From: a virus
Length of the DNA stretch: 38,141 bases
IMG/VR virus record: IMGVR_UViG_3300027917_000091
Coordinates: 1 to 38,141 of that record
Reading direction: 5' to 3' (one strand)
Position numbers and translations under genes: made by a program. Under the pieces are notes generated by a model. That model ran no database searches and was not told where the DNA came from. It saw only the letters and a list, made by a program, of their open reading frames with translations. The first letter of the stretch is position 1. Every line of letters starts with the position of its first letter. Below, piece after piece: positions 1 to 38,141 of the stretch.

Positions 1-162
1 AACAGTGTTAGGAACTATCGGATCAATTATGGTCTCAATGATTCCAGGATTACCTATTTCCTCTATATCTTCATCGGAAATCTCCTGATCCCAATTAGAA
101 GATTGTAAACGAGTGATAACCCATTCATCACAGTACCATACCTTATCATAATGATTAATCAT
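1..162 (-). CDS. Hypothetical protein, 3' end outside window
   Basis: An open frame of 54 codons runs off the left edge of the window with no stop, so the C-terminus is missing. It starts MINHYDKVWYCDEWV and becomes acidic (EISDEDIEEIGN). An AGGAG lies 6 nt before the ATG. It sits just downstream of the 186-aa gene in the tail/neck end of the structural operon, so a tail-region protein is possible, but I recognise no domain. Confidence 0.7.
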   Translation of the reverse strand, partial: MINHYDKVWYCDEWVITRLQSSNWDQEISDEDIEEIGNPGIIETIIDPIVPNTV

Positions 163-174
163 TACTAACTCCTG

Positions 175-735
175 TTATTTATCTAAATTTTTTCGTCTAG
201 CTTTTTCCATTTCATCCTTATATACAATTTCAAAAGCCGTTTTTAATTCATTCAAATTTTTAGAATCTTCTTTTTGATCAACCCTGATCTCAGATACGGT
301 TTCTTTAATATCACCGATATCCTTTTCATTAACATTAACATCAGCCCGCAGGTTCACTCCCCATGTAATAATGCCAACAAGGACACTAAGAATGGCAAAA
401 GCTCCCCCTATATTAACCCCAGATTGTAAATACTTTTTATTAATTATACGGGAAAAACTTCGTTTATCATCAAAATTTATTACATTTTGGTAATTATTTC
501 TCATAGTGCCAAAATTCCAAATATCGGAACCTTGTTGATATCTTTCAACAGCATCAATAATATAAATACCATTATGAAAAACTTTATCATATGTATTATG
601 TTTCAAAAACTCGGTAGCTTCTTTTTTATCAAAAGCATGATCAACAATCAATGATCCACCCCTAATTTGTCGATCAAACCACTCCTTAAAATTTCTTAGC
701 AATACTTCATTTTCAGAAACAATTAATATTCTCAT
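175..735 (-). CDS. Receiver-like N-terminus plus membrane segment and coiled coil
   Basis: The 186-aa protein begins MRILIVSENEVLLRNF, the fold signature of the first strand and helix of a response-regulator receiver. No clear phosphoacceptor Asp follows, and the usual acidic pair is S-E-N-E. After about 100 residues comes one hydrophobic segment (IGGAFAILSVLVGIITWGV, about 109-127), then a charged coiled-coil-like tail rich in D, E and K. It may therefore be a membrane-anchored protein with a degenerate receiver-like domain. It lies 2 nt downstream of the neck gene at 738-1277. The gene also carries one copy of the repeated TTTACA/GGGGTTAAT motif near 408-431. Function unknown. Confidence 0.7.
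   Translation of the reverse strand: MRILIVSENEVLLRNFKEWFDRQIRGGSLIVDHAFDKKEATEFLKHNTYDKVFHNGIYIIDAVERYQQGSDIWNFGTMRNNYQNVINFDDKRSFSRIINKKYLQSGVNIGGAFAILSVLVGIITWGVNLRADVNVNEKDIGDIKETVSEIRVDQKEDSKNLNELKTAFEIVYKDEMEKARRKNLDK
408..431 (-). promoter_or_regulatory. Repeated late-promoter-like motif, copy 1 (intragenic)
   Basis: On the minus strand this reads ATTTACAAT-CT-GGGGTTAATATAG. It matches the copy at 12058-12081 at all but two positions and resembles the intergenic copies before 6542 and 34178. It lies inside a gene, about 250 nt upstream of the ORF that starts at 162. Promoter function is inferred from the other copies. Confidence 0.35.
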
Positions 736-737
736 TT

Positions 738-1277
738 TTATTCTCCACGAGATTTCAAAAGACTTCCAAGAATACTTATATTACCAGAATACTTTTCAGC
801 TATATTAGCACTTTCAAACTCCATCACCCTTCTTGACCTGACGTCTTCTATCTCCATGGTATAAATAGAGGGAGCATACAAACTTGGATAACCAGTATCA
901 GAAAAATCCTTTATTGGTATTAAAATATTTCCAATCTGCCCATGTTCCCCTTCTAACTTATTATGAAAAAAATCAATTAAATCTGATATGCTTCCCTCAG
1001 ATTCCCCACGAACAAAAAGACTTACAAAATAAGTAGATTCTTTTGTTGATCCGCCTATTTCTATAAACTTTGACGGTGGTCTGCTTATGACAGTTAACTT
1101 GCCAGCGGGCAATGAAACTTGCGTATCTGGATCAGTATAATTTTCTGGAAGAACAATTTCCTTTCCAATATCCCAATCTGCTACAAACGTAAAAGAATAC
1201 CCATCTACTTCCAATAATGGCTCAAGATAGTCTTTTAGCGAAAGAACAATATTTCTACTATCTTGCATTCTAGCCAT
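738..1277 (-). CDS. Putative neck/tail-completion protein
   Basis: A 179-aa soluble protein of mixed alpha/beta composition, with stretches such as KLTVISRPPSKFIEIGG and YTMEIEDVRSRRVMEF that resemble tail-terminator or head-closure subunits. No decisive motif is visible, so the call rests mainly on its place in the head-to-tail gene order (capsid, connector, adaptor, then this gene). Its start overlaps the end of the 83-aa gene by one base (TAATG), which suggests translational coupling. Confidence 0.6.
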   Translation of the reverse strand: MARMQDSRNIVLSLKDYLEPLLEVDGYSFTFVADWDIGKEIVLPENYTDPDTQVSLPAGKLTVISRPPSKFIEIGGSTKESTYFVSLFVRGESEGSISDLIDFFHNKLEGEHGQIGNILIPIKDFSDTGYPSLYAPSIYTMEIEDVRSRRVMEFESANIAEKYSGNISILGSLLKSRGE

Positions 1278-1528
1278 TATTCGTCCTTAATATGAGTTTC
1301 TTTTTTCTCACCGTTTTCGTTAACTTTTTTATGAAACTTAGCATCAACAACAGTAGCGAAAAACAAATGCCAAATGTTCATAATTCGAAACATTTTCGAT
1401 TTTAGTAATGCTCTGAAATTATTATAGTCTTTAGGATGAATATTATAGCGTTTACACATTTCCTCAAAGACTGTCATTAATTCTCTTGTTGCGGCTCTGT
1501 GTTCGTTTAAACAATCCTTATGCCTCAT
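1277..1528 (-). CDS. Small hypothetical protein in neck module
   Basis: 83 aa, rich in basic and aromatic residues (MRHKDCLNEHRAATREL at the start, KSKMFRIMNIWHLFFATVV in the middle, KKETHIKDE at the end). It is packed between two neck-type genes with 2-nt and 1-nt junctions, so it is almost certainly translated. No family is recognised. The MFRIMNIWHLFFATVV stretch vaguely resembles the second motif of the small-protein family described in the findings, but it lacks the S-L-F core. Confidence 0.6.
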   Translation of the reverse strand: MRHKDCLNEHRAATRELMTVFEEMCKRYNIHPKDYNNFRALLKSKMFRIMNIWHLFFATVVDAKFHKKVNENGEKKETHIKDE

Positions 1529-1530
1529 GA

Positions 1531-2028
1531 TTATCTATCCCTTCTATTAGTAAATGTTAAAAAAACATCCACTAAGAAAGCATCGCCCATCCCCCTTGTC
1601 TTAATGGCATCAACTTTATAATAATTCTTATCTTTATCAACTTGTACATATGTACAGTTATGAAATCTAGTTTTAATAGGCTCACCATCAGAAGAAGTTT
1701 TAACCTGAGATAACAAGCAAGTATACAAAACATCGCTTTGTGAAAACTTACCTATTTCAAGACCCTGATCTATCTCTGCTCCCCCTACAGATGAACCATA
1801 AAGATCGAGATGAGTTTTGCCATAACGGACTTGGAATGTATCGGTTGGAGTTTCTGTTACACCTATACTGCTGGGATCTGCTGGGTCGGTGCTTTCTCCA
1901 TGGAAACTGTCAAAGCGGACATTGGATCCAGATCGGGTAGGCTGATAATGTATCGTTACAGTATCATCAGACTCAGTAAGAAATGCAGTTATCCTGTCTT
2001 CCCACATTTCAGTAAGTTGCGTAAACAT
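1531..2028 (-). CDS. Putative head-tail adaptor protein
   Basis: 165 aa beginning MFTQLTEMWEDRITAFL, then a mainly beta central region and a C-terminal DVFLTFTNRRDR. Length, composition and place right after the connector gene fit a neck or head-closure subunit that joins portal and tail. I see no signature that gives the exact family. It ends 2 nt before the 83-aa gene. Confidence 0.6.
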   Translation of the reverse strand: MFTQLTEMWEDRITAFLTESDDTVTIHYQPTRSGSNVRFDSFHGESTDPADPSSIGVTETPTDTFQVRYGKTHLDLYGSSVGGAEIDQGLEIGKFSQSDVLYTCLLSQVKTSSDGEPIKTRFHNCTYVQVDKDKNYYKVDAIKTRGMGDAFLVDVFLTFTNRRDR

Positions 2029-2037
2029 GTTGACCCC

Positions 2038-2499
2038 TTATCCAGTAAGGTCACCATAGATATCGTAACGCCAAATGCTGTGGTTATTAGTTTTTACTTC
2101 AGTCAATGCAGTATCATAACGTTTTTGAAAATCTTCGCCAAGACTTTTTTGTAGTCTTCCGCCAGTAGCTGTACTTATAGTTTCCATACCAGATCGCCAC
2201 GCTACACCAAGTTTTTCATCCTCAACCTTTCCGCTGTAAAGAGCCATAAAAAGGTCAAGCAAACCCCTATAAATATACAACATATAAGAGTCGTCGCTCG
2301 GTATTGTTGTGAATGTTATCTCGTTGTCTGATTCATTTAAAGTCCACGTATTATTCTGTGGATAATCTATAAGCTCAACATGGTAAAGACCAGTTTTAAA
2401 ATATTTCTTAGCATCAGCATCATCAAGTTCGTAAGTCGTATCTTTACGCCATAAATCTTTCATTAACTGAATAGCAATATCATACGTTACTTGTGCCAT
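2038..2499 (-). CDS. Putative head-tail connector (gp6-like)
   Basis: 153 aa, largely helical: an N-terminal helix (TYDIAIQLMKDLWR), a short beta insert (ITFTTIPSDDSYMLYIY), then helices around RGLLDLFMALYSGKVEDEK. This pattern and its position two genes after the major capsid gene are typical of the HK97 gp6 type of connector that forms a ring under the portal. Assigned from architecture and synteny, not from a diagnostic motif. Confidence 0.6.
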   Translation of the reverse strand: MAQVTYDIAIQLMKDLWRKDTTYELDDADAKKYFKTGLYHVELIDYPQNNTWTLNESDNEITFTTIPSDDSYMLYIYRGLLDLFMALYSGKVEDEKLGVAWRSGMETISTATGGRLQKSLGEDFQKRYDTALTEVKTNNHSIWRYDIYGDLTG

Positions 2500-2504
2500 A
2501 TCTA

Positions 2505-3287
2505 TTAGACCGTTTTAAATATAATTTCTTCCCGCTCTTTTCTTTTTCGGGTTTCTTGTTCCCTGTCTGGGCTTAAAGTCTCATCAATATGAATAGAAAC
2601 GGCTTGAAGAAAACTTATAAAGGCAGTATTCCTAGCTTCTTCTTTCTTGCTTTCTTCTTTTTCAACAAAAGAATCCACAATACCCTTAACTCTTCCTAAA
2701 ATATATCTCTGATTAGCGTATTTCTTAAGAAATTCATAAATCGTGTTGTCAGCACGTTTAACAATATTCTCAATATCTTCGTTTTTAACCGAAGCATCGA
2801 TATAAGGCTTCGGAAGATCAAAATCAACAAACGTGATAGATGGGTTCATAGCCCTTCCACGTTCATTATCAATTACAACTTCCCCATTAGCAAAACCAGA
2901 GTGATTGTGAGCTAAAAGATCCACCATCCAGTATGCTGGAATTATTGCGAAATCCTTATCACCAATGAGCATTCTCCCCTTATTACTTTCCTCTGGGTTA
3001 TTTCTAGATTCAGGTGCTGGCAACCAAACCTTTCCCTTGGACTGACACTTAACAAAAACAAATTTGTCAGTCTCTTTCATTTTATCAATTTGAGCCTTTA
3101 ATTCTTTGTTCTGTCTTAAAAGTTCCGTCAAGGACTCTGCTGTTGCAGATTCCTTTTTTGGATTGAAATCGGGCTCCGCTTCTTTTGGGAAGTCTGACTT
3201 TTTCTCAGCCAATTTTTCTTCCGCCTCTAAAAGCTTTTGAATTAAAACATCTTTTTTCTCTGCCTTTAATTGAGATTCCCTACTCAT
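2505..3287 (-). CDS. Structural protein with N-terminal coiled coil
   Basis: 260 aa. Residues about 1-75 are a charged coiled coil (KLLEAEEKLAEKKSDF, LLRQNKELKAQIDKMKET). A globular middle follows (FVFVKCQSKGKVWLPAP, MVDLLAHNHSGFANGEV) and a second helical charged C-terminus. It is the first gene after the terminator behind the major capsid gene and has an AGAGAGG ribosome site. A head-associated or head-completion role is inferred from position only. Confidence 0.6.
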   Translation of the reverse strand: MSRESQLKAEKKDVLIQKLLEAEEKLAEKKSDFPKEAEPDFNPKKESATAESLTELLRQNKELKAQIDKMKETDKFVFVKCQSKGKVWLPAPESRNNPEESNKGRMLIGDKDFAIIPAYWMVDLLAHNHSGFANGEVVIDNERGRAMNPSITFVDFDLPKPYIDASVKNEDIENIVKRADNTIYEFLKKYANQRYILGRVKGIVDSFVEKEESKKEEARNTAFISFLQAVSIHIDETLSPDREQETRKRKEREEIIFKTV

Positions 3288-3310
3288 GATAACCTCTCTT
3301 TTTTCTTTAT

Positions 3311-3342
3311 AAAAAAAGGAGCGACACCGATAGCATCGCCCC
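3311..3342 (-). terminator. Rho-independent terminator after capsid gene
   Basis: On the minus strand GGGGCGA and TCGCTCC form a 7-bp stem around an 11-nt loop, followed at once by seven T. It lies between the major capsid gene and the next structural gene. That would hold down read-through and give high capsid expression relative to the neck genes. Confidence 0.85.
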
Positions 3343-3381
3343 TAATTAATTAACGGTGTTTACGATTTTACGATCTTAAAA

Positions 3382-4407
3382 TTATCCGACACTGTAGATG
3401 CGATGACCATATTTAAGTTTCCAAATTGCGGCCCCATCTTCGAATGAAAATGTCATATGCATCGTTTTATCCGCTGGATCAATCCATTGGTTACGTGTTA
3501 GAGGTTCAACTTCAACATAACGGTTAAAGTATTTTTCGTTTGACAGCAAGAACAAGCTTGTGTCTTGAAAAGCCTCAGTTCCATAAACTTCATCAACGTC
3601 GTATTTTACACGAAGTACGCTAGCACCACGATATTTACCAATAACGCCAGATTTTCTCATCTCCTCAAGAGCAACATCAGCATAGCCAGTGAAGTCAGTA
3701 ATAGGGGTTAATTTTGAATAACGACCAAATACAGTAATAGACGAAACATCAAAATCAGCCAAAGAATCAATAGCATTATCAATAACAGTTTTACTGATGG
3801 CAACACCGCCAGCGTTAGTAACGTAGCCAGTAGAACCAGTGGTATAGGCGGATACGTATGTGTCATAAGCCAGTGCTGTTTTGTATCTGATGATCGCCTG
3901 AGAAGCGGCAAAGACCAGATCAGACACTGAATAACGACCAGTTTTTAATTGCTCGATCGGCAACTGAAAGTGAACAGCCGCAGGCCGAGATGTGATCGTG
4001 TAGGTCACATGTTTTAACTGGCTGATGTTCATAAAACCACCATATGTCCGATTGTAAACCCTTCCACCCTGTATTTCATGAGCTTCTAGAGTTTTACCAA
4101 GCTGACCTCTACGAACATCGTACATTAAAGGAACAGGGTTGTAAGTTGTTACAACTCTCTTCACTTTTTCGAAAACTTTTTCAGCGATAGCATCGAGCTT
4201 GTCCATGCTTCTGCTGTTATTGGTCGGATCGATATCAGCGAAAAGATTCTGAGTCTTATCACGCATCGCATCTTCCCATTGTGCACGACTGTTAAACTTG
4301 GAAGCAAGAGCCTTGTCCTCTTGCCCAGCGGCGTTACTGAAAGCCATATCCTTCCAGTCAAACGCCTCTTGGTCGTACTTTAAGTTTTTTAAAGTTACAG
4401 TATGCAA
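3382..4407 (-). CDS. Major capsid protein, HK97 fold
   Basis: 341 aa. The N-terminal part is helical and charged. The body has features expected of an HK97-type shell protein: a P-domain-like helix around LVFAASQAIIRYKTALAYDTYV, an A-domain region SSITVFGRYSKLTPI, and a C-terminal strand region FSFEDGAAIWKLKYGHRIYSVG. Its size, the protease/scaffold and decoration genes just upstream and a strong terminator just downstream all agree. An AGGAG precedes the start. Confidence 0.85.
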   Translation of the reverse strand: MHTVTLKNLKYDQEAFDWKDMAFSNAAGQEDKALASKFNSRAQWEDAMRDKTQNLFADIDPTNNSRSMDKLDAIAEKVFEKVKRVVTTYNPVPLMYDVRRGQLGKTLEAHEIQGGRVYNRTYGGFMNISQLKHVTYTITSRPAAVHFQLPIEQLKTGRYSVSDLVFAASQAIIRYKTALAYDTYVSAYTTGSTGYVTNAGGVAISKTVIDNAIDSLADFDVSSITVFGRYSKLTPITDFTGYADVALEEMRKSGVIGKYRGASVLRVKYDVDEVYGTEAFQDTSLFLLSNEKYFNRYVEVEPLTRNQWIDPADKTMHMTFSFEDGAAIWKLKYGHRIYSVG

Positions 4408-4439
4408 GTCACACTCCTAAAAATTTAGAGTTTATTTTT

Positions 4440-4910
4440 TTAAACAGTTTCGTACCAAACAATACCATTTACATAGCGAATGAATTTGGCTACTGTAGTA
4501 CGACCAGAGCCAGCATCACCAGCACCAGTAATTGTTAAAAATCCACTGGTATTCAAAACCAGCAAGTCACCGAAAGAAGCATTTTCCCAGTCAGCCGTAG
4601 TGCTATTAGTTGAAAGATAACTATCTTCAATTAACAGACCAGACTTATTTCCAATACGAATCAAATGATCACCGTCATCAATAGTCTCATATGAAGTATC
4701 GGCATATTCAATATCAATCGGATATTTCGCAACAACATAAAGTAAGTGGCGGTTGTACTTAGCGATAGCATCACTATCAACTTTTTCCATAGAAGGAAGA
4801 CCAGTTGTAGTATCCAAACCAGCTTCAGTACACCAAATACCTTGTGCGAGATCTTCACCAGCAACGGCGGGTTGCTTATCTTCGGTTATAGGATTCAAAA
4901 ATGTAAGCAT
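4440..4910 (-). CDS. Putative head decoration protein
   Basis: 156 aa, beta-rich and glycine/threonine-rich (SFGDLLVLNTSGFLTITGAG), with no membrane segment or catalytic motif. It lies between the protease/scaffold gene and the capsid gene, the usual place for a small protein that binds and stabilises the expanded shell. A strong GGAG precedes the start. Function is inferred from context. Confidence 0.65.
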   Translation of the reverse strand: MLTFLNPITEDKQPAVAGEDLAQGIWCTEAGLDTTTGLPSMEKVDSDAIAKYNRHLLYVVAKYPIDIEYADTSYETIDDGDHLIRIGNKSGLLIEDSYLSTNSTTADWENASFGDLLVLNTSGFLTITGAGDAGSGRTTVAKFIRYVNGIVWYETV

Positions 4911-4946
4911 TTAAGTCTCTCCATAATAGGTTTGGTTAATTAATTA

Positions 4947-5582
4947 TTACTCTTTCGACATCACGTCATCAAGTAAACTTTCTTCTTCATTGCTAGTTTT
5001 AGTAGCAACGTTCAAATTCTCTTTCGAGCGTTTCGTCTTTTCAGATTCTTTCGGCTCCTTGGCTTTTTCAGCTTTCTCTTTTTCAAGGGCAGCTTTTTCC
5101 TCATCGGTCAATTCCTTTTCAGGAACTGTGGGGATATTAGCCATAACAGCTTCGAATTCATCTTTTGGATCTACGATTTCGCCTTCATCGGTAACAGAAG
5201 CCTGATACTTGTCAAACCAAAATTCAACTTTCTCTTCGTCGTCACCAACTACTTTAGCGATCGCATCTTTACGCTCTTCATTAATGCGATCCACTTCCTT
5301 GGAACGCAATTCCTTCAACTGCTCATTAGCTTTGTTTAAAGCTTCGTTAGCAGTATCCAGATCAGTCTGTTTAGCAGACATGTCGGCCTCATGATTTTCA
5401 GAAGCTTTCTCTAATTCCTCAACCTTTTTACTAAGGTCTTCAATGGATTTAGTAAGCTCTTCAATCTTTTTAGCCGCTTCAGTTTTTTCAAGTTCCTGAT
5501 TTTTCTTAACCAAATCTTCATTTGCTTTAGTCAAATCTTCGACCTGTTTCTGAAGCTCTTCAATTTGCTTTGCGTAATCCAT
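4947..5582 (-). CDS. Nested scaffold protein (internal start)
   Basis: Inside the protease-scaffold gene, in the same frame, an ATG at residue 321 begins MDYAKQIEELQKQVEDL and is preceded by AGGAGAGG, as good a ribosome site as any in the window. It would give a free 211-aa coiled-coil scaffold, as lambda Nu3 is made from within gene C. The site falls exactly at the junction between the protease part and the coiled coil, which supports real use. Confidence 0.65.
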   Translation of the reverse strand: MDYAKQIEELQKQVEDLTKANEDLVKKNQELEKTEAAKKIEELTKSIEDLSKKVEELEKASENHEADMSAKQTDLDTANEALNKANEQLKELRSKEVDRINEERKDAIAKVVGDDEEKVEFWFDKYQASVTDEGEIVDPKDEFEAVMANIPTVPEKELTDEEKAALEKEKAEKAKEPKESEKTKRSKENLNVATKTSNEEESLLDDVMSKE

Positions 5583-6542
5583 GTCCTCTCCTGTATTAAT
5601 TACAGATTCTTCATTATTAACATACCAAGCACAAGTGACACCTTCTGGTATCTGTGCATAATTAGCATAAACAACAGGAATATCTTTTTCCTTCTGGGCA
5701 ATTTTGATCAACTGTGCGTTTTGATCTGCTGGTTCAGAATCAGGTGGAATAATTGAATTAGCAACAAAATGCGGTTTCTTTAACACACGAACAGCACCGT
5801 TGTTTCTCCAATCCACTGTCTCAGCACCACACGCCATAGAAAAAGTAAGAATTCCTTTTTTCGCCCATTTTCGAAGTTTCTCTGCTCTGTCAGGGAAAAG
5901 CCATGCGTGAAAAACGCTATAAACTATAACCTGTTTCACATTATGCTTTCCAAAACCTTCAACTTCTACTTTTGTATCTACAATTTCAGCACCAATAGTT
6001 GTGCCATAAACTTGAAAGTCGTGTCTCCAGTCAATGATTGCGGGCTGATAACGATCTAATTGACCTGAATTCACTGCTTCTACCAAATCATCGGCATCAA
6101 ATGCGTCCCCATTTGCATTAACGAATGGTAAAGAAGTACAAAGAACGCTTTTCAGTAGCACATAATCACTGGGACGAGCATTCTTGAAATCAGATTTACC
6201 GCTTTTGATATATTCTAACTGAGAAGGCACTTGCGCTTCATCAATTATTTCCATATTTCCAATTAAACTGAAACTATGTTCATAACCTCTAAAGTCGGCA
6301 ACTGCTCTTTCCTGTTGTACGCTAAAATCAGGTTTATTGGGCATACTAGGGCGTTTTATTTCTAAATTAAAATAATCTTCTTTAGAAAGCTCTGCGACAA
6401 TCCCAGGTCTAGGCTTCCAAACATTATCAACGTTCTTCCACCTTTTATTAATCATCTTCATTGCAATATTGTGAATTTCTTCACTTGACAGATCGGAATT
6501 TTCGGAAAGCCGTTCTTTGAAATAAGCTAATTCCTGTTCCAT
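4947..6542 (-). CDS. Prohead protease-scaffold fusion
   Basis: 531 aa in two parts. Residues about 90-300 look like a prohead serine protease: NANGDAF near 142-148, IIDWRHD with a candidate catalytic His174, and ILTFSMACGAE with a candidate catalytic Ser235. Residues about 320-530 are a long, strongly charged coiled coil (EELQKQVEDLTKANEDL) typical of scaffolding or delta domains. The fusion would assemble the procapsid and then cleave it during maturation. A strong internal start at 5582 would make the scaffold alone; see the separate entry. The gene follows a terminator and a copy of the repeated promoter-like motif. Confidence 0.8.
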   Translation of the reverse strand: MEQELAYFKERLSENSDLSSEEIHNIAMKMINKRWKNVDNVWKPRPGIVAELSKEDYFNLEIKRPSMPNKPDFSVQQERAVADFRGYEHSFSLIGNMEIIDEAQVPSQLEYIKSGKSDFKNARPSDYVLLKSVLCTSLPFVNANGDAFDADDLVEAVNSGQLDRYQPAIIDWRHDFQVYGTTIGAEIVDTKVEVEGFGKHNVKQVIVYSVFHAWLFPDRAEKLRKWAKKGILTFSMACGAETVDWRNNGAVRVLKKPHFVANSIIPPDSEPADQNAQLIKIAQKEKDIPVVYANYAQIPEGVTCAWYVNNEESVINTGEDMDYAKQIEELQKQVEDLTKANEDLVKKNQELEKTEAAKKIEELTKSIEDLSKKVEELEKASENHEADMSAKQTDLDTANEALNKANEQLKELRSKEVDRINEERKDAIAKVVGDDEEKVEFWFDKYQASVTDEGEIVDPKDEFEAVMANIPTVPEKELTDEEKAALEKEKAEKAKEPKESEKTKRSKENLNVATKTSNEEESLLDDVMSKE

Positions 6543-6560
6543 AAAAACATTCTCCTATTA

Positions 6561-6581
6561 ATACCCATAAATGTAAACAAA
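6561..6581 (-). promoter_or_regulatory. Repeated late-promoter-like motif, copy 2
   Basis: The minus strand reads TTTGTTTACATTTATGGG followed by TATTAAT, about 20-40 nt before the ATG at 6542. The 13 bases TTTGTTTACATTT are identical to the copy before the holin-like gene at 34215-34227. It lies just after a terminator, where a promoter for the protease/capsid operon is expected. A TTAACT 18 nt upstream of TACATT could also act as a -35. Confidence 0.6.
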
Positions 6582-6603
6582 AACAATAAAAAAAGTTAAA
6601 AAA

Positions 6604-6636
6604 AAGTGAAAAAAGCCCGAAAAAATCGGGCTAATT
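6604..6636 (-). terminator. Rho-independent terminator
   Basis: Minus-strand AGCCCGA and TCGGGCT form a 7-bp stem with a short T-rich loop, followed by a run of T. It ends the unit carrying the terminase, portal, amidase and Ser/Thr-tailed genes, ahead of the protease/capsid unit. Confidence 0.85.
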
Positions 6637-6643
6637 TCAAAAA

Positions 6644-6847
6644 TTAAGACGTACTTGTACTAGAACTAGAGCTAGTAGTACTTGTACTGGTGCTAGTTGT
6701 AGATGTCGTAGTAACTTGCATAAAATCCATAAGATCTTGGATTGTTATAGTTTTTATCTGATCTTTGTCACTAGCATCCGCAACATTAAGCTTGTCCGCA
6801 GTTGTAAGCGTAACAGACTTGCCAGTTGGAAACAATTTGTTAGACAT
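6644..6847 (-). CDS. Small protein with Ser/Thr-only C-terminal tail
   Basis: 67 aa. The first 44 residues (MSNKLFPTGKSVTLTTADKL, then NVADASDKDQIKTITIQDL) resemble short modules found in phage virion-associated and tail-fibre proteins. The last 22 residues are almost only Ser and Thr, ending STSTS. Two other proteins in the window (21803-22159 and 35644-36162) also end in a Ser/Thr/Gly/Tyr-rich tail. No membrane segment. Function unknown; a structural or glycosylated surface protein is possible. Confidence 0.6.
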   Translation of the reverse strand: MSNKLFPTGKSVTLTTADKLNVADASDKDQIKTITIQDLMDFMQVTTTSTTSTSTSTTSSSSSTSTS

Positions 6848-6875
6848 TTGTAATTTCTCCTCTTAACGTTAAGAT

Positions 6876-7430
6876 TCAACTCATTAATATAAAAGCCCTT
6901 AAACCCTTTGCCGCTTCTTGGCAAAAATTATCTTGGAATTCCTGATTGTTTAATCTTATTTCGTCCTCAGCATTTGAAATAAAAGCTATCTCAATTAAAC
7001 ACGCTGGGATATTTGTATCCTTTAACTTCCTTAACACATAGAAGTTGCCAAATATTTCTTTGCTCCATTTAGAAGTCATGCCATCTAGTCTATCCACCAT
7101 CTTAAAAAGTGCCGTTGCCAATGGCTTGTCCTTCTTAGCGTTGTAGTAATACATCTGGCAATCATGTGGCTTCTCGGAAACAGATGCATTACAATGTATA
7201 CTAAGAAAAACATGAGCTTTCTTATCAATTGCTATCTGCGCCCGCTCGGACAGCTTTAAATAGCGATCATCGGAGCGGGTCAAAATAGGCTCGAATTTAG
7301 TATCAGCCTTTAAGATATCATATAACTTCTTAGAATATACTAAGTTAAGATTCTTCTCTTGGGAAAAGGCACCAACTGCTCCTGAATCCTTTCCGCCATG
7401 ACCAGCATCTATAATTATCTTAAGCTTCAT
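6876..7430 (-). CDS. N-acetylmuramoyl-L-alanine amidase (endolysin)
   Basis: 184-aa Amidase_3 protein that cuts the amide bond between muramic acid and L-Ala in peptidoglycan. The Zn ligands are visible: His11 in IIIDAGHGGKDSG, Glu25, and His79 in FLSIHCNA. The catalytic Glu147 is in CLIEIAFISNAED. There is no signal peptide and no cell-wall-binding domain, so release would need a holin; the candidate lies far away at 33834-34178. Its placement between portal and protease genes is unusual for a lysis gene. Start overlaps the portal stop by 1 nt. Confidence 0.9.
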   Translation of the reverse strand: MKLKIIIDAGHGGKDSGAVGAFSQEKNLNLVYSKKLYDILKADTKFEPILTRSDDRYLKLSERAQIAIDKKAHVFLSIHCNASVSEKPHDCQMYYYNAKKDKPLATALFKMVDRLDGMTSKWSKEIFGNFYVLRKLKDTNIPACLIEIAFISNAEDEIRLNNQEFQDNFCQEAAKGLRAFILMS

Positions 7431-9124
7431 TATTTACCATCACGATTACTATCTGGATCAGATGGTTTTGATTCGGGATTTGTTTGATCATCTCCATCTG
7501 GCGTACCTTCACGATCCCCTGGACCCGTAAATGGAATATTTGGCTCAGGTAAAGTATCCTTAAGATTGATCTCTTTCTCATGTTGCATTTCAGCAATAAC
7601 ATCATCTGCTGGCAATCCAGACATATTAAGAGCACCCCGAATAGGAAGTAAACCATCTTCATAAAGTTTAGTTATAATATTCTTAGCCTTTTCCCTATCT
7701 TGCATCTTAAGAAAAGTCCATTTAAATTCTGGAAATTCATCTTTAAAATTATTCTCAACAGCTATTTGACGAAGTTTGTGAGTAGCCCACCTACCAATCA
7801 TTATCTGATATCTTTCCATCTGAGCTATTGTCTTAGCGAACTGGCTCCAATCTTTAGCCGCCGATGCACTGCCCCCGCCGTCGATGAGTAGTCTCGGAAT
7901 ACCAAGGGCAAACAGGATGTCCTGATCAGCGTTCTGGTAACGATCAGACATTGATAAAACATTATTAGTAGATGAGCCGAACTCCTCTGTGGACATATCG
8001 GCTCCAGGCCATACGAGAAAATTCTGTGTTTGCAGTTTTCTTAACGCAGAAACTGCTAAAAGAACTCTTTCATCTTTCGGAACTGCAAGCGGATGGTCAG
8101 GATCGTCGTGTCCAACTTTAACTATCCAGACCCTCTGAATCATTCCGTCTATAGTTGCAATATCAAGATTCCTGATTCTATGTTTATATGCCAGAGCGGG
8201 AAAACATTTAACCGTAAAAGGTTGTCCCCATGCGGCGTAGTCATCGTTTTTTCTACTGAAATGAGTAGTAAATTCTGCTGGTAATTTATATTTACCTTCA
8301 ACTTCTTTCTTAAGACCTTGCAAAACATCAGGCGGAATAGACTCTTTTAAAAGTTTCTGATCCTCTGTTAATGATCCGCCCTCTAATACAGCTCTCAAAT
8401 CTTCATCAATCTCACCGTAAATAATTTCAACACCCATCTTCGGCAAAGCCTCTGGTATGGTTAAATTTATAACGTCATGATCTATATAACTAACTGGAAG
8501 ATTAAAGCTCTTGCCAGCAAGCTCAGGCACTGGAACAAAATCCCAGTTTTCCGTAAATACAGTATCTCCATCACGGTATAATTGCCATAGTCTACGTATA
8601 GAAAAGGTTTCAATACCGCCAACATTCTGAACCTGATTTTCGTTAGACTCTATAGAATTCTCATCACCCATGGAATTAAACCACTTCGCCCAGTAGTAGC
8701 AAAGTTTGCGAAGTTCTTCGTCACGAACATTATCAATATACCATCCGCCCAATGTTGGGACTTCCACCAGTGCTTCAATGGCAGAGGCAACGACACCTTC
8801 GTATTTAACCGCTTTACGACTAAGCTTAATTAAATCCGCTCTTTCAATAGTATCGGTTTCATAATCTTTAGCATCTATAAGAAAGTTGTATCCAGACTTC
8901 ATATTAGTTGGCAAGGTGCCAGCAATATGAACTTCTCCAAACTTATCAACTTGCCACTCAACGTGAGAAGCCGCTTTATTTTTAACATCTGGACTTATAC
9001 TTAATAATCCACCATCTCTTTGTTGGTTGAGCTCAACAGCCAAGCCCATATTCTTTGCTTTATCAAAAATAGCTTCTGACAGTTCTATACGCTTTTCTTT
9101 TGTCCACTCTTTTTTATCTGCCAT
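7430..9124 (-). CDS. Portal protein
   Basis: A 564-aa protein directly after the large terminase gene. It has the size and character of a phage portal: a helical N-terminal region, a mixed middle with WQLYRDGDTVFTENWDF and LPVSYIDHDVINLTIPEA, and a polar Pro/Asp-rich C-terminal tail (GPGDREGTPDGDDQTNP). It would form the dodecameric DNA channel. The ATG at 9124 is preferred over 9133 because AGGA sits 9 nt before it and directly abuts the earlier ATG. It overlaps the terminase stop. Confidence 0.85.
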   Translation of the reverse strand: MADKKEWTKEKRIELSEAIFDKAKNMGLAVELNQQRDGGLLSISPDVKNKAASHVEWQVDKFGEVHIAGTLPTNMKSGYNFLIDAKDYETDTIERADLIKLSRKAVKYEGVVASAIEALVEVPTLGGWYIDNVRDEELRKLCYYWAKWFNSMGDENSIESNENQVQNVGGIETFSIRRLWQLYRDGDTVFTENWDFVPVPELAGKSFNLPVSYIDHDVINLTIPEALPKMGVEIIYGEIDEDLRAVLEGGSLTEDQKLLKESIPPDVLQGLKKEVEGKYKLPAEFTTHFSRKNDDYAAWGQPFTVKCFPALAYKHRIRNLDIATIDGMIQRVWIVKVGHDDPDHPLAVPKDERVLLAVSALRKLQTQNFLVWPGADMSTEEFGSSTNNVLSMSDRYQNADQDILFALGIPRLLIDGGGSASAAKDWSQFAKTIAQMERYQIMIGRWATHKLRQIAVENNFKDEFPEFKWTFLKMQDREKAKNIITKLYEDGLLPIRGALNMSGLPADDVIAEMQHEKEINLKDTLPEPNIPFTGPGDREGTPDGDDQTNPESKPSDPDSNRDGK

Positions 9125-9125
9125 T

Positions 9126-10970
9126 TTATCCATTCCTAAATCTGTTTATGGTTATGGTTGGAGCAAGGTTGGATGGCTCGGTTGGTTTTGGTAAATCTTC
9201 TTCATGAATAAGTTTCATGATTTCACCCCAACCATAGATAGTTGCGGAATACATATCTTTTAAATCTTTATCTGGATCTGGGGTAGAGAAATTAAGCCAA
9301 TTCTTTGTTGGTTTAATTTGTATCATTCTAAATTGTCTTGGAATCACATTAATAAAAGCTCGTACCATTTTTAATTCCTCAACAACTTTTTCATCGCCAG
9401 CACAAAAATAAAATCTTTCTTCGCCCATAGCTGTTTTTAAACTTCTATTCACTTTAGTATTCTCTTCATCGGAATAAGCAACCAATCTTAAACGATCATT
9501 ATGACTTGACATTCCGCCACGATCATCTTTTAATAAAGTAGCAATCCCACCCTCATCGTTATCTTCTGGATCAAAAAGTATCTCATAGTCATCGACAATA
9601 CCTTCTTTTACTACTCTATAAAGCTGATCTCGAACACTTGAACCACCACCACGTTTATCTAATGCAACAATTCTGATATCCTCAAACATATCTAAAATCT
9701 CATATATCTTTATTGCCGCATCTGTATCTTGCATGAATTTCTGCTCATAAGCCCATATAACATTACAAAACTTACTATACCCTTCCTGTGTCACTGGATC
9801 CCATGGATTTTTGGATAATGGGCCAAGTCTCGTCACAACAAAAGAAGTCATATCATGTTCACGGGCGACATCAACACTTAATATACAAGGGTCTTTACAA
9901 CCAAGCTTAGGTCTTAAATACATTGTCGCATTTTCAGCGTCCTCATCATTAAGCTCCATAAACTGTTGGTCTGTAAAAACTCTCTTGTTGGCAACTGAAT
10001 TAACCAGTTCAAAACTGTAATAATCACCAGTAGCCCTCATAGGAACACACAAGTGTTCACTTCTCCAACTCTCGATATCTGTAGTTATTTTATCAAGCTC
10101 ACCCTCAATATCATTTACTTTAATACCATAGGGAACAGACCAAAATTTAAGCTTTTTATTAAAGTATCTTGAGTTATACTTATACTCTTCGTCTTCTCCA
10201 GCATTATCAAAAGCATCGGCATAGATAAACTTAACTACTAAATACTCCTTTTTACCTTCTTTAATAAGGCGCATATATTCTTCAAGCTCTTTAGTATAAT
10301 CATCTTCCTCGTACTGTAAAGTTCCAGAATCTATGTTTTTATTCTCATACTCTTGCTTTTGAGTAACAACATTATAGTCAATGATCGAAAACGGACGAAT
10401 AACACGGTCTTTGATTTCTTTTTTTAAACCACGTCTTTCGTCTATCTGTGTAATGTTTGCACGAAAACCACGAATCGCATCACCCTTATTCCCTAAAGGG
10501 GCTGTGGCAATTGCACTACCATTTAAAAATTCTATTCTCCAAAGATCTGGGTCTTTTCTAATAAGGCTTCCAGATAGTCTTTTCGCACCAACGTTAACCA
10601 TATTGCGAACAAAATTTTCTTGTTTCTGTCCATCTTTTTCACCTTTTATTATGCTTTCCGCTTCTTCTAAAATCATCTTTCCTTGCCGAAACCCCTCTGC
10701 TCCAAGCGAGAGAACTTTCAACCTAGGATAAAGAACGGCGGAAATAATCGCAAAGACCGCTTCGCCGAAAGTTTTTGACATGCCACGGGAAAATATTCTT
10801 ATAATATCCCGTGCCTGTGTATGCCAATTGAGCCTTAAATCCAATCTTTGATGAGTGGACAATGTAATGCCAAGCAAATCACGAACAGCAAGTACTGGAT
10901 GTTGGCGGTAGAACATATATATTTTTGGGAATAGATATAATTCTTCCCTAGAAAGTTTTATATCCCCCAC
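9126..10970 (-). CDS. terL: Terminase large subunit
   Basis: 614 aa. The ATPase domain shows a Walker-A-like RGMSKTFGEAVFAII (about residues 62-76) and Walker B NITQIDERRG. The nuclease domain shows ILSVDVAREHDMTSFVV and later IVALDKRGGGSS, the acidic positions of the RNase H-like fold. It packages DNA into the prohead by docking on the portal encoded next. Its start overlaps the preceding 293-aa gene by 13 nt. Confidence 0.9.
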   Translation of the reverse strand: MGDIKLSREELYLFPKIYMFYRQHPVLAVRDLLGITLSTHQRLDLRLNWHTQARDIIRIFSRGMSKTFGEAVFAIISAVLYPRLKVLSLGAEGFRQGKMILEEAESIIKGEKDGQKQENFVRNMVNVGAKRLSGSLIRKDPDLWRIEFLNGSAIATAPLGNKGDAIRGFRANITQIDERRGLKKEIKDRVIRPFSIIDYNVVTQKQEYENKNIDSGTLQYEEDDYTKELEEYMRLIKEGKKEYLVVKFIYADAFDNAGEDEEYKYNSRYFNKKLKFWSVPYGIKVNDIEGELDKITTDIESWRSEHLCVPMRATGDYYSFELVNSVANKRVFTDQQFMELNDEDAENATMYLRPKLGCKDPCILSVDVAREHDMTSFVVTRLGPLSKNPWDPVTQEGYSKFCNVIWAYEQKFMQDTDAAIKIYEILDMFEDIRIVALDKRGGGSSVRDQLYRVVKEGIVDDYEILFDPEDNDEGGIATLLKDDRGGMSSHNDRLRLVAYSDEENTKVNRSLKTAMGEERFYFCAGDEKVVEELKMVRAFINVIPRQFRMIQIKPTKNWLNFSTPDPDKDLKDMYSATIYGWGEIMKLIHEEDLPKPTEPSNLAPTITINRFRNG

Positions 10971-11839
10971 TCGTCCACCTTTTTCCGTATCAGATCGATG
11001 CTTAGCTGTTCACCGTCAATAACATCTCCATATAAAGTCTTAATCCACGATAATGCTAAAAATTCTTCTGTTGTTCCCCTGTCAACAGCATTTAGGATTA
11101 GCTTTATCTCTTCTTTCTGCCACATCGTTTCCAACTCTGGATATTCCTCAATTGTAGCTTTAAACTTTGTACTCAATTGTTCCAGAGTACCACTCTCGGC
11201 GGCATTAAGAGCTGCTTTCCTTTGTTTACCAGAAACGCCCAAGCTCTCAGCAAGCTCTTTAATTTCTTTAGTCAGATCACGACTTAAAGAAACATTATCT
11301 ATATCACGTTGGTTGAGCACAGATAAAAATGCCAACCTTTTAATCATCAGTTCATCAACAGCAACAGTAGAAGATGCAAATTCTGTACGAAAGCGATCAA
11401 TAAATTCTTCATATATTGCTTCTTCTCGTTTAGAAAAAGTTCTCTCATTCTCATCTTCAAGAGAAACTTTTTTCTTTCCCATATCCTTAATCTTTTGTGA
11501 TATCTTAGTCTTTCCGCCGATTAAGGACTGGGTGCCTAAATCATAACCAAACACTTTTAACCGTAGGGCCAGCTTCTCATACCAGTCTTTTGTCTTTAGA
11601 CCTGGCGGATTGTGCCACAAAGTATTGTCTGGCTTGAAGCATGTTGTACACTGTTTTAATATCGCCCTACAGTAGGCATCGGTTTTGGCTTCGGAGTCAC
11701 ACTCCTTCCTATTTCCAAGGAACGCCATAACCATACCATCTAATATTTTCTGATATTCCTCTTTGGGAATCTCAAAACTATCTATTCTTGGATTAAGATT
11801 AAGCCCTTCTGACTCATTGTTATCTGTTAAAAAATTCAT
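10958..11839 (-). CDS. Putative terminase small subunit
   Basis: 293 aa, almost wholly helical and charged, overlapping the start of the large terminase gene. Residues about 185-225 (LTKEIKELAESLGVSGKQRKAALNAAE, given here only as a region) resemble a helix-turn-helix. N-terminal Cys residues (CRAILKQCTTCFK) might bind metal. Position argues for a DNA-recognition terminase subunit, but it is longer than usual and the family is not certain. Its ATG overlaps the stop of the 55-aa zinc protein (ATGA). Confidence 0.5.
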   Translation of the reverse strand: MNFLTDNNESEGLNLNPRIDSFEIPKEEYQKILDGMVMAFLGNRKECDSEAKTDAYCRAILKQCTTCFKPDNTLWHNPPGLKTKDWYEKLALRLKVFGYDLGTQSLIGGKTKISQKIKDMGKKKVSLEDENERTFSKREEAIYEEFIDRFRTEFASSTVAVDELMIKRLAFLSVLNQRDIDNVSLSRDLTKEIKELAESLGVSGKQRKAALNAAESGTLEQLSTKFKATIEEYPELETMWQKEEIKLILNAVDRGTTEEFLALSWIKTLYGDVIDGEQLSIDLIRKKVDEWGI

Positions 11840-12003
11840 GCTGTATAAATAACTCGACCTTTATTTCTGTCTTTTTCGGAAAGATTAATTGTTCTAACGT
11901 TATAACACTGTTTACAATAAATCTTTCCCTTATAGAGATATACTTCACCTCTTTTTAGAGCCACTTTACAGCTCTTACTATTACATTTTAAATCTGTCTT
12001 CAT
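11836..12003 (-). CDS. Small zinc-ribbon-like protein
   Basis: 55 aa, MKTDLKCNSKSCKVALKRGE at the start, then YLYKGKIYCKQCYN. Four Cys in a C-x4-C-x17-C-x2-C arrangement fit a small zinc-binding knuckle. AAAGGA lies 8 nt before the ATG, the start overlaps the 130-aa gene and the stop overlaps the next ATG. It is therefore a real link in the terminase operon although very short. It may help DNA or protein binding during packaging; no family is recognised. Confidence 0.75.
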   Translation of the reverse strand: MKTDLKCNSKSCKVALKRGEVYLYKGKIYCKQCYNVRTINLSEKDRNKGRVIYTA

Positions 12004-12373
12004 ATGTATTTTCCTTTAATTGCCTTTCATACATACAATGTGCTTTAAATCCACCCTCTATATTAACCCCTAATTGTAAATAAAAATTAAACTTTTTTCT
12101 TAAAATTTTGATACTTGACCTAAAATGATGTATAATATTAGGTCTAGTGCACCGCATAATCGATGCAATATCTTCCTGCTTGACGCCTTTTTCGCCTTTT
12201 AATATCAAAATTCTATATTGGTAGGGATTTAAAAATTTACGGGCAACGGACTTCACATATCGCCATTGAATAAAATCGTGCATTTTCTGGTAGCCATCCC
12301 ATAATCCATCTTCATTCGAATAATACTCGATTTGATCACTAACAGGAATTTCAGCATACTTATGACTTGGCAT
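11981..12373 (-). CDS. Sigma-region-4-like regulator
   Basis: 130 aa. Residues about 45-95 (FLNPYQYRILILKGEKGV, then KQEDIASIMRCTRPNIIHHF) have the layout of sigma-70 region 4: a helix, a short turn and a recognition helix that reads a -35 box. There is no region 2, so it is not a full sigma factor. It lies at the head of the terminase operon and may direct late transcription as an accessory or sigma-like factor, or be a packaging-linked HTH protein. One copy of the repeated promoter-like motif is embedded near its 3' end. Confidence 0.6.
   Translation of the reverse strand: MPSHKYAEIPVSDQIEYYSNEDGLWDGYQKMHDFIQWRYVKSVARKFLNPYQYRILILKGEKGVKQEDIASIMRCTRPNIIHHFRSSIKILRKKFNFYLQLGVNIEGGFKAHCMYERQLKENTYEDRFKM
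12058..12081 (-). promoter_or_regulatory. Repeated late-promoter-like motif, copy 3 (intragenic)
   Basis: Minus strand ATTTACAAT-TA-GGGGTTAATATAG, 55-78 nt upstream of the ATG at 12003 that begins the zinc protein/terminase run. It is nearly identical to the copy at 408-431 and shares TTTACA, GGG and TTAAT with the two intergenic copies. It would serve the terminase-portal unit. Confidence 0.45.
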
Positions 12374-12412
12374 AAAACCTCGTGAAATTTTTCACTTGAT
12401 ACTGTAAAAAAA

Positions 12413-13042
12413 TTACAGCTCGAAGTATTCCTTAATTTCACTAATCAGAGGTCGTGTGGCATGTTCAAGCTGTGCCATATTTTTGGCTATCAGAACATAA
12501 TCCCAATCATTATAATGATCAAGTGCTGTTTCTGATTCATGTTTGTTATTACCATTCATTTCATGATTAGGTCTAACAACCCTGATTAGCATACTTTTAG
12601 AGCTCGTTTCAGCAACTGGTGCAATCTCTTTAAACATGTTATGAATACAATCATACTCATTAGGAAAACGCATATCTGGCGTTAATACTAAAATTTTAGT
12701 TTGACCTTTGCCATAAGTAACTAAATATTTTTCAACTTCTTTTCTATAATGATACACCCATATATCTGAATATATATTTCTAGCAACATCTGTTCCAAAC
12801 TGTTGCAAAACAAATCTACCAGTAATACCACCTAAGTGTGCAATTGGTTCATCTTTCCCTTCTTCATCTGTTAAATTATGCATTGGAATATCAAATACAT
12901 GGCTACAAATTTCCTTCAACTTATCGGCAAAACGAAATACACCACCCATAGTATGTGTTAAAATTTCTTTCCCGATCAAATTACATACAGAATCCTTTCC
13001 ATGCCCCGCCTTCCCAGACACCCCTATAATTAGTGCTTTCAT
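12413..13042 (-). CDS. Deoxynucleoside monophosphate kinase
   Basis: 209 aa. The N-terminal P-loop GVSGKAGHGKDS and the downstream layout (FRFADKLKEICSHVF; VLTPDMRFPNEYD; LIRVVRPNHEMNGN) match phage dNMP kinases of the T4 gp1 type, which convert dNMPs to dNDPs for DNA synthesis. The ATG at 13042 is preferred over the TTG at 13045 because it lies in TGATG overlapping the previous stop, with GGAG 7 nt before it. It pairs logically with the nucleotidase, dUTPase and replication genes nearby. Confidence 0.85.
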   Translation of the reverse strand: MKALIIGVSGKAGHGKDSVCNLIGKEILTHTMGGVFRFADKLKEICSHVFDIPMHNLTDEEGKDEPIAHLGGITGRFVLQQFGTDVARNIYSDIWVYHYRKEVEKYLVTYGKGQTKILVLTPDMRFPNEYDCIHNMFKEIAPVAETSSKSMLIRVVRPNHEMNGNNKHESETALDHYNDWDYVLIAKNMAQLEHATRPLISEIKEYFEL

Positions 13043-13602
13043 CAAAATTCTCCATTTAAGACACGGTCAACGAATTTACCGAAATGTGGAACCCTAGTTA
13101 CGGCACCATCAAAAGGGCCGTCAGGGCCATTCTTATTATATTTATAATCTATAACGACAACATTCTTGCCATAATGTAATAATTCATGTATTTGTTCAGG
13201 GCTGTCTTCTACATAAACATCACAATCAACAGCCCATTTTTGCTGAGTAAAATGTATACCATCATAATTCAATTTGTGCTGATGCATCCATTGTAATGCG
13301 TAAACTTCTGTATTAGAATTTGGCTGATGCGTTATAATCTCAACTGTATCTGTTTTTGCTATGGTATTAAGTTCCTTGGTGTATTTAAATATTGGGGCTG
13401 TTAGGTAAATTTCTTTAGTATGGAGAGAATTAAAGAAAAAATCGTAGATATCATCGCCTATAGAAAAATTGTCACTTAATAAATAACTATTCCACTCTTG
13501 AACTGGGCGACACCACTCGTTTGGAAACGTTTTTAAATAAACTTCAACCAACTTATTGTAAGTGTTTCTTAAAACACCATCGATATCAATTCCGATTCTC
13601 AT
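13042..13602 (-). CDS. HAD-family 5'-nucleotidase-like phosphatase
   Basis: 186 aa. It opens MRIGIDIDGVLRN, the DxDGx motif of HAD phosphohydrolases. EIITHQPNSNTE gives motif II and CDVYVEDSPEQIHEL the acidic motif IV. Cap and length fit a deoxyribonucleotidase (NT5C-like) that adjusts nucleotide pools, though other small phosphatases are possible. It overlaps both neighbours (4 nt with the kinase, 17 nt with the HD-GYP gene). Confidence 0.8.
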   Translation of the reverse strand: MRIGIDIDGVLRNTYNKLVEVYLKTFPNEWCRPVQEWNSYLLSDNFSIGDDIYDFFFNSLHTKEIYLTAPIFKYTKELNTIAKTDTVEIITHQPNSNTEVYALQWMHQHKLNYDGIHFTQQKWAVDCDVYVEDSPEQIHELLHYGKNVVVIDYKYNKNGPDGPFDGAVTRVPHFGKFVDRVLNGEF

Positions 13603-14287
13603 TATTTACCTCTTTGTAAACTCCATAGACTTCGGGATCATTGTACAAACTTTGAAAACGCTCCGTCTCCAATGCTTGTAAAAACAGCTTAACTATATCA
13701 GGATCAAACATTCTTCCGCTTTGTTTAACTATAAAATTAGATGCTGATTGCTCGTCCCACAATTCTTTATAACCACGAAAGGCGACAAGGGCATCGAATA
13801 CATCTGCAACGTGAATTATCCTTGCAAAAAGATGAATATCTCTACCCTTCAAGCCATTTGGATATCCTTTGCCATCCCAGCATTCATGATGCTGTTCAGT
13901 GACTAAGGACTCTATCTTGAAAAAGGGGGCCACTTTGAGTATGTTCGCACCGTATGTCGGGTGACCCCTTATAAACTTACGCTCTTTTGGCGACAGTTTC
14001 CTATCCGACAATATTATATCAGATGCGACTCCAACTTTTCCAATATCATGTAAAAGACCACAACGCCATAAAGACGTCAATTCTCTTTCAGGCAAACCAA
14101 GCATCTTTCCCATAAGATGAGATATAGTGCCAACCCTATCAGAGTGTCGTGCAGTATGTATAGAATGCTCATGAACTTCAATAACACGTAAAAATGCAAT
14201 CATCATAATAGTTCGCCGTGTGTCGTATTCAGCTTGTTTTTGCTTTCTATCTTGTTCTAACATTATATTATGCAGATCGTCCTTCAT
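13586..14287 (-). CDS. HD-GYP cyclic-dinucleotide phosphodiesterase
   Basis: 233 aa. The catalytic HD pair is in LLHDIGKVG (His80, Asp81). The diagnostic HHE-x2-DGKGYP follows (His133, His134, Glu135, GYP 140-142), and HVADVFDALVAFRGYK completes the domain. All key residues are present, so the enzyme is probably active against c-di-GMP or 3'3'-cGAMP. There is no sensory or receiver domain. In a phage this could lower host c-di-GMP or remove a CBASS second messenger. It sits between the replication genes and the nucleotidase, so early expression is likely. Confidence 0.88.
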   Translation of the reverse strand: MKDDLHNIMLEQDRKQKQAEYDTRRTIMMIAFLRVIEVHEHSIHTARHSDRVGTISHLMGKMLGLPERELTSLWRCGLLHDIGKVGVASDIILSDRKLSPKERKFIRGHPTYGANILKVAPFFKIESLVTEQHHECWDGKGYPNGLKGRDIHLFARIIHVADVFDALVAFRGYKELWDEQSASNFIVKQSGRMFDPDIVKLFLQALETERFQSLYNDPEVYGVYKEVNNENRN

Positions 14288-14753
14288 TTTTTCTCATCGA
14301 GTTAACTAGGCAAATGCCTACATCAATAGATTTCTGGAGAACTTCATACTTGTACTTGTACGTAAAAAGCTCTTTTTGTTTATCATGTAATTCTGCTGTC
14401 GCTTTTTCAATTTTTCCTTCATAATTCGCAATGTCTGCTTTGCAGATATGCTCTTCTACCCAAGCGAACATCAAATCTTTACTTCTCTTGTAATAATTTG
14501 GGATTCTATCAAAAGACTTCGTTAGATGATAATTAACGAGATGATTTTTCTTTGTACGCAAAACATTAATATTAGATTCAATTGCACTAACTTCTACTTC
14601 TAAATCAGCTAAAAACTGGGCATTCCACGCAAGAAGGTTAATCTTTGTTATAAGCCTGTCCTGTAAGACTTTGATAATATCCTCTGAGGCGACTAGACCA
14701 GCCGCCTCTGGATATTCATATTGTGCTAAATCAGACCATTTTCTATCAGCCAT
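14268..14753 (-). CDS. Coiled-coil protein, paralogue of 30070-30534
   Basis: 161 aa, almost all helix with heptad-like runs (LADLEVEVSAIESNINVLR; KIEKATAELHDKQKELF). The segment FDRIPNYYKRSKDLMFAW aligns with FEKIPPKQQKNRDLQLGW in the 154-aa protein at 30070-30534, and both end in a long helix of similar phase. They are therefore two copies of one family. Function unknown; it lies between SSB and the HD-GYP enzyme. Confidence 0.7.
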   Translation of the reverse strand: MADRKWSDLAQYEYPEAAGLVASEDIIKVLQDRLITKINLLAWNAQFLADLEVEVSAIESNINVLRTKKNHLVNYHLTKSFDRIPNYYKRSKDLMFAWVEEHICKADIANYEGKIEKATAELHDKQKELFTYKYKYEVLQKSIDVGICLVNSMRKNEGRSA

Positions 14754-14762
14754 TAGTTCCTC

Positions 14763-15173
14763 TTAAAATGGGAGATCGTCCTTTTCTTCCTTCGGCTGTT
14801 CGGGTGGCGGAGATTCTTGCTCGCCGTCTTTTGAGACACGACCTTCACCGAAATCAATATTCTGAGCCAAAACATACATACGATAACGCATCTGTTTAGT
14901 CTCTTTATCTTCCCATTTCTTTTCAGCGAGTCTGCCAACAACCTTAACCTCTGTGCCTTTTTTAGCCAGATTAGCAACACGATCAGCGAGGTTTTTCCAC
15001 GCAGTTACAGGAACCCACGTAGTTTCCTCGTTAAAACCCTTTTCGCCATCACCTTTTGGATAATACCTAGAGACAGCAATTGAAAAGTTACATACTGAAT
15101 CGCCGTTTCCAGTAACGGATAATTCTGGATCTCTACCTAAACGACCGATTCCAATCCACAAATTCTCATTCAT
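14763..15173 (-). CDS. ssb: Single-stranded DNA-binding protein
   Basis: 136-aa bacterial-type SSB. The OB fold is recognisable from WIGIGRLGRDPELSV, VCNFSIAVSRYY, TTWVPVTAWKNLADRVA and VKVVGRLAEKKWED. A Pro/Glu-rich linker leads to the acidic tip KDDLPF, the usual partner-binding tail. It protects ssDNA and would recruit the helicase and nuclease partners encoded beside it. The second ATG (15173) has better spacing from GGAG than 15176. Confidence 0.95.
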   Translation of the reverse strand: MNENLWIGIGRLGRDPELSVTGNGDSVCNFSIAVSRYYPKGDGEKGFNEETTWVPVTAWKNLADRVANLAKKGTEVKVVGRLAEKKWEDKETKQMRYRMYVLAQNIDFGEGRVSKDGEQESPPPEQPKEEKDDLPF

Positions 15174-16584
15174 CATAAACTCCTTCGATAAGTTCTTCCT
15201 TTGCTAAGTTCTCAAAACGTCCTACGTCCTTCTGAAAAATGGTCTTCGCTGACCCCGTATCGGCGTTCCTTGCCTTTCCTACAATTATTTCTGCTTGACC
15301 AGTACTCGGAGACCCATCGGCAAACGTCTCTATTCCGTAATATTCTGGTCTGTAAATAAATAAAATAATGTCGGCGTCCTGTTCTAAAGTACCAGAGTCC
15401 CTCAAATCTGACATCACTGGTCGGGGAACAGTTCTTGATTCTACCGCCCTCGATAACTGTGACAATGCGAGAACTGGTATCTTAAGCTCTTTAGCCAATG
15501 CCTTTAACGCCTTTGAAATACTTGATATCTCTTGCTGTCTGTTCTCCTTTCGTAAGCTACAATCTAAAAGTTGTAAATAATCTATTATTAAAAGTTTTAT
15601 ATCATGATTACCAACCATTCTTCTTGCTATGCCACGCAAATTAATCTCATTTAATGGTGTCTGATCATTAATAAAGAGCGGTTGTTTATTTATTTCTTTC
15701 CAAGTTTTAGCTAAGAAATCAAACTCAGGTTGAGTAACCTGTCCCGATCTAATACGAAGTCCATTTATCTTAGATACAGAACTGAGCTGTCTTAAAAATA
15801 TTCCTTCGGATGCCATTTCTAAAGATATAATGCCCACAGCCCTGTCCTTCTTTATATTATTACGGGCAAACTGTAGAGCGAGGGCGGTCTTCCCCATGCT
15901 CGGTCTGGCAGCTAGATATATTAAATCACCAGCCTCAAACCCGCCAAGACATCGATCTATATCTCTAAGACCCGTATCAGCTATAAATGGTGGCATACCG
16001 TTATCTTTTATATCTTTTAATTTCTTCATGTAATTAACGCCAATATCACCTAACGAAAAGGTGGTATTCAGCGACTCACTACGCTGAGCTATGGTAAAAA
16101 GTTCAGATTCTATCTCATCAATAGTACCTTTAACAGTACCTAATTCAGCACGTTTTACTTTATCTATGGAATTGTTAAGTGATAAAGAAACCTCACGTTG
16201 GAGAAATTTTTCTTCTAGGTGCGCCTGATAGGATTCAAAATTTGCGGGATTGATATCAGCTATATTTAAAATAACATCAACTTCATTAAAAGAATACTGT
16301 TTGTAAGGAAAGTTTGAACTCATTATTTTAGATTTCACATTAATAGGGTCTACTGGTTTACCATCACGGTAAAGACCCAACATGCTGTCAAATATGAGTC
16401 CTCTGTTAGCAGAAGAAAACCACTCTTTGGTTACGTTTATCATTTGATCCATATTCTTCGGGTTTCCTAGGATTGCTCCAAGAAACCCATATTCAATAAT
16501 TTCCAGTTCATTCGTTTTTTCCAACCACGCCCCCAGCTCTTGAAAGGAATTCAGACAGGCTGTTCCTGTCCTCGTCAGTAACAT
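15166..16584 (-). CDS. dnaB: Replicative DNA helicase, DnaB-like
   Basis: 472 aa. The N-terminal domain begins about residue 26 (LEIIEYGFLGAILGNP). The RecA-like C-domain carries Walker A AARPSMGKTALALQF (about 225-239), KLLIIDYLQLL as Walker B, and LALSQLSRAVE followed by DLRDSGTLEQDADII, all typical of DnaB. It unwinds the fork. The first 20 residues (MLLTRTGTACLNSFQELGAW) overlap the previous gene by 77 nt and are not DnaB-like, so a later non-ATG start such as TTG near 16522 is possible. Confidence 0.93.
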   Translation of the reverse strand: MLLTRTGTACLNSFQELGAWLEKTNELEIIEYGFLGAILGNPKNMDQMINVTKEWFSSANRGLIFDSMLGLYRDGKPVDPINVKSKIMSSNFPYKQYSFNEVDVILNIADINPANFESYQAHLEEKFLQREVSLSLNNSIDKVKRAELGTVKGTIDEIESELFTIAQRSESLNTTFSLGDIGVNYMKKLKDIKDNGMPPFIADTGLRDIDRCLGGFEAGDLIYLAARPSMGKTALALQFARNNIKKDRAVGIISLEMASEGIFLRQLSSVSKINGLRIRSGQVTQPEFDFLAKTWKEINKQPLFINDQTPLNEINLRGIARRMVGNHDIKLLIIDYLQLLDCSLRKENRQQEISSISKALKALAKELKIPVLALSQLSRAVESRTVPRPVMSDLRDSGTLEQDADIILFIYRPEYYGIETFADGSPSTGQAEIIVGKARNADTGSAKTIFQKDVGRFENLAKEELIEGVYDE

Positions 16585-17038
16585 TAACCACAGTAACTTC
16601 TTTTTGTTTCCGTTGGCGTCGTTCTTCCCTTGTTAAGAGGTGGGCGGGCAGTGTATTAATCGTATGCCCAGCGGCGAGCAACTTTTCACGATCACCACCA
16701 CTCGGCAATCTGTGTTTCTCTGGATCATACGATTTTATCCATCCTTCGCTTCTGAAAGCACCTTCAATAAAACCTACATTGTGCTTACCGTCCCGTTTTT
16801 GTATATTACTCACAACATAATAAATATAACCCAAATCATATTTATTTTTATGCAACCATTTGTTTATTAGTGACCAATAGCCACCAAAACTACGTTTTCC
16901 TTGATATTTTTTAGGCACACCAAGAATCTCAGTTAACATATCATTTAGTTGATTCTTAGCATATTTAGCATCAGACTCATTATACTCCATAATATCCTTT
17001 ATTTCTTTAGTATTTTTTAATATATCTTTGAGCAACAT
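16508..17038 (-). CDS. Putative replication-associated protein upstream of dnaB
   Basis: 176 aa, charged, with a winged-helix-like first half (YNESDAKYAKNQLNDML, KKYQGKRSFGGYWSLINKWL) and a polar tail. Its position just before and overlapping dnaB suggests a helicase loader or origin-binding protein. No Walker motif is visible, so it is not a DnaC-type loader. The function is inferred from context only. Confidence 0.55.
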   Translation of the reverse strand: MLLKDILKNTKEIKDIMEYNESDAKYAKNQLNDMLTEILGVPKKYQGKRSFGGYWSLINKWLHKNKYDLGYIYYVVSNIQKRDGKHNVGFIEGAFRSEGWIKSYDPEKHRLPSGGDREKLLAAGHTINTLPAHLLTREERRQRKQKEVTVVNVTDEDRNSLSEFLSRAGGVVGKNE

Positions 17039-17202
17039 CTGTATGAAAAATAAAAAAAATGATCATATCCGCCACTTGGCGTATCATAAGCAAATAATGA
17101 ATGAATTTTCCTCTTCCTATAAGATGATGTATAAACATAATAAGTCCTTTTATAAACAGAATAATCAAACTTATTTTTGTTTTTTATCACCACTATTCCC
17201 AT
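17017..17202 (-). CDS. SLF-motif microprotein (61 aa)
   Basis: Start MGIVVIKNKNKFDYSVY at an ATG with GAGG 6 nt upstream. The C-terminal half reads YRKRKIHSLFAYDTPSGG and then YDHFFYFSYRC. The H-S-L-F-A core followed by an aromatic strand places it in the dispersed small-protein family described in the findings. It overlaps its neighbours by 32 and 22 nt. Function unknown. Confidence 0.5.
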   Translation of the reverse strand: MGIVVIKNKNKFDYSVYKRTYYVYTSSYRKRKIHSLFAYDTPSGGYDHFFYFSYRCCSKIY

Positions 17203-17356
17203 TTTCATCCTCATTATAAAAAATTCTTTGTTTTTTCTCTGTCTTAGAAATTTTATCTTCATAGTTAAGGCCATGAAAAACCATGGAAGTGCCAATAATA
17301 AATCTGCATCCACTAAAATGTTTGCTGGTCATATATGTGTAAACATCAATCACCAC
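17171..17356 (-). CDS. Small hypothetical protein, GTG start
   Basis: 61 aa read from GTG GTG ATT right after the SbcD-like gene, with GAGG just upstream; the second GTG has the better spacing. Hydrophobic first half (SGCRFIIGTSMVFHGL), charged second half (KISKTEKKQRIF; NGNSGDKKQK). It overlaps the nuclease gene by 11 nt. No family recognised; the start is uncertain. Confidence 0.4.
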   Translation of the reverse strand: MVIDVYTYMTSKHFSGCRFIIGTSMVFHGLNYEDKISKTEKKQRIFYNEDENGNSGDKKQK

Positions 17357-18485
17357 ATTCCTCTACAATCTCACCGAACTTCTCTTTAAGTGACTCATGA
17401 ATTTTTATTTTAGATACCTCAGCCCACTCCTCGAATATCTCTTCTTTAGTTTTTAAATTAGCAATCTTCTTACTTTTAACTTCCGATTTTGGTTCAACTA
17501 TAGTTGAAACTTTTAAACTATAGTTTACTAAATCTTCTTCTATTAGATTATCTTTATTGAGTTTATGAGCCAAACCCTCTGGGACACGAAATATAACTTT
17601 ATAATCAGCATTCTCTTCAAATTCATAAGGAAACTTTCCAGAGGTAATATACGCTTTTGTTTCCTCTATGTCAAGGTCAAATTGAATCATGTCACGAGCT
17701 GGGGTTAGTAAAAGCTTGTTATTATTTAACTTCCACTTATCATTTTTCAGCTCAAATTCCCAAATGCGAAATCCAGGTTTAGCAACTTCATCGAAACGTG
17801 TTCTGTAATGAGACCCGCTATACGCCACTGACGTACCCTCTAGTATATCCTGTTCACTCTTATGTATATGACCTAATAGAGATCCATGAAATCCAACAAA
17901 ATCTTCTTTATTAAGCATAACCTCGCCACCAAGAATTCTCTCGCTGTTAGCCAATTCAACGCCAGCTATGGATATATGACCGACACAAAGCAAAAGAGCG
18001 TTTCCATGCTCCCTTGCTGTAAACTCGTTGATTTGGGAGCGGAGATAGTTAGCCTGTTCTAATTTCGCCTCATCAACAGTTTCACCTTTTGTGGATAAGA
18101 GCTTCTGATATGGAAGACAGAAAATCTTAACTGGAAATGGATATTCTGGTGCCTCATCCATCCTGTCATATTCTACGGTATCTATCTTATCCACGACCGT
18201 AACACCAGACATGAATTTAAATGGATAGAATGAGTCCTCTGGATCATGGTTACCACGAATAATAAGAACTGGTGCCTGAAACGATAGCGAAGTGATAAAT
18301 TCAACAGCCGCCAGATACTCTCTTGAGTTTATTAAGGTGTTCTTATGGAATAAATCACCAGAATGAACGATTAGATTAGGCTGATATTTCTCAGCCATTT
18401 CACAAATATGATTAGCATTGTAGACGCACTCGTCTAACCTTTTGGAAGAAAAGTGACTGTCGGCAGTGTGTAACACTTTGAACAT
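17346..18485 (-). CDS. sbcD: SbcD/Mre11-like nuclease
   Basis: 379-aa metallophosphoesterase with motifs in order: VLHTADSHF, IVHSGDLFHK, LIIRGNHDPED, LCVGHIS and SLLGHIHKSE, which bind two metal ions. This is the layout of SbcD and T4 gp47, which with an SbcC/gp46 ATPase process DNA ends and recombination intermediates. No SbcC partner is visible in the window. Its ATG overlaps the stop of the 54-aa membrane protein (TAATG). Confidence 0.88.
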   Translation of the reverse strand: MFKVLHTADSHFSSKRLDECVYNANHICEMAEKYQPNLIVHSGDLFHKNTLINSREYLAAVEFITSLSFQAPVLIIRGNHDPEDSFYPFKFMSGVTVVDKIDTVEYDRMDEAPEYPFPVKIFCLPYQKLLSTKGETVDEAKLEQANYLRSQINEFTAREHGNALLLCVGHISIAGVELANSERILGGEVMLNKEDFVGFHGSLLGHIHKSEQDILEGTSVAYSGSHYRTRFDEVAKPGFRIWEFELKNDKWKLNNNKLLLTPARDMIQFDLDIEETKAYITSGKFPYEFEENADYKVIFRVPEGLAHKLNKDNLIEEDLVNYSLKVSTIVEPKSEVKSKKIANLKTKEEIFEEWAEVSKIKIHESLKEKFGEIVEECGD

Positions 18486-18649
18486 TACATTCTTTCAATT
18501 AAAATAGTAATAAGCACAGCAAGCATAAAGATTCCCGCTGGTATAAATAGTACCATAAGACCTATAATAAGTCTTGATAAAAAACACAACCAACGGCTCT
18601 CACAGCGGGGGCTACAAACATCATTAACCCACTTTTCAATCGCTTTCAT
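18485..18649 (-). CDS. Small membrane protein (54 aa)
   Basis: Starts MKAIEKWVNDVCSPRCESRW, then one long hydrophobic helix (LIIGLMVLFIPAGIFMLAVL), ending IERM. AAGG lies 6-7 nt before the ATG. The start overlaps the formyltransferase stop and the stop shares a base with the SbcD-like ATG, so translation is coupled. One of several short single-helix proteins in this window; function unknown. Confidence 0.7.
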   Translation of the reverse strand: MKAIEKWVNDVCSPRCESRWLCFLSRLIIGLMVLFIPAGIFMLAVLITILIERM

Positions 18650-19316
18650 AACTAGCCTTCTCAACTAAACGTTGAAATCTATTTAATAAATGAATTTCTG
18701 CTTGTCTTGGCATTCTCATATGCAACTCACCCCACCTCTCTCCAGCTATAAGATCGTTTAAGGGGTGTACACCATGGCGGAACAATTCTATTGAATCAAT
18801 CAATAGCTCTATTTCTTTTTCATAAACTCTCTGAGCGAGGGCATGGAAAGTATCATTCGGGTAGACAGGAACAATCTCACGTTCAATTAACTCTCCAGCA
18901 TCGGGTTCTTTATTTATAATATGAGTGGTAACCCCAATTGGCTGACCTTCATATATTGCCCATTTGAGAGCATCTAAACCACGAACATTTGGAAGATATC
19001 CTGGGTGAGCATTAATAACTTTTCCGCATGTTGTCCACGGTTCACCCAAAATACCAGCACCACCGATTAAGTATAAATCACAATAAGCTTCTGTTTTATC
19101 GTTAAGCTCAGCAACATTATAGTTAAAATTTCTGGCAACAGCATCTGGATCGCCAATAATATTTTTCGGTCTGTGTTCATATAGTGGTTTAAAAGATTTT
19201 TTTTCTTCCCATGGCTTTACAAAAATAATAACATCATGATAACCAAATGTCTTTAATGCACACAATAGATCATACGTCTTTCGATGCGGATGATCATAAG
19301 TTAAAACACCTATCAT
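18636..19316 (-). CDS. Formyltransferase-family protein
   Basis: 226 aa. The catalytic triad of N10-formyl-THF-dependent formyltransferases is present: Asn102 and His104 in KVINAHPGYLPNVRG, Asp139 in GVTTHIINKEPDAGELI. It is shorter than methionyl-tRNA formyltransferase and lacks its C-terminal tRNA-binding domain, so a sugar N-formyltransferase or PurN-like activity is more likely. The WlbA-like and SDR-like genes elsewhere in the window favour a nucleotide-sugar substrate. The presence of an initiator tRNA gene makes a Met-tRNA role worth noting, but the sequence does not favour it. Confidence 0.8.
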   Translation of the reverse strand: MIGVLTYDHPHRKTYDLLCALKTFGYHDVIIFVKPWEEKKSFKPLYEHRPKNIIGDPDAVARNFNYNVAELNDKTEAYCDLYLIGGAGILGEPWTTCGKVINAHPGYLPNVRGLDALKWAIYEGQPIGVTTHIINKEPDAGELIEREIVPVYPNDTFHALAQRVYEKEIELLIDSIELFRHGVHPLNDLIAGERWGELHMRMPRQAEIHLLNRFQRLVEKASYESD

Positions 19317-19561
19317 TTTTTGACCTTTAAATCTAATTCATACTGACCATAATTAGGGTGCTGAATACGTTCTTGTGGCGGGGCACCTATAGAATTTGAT
19401 ATAAGATAATCAGCAACTTCTTTTTTCAATTGCTGATATCTGTCGGCAAATTCCTGAACTTTTTCATCCCCCATTCTTGCTGACGGTACATTTGCCAGCA
19501 AATAATCAATTCCACTCATTATAGCAATAGAAAGTAAATGATTCGTTTCATAAGTTTTCAA
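19313..19561 (-). CDS. Small hypothetical protein (82 aa)
   Basis: Helical first part (NHLLSIAIMSGIDYLLAN), charged middle (EKVQEFADRYQQLKKEVADY), tail with PPQERIQHPNYGQYEL. Overlaps both neighbours (4 nt with the formyltransferase, 14 nt with the next gene), so it is translated in an operon. No family recognised. Confidence 0.6.
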   Translation of the reverse strand: MKTYETNHLLSIAIMSGIDYLLANVPSARMGDEKVQEFADRYQQLKKEVADYLISNSIGAPPQERIQHPNYGQYELDLKVKK

Positions 19562-19748
19562 ACTGTTCCTCCGATACTATACTTATTGGATACCTTTTGT
19601 AATTACGCAAATAATCGATAGCACCTAAAACACCATTTCCAGCAGTTCCGTTCTTAACAAAATACAAACCAAGCTTAGTTTTAAGTGCGGTAGAATTACG
19701 AAAAATAAAATCAACGGCACTCTCTTCTGTCCATTTCTTCTGACTCAT
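19548..19748 (-). CDS. Small hypothetical protein (66 aa)
   Basis: MSQKKWTEESAVDFIFRN at the start, then LGLYFVKNGTAGNGVLGAI. The ATG at 19748 is chosen over 19754 because AAAGG is 8 nt away. Overlaps the GIY-YIG gene end and the next start. No family recognised. Confidence 0.6.
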   Translation of the reverse strand: MSQKKWTEESAVDFIFRNSTALKTKLGLYFVKNGTAGNGVLGAIDYLRNYKRYPISIVSEEQFENL

Positions 19749-20427
19749 TATCATTACCTTTATATCTTATATAGTGCTTGTTCTCACCTTTAATTCTTTC
19801 TTTAAACCATTTTTTAGGAATTTCTTCTTCTTCACGTTCTTTTTTTACAATTTCCCACGCATCATCAGTTTCTTGACCCAACATTCTTCTTCTTGATTTA
19901 ATAAATGATTCATTATTATATTTTGGATTTAATTTTAATATAAACTGTCTTTCTATTTCAATCATTTTATCTTGTGCAACAAGTGTGTAAAAAACTCTAT
20001 CAAACTTTTTATATTTAACATGTTCATACAATCTAGCATTAAGATTTACGGTTTGACCAACATATACAACTTTACCTTTATCAACTAAAAAATAGACACA
20101 TGGACTCATGGCCATATTATCGGATTCATATAAACATGGAATATCTTTTAATTCTATCGGTAAATGTCTTGGAACCTTAGAATTATGTAATTTATATATA
20201 TTATAATTTATCGGAATATCACAACCATCTTTAACCCAATATAAATTATTTTCAGCCCATTTTTTTACATCAGATTTTTTAAATTTAACCTCACCATTAA
20301 CAACATTCATTATATGTGGAATACAGTTACTTTCCACAAATCTTACTACATATTCTTCGTCAATATTTAAATATTCAGCAACATCATTAACAGACATATT
20401 ATGACCAATTGGTACAATTTTAGACAT
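19711..20427 (-). CDS. GIY-YIG endonuclease with N-terminal HTH
   Basis: 238 aa. Residues about 8-60 resemble an excisionase/MerR-type HTH (MSVNDVAEYLNIDEEYVVRF; VKFKKSDVKKWAEN). The GIY-YIG core follows near residue 108: CVYFLVDKGKVVYVGQTVNL, with NARLYEH and the Glu of EIERQFIL. The tail is basic. It could be a homing endonuclease or a nicking or processing nuclease. It overlaps the dUTPase stop by 1 nt. Confidence 0.85.
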   Translation of the reverse strand: MSKIVPIGHNMSVNDVAEYLNIDEEYVVRFVESNCIPHIMNVVNGEVKFKKSDVKKWAENNLYWVKDGCDIPINYNIYKLHNSKVPRHLPIELKDIPCLYESDNMAMSPCVYFLVDKGKVVYVGQTVNLNARLYEHVKYKKFDRVFYTLVAQDKMIEIERQFILKLNPKYNNESFIKSRRRMLGQETDDAWEIVKKEREEEEIPKKWFKERIKGENKHYIRYKGNDNESEEMDRRECR

Positions 20428-21020
20428 TATTTAATCCCCTTATTATCTTCCTTTCCGTCCTTTACTTTCTTATATTTACCTTCCATATAACCTTCTTTTT
20501 GTCGGTCATAATTAAGTTTAAGTTTTTTCTTATAAAGATTAAAAAGTTCTAAAGGAGAGATACCTAAAAGAAGGCATTTAGAAATAAAAAAATGAAGCTC
20601 ATCAACAAGTTCTACCTTGAGATTTTGAATGTCCGTGTCTTGTTTTGCCCACCACTTCCATCCAACAGAATCCTCAAATTCCATTGATTCATGAATTTGA
20701 GCACGATTATAATTTAAAAGCCATTGAGCACGATCGCTATCAAACTTTTTTGCAAAAGAGGCATCAAGATCACATATACGATCCCAATAACCTTCATGAT
20801 ATAATTTATCAAGAACCATTTTGTTAAGATCGTTCTGGAGATCAAAAATAATTTCTAGTTTATCTTTCTCTCTTTGATTACAATTAGGATCGCTACACAT
20901 ATCTGAATCACTACAACATTCTTTCATATTAGAATACCCCCCACTTTCACAATTATGACAAATATAATCGCTGTTTAAAAAAGACGTCCTATAACATTCT
21001 TTACATTCGCCATGTATCAT
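20427..21020 (-). CDS. Dimeric dUTPase-like protein with Cys-rich N-terminus
   Basis: 197 aa. Residues from about 60 match the all-alpha dimeric dUTPase/MazG-like family: IHESMEFEDSVGWKWWAK, then LVDELHFFISKCLLLGI and LNYDRQKEGYMEGKYKK, holding the acidic Mg-binding positions. It would hydrolyse dUTP and keep uracil out of phage DNA. The first 50 residues are unusual, with Cys pairs (GECKECYRTSF; YICHNCESGG; CCSDSDMCSDPNC) suggesting a fused zinc-binding module. The ATG at 21020 is chosen because it forms ATGA with the previous stop. Confidence 0.75.
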   Translation of the reverse strand: MIHGECKECYRTSFLNSDYICHNCESGGYSNMKECCSDSDMCSDPNCNQREKDKLEIIFDLQNDLNKMVLDKLYHEGYWDRICDLDASFAKKFDSDRAQWLLNYNRAQIHESMEFEDSVGWKWWAKQDTDIQNLKVELVDELHFFISKCLLLGISPLELFNLYKKKLKLNYDRQKEGYMEGKYKKVKDGKEDNKGIK

Positions 21021-21226
21021 ACTAAAACACATCCAAAATCATCCATAAACTTAATAAGCCATGGATTGTTTATATTTTTCTTATTTAAGTAAATTAAACA
21101 AACGTTATGGTTGTCATGCTTACACAAACCATGATTATCTAAATCCCAATAAGCACAAATAGTTCTTCGTTTATCTCTAAACCAAATTTGATCTTCTTGA
21201 TAATCTGGACAAATATCATTCATCAA
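21017..21226 (-). CDS. Small Cys/His-containing protein (69 aa)
   Basis: MMNDICPDYQEDQIWFRDKR then RTICAYWDLDNHGLCKHDNH. Cys and His spacing suggests a metal site, and the C-terminus is hydrophobic. Overlaps both neighbours (ATGA with the dUTPase). No family recognised. Confidence 0.6.
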   Translation of the reverse strand: MMNDICPDYQEDQIWFRDKRRTICAYWDLDNHGLCKHDNHNVCLIYLNKKNINNPWLIKFMDDFGCVLV

Positions 21227-21410
21227 GAATAGATTTTAAGATACTTCTCAACTTTTCTCTCTCTGCTAAAAACCGATGATCTTTTCCATTAAAATTAACC
21301 GAACAAACATAATGATTGTCAATCTGTTCGTCGTCAATAGCAATTACGATATCATCATTTTCGTTATCGCCAGCACTGTCAAGACGCCCAATACTAAATA
21401 TCTGTTTCAT
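21216..21410 (-). CDS. Small acidic hypothetical protein (64 aa)
   Basis: MKQIFSIGRLDSAGDNENDD, then IVIAIDDEQIDNHYV and a helical end KLRSILKSILDE. Its ATG overlaps the stop of the 41-aa membrane protein. No family recognised. Confidence 0.6.
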   Translation of the reverse strand: MKQIFSIGRLDSAGDNENDDIVIAIDDEQIDNHYVCSVNFNGKDHRFLAEREKLRSILKSILDE

Positions 21411-21532
21411 ATTTTCTCCAATATATAGAATATAATCATAAGTAACAAAGTTATGCTAGTAAAAAATCCAAAAAAGAACCATTTCACAAATAAAGTTTTA
21501 ATTTTACTTCTATCCTTATCAAGTATACGCAT
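21407..21532 (-). CDS. Small membrane protein (41 aa)
   Basis: MRILDKDRSKIKTLFVKWFF followed by GFFTSITLLLMIIFYILEKI: a basic head and one transmembrane helix. The stop overlaps the next ATG (ATGA). The ribosome site (AAAGGA, 11 nt) is weak. Function unknown. Confidence 0.55.
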   Translation of the reverse strand: MRILDKDRSKIKTLFVKWFFFGFFTSITLLLMIIFYILEKI

Positions 21533-21557
21533 AATTTAATAAATCCTTTTGCCAATG

Positions 21558-21806
21558 TCAAGTGGTAGAATAAATAAAATGATGATAATCGGGATTTGCC
21601 GTCATCCAATACAGGTTACTTCCAAAACTTTTACGGGCCTGAGACTCTGGCATTCTCAATCTATAAACCCTCAAAATACTTGTCCTGTCTGCCATTTTGT
21701 ATGATACACTATTTTTTGCTTTTCTTTTAAATAGAGAATCCATTTTCCTAGCATAAACTATATACCGAAATTCACTATCTGTGTATATTGGAACTTTTTT
21801 TCTCAT
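21558..21806 (-). CDS. SLF-motif small protein (82 aa)
   Basis: Basic and aromatic. KMDSLFKRKAKNSVSYKM carries the family core in the form D-S-L-F-K, then SILRVYRLRMPE as the strand and YWMTANPDYHHFIYSTT at the end. Its start overlaps the 118-aa gene (ATGA), which carries the same motif, so the two may act together. Function unknown. Confidence 0.6.
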   Translation of the reverse strand: MRKKVPIYTDSEFRYIVYARKMDSLFKRKAKNSVSYKMADRTSILRVYRLRMPESQARKSFGSNLYWMTANPDYHHFIYSTT

Positions 21807-22159
21807 AATGTACTCGCTGTGCTTGATGTTATAGACGTTGTGGTATAACCACTAGTAGTAGTTTTTACTTTATTCAAATCAGTTCTCAATCTACCATCCA
21901 TGGACATATATGGGCTTTTCATTTTTGGATCTCTTATAAATATACTATCTATTTTATAGGCAAACAAAGAATCCTTTTTACCCCTATTGAACAACGGATA
22001 GCGAAAATGTCCTCTCAATGCCGCCTCGGCTTCTTTGGCGGATACCCCCATAGCATTGATTGCACCACTCATTTGCTTAGTGGCTTCCGAAGCACTCAAG
22101 GCTCCGATGGCAATTCCCCTAAACACATCGCCTATACTACCTAGTAAATTACCGATCAT
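21803..22159 (-). CDS. SLF-motif protein with Ser/Thr tail
   Basis: 118 aa in three parts: an Ala/Gly-rich N-terminal helix region (SEATKQMSGAINAMGVSAKE), a middle with NRGKKDSLFAYKIDSIF (motif present, with a second D-S-I-F copy), and a C-terminal tail TTTSGYTTTSITSSTASTL. The tail recalls those of 6644-6847 and 35644-36162. It is not membrane-spanning by composition. Function unknown. Confidence 0.6.
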   Translation of the reverse strand: MIGNLLGSIGDVFRGIAIGALSASEATKQMSGAINAMGVSAKEAEAALRGHFRYPLFNRGKKDSLFAYKIDSIFIRDPKMKSPYMSMDGRLRTDLNKVKTTTSGYTTTSITSSTASTL

Positions 22160-23001
22160 ACTGGCTCAAAATTAAGTAAAAATCGTTTTAAAGCAAGATC
22201 CCACCAATCCATCTTATCCAATCTGACAACTTGTAGGTTCTTATTTTCTAACAAGATGTTTTCGGGGTAGTTCCCAATATTCCTCTTAATCGGTATGATG
22301 CTGGCTGGTAATCGTAATTCCTCTGCTATTAGCAATGCTAAATCATAATAGCTACAGTCACCTAAAGCAGAAACATGATAAGTTCCATATTCCCCGCTAC
22401 CCAATATATATGATATCTGTTTTGCTATTTGTAGTGTCCATGTTGGGCAAATTCGTAAATTTGTTGGCATTTCTAACTTTTCTTCCTTCTTGCCTTTATC
22501 TATAATATTTAATACTAAGTTTGTTCGTGAATTTCTCTGTTCGTGAATCCCGTACACTGACGCTGTGCGAACAATATAATGCTTTTCGTATGCCCTCTTT
22601 ATTAGGCTTTCGCCAGCGAGCATAGAAATACCGTGTATTGTAAGAGGGTCTGTTGGCTCATCTTCGATCACATATTGATTTTTATAACCACTATAAACAT
22701 GACCAGTACTAAAATGTAAAAATTCTGCATCAAATTCCTTAGCTAACAACGCTAGGTTCTGAGCACCAACACCATTGACGTGAAGAGCCCACATAGTATC
22801 GCCCATACAACTATCATAATCTAAACCAGCACAATTAATAATAATGTCTGGTTTAAATTCTCTTACACTCTCAAAACTTGTTTGATCAGTTATTTCAATA
22901 TCTTCATGAGCTAATGGTAAAACTTCATGACTCTTCTTAAGATAATATTTAACTAACTCTGCGCCAATCATGCCAGAAGCACCAGTAATCGCTATTTTCA
23001 T
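22156..23001 (-). CDS. SDR/RmlD-like protein, catalytic Tyr and Lys replaced
   Basis: 281 aa. It starts MKIAITGASGMIGAELVKYY, the NAD(P)-binding GxxGxxG of extended SDRs, with IINCAGLDYDS and FLHFSTGHVYSGY as in RmlD (dTDP-4-dehydrorhamnose reductase) and the MAT2B subunit. Where those have Y-G-x-x-K this protein has H-G-I-S-M, so the usual Tyr and Lys are both missing and classic reductase activity is doubtful. The ATG at 23001 is preferred because it overlaps the previous stop (ATGA); 23028 would extend into that gene. Confidence 0.8.
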   Translation of the reverse strand: MKIAITGASGMIGAELVKYYLKKSHEVLPLAHEDIEITDQTSFESVREFKPDIIINCAGLDYDSCMGDTMWALHVNGVGAQNLALLAKEFDAEFLHFSTGHVYSGYKNQYVIEDEPTDPLTIHGISMLAGESLIKRAYEKHYIVRTASVYGIHEQRNSRTNLVLNIIDKGKKEEKLEMPTNLRICPTWTLQIAKQISYILGSGEYGTYHVSALGDCSYYDLALLIAEELRLPASIIPIKRNIGNYPENILLENKNLQVVRLDKMDWWDLALKRFLLNFEPV

Positions 23002-23399
23002 GTAACCGCCCAACTTAATTCTAACCATCTATTACCAACTATTGGATGCGGATTTGGATCACTAATAGCCTGAACAAAATCTGTTTCTTGATGAACATTT
23101 ATACTTTGTATATACATTCTGCTATTAAGACCATATCCACGAAAAGTTAATTCATATTCTTGAAACCACGAAAGTTCAAAGTTTGGCTCCTGTACTTCCA
23201 GCTCATTTAAATAAAGAGTACAGCTACAAGAAGCCCCGCTACTTTCCACAGAATAATCAAAATTTTTAAAATTTAATTTAAAATTGAATTGTTCTTTATG
23301 ATGTTTTAAATTAATGCCCAATTTATCGCCAAGTATGACAAATTCACCTATAGGTTTTGGCGGCCCAGGGGCAAGAATAGTTTGTGTTTTTTTATGCAT
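22998..23399 (-). CDS. Hypothetical protein behind a leaderless-type promoter
   Basis: 133 aa, beta-rich (FNFKLNFKNFDYSVESSGAS; FELSWFQEYELTFRGYGL). N-terminus MHKKTQTILAPGPPKP. A strong promoter places its -10 box 6 nt before the ATG, and there is no Shine-Dalgarno sequence, so the message should be leaderless. It is first in a minus-strand unit with the SDR-like gene. Possibly a virion or surface-binding domain; not recognised. Confidence 0.65.
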   Translation of the reverse strand: MHKKTQTILAPGPPKPIGEFVILGDKLGINLKHHKEQFNFKLNFKNFDYSVESSGASCSCTLYLNELEVQEPNFELSWFQEYELTFRGYGLNSRMYIQSINVHQETDFVQAISDPNPHPIVGNRWLELSWAVT

Positions 23400-23405
23400 G
23401 TGATT

Positions 23406-23434
23406 AATGTAAAAAATAAAAATAAAAAAGTCAA
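23406..23434 (-). promoter_or_regulatory. Sigma70-type promoter, leaderless geometry
   Basis: Minus-strand TTGACT, a 17-nt spacer, then TACATT, followed by exactly six bases (AATCAC) and the ATG at 23399. Transcription should begin at or next to the start codon. Confidence 0.75.
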
Positions 23435-23442
23435 ATTTTTTC

Positions 23443-23471
23443 TTGACAAAAATAAATTAGTTTTGTACATT
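23443..23471 (+). promoter_or_regulatory. Sigma70-type promoter of tRNA-fMet/ncRNA unit
   Basis: Plus-strand TTGACA, 17-nt spacer, TACATT, about 57 nt before the tRNA. It is divergent from the minus-strand promoter 9 nt away. It drives the only plus-strand unit in the window. Confidence 0.85.
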
Positions 23472-23528
23472 TGACTCGGTCAACATATCTCCCTGAAGCA
23501 TACACTATTTTTATAGTAGCTTCTGGTT

Positions 23529-23602
23529 TGCGGGGTGGAGCAGTTTGGTAGCTCGCTAGGCTCATAACCTAGAGGTCGCTAGTTCAAATCTAGTCCCCGC
23601 AA
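23529..23602 (+). tRNA. Initiator-type tRNA-fMet (CAT)
   Basis: All four arms fold, with anticodon CAT at 23563-23565. Initiator marks are present: the body GGGGTGGAGCAG.TTGGTAGCTC closely follows bacterial tRNA-fMet, the D-stem has A11:U24, and position 1:72 is a weak U:A pair instead of the strong pair of elongators. The anticodon stem has two of the three G:C pairs, with A29:U41 replacing the third. CCA is not encoded. The discriminator A is followed by CT and then the ATG of the next ORF. Confidence 0.93.
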
Positions 23603-23604
23603 CT

Positions 23605-23865
23605 ATGAAATACGGAGAAGATGGAAATTACGAGATAACTTTTTTCGTGTTTGATACTGAATCAAACAGCGTTAAAAAGATTATTCAAAATTGGAATGGT
23701 TTTCCAGAAACAATTAAAGACCACTTCTTTAAAAATGGTATAGAAGATGGTCAGTCATGGTATCCTGGATCAGTAATCCAAAAAATAAAATTTTCAACTC
23801 CGAGAAAAACTCAAACTATTTTATCAAAACATCCACAAAATGTACTGAGTGATGTTCCTTTTTAA
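23605..23865 (+). CDS. Plus-strand 86-aa protein fused to tRNA transcript
   Basis: Begins MKYGEDGNYEITFFVFDTES two nt after the tRNA discriminator base and has no ribosome site, because the tRNA itself occupies that space. Composition is protein-like (IQNWNGFPETIKDHFF; GQSWYPGSVIQKIKF). It is the only convincing plus-strand protein. After RNase Z-type cleavage the message would start CU-AUG and be leaderless. It is followed by the large structured RNA. Function unknown. Confidence 0.65.
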   Translation: MKYGEDGNYEITFFVFDTESNSVKKIIQNWNGFPETIKDHFFKNGIEDGQSWYPGSVIQKIKFSTPRKTQTILSKHPQNVLSDVPF

Positions 23866-23874
23866 GAAAATCTA

Positions 23875-24616
23875 TTTACATTTTGGGGTATATATGAGAG
23901 GCGATCGTTTTGTATTAAGCGTCGAGTACACGGATGGTACAAAACACACTGAAACTAGCTGAGATCATTGAAAGGCTAATAGCCTAGGGGCTTACAACAT
24001 CAGCACCCTACTTCGAAAGGTGGATGGGGCGTAAGCTACGGTCTGTACCGTAATAAACCACCAAGCAGAGTAATACAGATAAACCTCTGTGCTAAATTTT
24101 ATAGCCCGAAGTTGAACGACGAGTGCTTAGATTTACATTGTGACAATTTTCAAAAAGCAAAAATTAGAATAATGTAAATTTAATGCTGTTCACTAAGGGA
24201 CTTCTATGCTCAAATTAAATTACTTGTTTATAAAATACTTGATTGAGATCTTAAACTAATTGATGTTGCTTTGGTCTCTCCAAGGACAAGTAACTAATTA
24301 GTAAAGTATTTATAAATCCATCGATGTATGTATACATACTATAAGTATCTGTACTTCAAAGAAAATACTTTCTTGGGGCGACATAGGGAAATATTTCTGT
24401 TTTGCTATCTAACTTTAGTCAAAGCTATGTGATGTAGCCAGTGCCGTGTGAATTTTTGGGATTGGCGAATTCGAGCTTGCGAGATACGTCAAGGAATACA
24501 AGTTAATTACACGGCACGGTGAAATGAAATAATCACATGGAAAAGTATCCTACGGCACGACATGTTTTTTTGTCGGGGCGTGATTTTAGTGATTATGTGA
24601 TTATGTATAGTTTTTT
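23875..24616 (+). ncRNA. Large structured noncoding RNA (GOLLD/ROOL-like candidate)
   Basis: About 740 nt with no open frame, between the 86-aa ORF and the convergent HNH gene. It contains many inverted repeats: 24131-24139 with 24171-24179 (9 bp), 24441-24449 with 24509-24517 (9 bp, GTGCCGTGT), and 24529-24538 with 24595-24604 (10 bp, then a T run). Helix 24220-24227/24286-24293 interleaves with 24228-24240/24304-24316, a candidate pseudoknot. Length, tRNA linkage and phage context match the known giant GOLLD and ROOL RNAs, but I cannot confirm the family. Confidence 0.7.
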
Positions 24617-24965
24617 ATGGAAGTTTAGGTTGATTTTTGTAGGCGTACTTGGCACCTTCGAGGTATGCTTTTGTGATATATAAATCTATTTTTTCTTGTG
24701 AATTTTTTCTCTTTTCCATAAGAGCTACTGGGCGTATTTTTTTAACCCACAATTTAAATACATCATCATACTTATGTGCTATCGAATGACATAAAGCACA
24801 CAAGCAGATACCATTATCTAAATCCCATCTGGTTGGAAAGTTAGTTCGTTCAAATATGTGATGAGAGTGTAATTCTTCTGTTCTTCCGCATCTTTCGCAT
24901 TTTTTTCCAGCACGTAGTTTAACTACATCTCTCCATAGATTATCAAGGAGTAAGTTCAAGGACAT
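24615..24965 (-). CDS. HNH endonuclease
   Basis: 116 aa. CERCGRTEELHSHHIFERT and LDNGICLCALCHSIAHK give the two zinc CxxC pairs and the HNH catalytic residues, so it appears intact. It may be a homing or packaging-associated nuclease; its place beside the giant RNA rather than the terminase favours a homing or free-standing role. The ATG at 24965 is used rather than the upstream GTG. It overlaps the methyltransferase end by about 23 nt. Confidence 0.85.
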   Translation of the reverse strand: MSLNLLLDNLWRDVVKLRAGKKCERCGRTEELHSHHIFERTNFPTRWDLDNGICLCALCHSIAHKYDDVFKLWVKKIRPVALMEKRKNSQEKIDLYITKAYLEGAKYAYKNQPKLP

Positions 24966-25488
24966 GTGCGCCACCGTGACCTGTCACCGTTCCGTAAACG
25001 CTCAGGTCTTCTATTGTCCAGCCAACGACGTGGCTCTCTGCGATATTATCGTAAACGGCTCCCTGTGGTAGCACATTTTTCGGTGTGACTATATAAGCAT
25101 ATTGTGACTTATCTTTAATAGCATTTATTAATTTTATACCACTATCTTTATTCATATGTTCAAGAATATCTGAGGCAATAATCATATCATATCGATCCAG
25201 TTGTGGTATTACATCAATTGCATCACCAATATATATTTCATCGTAGATAAGATCTTGCAGTTTAGTGATATATTTATCATATATCTCAACACCATCTACT
25301 CTGAATTTCCAGTGAGTTGGAAGAAAGCCTTCTTTATCTTGTAGGTGATTTAACCATATATCAGTGTATTCACGAGCGAGGAATCCCCATTTACCGAATC
25401 CTATCCCTACATCTAATATACTTTTTGGTTTGAGGGTGATTATTTTGTTGGCGATAAATGGTATAGGCTCTGGTCTTGAGGTTGGCAT
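24943..25488 (-). CDS. SAM-dependent methyltransferase (class I)
   Basis: 181 aa. Motif I is SILDVGIGFGKWGFLARE, then GVEIYDKY (motif II) and YDMIIASDILEHMNKD (motif IV region), as in Methyltransf_11/23-type enzymes. The substrate is unknown; small-molecule, sugar or protein targets are all possible. CAGGAG lies 6 nt before the ATG. It is adjacent to the HNH gene and to SLF-motif small proteins. Confidence 0.82.
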   Translation of the reverse strand: MPTSRPEPIPFIANKIITLKPKSILDVGIGFGKWGFLAREYTDIWLNHLQDKEGFLPTHWKFRVDGVEIYDKYITKLQDLIYDEIYIGDAIDVIPQLDRYDMIIASDILEHMNKDSGIKLINAIKDKSQYAYIVTPKNVLPQGAVYDNIAESHVVGWTIEDLSVYGTVTGHGGAHVLELTP

Positions 25489-25591
25489 CTAAAGCTCCTG
25501 GATTAAAGTGTCTGGAATAACCAATTTTACTCCACCATATGAAAATTACTCCAAAATCGGCGACGTATAATGATTGTTTTTTATAGTTCAT
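25391..25591 (-). CDS. SLF-type small protein, overlaps methyltransferase
   Basis: Starts MNYKKQSLYVADFGVIFIWW. The first 16-17 nt of the motif DNA are identical to those at 34400-34416, where the protein reads NIKKQSLFCK. The last third lies inside the methyltransferase gene in another frame and may not be conserved. The start overlaps the previous stop. Confidence 0.45.
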   Translation of the reverse strand: MNYKKQSLYVADFGVIFIWWSKIGYSRHFNPGALDANLKTRAYTIYRQQNNHPQTKKYIRCRDRIR

Positions 25592-25781
25592 AATATATTG
25601 TTATTTCACATCTAGACCATTCCCACATTTTTGGTTTTTGATGTATTTTAAAATAAATATAATTAAGAAGTTTTTTACCAAACAGTGATTGTGGTTTTTT
25701 TATAACCCTTCTAACATCTTTAGGATAAGATGCTATATCAATATCATACCGTGAGTGTAACTTGGTATGTTTTTCCATCAT
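25581..25781 (-). CDS. SLF-motif microprotein (66 aa)
   Basis: RRVIKKPQSLFGKKLLNY then IYFKIHQKPKMWEWSRCE: family core P-Q-S-L-F followed by the aromatic strand and a Trp-rich end. AGGA lies 6 nt before the ATG. The gene overlaps the end of the zinc-ribbon methyltransferase. Function unknown. Confidence 0.6.
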   Translation of the reverse strand: MMEKHTKLHSRYDIDIASYPKDVRRVIKKPQSLFGKKLLNYIYFKIHQKPKMWEWSRCEITIYYEL

Positions 25782-26415
25782 TTATGATCCTGTCTATATT
25801 ACAATCAATTTTATTTGCTAACGTTTCTATAGTTTTTTGACTATACATGCAAAAATTAGTCGGCTTTATTCCCTCAATTTCTCTAGCACTAACAATCAAG
25901 TGAATATACTTGTCTGAGAACTGCCTAATGTATTTCATTGTCTGCACAGGTGTCTGAAAACCTTCTAATACATTATACAAACAAATAGTCTTGACTTTAA
26001 ACTTACCAGCCATTTCTATCATAGAAAACGGGTCTTCAACATCCATATAGTCAATACTGACATTATTAAGCAATTTTGCACATATTATAGCTGATCTGTT
26101 CCTGTCCACACCCATATTCCGTATACTAAGACTATTACATACACGAATAAAATAACCTAATCCAGAACCTATTTCTAATACTTCTTGGTTAAAAATATTC
26201 TTATTTTCGTTGATTAGGCCATCATAATAATCTATCATAGAGCTCTGGTATTGGATGTTAAAATAGTAAGCATCCCAATATCCTTCTACATAATCTTTGG
26301 ATTTTATTGGGAATAGATAGAAGGAATCACATTCACTGCATATAAAGTAGTTGTTTATATGAGGTTCATTGGCGGTGAAACAAATAGGGCATTTAAAGTG
26401 GCTTTTACTTTTCAT
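25744..26415 (-). CDS. Zinc-ribbon SAM methyltransferase
   Basis: 223 aa. An N-terminal zinc ribbon (HFKCPICFTANEPH and YFICSECDSF) leads into a Rossmann methyltransferase (VLEIGSGLGYFIRVC; TICLYNVLEGFQ). This two-part layout is common in enzymes acting on sugars or small molecules. Adjacent sugar-metabolism genes make a glycan or nucleotide-sugar substrate plausible. Confidence 0.8.
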   Translation of the reverse strand: MKSKSHFKCPICFTANEPHINNYFICSECDSFYLFPIKSKDYVEGYWDAYYFNIQYQSSMIDYYDGLINENKNIFNQEVLEIGSGLGYFIRVCNSLSIRNMGVDRNRSAIICAKLLNNVSIDYMDVEDPFSMIEMAGKFKVKTICLYNVLEGFQTPVQTMKYIRQFSDKYIHLIVSAREIEGIKPTNFCMYSQKTIETLANKIDCNIDRIINDGKTYQVTLTV

Positions 26416-26644
26416 GCTTTATCAAGAAGTTTTCTGCTATATCTTTAGAACGTTCTTCATCTTCGAGAATACCACCCATAAAAATAGACAAACGTTGGGA
26501 TGGATTACCACCAAGTTTTTTTGCGATTTTGACCAGTTTATCAAGATATTCATCATCAAAATCAGCGGTAATATCACAACTTGATGTAAATAGCAATGCA
26601 TCAAGTATCATTTGTCTTTCTTCTTTACTTATTCTTTTTAACAT
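26405..26644 (-). CDS. Small hypothetical protein (79 aa)
   Basis: Helical and charged: MLKRISKEERQMILDALLF, DDEYLDKLVKIAKKLGGN, ILEDEERSKDIAENFL. Overlaps both neighbours. No family recognised. Confidence 0.6.
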   Translation of the reverse strand: MLKRISKEERQMILDALLFTSSCDITADFDDEYLDKLVKIAKKLGGNPSQRLSIFMGGILEDEERSKDIAENFLIKHEK

Positions 26645-27116
26645 ATTTCTCCTTCATGAGTATATGATTAAAAAACAATTTATGTGTTGTATAAGTTGTA
26701 AGTATAAAAGTTATTAATGAAACAAATAAAAGAGTTGCTGAAAATAATGCAATGTCTTCTGTTGGATAAATTTTAAAATAAACCCATGTAGTACCAGAGA
26801 TAACACAGGCCATCATAGAGCACCAAGTGAAGAATTGTTCCACAACTTTAAATAAGTGCCATCCATCAAAGAAAAATGCTGGGATTGTTACAAATAAAAA
26901 CTTTTTCCTTATTAATCTTTCAACGTCGCTATACTTTCTTTTCCAAGTATCATCTGGATCTCTAAAATACCAGTCATTGAATCCACCTTTTTTAAACAAA
27001 GAAAAGACAGAATCTTTATATCTGTATTGAAGAACATCAGCAGAACTACGGCTAGCAACGGCTATGCACCAAAATACAAAAGACAAAAATGTTATTATCC
27101 AGAAGAAACTTTCCAT
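26625..27116 (-). CDS. Membrane protein (163 aa)
   Basis: Hydrophobic segments at the N-terminus (FFWIITFLSFVFWCIAVA), middle (FFTWCSMMACVISGTTWVYF) and C-terminus (IALFSATLLFVSLITFIL) predict about three or four membrane helices. A soluble loop carries FNDWYFRDPDDTWKRKYSDV. The ATG at 27116 is preferred over the TTG at 27128. No family recognised; it is in the unit downstream of tRNA-Thr. Confidence 0.65.
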   Translation of the reverse strand: MESFFWIITFLSFVFWCIAVASRSSADVLQYRYKDSVFSLFKKGGFNDWYFRDPDDTWKRKYSDVERLIRKKFLFVTIPAFFFDGWHLFKVVEQFFTWCSMMACVISGTTWVYFKIYPTEDIALFSATLLFVSLITFILTTYTTHKLFFNHILMKEKYVKKNK

Positions 27117-27418
27117 CCGAAATTCCAAACAAATGCTTTGACGTTAGTTTTTATCGTTTTTACTGGATACTTCCTCGATATGCCCAAAATTTCATATCGT
27201 GCATCCTTATTCTCCAAACAATAATTCATCAACCACTCAAGGTATTCATCTTCTCTGGCTTGAGTCCATTCTGCTTGATGATACCAGTTAGGGTTGTCGA
27301 AGTTTATATTACAATATTTAACACCAGCAAATTCACACATAACTTTAAGGGCATGTACCAAACACGGTTTAAAATTGTTCCGTTTATCTGCTGGAAATAA
27401 TAATGATTCGTGCTTCAT
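27095..27418 (-). CDS. 107-aa protein starting directly after tRNA-Thr
   Basis: Starts MKHESLLFPADKRNNFKPCL; rich in Trp, Tyr, Cys and Asn (NINFDNPNWYHQAEWTQ). The ATG lies two nt (CT) after the tRNA discriminator base, so there is no room for a ribosome site and the message after tRNA cleavage would begin CU-AUG. The same arrangement occurs at 23602-23605 on the other strand. Open frame continues upstream through the tRNA but that part is not coding-like. Function unknown. Confidence 0.65.
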   Translation of the reverse strand: MKHESLLFPADKRNNFKPCLVHALKVMCEFAGVKYCNINFDNPNWYHQAEWTQAREDEYLEWLMNYCLENKDARYEILGISRKYPVKTIKTNVKAFVWNFGWKVSSG

Positions 27419-27420
27419 AG

Positions 27421-27493
27421 AGCCGCTAGGACGATTCGAACGCCCGACATATTGCTTACAAGGCAATTACTCTACCAACTGAGTTATAGCGGC
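27421..27493 (-). tRNA. tRNA-Thr (TGT)
   Basis: Complete cloverleaf on the minus strand: acceptor GCCGCTA with TAGCGGC, anticodon TGT at 27458-27460, T-arm GGGCGTTCGAATCGTCC. Discriminator U, no encoded CCA. It lies at the 3' end of a structured RNA and is followed by CT and the ATG of the next gene. Confidence 0.95.
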
Positions 27494-27950
27494 ATATATA
27501 AAAGGACAAGGGTGCGTTTTACCATTCGCACAACTTAATGAGTGATTAAGGTCTAATAGCCACGACTTTCTACATGTCGGTAGTTCTGATCTCTCTGTGT
27601 GCTCGCCTAACACGAAGTAACCTCACACAGTCGTCACAGCAACCGTAACGCTTAAAGTCTACTTGCATCATCACTCACGATTTCTACAAGTTTCCCCGAA
27701 AGGGCTCAGACAGATTTTACTCCCTGAGCAGACTATACAGTGACTGGTTCTAACAAGATTTCAAGTCTTGTAAAGACCAAAGAAAGTACCATGCTTCCGC
27801 TACCACGGTTCACACATTCAGACTTCCGAATGTGGCGGGACATCTCCCTAAGCATGTGCCTTATGGGCTCATTGCACACCCATTATTCAGCCACCTTGCC
27901 CAGCCTTCTCCCATGCTTGCAAACATAGGATCCAGCCTTTATTTTCAAAG
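27494..27950 (-). ncRNA. Structured leader RNA upstream of tRNA-Thr
   Basis: About 455 nt from the promoter to the tRNA with no convincing open frame. Minus-strand helices include CATGCTT with AAGCATG, CCGC/CAC with GTG/GCGG, ACATTC with GAATGT, ACAAGA with TCTTGT, CTGTGTG with CACACAG, GAGTGAT with ATCACTC and GTGCG with CGCAC just before the tRNA. The long-range pairs make a multi-domain fold likely. Not recognised as RNase P, tmRNA or 6S. Confidence 0.7.
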
Positions 27951-27956
27951 AGCGTG

Positions 27957-27985
27957 ATATAATATACGACACAGATTTTAAAAAG
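27957..27985 (-). promoter_or_regulatory. Sigma70-type promoter of the ncRNA/tRNA-Thr unit
   Basis: Minus-strand TTGACT, 17-nt spacer, TATATT. Transcription would start near 27950, at the beginning of the structured leader. Confidence 0.85.
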
Positions 27986-27989
27986 TCAA

Positions 27990-28490
27990 CTATTTTTTCC
28001 AAAGAACATGTTTTATTTCTTTCAACTTAGCAGTCTCAATTAAAGTAATCTTGTCTGCTCTGCCTCGGCGTTGATATACTTTGTACTTCGCTTCTTCCGC
28101 AGAGTTCACTAAAATATCAGAGTTCACATATTTGTTAACCAGTTTAATTAGATCAGTTCTTTTTACTAAAATAAAATCTTTATCAGTTTCAAAAGCAATC
28201 ACTTTTGCTTTACCGTGTAACCATCCTTTGTCATTTTTTCTAACACCATGCAATTCAACCCAACACCATTCATCCTGTACGTATTCATCAGACCTTTTAA
28301 TTCGCTTCATTGCTTTTACATCTACACGGCAATCATTTTTAAGTAAAACGTCCCAATGCTGTGATGCATCTTCACCGCCATTGGATTTTCTTATAAAATG
28401 TCCTTTATCTATTGCTAATTTAATAAATTCACGCTCAGCACTTTCTCCTATTTCGAGGCAGTTTTTATTGTCATAAGGGTTCCTCTGCAT
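27990..28490 (-). CDS. PD-(D/E)XK-like nuclease candidate
   Basis: 166 aa. GESAEREFIKLAIDKGHFIR gives the helix with an acidic residue, HWDVLLKN the central Asp and RVDVKAMKRI the D-x-K of a restriction-endonuclease-like fold. Such small nucleases act as resolvases, restriction-like or recombination enzymes. Proposed from motif order only. Overlaps the phosphatase gene by 20 nt. Confidence 0.6.
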   Translation of the reverse strand: MQRNPYDNKNCLEIGESAEREFIKLAIDKGHFIRKSNGGEDASQHWDVLLKNDCRVDVKAMKRIKRSDEYVQDEWCWVELHGVRKNDKGWLHGKAKVIAFETDKDFILVKRTDLIKLVNKYVNSDILVNSAEEAKYKVYQRRGRADKITLIETAKLKEIKHVLWKK

Positions 28491-28950
28491 TAAGTATTTT
28501 CCTGTATATATACCTGTTATACAGCCTCATTCCCCCGACTAGCGACCTGACCCACATTTCTGGCATTCTTTCACCATTATTAATGATTTTACTCAGTGCG
28601 AGTGCGGCGGCTGGGCTACGACTTAGTCCAGCGTCACAATGTACAATTATAGGATATTGGGCGTATTTTTTAGCAAATTCAACGATATCCCTCGCCATAT
28701 CGTCCGCAAAAGGCACAATATCTTGATCTTTGAACTCTACAAAGCCTCTTCTGGCTGTAATATTCCCATCTTCATCATAATCCACATCATGACATTCTAC
28801 TTGTAATATTGCTTGTAATTTATTGTTTTCAGGTATCTTAGGAGCACCAATTTCAGGTGAAAATATAGAAATTAGAGCAAATTTCTTATATATCTGGTCT
28901 AAAGAGCCACTTTCAACCATTAAACGGTTCATTACTATAAATTCTGTCAT
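28471..28950 (-). CDS. Tyrosine/dual-specificity phosphatase
   Basis: 159 aa. The active-site loop is IIVHCDAGLSRSP, with nucleophile Cys105 and Arg111 in the C-x5-R signature, and FADDMARDIVEFA ahead of it as in DSP-like enzymes. The enzyme could remove phosphate from host Tyr/Ser/Thr proteins or RNA 5' ends. Its overlap with the WlbA-like gene (ATGA) groups it with the sugar genes. Confidence 0.85.
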   Translation of the reverse strand: MTEFIVMNRLMVESGSLDQIYKKFALISIFSPEIGAPKIPENNKLQAILQVECHDVDYDEDGNITARRGFVEFKDQDIVPFADDMARDIVEFAKKYAQYPIIVHCDAGLSRSPAAALALSKIINNGERMPEMWVRSLVGGMRLYNRYIYRKILNAEEPL

Positions 28951-29798
28951 TTACTATTCCTTATATCGTGAACTATATGAGTCGCTTCCTCAACATCCTC
29001 TGGCGTCCACCCTTCGCCCTTTAAGATTTTTTGATAACTTAGCGTGTGAAGGTCTAAAGCCGTGGATAGGTCTATAAATTCATTTTCCACTTGGAGTATT
29101 CTCATTGCCTTCCCCTTGGTAGATAATTGCCAATCGACATTAGCGTATTCGAGCTGGAGTGTACCAGTGGCAAGATCTTCCTCATTGGTCATGACGTTGA
29201 GTTTCTTGCGTTGACCAAATACATAAATCAAGATATCGAATAAATGGATACCTATGTTAGTGACCATGCCACCGCTCTTAACAACATCCCCTTTCCAGGA
29301 ATATTTATACCATAGACCACGGGGTGCATTATAATGCAGAGTAACATCTAATGGAGAATCGAGCCTTGTGACTTCTTTGCGAAGCTTTTGAATTTCTGGA
29401 TGGAGCCTTAGCTGGTGTATTACATTTATTTTTTTGTCATACTCATTTGATATTTGAATGAGGGCGTCTATGTTCCATGGCTCAATAACCAGAGGTTTCT
29501 CACAGATAGCATGAGCACCCAACCTCATGGCGAACCTTACATGAGCATCATGTAAATAGTTCGGCGAGCATATCGAAACGTAGTCGACGCCCTCACCGTT
29601 CCTTGCTAGCTTTTCGAGATGACGATCGAATCTTTCAAACTCAGTGAAGAACGAAGCCTTTGGGAAATAATTATCAAGCACCCCGACAGAATCTTTTGGA
29701 TCGAGGCAAGCTATTAGTTCCCCACCATTCTCCTTTATTGCTCTAAGATGCTTGGGAGCGACATAGCCACCAACCCCTATTAAAGCAAATCGTTTCAT
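28947..29798 (-). CDS. wlbA: WlbA/WbpB-like sugar oxidoreductase
   Basis: 283-aa Gfo/Idh/MocA enzyme. It starts MKRFALIGVGGYVAPKHLRA (NAD-binding), has DYVSICSPNYLHDAHVRF, the CEKPL motif in GAHAICEKPLVIEPW, and the downstream QLRLHPEI. These match WlbA/WbpB, the 3-dehydrogenase acting on UDP-GlcNAcA on the way to 3-amino sugars of surface glycans. The usual aminotransferase and acetyltransferase partners are not in the window. With the formyltransferase and SDR-like genes it suggests phage control of a surface sugar, or sugar decoration of the virion. Confidence 0.85.
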   Translation of the reverse strand: MKRFALIGVGGYVAPKHLRAIKENGGELIACLDPKDSVGVLDNYFPKASFFTEFERFDRHLEKLARNGEGVDYVSICSPNYLHDAHVRFAMRLGAHAICEKPLVIEPWNIDALIQISNEYDKKINVIHQLRLHPEIQKLRKEVTRLDSPLDVTLHYNAPRGLWYKYSWKGDVVKSGGMVTNIGIHLFDILIYVFGQRKKLNVMTNEEDLATGTLQLEYANVDWQLSTKGKAMRILQVENEFIDLSTALDLHTLSYQKILKGEGWTPEDVEEATHIVHDIRNSK

Positions 29799-30073
29799 AT
29801 TACTTTCCCGAAAACAGTTTTAGTCCAGCCGTTAATATATCCACGGTTGTTTCCTATTTGTACTCCGTGTATTAGGTTCTTAGCTTTTACAAAATGAAGA
29901 AAATTTTTTCCTTTAACTTTGCATAAAACAATATCATTAACCTGACAGTCGTACCATTCTATTGGAGCCAGTGTTACTTTCTGTTTGTTTTTTATAACGG
30001 GCGACATAGATGTTCCGTGGGCTTTAAAAGTAACATTTTCGCCATTTTTTAATTTTTCAATATAATTGTTCAT
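29795..30073 (-). CDS. S24/S26-type peptidase-like protein
   Basis: 92 aa. AHGTSMSPVIKNKQKVTL contains the G-x-S-M-x-P of the LexA/signal-peptidase fold (nucleophile Ser22), then VNDIVLCKVKGKNFLHFV as the second box. It is short, has no membrane anchor or DNA-binding domain, and a lysine partner is not certain, so activity is unproven. Overlaps both neighbours by 4 nt. Confidence 0.65.
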   Translation of the reverse strand: MNNYIEKLKNGENVTFKAHGTSMSPVIKNKQKVTLAPIEWYDCQVNDIVLCKVKGKNFLHFVKAKNLIHGVQIGNNRGYINGWTKTVFGKVI

Positions 30074-30534
30074 AAATTCTCCATTTCCGCTTTCATTGCC
30101 GACAATATAGACCTTCCAATGTCTAAAACGTGCTTTGCGGCACTCATTCTGCCCTGAACATTATCTAATTTGCGTTGTATATCAACTAAATTGTTCTTTT
30201 GCTCTATTATTGCTTTGTGGGTTTGATCAAATTCGCTAATATTAGCAAAAATCCACCCTAATTGCAAATCTCTGTTTTTTTGCTGTTTAGGTGGTATTTT
30301 TTCGAAATTTAAAGCCAATTGTTTCTGTAAATCACGATTATAATTGGTTTCCATGGCGGAAATCAGTGTTTTTTGTAGATTTATCTCGTGTTTTAGGTTG
30401 GATTCTGTTTGAGCCACATCAACATAGTGATTTGTGATATCGATGAGCGTTTCTGCTAATAAAGTGATAGAAATCGCCTTATTTTTGAGAAATTCAGGAT
30501 CTGGAAGTTTAAAATAGTCTATATCATCCCACAT
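30070..30534 (-). CDS. Coiled-coil protein, paralogue of 14268-14753
   Basis: 154 aa, helical, with FEKIPPKQQKNRDLQLGW in the middle matching FDRIPNYYKRSKDLMFAW of the 161-aa protein near SSB. The tail is NVQGRMSAAKHVLDIGRS. Duplicate of one family; function unknown. Confidence 0.7.
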   Translation of the reverse strand: MWDDIDYFKLPDPEFLKNKAISITLLAETLIDITNHYVDVAQTESNLKHEINLQKTLISAMETNYNRDLQKQLALNFEKIPPKQQKNRDLQLGWIFANISEFDQTHKAIIEQKNNLVDIQRKLDNVQGRMSAAKHVLDIGRSILSAMKAEMENL

Positions 30535-30546
30535 TTATTTACCTTA

Positions 30547-30861
30547 TTAAATATAAAATGTTGTGTTTATTTTTTCTAATTTTCTATCTCTTTCAAGCAT
30601 ATCTTTCCCATGTAATAATGTACCGAATGTTTCTATAAGGTAAAGCATTGAATAATCATACTCAAACCATTCGCCGTGTTTTCGGAGATGACGAAAAATT
30701 TCATGGATGCTTTTTTCTTCTTTTTCCCCACCATCAACATGACCAAGTAATATTATTTCAGATGGGCATCCAACTTTTATTTGATGCATTCTTTGTTTTA
30801 TATTTTTTGTATATCCTATTTTAACCAAAAAGCCTTTTTCTTCTCTAATAAAATATACCAT
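30547..30861 (-). CDS. GIY-YIG (T5orf172-like) nuclease domain protein
   Basis: 104 aa. MVYFIREEKGFLVKIGYTKN then IKQRMHQIKVGC is the compact GIY-YIG of the T5orf172/MUG113 type, with EKSIHEIFRHLRKHGEWFEY carrying the catalytic Glu region. It lacks the N-terminal HTH of the 238-aa GIY-YIG protein, so the two are not simple duplicates. Confidence 0.8.
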   Translation of the reverse strand: MVYFIREEKGFLVKIGYTKNIKQRMHQIKVGCPSEIILLGHVDGGEKEEKSIHEIFRHLRKHGEWFEYDYSMLYLIETFGTLLHGKDMLERDRKLEKINTTFYI

Positions 30862-30862
30862 A

Positions 30863-30961
30863 TTATCCCACGTTCGATTTTTTCTTCTTTTTAAGTAAAT
30901 AAAATAGGTAGCTGATTACAATAGATAATATGCTGAATATTATTACACATAATACACACAT
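30863..30961 (-). CDS. Tiny membrane protein (32 aa)
   Basis: MCVLCVIIFSILSIVISYLF followed by a basic tail YLLKKKKKSNVG: one transmembrane helix. TTGGAG lies 6 nt before the ATG. It is the first gene after the tRNA-like RNA at 30978. Its stop is followed directly by the next ATG. Confidence 0.6.
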   Translation of the reverse strand: MCVLCVIIFSILSIVISYLFYLLKKKKKSNVG

Positions 30962-30977
30962 TTTTATCTCCAATTAG

Positions 30978-31131
30978 TCCGAAGGGCGGGACTCAAACCC
31001 GCTCACCCGCTTTGTTTTGCATCGCCACGAGTTTTTTGAATGCATCAAAGGTGTTTGGTGACAGAAAGGAGTCATCTTGAGCTATTTTCTCTGTATCTAA
31101 GGACACCAAGCCTTAACAGAGCCACCTTCGG
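30978..31131 (-). ncRNA. tRNA-like structured RNA (154 nt)
   Basis: CCGAAGG at the 5' end pairs perfectly with CCTTCGG at the 3' end, and a perfect T-arm (GCGGG-TTTGAGT-CCCGC) precedes the 3' strand, followed by discriminator A and CT. In place of D and anticodon arms there is a long hairpin (CTCTGT-TAAGG with CCTTA-ACAGAG) whose loop TTGGTG can pair with CACCAA downstream, a candidate pseudoknot. A 40-codon open frame crosses it but ends in the T-loop. Not a standard tRNA. Confidence 0.5.
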
Positions 31132-31167
31132 ATCAGGGCTTCTAGAAAACCCTTCTTGTCCTACTGA

Positions 31168-31362
31168 CTAGACTACACTAGAATCTAGTCTTTTGGCAAG
31201 TTTTTTGGCACGTTTGTCAGCACGTCTTTGTTTATTCTTTTCACGACGTCCTTCCGCACGATACCGTTCACATTTTTTCTTATCACGACCGTGTTTACGG
31301 TTCTTTTTGCCTTTTTTGGTGTTTTTACGACCAACGACAATTTTAACTTGGGTTCTTCCCAT
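31168..31362 (-). CDS. Very basic small protein (64 aa)
   Basis: Almost half Lys and Arg (GRKNTKKGKKNRKHGRDKKK; KQRRADKRAKKLAKRL). Likely a nucleic-acid-binding or condensing protein; no family. It precedes the tRNA-like RNA by a few tens of bases. Confidence 0.55.
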   Translation of the reverse strand: MGRTQVKIVVGRKNTKKGKKNRKHGRDKKKCERYRAEGRREKNKQRRADKRAKKLAKRLDSSVV

Positions 31363-31375
31363 AACGACCTCCTAG

Positions 31376-31558
31376 TTATTTAGCCGTCATAGGTACCCCC
31401 TTTCTTATTAATAAACCATTTGATTTTGTTAAAGTAACAGTATCTGCATTGCAGTACAATAATTTTCCATTGGGAAGAGTAACAAATAAATAGTCAACCC
31501 AATTTTCAAATTTATGTGCTCTGCAAAATAAAGAATGTCTTAAATTTTTAGCTGACAT
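31376..31558 (-). CDS. SLF-motif microprotein (60 aa)
   Basis: MSAKNLRHSLFCRAHKFENW then VDYLFVTLPNGKLLYCN: the core H-S-L-F-C followed by an aromatic strand. The ATG at 31558 overlaps the end of the 80-aa gene; the longer open frame from 31591 is less likely. Function unknown. Confidence 0.6.
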   Translation of the reverse strand: MSAKNLRHSLFCRAHKFENWVDYLFVTLPNGKLLYCNADTVTLTKSNGLLIRKGVPMTAK

Positions 31559-31790
31559 TCTCCGTCCACCAGTCCGTAGTATAACATTCACGTTTGAGTA
31601 AATCTAAATGACGCTTAGCGTTTAATTTAGAAGGATAAACTCTTGGTTTAACTGCTTTACGGACTGCTTCTTCGTCTTTACTACCTTGAAACCATGGCAT
31701 ATTTTCATACTCTGGTTCATTATTAACCATATAGAATATGTTATTTACTCTGTTTCTCCCTACTATTATTACTTTGTGCGCTTTCGGCAT
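31548..31790 (-). CDS. Small hypothetical protein (80 aa)
   Basis: MPKAHKVIIVGRNRVNNIFY, then NEPEYENMPWFQGSKDEE and a basic C-terminal half ending TDWWTENVS. Aromatic and basic like its neighbours but without the S-L-F core. Function unknown. Confidence 0.55.
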   Translation of the reverse strand: MPKAHKVIIVGRNRVNNIFYMVNNEPEYENMPWFQGSKDEEAVRKAVKPRVYPSKLNAKRHLDLLKRECYTTDWWTENVS

Positions 31791-31905
31791 GTGACCTCGC
31801 TATTACGATAATTTGACTTAAAGCTTTTTGAATCTTATAGTCAATCTGACAATTACTAATTAACGCCTTTTCGGCTATTTTTTGGATTTGTTGTAATGGA
31901 TTCAT
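31741..31905 (-). CDS. Small helical protein (54 aa)
   Basis: MNPLQQIQKIAEKALISNCQ then IDYKIQKALSQIIVIARSHA. The ATG at 31905 has GGGGG upstream; it overlaps the degenerate HNH gene by 50 nt and the next gene by 50 nt. No family recognised. Confidence 0.5.
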   Translation of the reverse strand: MNPLQQIQKIAEKALISNCQIDYKIQKALSQIIVIARSHAESAQSNNSREKQSK

Positions 31906-32290
31906 GAACACCCCCTGAACCCATATACGAGTCACTTCCAAATTTTGTTTTAACAAATTTTTTGACTTTTTTCCTTATTTGATCACGTTTTACGCTTGGC
32001 GTTTTACTGTGTAATAAAACGTGTTCGCTTTTATTCAACCAGACAACATCCAATTTTTTCGAATAGTCAAAATGATGCCCAACAATTTGAAGTTCTGTTT
32101 CACCAGATATATCAGATGAATTTGGTTTTTTCATTGTCCCATTTAGGACAGCACGTCTAACAGCCTGTTTCGCTTCAAGTTGATATGGTCTTTCTGCCAT
32201 CCTTATCTTTTCAAATTCCTTTTTAGCTTCTCTTCTTTTTAGCGTGGCATCACATTCCCGCTGTTTTTTCAACTTTTCTTCCCTATTCAT
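31856..32290 (-). CDS. HNH/His-Me-finger-like protein, zinc Cys lost
   Basis: 144 aa from the ATG at 32290 (AAAGGAG upstream). LEAKQAVRRAVLNGTMKKP and IVGHHFDYSKKLDVVWL then SEHVLLHSK follow the layout of small phage HNH-type proteins, but the Cys pairs of that family are missing. It may be inactive or fold without zinc. The tail is basic. Confidence 0.6.
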   Translation of the reverse strand: MNREEKLKKQRECDATLKRREAKKEFEKIRMAERPYQLEAKQAVRRAVLNGTMKKPNSSDISGETELQIVGHHFDYSKKLDVVWLNKSEHVLLHSKTPSVKRDQIRKKVKKFVKTKFGSDSYMGSGGVHESITTNPKNSRKGVN

Positions 32291-32300
32291 GATAACTCCT

Positions 32301-32438
32301 TTACCAGATGGTTTTAAAAAATAATCCCGACATAAATCCTGATATATATCCCATAAAGAAACCAGTAGCCAAAAGAACAACTACGGTTACAAATTTGATT
32401 ACTTTTTTGCTAACATCAAAGAAAATTGTGTCTTTCAT
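32301..32438 (-). CDS. Small membrane protein (45 aa)
   Basis: MKDTIFFDVSKKVIKFVTVV then VLLATGFFMGYISGFMSGLF: one or two hydrophobic helices with GxxxG-like spacing. GGAGAAG is upstream and the ATG overlaps the previous stop (ATGA). Function unknown. Confidence 0.65.
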   Translation of the reverse strand: MKDTIFFDVSKKVIKFVTVVVLLATGFFMGYISGFMSGLFFKTIW

Positions 32439-32659
32439 TGCTCTTCTCCACATATTTTATTTTCGAGAAATGATGGGAGTGTTTGATAACACCAATACCT
32501 TCCCTCATAACCTTCATATCTTATTCTTTTTATATATTCTAACCACACCCATGCATATATTGTTCTATCTTTTGAATCTTTTCCAGCATATGCGTGTACT
32601 GGTCTCCAAGCATACCATGTATGCCAGTCTTCTTTTTGACGATTTTGTTTTATAATCAT
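32435..32659 (-). CDS. Trp/Tyr-rich small protein (74 aa)
   Basis: KEDWHTWYAWRPVHAYAGKD, then RTIYAWVWLEYIKRIRYEGY and RYWCYQ. It has the aromatic-strand and Tyr/Trp-rich C-terminal parts seen in the SLF-motif proteins but not the core itself, so it may be a distant relative. Overlaps the methyltransferase stop. Function unknown. Confidence 0.6.
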   Translation of the reverse strand: MIIKQNRQKEDWHTWYAWRPVHAYAGKDSKDRTIYAWVWLEYIKRIRYEGYEGRYWCYQTLPSFLENKICGEEQ

Positions 32660-33213
32660 TTATAAAAACTTTTTAATTTGTTCCATAATAATAATCGCAT
32701 TCTGAGGAACAATGGCATTTCCAAGTGCCTTAATTCTGTCCACCCGATCGGGTATCCCATTAGCCACTCTACCCACAGGGGGTTCAGATCGCCAGTAGTT
32801 AAACTTATTTTCCCGTATTTCTTGTATAGTTTCAAGGCACGTTTCGTTGGAAACATTGTCACAAAACGAATTAAGTTTACGCTTTTGTTGGTTTTGTAAT
32901 TTAGTTTTCCTGTACTTGGTGTAGTATTCGTACATTTCCTGTGTATATAATCTGAGGCTGTCGGAGTTGGAATACTGTGAGATGTTTTGAGGGTAGGCAA
33001 CGATCCAGATTCTTTCTCTTCCATGCCATGCTCCCACTTCTTTTGCCGATATACTTTGCCATTCCGCATCATACCCGATTTCGGCAAGACCAGCGAGAAC
33101 GATGTCGAGCCCGCTTCTTTTGAGGTGTGCGACGTTTTCAATGATTGCGAACTTTGGTCGTACTTCGCTAATAATTCTCCTATATTCAAACCAAAGACTA
33201 GACCTTTTTCCAT
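32656..33213 (-). CDS. Alternate-frame ORF inside the methyltransferase gene
   Basis: 185 codons wholly nested in the C5-methyltransferase gene in another frame. Its sequence is not random: PKSGMMRNGKVYRQKKWEHG, IPTPTASDY and GDLNPLWVEWLMGYPIGWTE are recurrent in annotated phage proteins. The same DNA encodes the methyltransferase motif VIII and motif X regions, so this may be a true overprinted gene or a reading-frame echo that is often annotated. No convincing ribosome site was identified. Confidence 0.35.
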   Translation of the reverse strand: MEKGLVFGLNIGELLAKYDQSSQSLKTSHTSKEAGSTSFSLVLPKSGMMRNGKVYRQKKWEHGMEEKESGSLPTLKTSHSIPTPTASDYIHRKCTNTTPSTGKLNYKTNKSVNLIRFVTMFPTKRALKLYKKYGKISLTTGDLNPLWVEWLMGYPIGWTELRHLEMPLFLRMRLLLWNKLKSFYK

Positions 33214-33469
33214 TAATACCTTTCCTTTTTCCTACATGGCTAATATCCTGACAAGGAAATCCGCCAGTAATAAGATCAATACCCCTATCGAAACAATGAA
33301 AATTCCGTATATCATCAAAAATAGGAATCCTGTGCCAATGTCTTCTAAGAAGTCTACGACAATATCGATCTTTTTCGACAAATCCAGCAATTTCTAAATC
33401 CTTTCCCCATACACATTCGGCGGCTAAACTAAAACCACCAATACCTGAGAATAAATCTAGCATTCTCAT
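32660..33469 (-). CDS. DNA (cytosine-5) methyltransferase
   Basis: 269 aa, all main motifs in order: I (MLDLFSGIGGFSLAAE), IV with catalytic Cys73 (ITGGFPCQDIS), VI (AIIENVAHL), VIII (ISAKEVGAWHGRERIWIV) and X (RIKALGNAIVPQ). The target-recognition part is short. No cognate restriction enzyme is nearby, so protection of phage DNA from host restriction is likely. Its start overlaps the stop of the 101-aa gene (ATGA). Confidence 0.92.
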   Translation of the reverse strand: MRMLDLFSGIGGFSLAAECVWGKDLEIAGFVEKDRYCRRLLRRHWHRIPIFDDIRNFHCFDRGIDLITGGFPCQDISHVGKRKGINGKRSSLWFEYRRIISEVRPKFAIIENVAHLKRSGLDIVLAGLAEIGYDAEWQSISAKEVGAWHGRERIWIVAYPQNISQYSNSDSLRLYTQEMYEYYTKYRKTKLQNQQKRKLNSFCDNVSNETCLETIQEIRENKFNYWRSEPPVGRVANGIPDRVDRIKALGNAIVPQNAIIIMEQIKKFL

Positions 33470-33771
33470 TTACACAGCTCATTGTATTTTTCATAAGCAT
33501 TATTCATATTAATAAATGTCCACCCATACGTTCCCCACGTTTCAGAAGACGGATATAGTTCCTTTGCTGGGAACGTTTGACCGAACCTTTCGTGCTCTTT
33601 CTGCTTCTGGATGATAATAACCTCAAACCCAATCGAAGGCTCGTTTGTTTCTCCCTTGATCGGCTGGGGTGGGTTGAGGATAAATTTTTCGTAGAGTGCA
33701 TACTTTCCCTTTCGTTCAAGTTGTTTGAAACGAAAATTCCACTTAACGAATTCTTTTTTTAACTTTTCCAT
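33466..33771 (-). CDS. Hypothetical protein (101 aa)
   Basis: MEKLKKEFVKWNFRFKQLER, IGFEVIIIQKQKEHERFGQT and WGTYGWTFINMNNAYEKYNE. Soluble alpha/beta protein, translated in an operon with the methyltransferase (4-nt overlap). No domain recognised. Confidence 0.65.
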   Translation of the reverse strand: MEKLKKEFVKWNFRFKQLERKGKYALYEKFILNPPQPIKGETNEPSIGFEVIIIQKQKEHERFGQTFPAKELYPSSETWGTYGWTFINMNNAYEKYNELCK

Positions 33772-33794
33772 GAATCCATATTCCTATAAATAGG

Positions 33795-33830
33795 CGGGGA
33801 TGATTGAGCATGACACCCCCGCCCAAGTAC
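33795..33830 (-). terminator. Strong hairpin after holin-like gene
   Basis: Minus-strand GGCGGGG pairs with CCCCGCC over a 17-nt loop, just after the holin-like stop. The following bases are AT-rich but there is no clean T run, so it may be a weak terminator or an mRNA-stabilising hairpin. Confidence 0.55.
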
Positions 33831-33833
33831 AAA

Positions 33834-34178
33834 TTAACCGCCATTCGCTTCTTTAGTCTTAGCTTGCAGAACAGTTACACCAGCCAAACTACCCAACAGG
33901 GCGTAAAGCTGAGCATATATATCCGCTGTAATATTTTTAGTCATTAAGAGTACGCTCAAAACAACCTGACCAAATATCATCAAATAGGTCTTCCAACCTT
34001 TTGCCTCAATAAATAGTCTTAATTGAGCGAGCCCGACAGAACCAAAAAGACCAGCCAATGCCCATCCGATATCCGCATTAAACCATCCCCATGCGTTTTC
34101 GGGGGCTAGGATAGTAAACAAAGCTGTTAAAAATGCAAGCAAGAAGCCAATATACTTTACTAAAGGTGTATCTGGCAT
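33834..34178 (-). CDS. Holin-like membrane protein
   Basis: 114 aa with about three hydrophobic helices: YIGFLLAFLTALFTILAPE, DIGWALAGLFGSVGLAQL and MIFGQVVLSVLLMTKNI, then a polar end. Size and topology fit a holin that opens the inner membrane for the amidase. It has its own promoter-like motif and GGAGAGGG ribosome site, consistent with separate late timing. Other small membrane roles cannot be excluded. Confidence 0.65.
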   Translation of the reverse strand: MPDTPLVKYIGFLLAFLTALFTILAPENAWGWFNADIGWALAGLFGSVGLAQLRLFIEAKGWKTYLMIFGQVVLSVLLMTKNITADIYAQLYALLGSLAGVTVLQAKTKEANGG

Positions 34179-34204
34179 TTTCCCTCTCCTTTTTTAGGTT
34201 TCAT

Positions 34205-34227
34205 ATTAACCCGCAAATGTAAACAAA
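34205..34227 (-). promoter_or_regulatory. Repeated late-promoter-like motif, copy 4
   Basis: Minus-strand TTTGTTTACATTT-GC-GGG then TTAATAT, 27-49 nt before the holin-like ATG. Thirteen bases are identical to copy 2. A TTAACA 16 nt before TACATT might act as -35. Confidence 0.6.
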
Positions 34228-34283
34228 TATACGGGATTGTTAATTAAAAAGCAAATGTTTTTTCCATGTATGTAAAGATTGAT

Positions 34284-34424
34284 CTAACACATCAAATTAT
34301 TTCTGAAAAAATAATATATATAAATAGTCGGTTTATATTTTTGCATAAAATGACCAATACAAGACTTTGAATGAACTCCATTACGACTAGGTTTACAAAA
34401 TAATGATTGTTTTTTAATGTTCAA
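34284..34424 (-). CDS. SLF-motif microprotein (46 aa)
   Basis: From a TTG start: NIKKQSLFCKPSRNGVHSK, then GHFMQKYKPTIYIYYFFRN. The DNA of the motif is identical over 17 nt (34400-34416) to that at 25567-25583. Start codon uncertain; it overlaps the 36-aa membrane protein by 11 nt. Function unknown. Confidence 0.45.
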   Translation of the reverse strand: MNIKKQSLFCKPSRNGVHSKSCIGHFMQKYKPTIYIYYFFRNNLMC

Positions 34425-34524
34425 AATCAGATTTTCTATTTCTTATTCGGTAGTATAATACATGAATCACTACCCATGAAACAATAATAACTCCGATAAA
34501 TACAAGTATCCACCAATACCACAT
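34414..34524 (-). CDS. Tiny membrane protein (36 aa)
   Basis: MWYWWILVFIGVIIVSWVVI then HVLYYRIRNRKSDFEH: one transmembrane helix with a basic tail. AGAGGAG lies 6 nt before the ATG, one of the best ribosome sites in the window. Confidence 0.65.
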   Translation of the reverse strand: MWYWWILVFIGVIIVSWVVIHVLYYRIRNRKSDFEH

Positions 34525-34539
34525 GTTTTCTCCTCTTTT

Positions 34540-34683
34540 TCATATATATCTAATCTCGGAAAATGTAGTAACGTATCTATGTCCCCTCGCCATTCTCATA
34601 TAATAGCCATAACGACAATTTACTGATCTTTGTATACAAATAAATAAAGATTGTTTCTTATATCTTCTATTATATATAGACAT
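34540..34683 (-). CDS. SLF-motif microprotein (47 aa)
   Basis: MSIYNRRYKKQSLFICIQRS then VNCRYGYYMRMARGHRYVTT. Core K-Q-S-L-F near residues 10-14, followed by a Tyr/Arg-rich stretch. The region is otherwise non-coding in all frames. Function unknown. Confidence 0.5.
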   Translation of the reverse strand: MSIYNRRYKKQSLFICIQRSVNCRYGYYMRMARGHRYVTTFSEIRYI

Positions 34684-34760
34684 ACCACAATATTAGAAAG
34701 TAGGCTAAGGCAAATCCCACAATTAAACCCAAAATCGTTGGAATACTATCAAGTTTTCTT

Positions 34761-35150
34761 TCATTTCTCAATACATTTTGTGCAAAGAGTCCGAATCCAT
34801 GCCCCTTTGTGAGTACCTGTTTCAACGTTGACGGTAGTCCCACAGTCTTCGCAGACGTTATAGGAGAGGCTTTCGAAAAACGAGATAATATCATAAATTT
34901 TTTCATTTGCACCCTCTATGTAAAAACGTAATCCACCAAACTTTTCTTTAACCTGAAACGCCCATGCGTCCAAGTTGTTCTGTTCCGCTTCATGTTTTAT
35001 CATCTTAGCACAAAGCCTTATAATAGGAAACCACCCATCATTACACTCAAAACCAAACGCCATGGGAATTATAGGGTTTGTTTTTTCCTTATAATAACGA
35101 AAGAGCTTGGGAAATTCGTTATAAAGCTTATCAGTCAGTTCTTGGTTCAT
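34761..35150 (-). CDS. Zinc-binding phage hypothetical protein
   Basis: 129 aa. Helical start (ELTDKLYNEFPKLFRYYKEK), FGFECNDGWFPIIRLCA, FQVKEKFGGLRFYIEGA, and a C-terminal zinc knuckle VCEDCGTT with TLCTKCIEK. The pattern recurs in many phages without known function. The ATG at 35150 is favoured by GGAG upstream over the TTG/ATG further out. Confidence 0.7.
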   Translation of the reverse strand: MNQELTDKLYNEFPKLFRYYKEKTNPIIPMAFGFECNDGWFPIIRLCAKMIKHEAEQNNLDAWAFQVKEKFGGLRFYIEGANEKIYDIISFFESLSYNVCEDCGTTVNVETGTHKGAWIRTLCTKCIEK

Positions 35151-35313
35151 TTTTTTTTCTCCATTCCTCATCAAATATTCTTCTTAGACCACTAACAGAA
35201 GAATGCCTTCCAGCGGTTATTTCAATACCCTTGTGGGTGAATGTATAAAAACCCCGTGTTTCTCCAGCTTTTTTGATAGCTTCTTCACATTTTTCATCAA
35301 AATTATCTACCAT
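35131..35313 (-). CDS. Small hypothetical protein (60 aa)
   Basis: MVDNFDEKCEEAIKKAGETR then GIEITAGRHSSVSGLRRIFD. Helix-strand-helix composition, translated between two operon genes. No family recognised. Confidence 0.55.
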   Translation of the reverse strand: MVDNFDEKCEEAIKKAGETRGFYTFTHKGIEITAGRHSSVSGLRRIFDEEWRKKNEPRTD

Positions 35314-35314
35314 A

Positions 35315-35647
35315 TCATGCGTCTTCCTTAAATTTTTTCTTAAATTCTGTCATTCTCTCCAAAGTTCTATCCTTGGCATCCATATCTGTGATGGGAGTGT
35401 CGATATATTGCCAGGCGGCATCGAGAGCTTGGATAAGAAAAAGTCGCTTTTTATTTATTTGCTTGTTAGTTTCACGTAACTTGACCAACTCTTCTTCTTT
35501 ACAAATAATACAATGACCAGCTTCCTTAAAGTCTTTGTCCACTCGCCAGCACAACACCTTTCCTTCATCATAAAGAATGCGACACCTTTCTTCATAATGC
35601 TTCTTACAGGTGCAGTGTCTGAGTTGCTCTATTGTTAGTTTTATCAC
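35315..35647 (-). CDS. Cys-rich small protein (110 aa)
   Basis: LRHCTCKKHYEERCRIL and GHCIICKEEE form Cys/His pairs suggesting a zinc site, followed by a helical tail (LIQALDAAWQYIDTPITDMD). Overlaps the 172-aa gene by 4 nt. No family recognised. Confidence 0.6.
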   Translation of the reverse strand: MIKLTIEQLRHCTCKKHYEERCRILYDEGKVLCWRVDKDFKEAGHCIICKEEELVKLRETNKQINKKRLFLIQALDAAWQYIDTPITDMDAKDRTLERMTEFKKKFKEDA

Positions 35648-36162
35648 CAGTACCCACCCGTTGTTGATGATGTCCCGTAATTTACTGTTGTTGATGTTGA
35701 ATATCCACCTGTAGAGGCACTAGTCCATTCTGGATAATGAAACTGAACCCATTTTGATTTAAGAATTATAGTTTCAACTTTCCTATCAATCCACATACGA
35801 CGGGCACCAATACATTTCCTACCCCAACCAATAAAACCCCCTGGAATTTCGCCCTCTGCAACCCATGTTCCTTTAGGGATAATGGCTCTATATATACGAA
35901 ATTCACCGATTCTCCTGTTTTTTTCTAATTCGTTTATATAGCCTTCAGCATCCCAATTACTAGTTAGACAGTGAAAAACACCATGTTCCAATCTTTTTCG
36001 CCATTTTCTGAGTCTCTTGTTATCATTTAGAGTATACTCAGTTCGCACTTTCCATCTATGTTTTTGAAAAGGGCTATAAATCTTATTATTATGAACCCGC
36101 CTAACTACATAAACCGTTTCATTTTTATTAGTTTTCCGCACCTTTTTAATAATCATGCACAT
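35644..36162 (-). CDS. Basic protein with S-P-F motif and Ser/Thr/Gly tail
   Basis: 172 aa. The N-terminal half is very basic (RRVHNNKIYSPFQKHRWKVR) with Y-S-P-F, a variant of the small-protein core. The middle has EFRIYRAIIPKGTWVAEGE. The last 25 residues are a low-complexity tail (TSASTGGYSTSTTVNYGT) like those at 6644 and 21803. May be a virion-associated or surface protein; not recognised. Confidence 0.6.
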   Translation of the reverse strand: MCMIIKKVRKTNKNETVYVVRRVHNNKIYSPFQKHRWKVRTEYTLNDNKRLRKWRKRLEHGVFHCLTSNWDAEGYINELEKNRRIGEFRIYRAIIPKGTWVAEGEIPGGFIGWGRKCIGARRMWIDRKVETIILKSKWVQFHYPEWTSASTGGYSTSTTVNYGTSSTTGGYW

Positions 36163-36165
36163 AGT

Positions 36166-36273
36166 TTAATCCCGTTTCTTTCTTCCTTTAAAATACATAA
36201 ATAGAGCTGGTATTCCAACAGTAACCATGAAAAAGGCAAGAAGGATACCAGTTATTACAAGAATTTTATCCAT
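36166..36273 (-). CDS. Tiny membrane protein (35 aa)
   Basis: MDKILVITGILLAFFMVTVG then IPALFMYFKGRKKRD: one transmembrane helix with a basic tail, the same plan as 30863-30961 and 34414-34524. It overlaps the resolvase stop. Confidence 0.6.
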   Translation of the reverse strand: MDKILVITGILLAFFMVTVGIPALFMYFKGRKKRD

Positions 36274-36754
36274 TACATCTCCTTAAATATTCAGCAATGA
36301 GAAGTCCATCTGCATCACCATGTGCAATAATATCTGATTCCCAAATAGGAAATAATCTACAACCAATCTGTTTAGAGGCTTTTTTAAGCTCAGCAGAGCC
36401 CTTAACGGGCGGCAATAAGACTTTTTGCCATTCTTTAGAATCAATATATTCAAATGGAAATTTATATTCTTCTAATAAAATAAGGGTAGCTTCGTGGGCA
36501 CGTACAGCAGAACAGGTCTGGTGGAATCTGCGGGCATCAACCATGGGACGTTCTAAACCAATCTTACAAGTGATTTGAGTGTAAGGTAAGAGATAGGCTC
36601 TTAGAATTTCAGTATCTATTCTATTTATGTGTCTTTTTTTAGATTTCTGATAATTCAGCTCATACTTTGTAGGTGTTTCTAAAAAGGATGTTCGGTCTCC
36701 GTTGATTATCCCGATAGAACCAGTAGATCCATTGTCTATTCCTATATACACCAT
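36266..36754 (-). CDS. RuvC-like Holliday junction resolvase
   Basis: 162 aa. MVYIGIDNGSTGSIGIINGD (Asp7), CKIGLERPMVDARRF (Glu68) and IIAHGDADGLLIAEYL (Asp147/Asp149) supply the acidic residues of an RNase H-like RuvC fold. It would resolve recombination or packaging branches with the SbcD-like nuclease. Its start overlaps the 81-aa gene by about 95 nt. Confidence 0.8.
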   Translation of the reverse strand: MVYIGIDNGSTGSIGIINGDRTSFLETPTKYELNYQKSKKRHINRIDTEILRAYLLPYTQITCKIGLERPMVDARRFHQTCSAVRAHEATLILLEEYKFPFEYIDSKEWQKVLLPPVKGSAELKKASKQIGCRLFPIWESDIIAHGDADGLLIAEYLRRCNG

Positions 36755-36905
36755 AGTTAAATTTCTCCCTTTTCATGTGTGCGGTCGCAAATGCAAAGAA
36801 ATGTTTAGTTTTTTCTGTAATTGCTTTTTTACCATTATATAAATCAAATCCACGATCTGTATAAGTTACTGAACCAGCTATTGCGAATGGTGAGTGTAAT
36901 TTCAT
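36660..36905 (-). CDS. SPF-motif small protein (81 aa)
   Basis: MKLHSPFAIAGSVTYTDRGF, then HFFAFATAHMKREKF. Core H-S-P-F-A and an aromatic strand. The final 30 residues overlap the resolvase gene in another frame, so the C-terminus may be constrained by that gene. The start overlaps the 57-aa gene's stop (ATGA). Confidence 0.6.
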   Translation of the reverse strand: MKLHSPFAIAGSVTYTDRGFDLYNGKKAITEKTKHFFAFATAHMKREKFNYGVYRNRQWIYWFYRDNQRRPNILFRNTYKV

Positions 36906-37075
36906 TTCAAATAGGCCTCTTCAAACCACCACCACCTTTGATCTCTATATGGTTTTTTTTTATGTATAGCAAATCTTATCACAAAACGATAATGACTTTC
37001 GTTTTTTCCAATTTTCTCTATAGATCTTGCAAACAAGCTTTGCGATTTATATAAATAATGATTATTGGTATTCAT
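36902..37075 (-). CDS. SLF-motif microprotein (57 aa)
   Basis: MNTNNHYLYKSQSLFARSIE, then SHYRFVIRFAIHKKKPYRDQ and RWWWFEEAYLK. It shows all three family parts clearly: Q-S-L-F-A-R, the Y-R-F-V-I-R strand and a Trp-rich end. It overlaps the cupin-like gene end and the next start. Function unknown. Confidence 0.65.
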   Translation of the reverse strand: MNTNNHYLYKSQSLFARSIEKIGKNESHYRFVIRFAIHKKKPYRDQRWWWFEEAYLK

Positions 37076-37613
37076 TGTCTTGAATTATTCCAAATTTGTG
37101 AAAGTAACGGAGTGGTCTCCATTTTTTACCATTTACGTAGAATCCCCATTTGTGGTATGGTCTGGAACATAAGAGTAAAGTCCACGCTCCCCCTTTCGGG
37201 ATTTTAAGCCAATGGCGATCCTTCGCCTTTGCTCGCCAGATAGACGGCGACGAAACTGGGAATTCGCCGTTTGGAGTAACATTAGTGTATCTGCCTCTGA
37301 GGACGATGGAAATGAGATCACAGGAGTGGTCGTGGAAGGCTCTATTGTCGTCTGATCTGAACCAGTGGTGGAGACGAATCGAATAGCCGTAGAATAATAT
37401 TGTCCACCTAACCAGATAAGGATTGTCTTTCTTACCAAGTTTTTCTCTCCATCTAATTTGAAAGTTTTTAAAGGGTTTATTATGTGAAGACCCTTCATTA
37501 TAAGTCAGGCGTCGAGGAATTGAACCATCGGTCTTCCCTGATGTTCTCAGGGACGCATTTCCAGTTATGCTAACGCCCGTTCCAATACCACGGTTTTCCA
37601 TTGTAGATTTCAT
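37062..37613 (-). CDS. Cupin-like protein, start uncertain
   Basis: The conserved part is YGYSIRLHHWFRSDDNRAFH then DHSCDLISIVLRGRYTN, giving the H-x-W-x3-D-x4-H-D-H metal site of phage cupin-like proteins, with RHWLKIPKGGAWTLLLC and HKWGFYVNGKKWRPL after it. The first 40 codons run through a tRNA-like sequence (37505-37579) and are not protein-like, so translation may start later at a non-ATG codon. Substrate unknown. Confidence 0.6.
   Translation of the reverse strand: MKSTMENRGIGTGVSITGNASLRTSGKTDGSIPRRLTYNEGSSHNKPFKNFQIRWREKLGKKDNPYLVRWTILFYGYSIRLHHWFRSDDNRAFHDHSCDLISIVLRGRYTNVTPNGEFPVSSPSIWRAKAKDRHWLKIPKGGAWTLLLCSRPYHKWGFYVNGKKWRPLRYFHKFGIIQDNEYQ
37505..37579 (-). tRNA. Unusual tRNA-like gene with 9-nt anticodon loop
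   Basis: 75 nt on the minus strand. Acceptor CGGGCGT with ACGCCTG, D-arm GCAT-AACTGGAA-ATGC and anticodon stem TCCCT with AGGGA are perfect. The anticodon loop is 9 nt (or 5 nt with a 7-bp stem) and lacks U33. The T-arm has the loop TTCAATT with one bulged base in the stem. Discriminator A is followed by CT, as in the other tRNAs. It may be degenerate or non-decoding; identity cannot be assigned. Confidence 0.5.
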
Positions 37614-37746
37614 TTGTATTTTTATCTTTTATATAACTGCCATATTGTTTTATACCTCTCCATTGATGTAATACAAAACGATACCATGTTCCCCTAGTGT
37701 CGGGGTAGTTAAAGGCTCTGGCGAATGGAGATTGCAGTTTAATCAT
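37570..37746 (-). CDS. SPF-motif microprotein (58 aa)
   Basis: MIKLQSPFARAFNYPDTRGT, then WYRFVLHQWRGIKQYGSY and GKPWYWNGR. All three family parts are present. The ATG at 37746 overlaps the zinc protein's stop and has AAGGA 8 nt upstream; the longer open frame to 37902 is mostly a shadow of that gene. Confidence 0.65.
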   Translation of the reverse strand: MIKLQSPFARAFNYPDTRGTWYRFVLHQWRGIKQYGSYIKDKNTNEIYNGKPWYWNGR

Positions 37747-37945
37747 AGCACCATTCCTTATTACACCTGAAGCATCTGTAATAAGCCTGCCAATCGTACG
37801 ACCCGATGTACTTAATTGTATCACCACATACTGGACATTCCTCTCCCTCGGTGGGAAAGAAGTTTTCGAGATAGTTATTGACACACTTGGTGCACTTGCC
37901 ATATTCGTTCTTTATTAAGGTTTCTTTACACTTTTTGCATTTCAT
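37739..37945 (-). CDS. Zinc-ribbon protein from a leaderless message
   Basis: 68 aa. Two pairs of Cys pairs: MKCKKCKETL and YGKCTKCVNN, then ECPVCGDT and YRCFRCNKEW, probably two zinc ribbons. No Shine-Dalgarno precedes the ATG, and the -10 box ends 6 nt upstream, so the message should start at or beside the start codon. Nucleic-acid or protein binding is likely. Confidence 0.7.
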   Translation of the reverse strand: MKCKKCKETLIKNEYGKCTKCVNNYLENFFPTEGEECPVCGDTIKYIGSYDWQAYYRCFRCNKEWCYD

Positions 37946-37951
37946 GATTTT

Positions 37952-37980
37952 AATTTACAAAATTGATATTCTTTTGTCAA
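37952..37980 (-). promoter_or_regulatory. Sigma70-type promoter, leaderless geometry
   Basis: Minus-strand TTGACA, 17-nt spacer, TAAATT, then six bases (AAAATC) and the ATG at 37945. Same geometry as the promoter at 23406-23434. Confidence 0.75.
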
Positions 37981-38141
37981 GGTTTTTTTATCCATTTCGG
38001 CAAATAGTCAACCTTGCGTACACAAATAAGCCCAACCATCCAATTTCGTGTATGGTATTGAATGTGGATTTGAAAATACTTACCATGTCGCTCTATATGT
38101 ATGTGACTGGCGAAAAGACTTTGATGCTTATACTCTCTTTT
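37977..38141 (-). CDS. SLF-motif protein, 5' end outside window
   Basis: Open from the right edge for 54 codons: KREYKHQSLFASHIHIERHG, then KYFQIHIQYHTRNWMVGL and a basic end. It has the core H-Q-S-L-F-A and the aromatic strand. Its stop overlaps the -35 box of the next promoter. The start is not visible. Confidence 0.5.
   Translation of the reverse strand, partial: KREYKHQSLFASHIHIERHGKYFQIHIQYHTRNWMVGLICVRKVDYLPKWIKKP

Follow-up and report, generated by a model that had tools for sequence, protein, structure and literature searches.

The window analysed here, a 38,141-nucleotide stretch of viral DNA (positions 1 to 38,141 of IMG/VR record IMGVR_UViG_3300027917_000091), encodes a stand-alone HD-GYP protein that we predict, with a probability of roughly 0.6, to be catalytically active as a cyclic-dinucleotide phosphodiesterase and to clear a host signal from the infected cell. 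The Pfam, PDB and fold matches of the protein are all HD-GYP proteins, which supports an active enzyme; its metal ligands and GYP motif are intact, and its gene is a core gene of the phage lineage that is linked to the gene of a small helical protein. The features on which the argument rests are collected in Table 1.

Table 1. Positions in the window of the HD-GYP gene, its key codons and its neighbours.
Feature	Positions	Strand	Basis
HD-GYP phosphodiesterase gene, stand-alone, 233 aa	13586..14287	minus	Pfam, PDB, AlphaFold model, orthologues
161-aa helical-hairpin protein, candidate partner	14268..14753	minus	synteny, conservation, model
HD motif codons (His80-Asp81)	14045..14050	minus	invariant among 62 aligned HD-GYPs
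HHE..DG.GYP motif codons (His133 to Pro143)	13859..13891	minus	translation; positions invariant in alignment
His44 codon, variable eighth-metal-ligand position (PmGH Glu185)	14156..14158	minus	62-sequence alignment
SSB, next gene upstream of 161-aa protein	14763..15176	minus	phrog_44 8.9e-35
DnaB-like replicative helicase	15166..16584	minus	phrog_19 1.8e-92
NT5C-like 5′-nucleotidase, downstream of HD-GYP	13042..13602	minus	Pfam NT5C 5.4e-13
Deoxynucleoside monophosphate kinase (dNMP kinase), downstream	12413..13045	minus	phrog_139 9.3e-32

The HD-GYP gene, its phage and its neighbour

The HD-GYP reading frame begins with ATG and runs without interruption for 233 amino acids, and the plus-strand reading of the same interval is riddled with stops. 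The protein matches Pfam HD_5 with an E-value of 9.2e-32 and a score of 110.6 bits (the cut-off is 27.2 bits), and by sequence its closest PDB entries are those of V-cGAP3 (1.5e-36) and PmGH (4.6e-32). An AlphaFold2 model, for which 62 HD-GYP sequences served as the input alignment, has a mean pLDDT of 89.7 and consists of a 39-residue N-terminal helix (residues 2–40), a single HD-GYP domain and a short C-terminal tail, with no sensor domain. Among solved active enzymes, the model is most similar to PmGH (Z 24.9) and PA4781 (Z 24.4), and it matches the DvhD receptor with a Z of 24.2. The Z scores against unrelated HD proteins are about 10–12, so that the modelled fold lies far above this background and places the protein in the HD-GYP family. 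A PADLOC search returned weak similarity to the Cas3 HD superfamily (best E 3e-4) that is not meaningful.

Judged by its gene content, the contig is a genuine phage, with genes for terminase, portal, DnaB, SSB, SbcD and dNMP kinase surrounding the HD-GYP gene. The large terminase was recognized from relatives that are annotated as terminase, the portal and SbcD match phrog_2739 and phrog_100, respectively, and an amidase gene is also encoded. The order along the minus strand is SbcD, ORF 16508, DnaB, SSB, the 161-aa protein and HD-GYP, followed by the NT5C nucleotidase, the dNMP kinase, a small protein, ORF 10958, terminase and portal.

Five related IMG/VR phages share this gene order with the window (L006, L007, L008, L009 and the more distant L148), as found in scans that are pattern-based and insensitive to distant relatives, such that a single-pattern scan overlooked even 75%-identical ones. 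In all six phages, HD-GYP occupies the same locus (SSB, helical protein, HD-GYP, dNMP kinase), and although the relatives are incomplete contigs, the presence of the gene in them is firm. Phages of the clade that were recovered through their terminase each contain exactly one HD_5 match. The NT5C gene was matched in one of the five relatives (L006). A further contig, L161, was rejected as a relative because its terminase similarity is distant (23%) and it has nothing else in common with the window.

The HD-GYP proteins of the four close phages are 73–75% identical in amino acid sequence to the window copy, and that of L148 is 43% identical to it. The corresponding values are 79–83% and 60% for terminase, 65–66% and 35% for DnaB, 52–57% and 35% for SSB, and 44–48% and 32% for the dNMP kinase, so that among the close phages HD-GYP is better conserved than DnaB, SSB and the dNMP kinase. 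For the closest pair (L007 and L008), dN/dS of HD-GYP is about 0.04. Values of dN/dS above 1 obtained for DnaB, and of dN above 1 for ORF 16508, clash with the high identities, are probably due to codon-register faults and were left out. The six phage copies form a single supported clade (SH-aLRT 98), and the closest bacterial HD-GYPs that we found are about 38% identical to the phage copy. From this synteny, the identities, the low dN/dS, the single clade and the distance to bacterial proteins, sequence comparison indicates that HD-GYP has long been inherited vertically as a core gene, is subject to strong purifying selection and is no recent pickup. The preliminary description had regarded the gene as cargo, a word that does not suit a syntenic and strongly conserved gene found in six of six phages of the lineage.

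The 161-aa gene, which in every case lies directly upstream of the HD-GYP gene (co-occurrence 6/6), shares 20 bp with the start of the latter. Its product is 71–79% identical to the window copy in the four close phages and 26% identical in L148, a degree of conservation equal to that of HD-GYP. It has no match in Pfam, PHROG or GenBank phages, and a scan for it returned the five relative contigs as the sole matches. The model of this protein (pLDDT 84.6) consists mainly of two long helices (residues 24–79 and 105–156), and a Foldseek comparison with the PDB gave generic long-helix matches, none with an E-value below 0.001. Linkage, overlap and matched conservation suggest that the two proteins may act jointly. 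Equally conserved and without a family match, the 161-aa protein is a concrete new protein for study.

The same window holds several other features. ORF 16508–17038, which overlaps the DnaB start by about 77 bp, is kept in all relatives; it has no family match, and its product might load the helicase or initiate replication. In the replication region, 18636–19316 encodes a Formyltransferase-domain protein (Formyl_trans_N, phrog_9240), which three of the four close relatives share at about 60% identity. The product of 19711–20427 joins an HTH_17 DNA-binding domain to a nuclease domain of the GIY-YIG type and probably serves as a regulatory or homing-type nuclease. Sugar-metabolism genes are represented by an RmlD-like dTDP-rhamnose reductase and a Gfo/Idh/MocA oxidoreductase (22156–23028 and 28947–29798), and 28471–28950 has a weak dual-specificity phosphatase match (DSPc, under the curated cut-off; phrog_5614). 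There are three tRNA genes, for Met, Thr and Val (23529–23603, 27420–27493 and 37504–37579), with tRNA-Met on the plus strand, opposite to the neighbouring genes. Promoter-like sites in the window are at chance level (28 versus 25.3 expected), and terminator-like sites number 7 versus 3.3 ± 2.2 expected.

The catalytic centre

Residues of the phage HD-GYP protein were mapped by sequence alignment to PmGH, with residue roles taken from PMC4159591. All seven metal ligands of the H...HD...H...HH...D set are kept, with H189, H221, D222, H250, H276, H277 and D305 of PmGH corresponding to H48, H80, D81, H109, H133, H134 and D162 of the phage protein. The second-shell residues Lys84, Asp165 and Arg51 are also kept (PmGH K225, D308 and R192), as are R171 and K174, the equivalents of the guanine-contacting R314 and K317 of PmGH. 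Tyr142 of the GYP motif corresponds to Y285 and Ile151 to I294, and the loop HHExxDGxGYP...I is thus present as HHECWDGKGYP with Ile151. The seven ligands and the GYP motif are unchanged in all six phage copies.

The position of the eighth ligand is different. E185 of PmGH is the sole variable ligand of the family, and proteins with E/D-T-G at this site are predicted to be tri-metal enzymes, whereas those with Y/F are predicted to be di-metal (PMC4159591). In the phage protein E185 is replaced by His44 and D183 by Ser42, and where the tri-metal, PmGH-type subfamily has a carboxylate followed by T-G, the phage sequence reads H44-T45-A46. Nor does the window protein carry the Y or F of the di-metal type (Bellini et al. 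2014), although the cousin phage (L132/L148) has Tyr here, in a Y-T-T sequence. Among the 62 HD-GYPs, His at the E185 position is confined to the five close phage copies, and given the Tyr of the cousin phage, descent from a Y/F-type enzyme is the simplest reading for the His44 clade.

In PmGH, the E185A mutant retains some activity and the D183A mutation abolishes it (PMC4159591). The presence of His44 in place of the usual carboxylate or aromatic residue, and of Ser42 in place of the Asp on which PmGH depends, counts against an active enzyme. V-cGAP3 likewise carries Ser where PmGH has D183, and Ser42 is thus compatible with activity and does not forecast inactivity. The preliminary description had reported a complete stand-alone HD-GYP with all catalytic residues at this locus. 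Its first part is borne out jointly by the reading frame, Pfam HD_5, the PDB matches and the fold, to which we add the minus-strand orientation; its second part is right for the di-metal set and goes somewhat too far for the tri-metal set of PmGH, whose eighth ligand, E185, is His44 here.

Substrate and purpose

The known enzyme closest in sequence is V-cGAP3 (VCA0931 of Vibrio cholerae; PDB 5z7c), a 3′3′-cGAMP phosphodiesterase that shares the HS.RV, HDIGK and HHE..DG.GYP motifs with the phage protein and also has no carboxylate at the E185 position. The stretch S-I-H-T-A-R-H-S-D-R-V of the phage protein resembles S-P-Y-T-A-G-H-S-E-R-V of V-cGAP3. Unlike the phage protein, V-cGAP3 is a cellular signalling enzyme with a second, degenerate HD-GYP-like half and has Tyr at the position of His44. 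PmGH (Persephonella marina; PDB 4mcw), the best fold match, has seven of its eight metal ligands in common with the phage protein and differs from it in having a GAF domain and an E-T-G tri-iron signature, where the phage clade has H-T-A/S and no sensor domain.

We picture the phage protein as a small di-metal (Y/F-like) enzyme that probably dimerizes via its long N-terminal helix. It would be expressed with the phage replication genes, translated together with the helical partner, and hydrolyse a 3′-5′-linked cyclic dinucleotide with at least one guanine (c-di-GMP and/or 3′3′-cGAMP) to a linear product, so that the host signal would be lowered in the infected cell. The substrate choice of HD-GYPs is unreadable from sequence, and 3′3′-cGAMP preference has no reliable sequence determinant, the glutamine of PmxA not being conserved in the V-cGAPs (PMC8177086).

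As for the purpose of such an activity, we tentatively place counter-defence, that is, removal of a CBASS-type 3′3′-cGAMP or similar signal, slightly ahead of a change in c-di-GMP physiology. The resemblance to V-cGAP3 and the prediction made for HD-GYPs of jumbo phages (PMC7824862) speak for this role. Against it, counter-defence genes often lie in variable loci and are less typically core members of a replication operon. A precedent for a phage enzyme that degrades 3′3′-cGAMP is Acb1 (phage T4 57B, anti-CBASS), which may share this job with the HD-GYP protein but has an unrelated 2H phosphoesterase fold (PMC9117128); cGG is not cleaved by Acb1.

It is possible, if on balance unlikely, that no defence system is at play and that the enzyme instead reprograms the host by degrading c-di-GMP itself. 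Motility, exopolysaccharide or the display of receptors would then change during infection, which could, for instance, reduce the adsorption of other phages. The commonest HD-GYP substrate is c-di-GMP (PMC8177086), and the guanine contacts R171 and K174 are kept. Infection of E. coli by N4 requires c-di-GMP, with the phosphodiesterase PdeL protecting against N4 (PMC8669472), and Dap1 is a further precedent that connects a phage with c-di-GMP (PMC12846349). A constant host target would also fit the strict core conservation of the gene. On the other side is the best sequence match, which is to a 3′3′-cGAMP enzyme, although such a match is a weak guide to substrate.

Less probable still is an active site that has been turned to linear dinucleotides (pGpG), to a nucleotide of phage metabolism or to a replication-made end. 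We retain this alternative because of the position of the gene in the replication module, where the order DnaB, SSB, partner, HD-GYP, (NT5C), dNMP kinase is kept in all relatives including the distant cousin, and because PA4781, which is among the best fold matches, favours pGpG over c-di-GMP (PMC8177086). His44 would then be a lineage-specific change of the metal site. Against this, the protein retains the full GYP loop and the contacts to the guanine base, and it matches DatZ, a phage HD phosphohydrolase, and other HD enzymes of the nucleotidase type much more weakly than it matches HD-GYPs.

The overlapping, equally conserved and always co-occurring partner gene would also suit a non-catalytic receptor or scaffold, in which HD-GYP would control the helical partner by binding c-di-GMP or a protein, and degenerate HD-GYP receptors such as DvhD are known (PMC13090378). 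We consider this improbable, since known receptors and inactive members are missing metal ligands or the GYP tyrosine (PMC13090378, PMC4159591, PMC8177086), whereas in the six phages the seven ligands and GYP are intact and invariant.

Returning to the active phosphodiesterase, an ambitious extension, which we think unlikely, is that the helical partner and the HD-GYP with its His-modified centre make up an ancient two-gene core module, forming one complex at the replication machinery that senses or destroys a cyclic (di)nucleotide; this would be a signal-degrading phage complex of a kind not described before. An active enzyme would mean that an entire phage lineage maintains an HD-GYP tool against a bacterial cyclic-dinucleotide signal, by a route other than that of Acb1 and Apyc1, the phage enzymes already known, and the protein would be a natural tool to lower c-di-GMP or cGAMP.

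HD-GYPs in other viral sequences

The idea that phage HD-GYPs counter CBASS is already published, from a comparative analysis of jumbo phages that reported HD-GYPs and predicted a counter-nucleotide (counter-CBASS) defence role for them (PMC7824862). The jumbo-phage proteins (e.g., QDB70412.1) are likewise phage-encoded, and, as judged from their published description, the protein studied here is set apart from them by its separate lineage, its fixed partner and its position in a replication module. If it is active, this small stand-alone protein would allow a direct test of the published prediction that HD-GYPs of phages act against nucleotide-based immunity.

PHROG contains no family that matches the HD-GYP protein, and among 50,697 GenBank phage records we found no convincing phage isolate with a match. 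The matches with E-values below 0.001 comprise "Bacteriophage sp." contigs from fecal samples that have no annotation (MT83xxxx) and a sole named phage, Microcystis phage MaAM05. The MaAM05 record (L162, GenBank MW495066.1, 30655–39119) encodes secE, nusG, rplK and thioredoxin reductase and is probably a piece of bacterial DNA that was submitted under a phage name; with secE, nusG and rplK alongside, we rejected its HD-GYP as phage evidence. Many HD-GYP matches in viral collections, this record included, look bacterial, but there is next to no probability that the gene studied here is itself bacterial and owes its place to chimeric assembly or wrong binning of the contig, because phage replication and packaging genes flank it and it has the same locus and the same neighbours in six separately assembled phage contigs, a synteny that rules out bacterial contamination.

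The HHE..DG.GYP motif is no rarity in IMG/VR, where at least 119 stretches contain it. Among the matches listed, many lie in long multi-domain proteins, which may be bacterial, and others in short stand-alone proteins. One of the latter is found in a 292-kb contig (L081) together with RNA-ligase-like and uracil-DNA-glycosylase-like genes, as read from their translations. Short stand-alone HD-GYPs in six other viral contigs (L054, L056, L058, L060, L074 and L076) form a separate supported clade in which the first-ligand motif carries an HH doublet (e.g., REPYDHHGDRV and RDNYNHHASRV), and are possibly another viral HD-GYP lineage.
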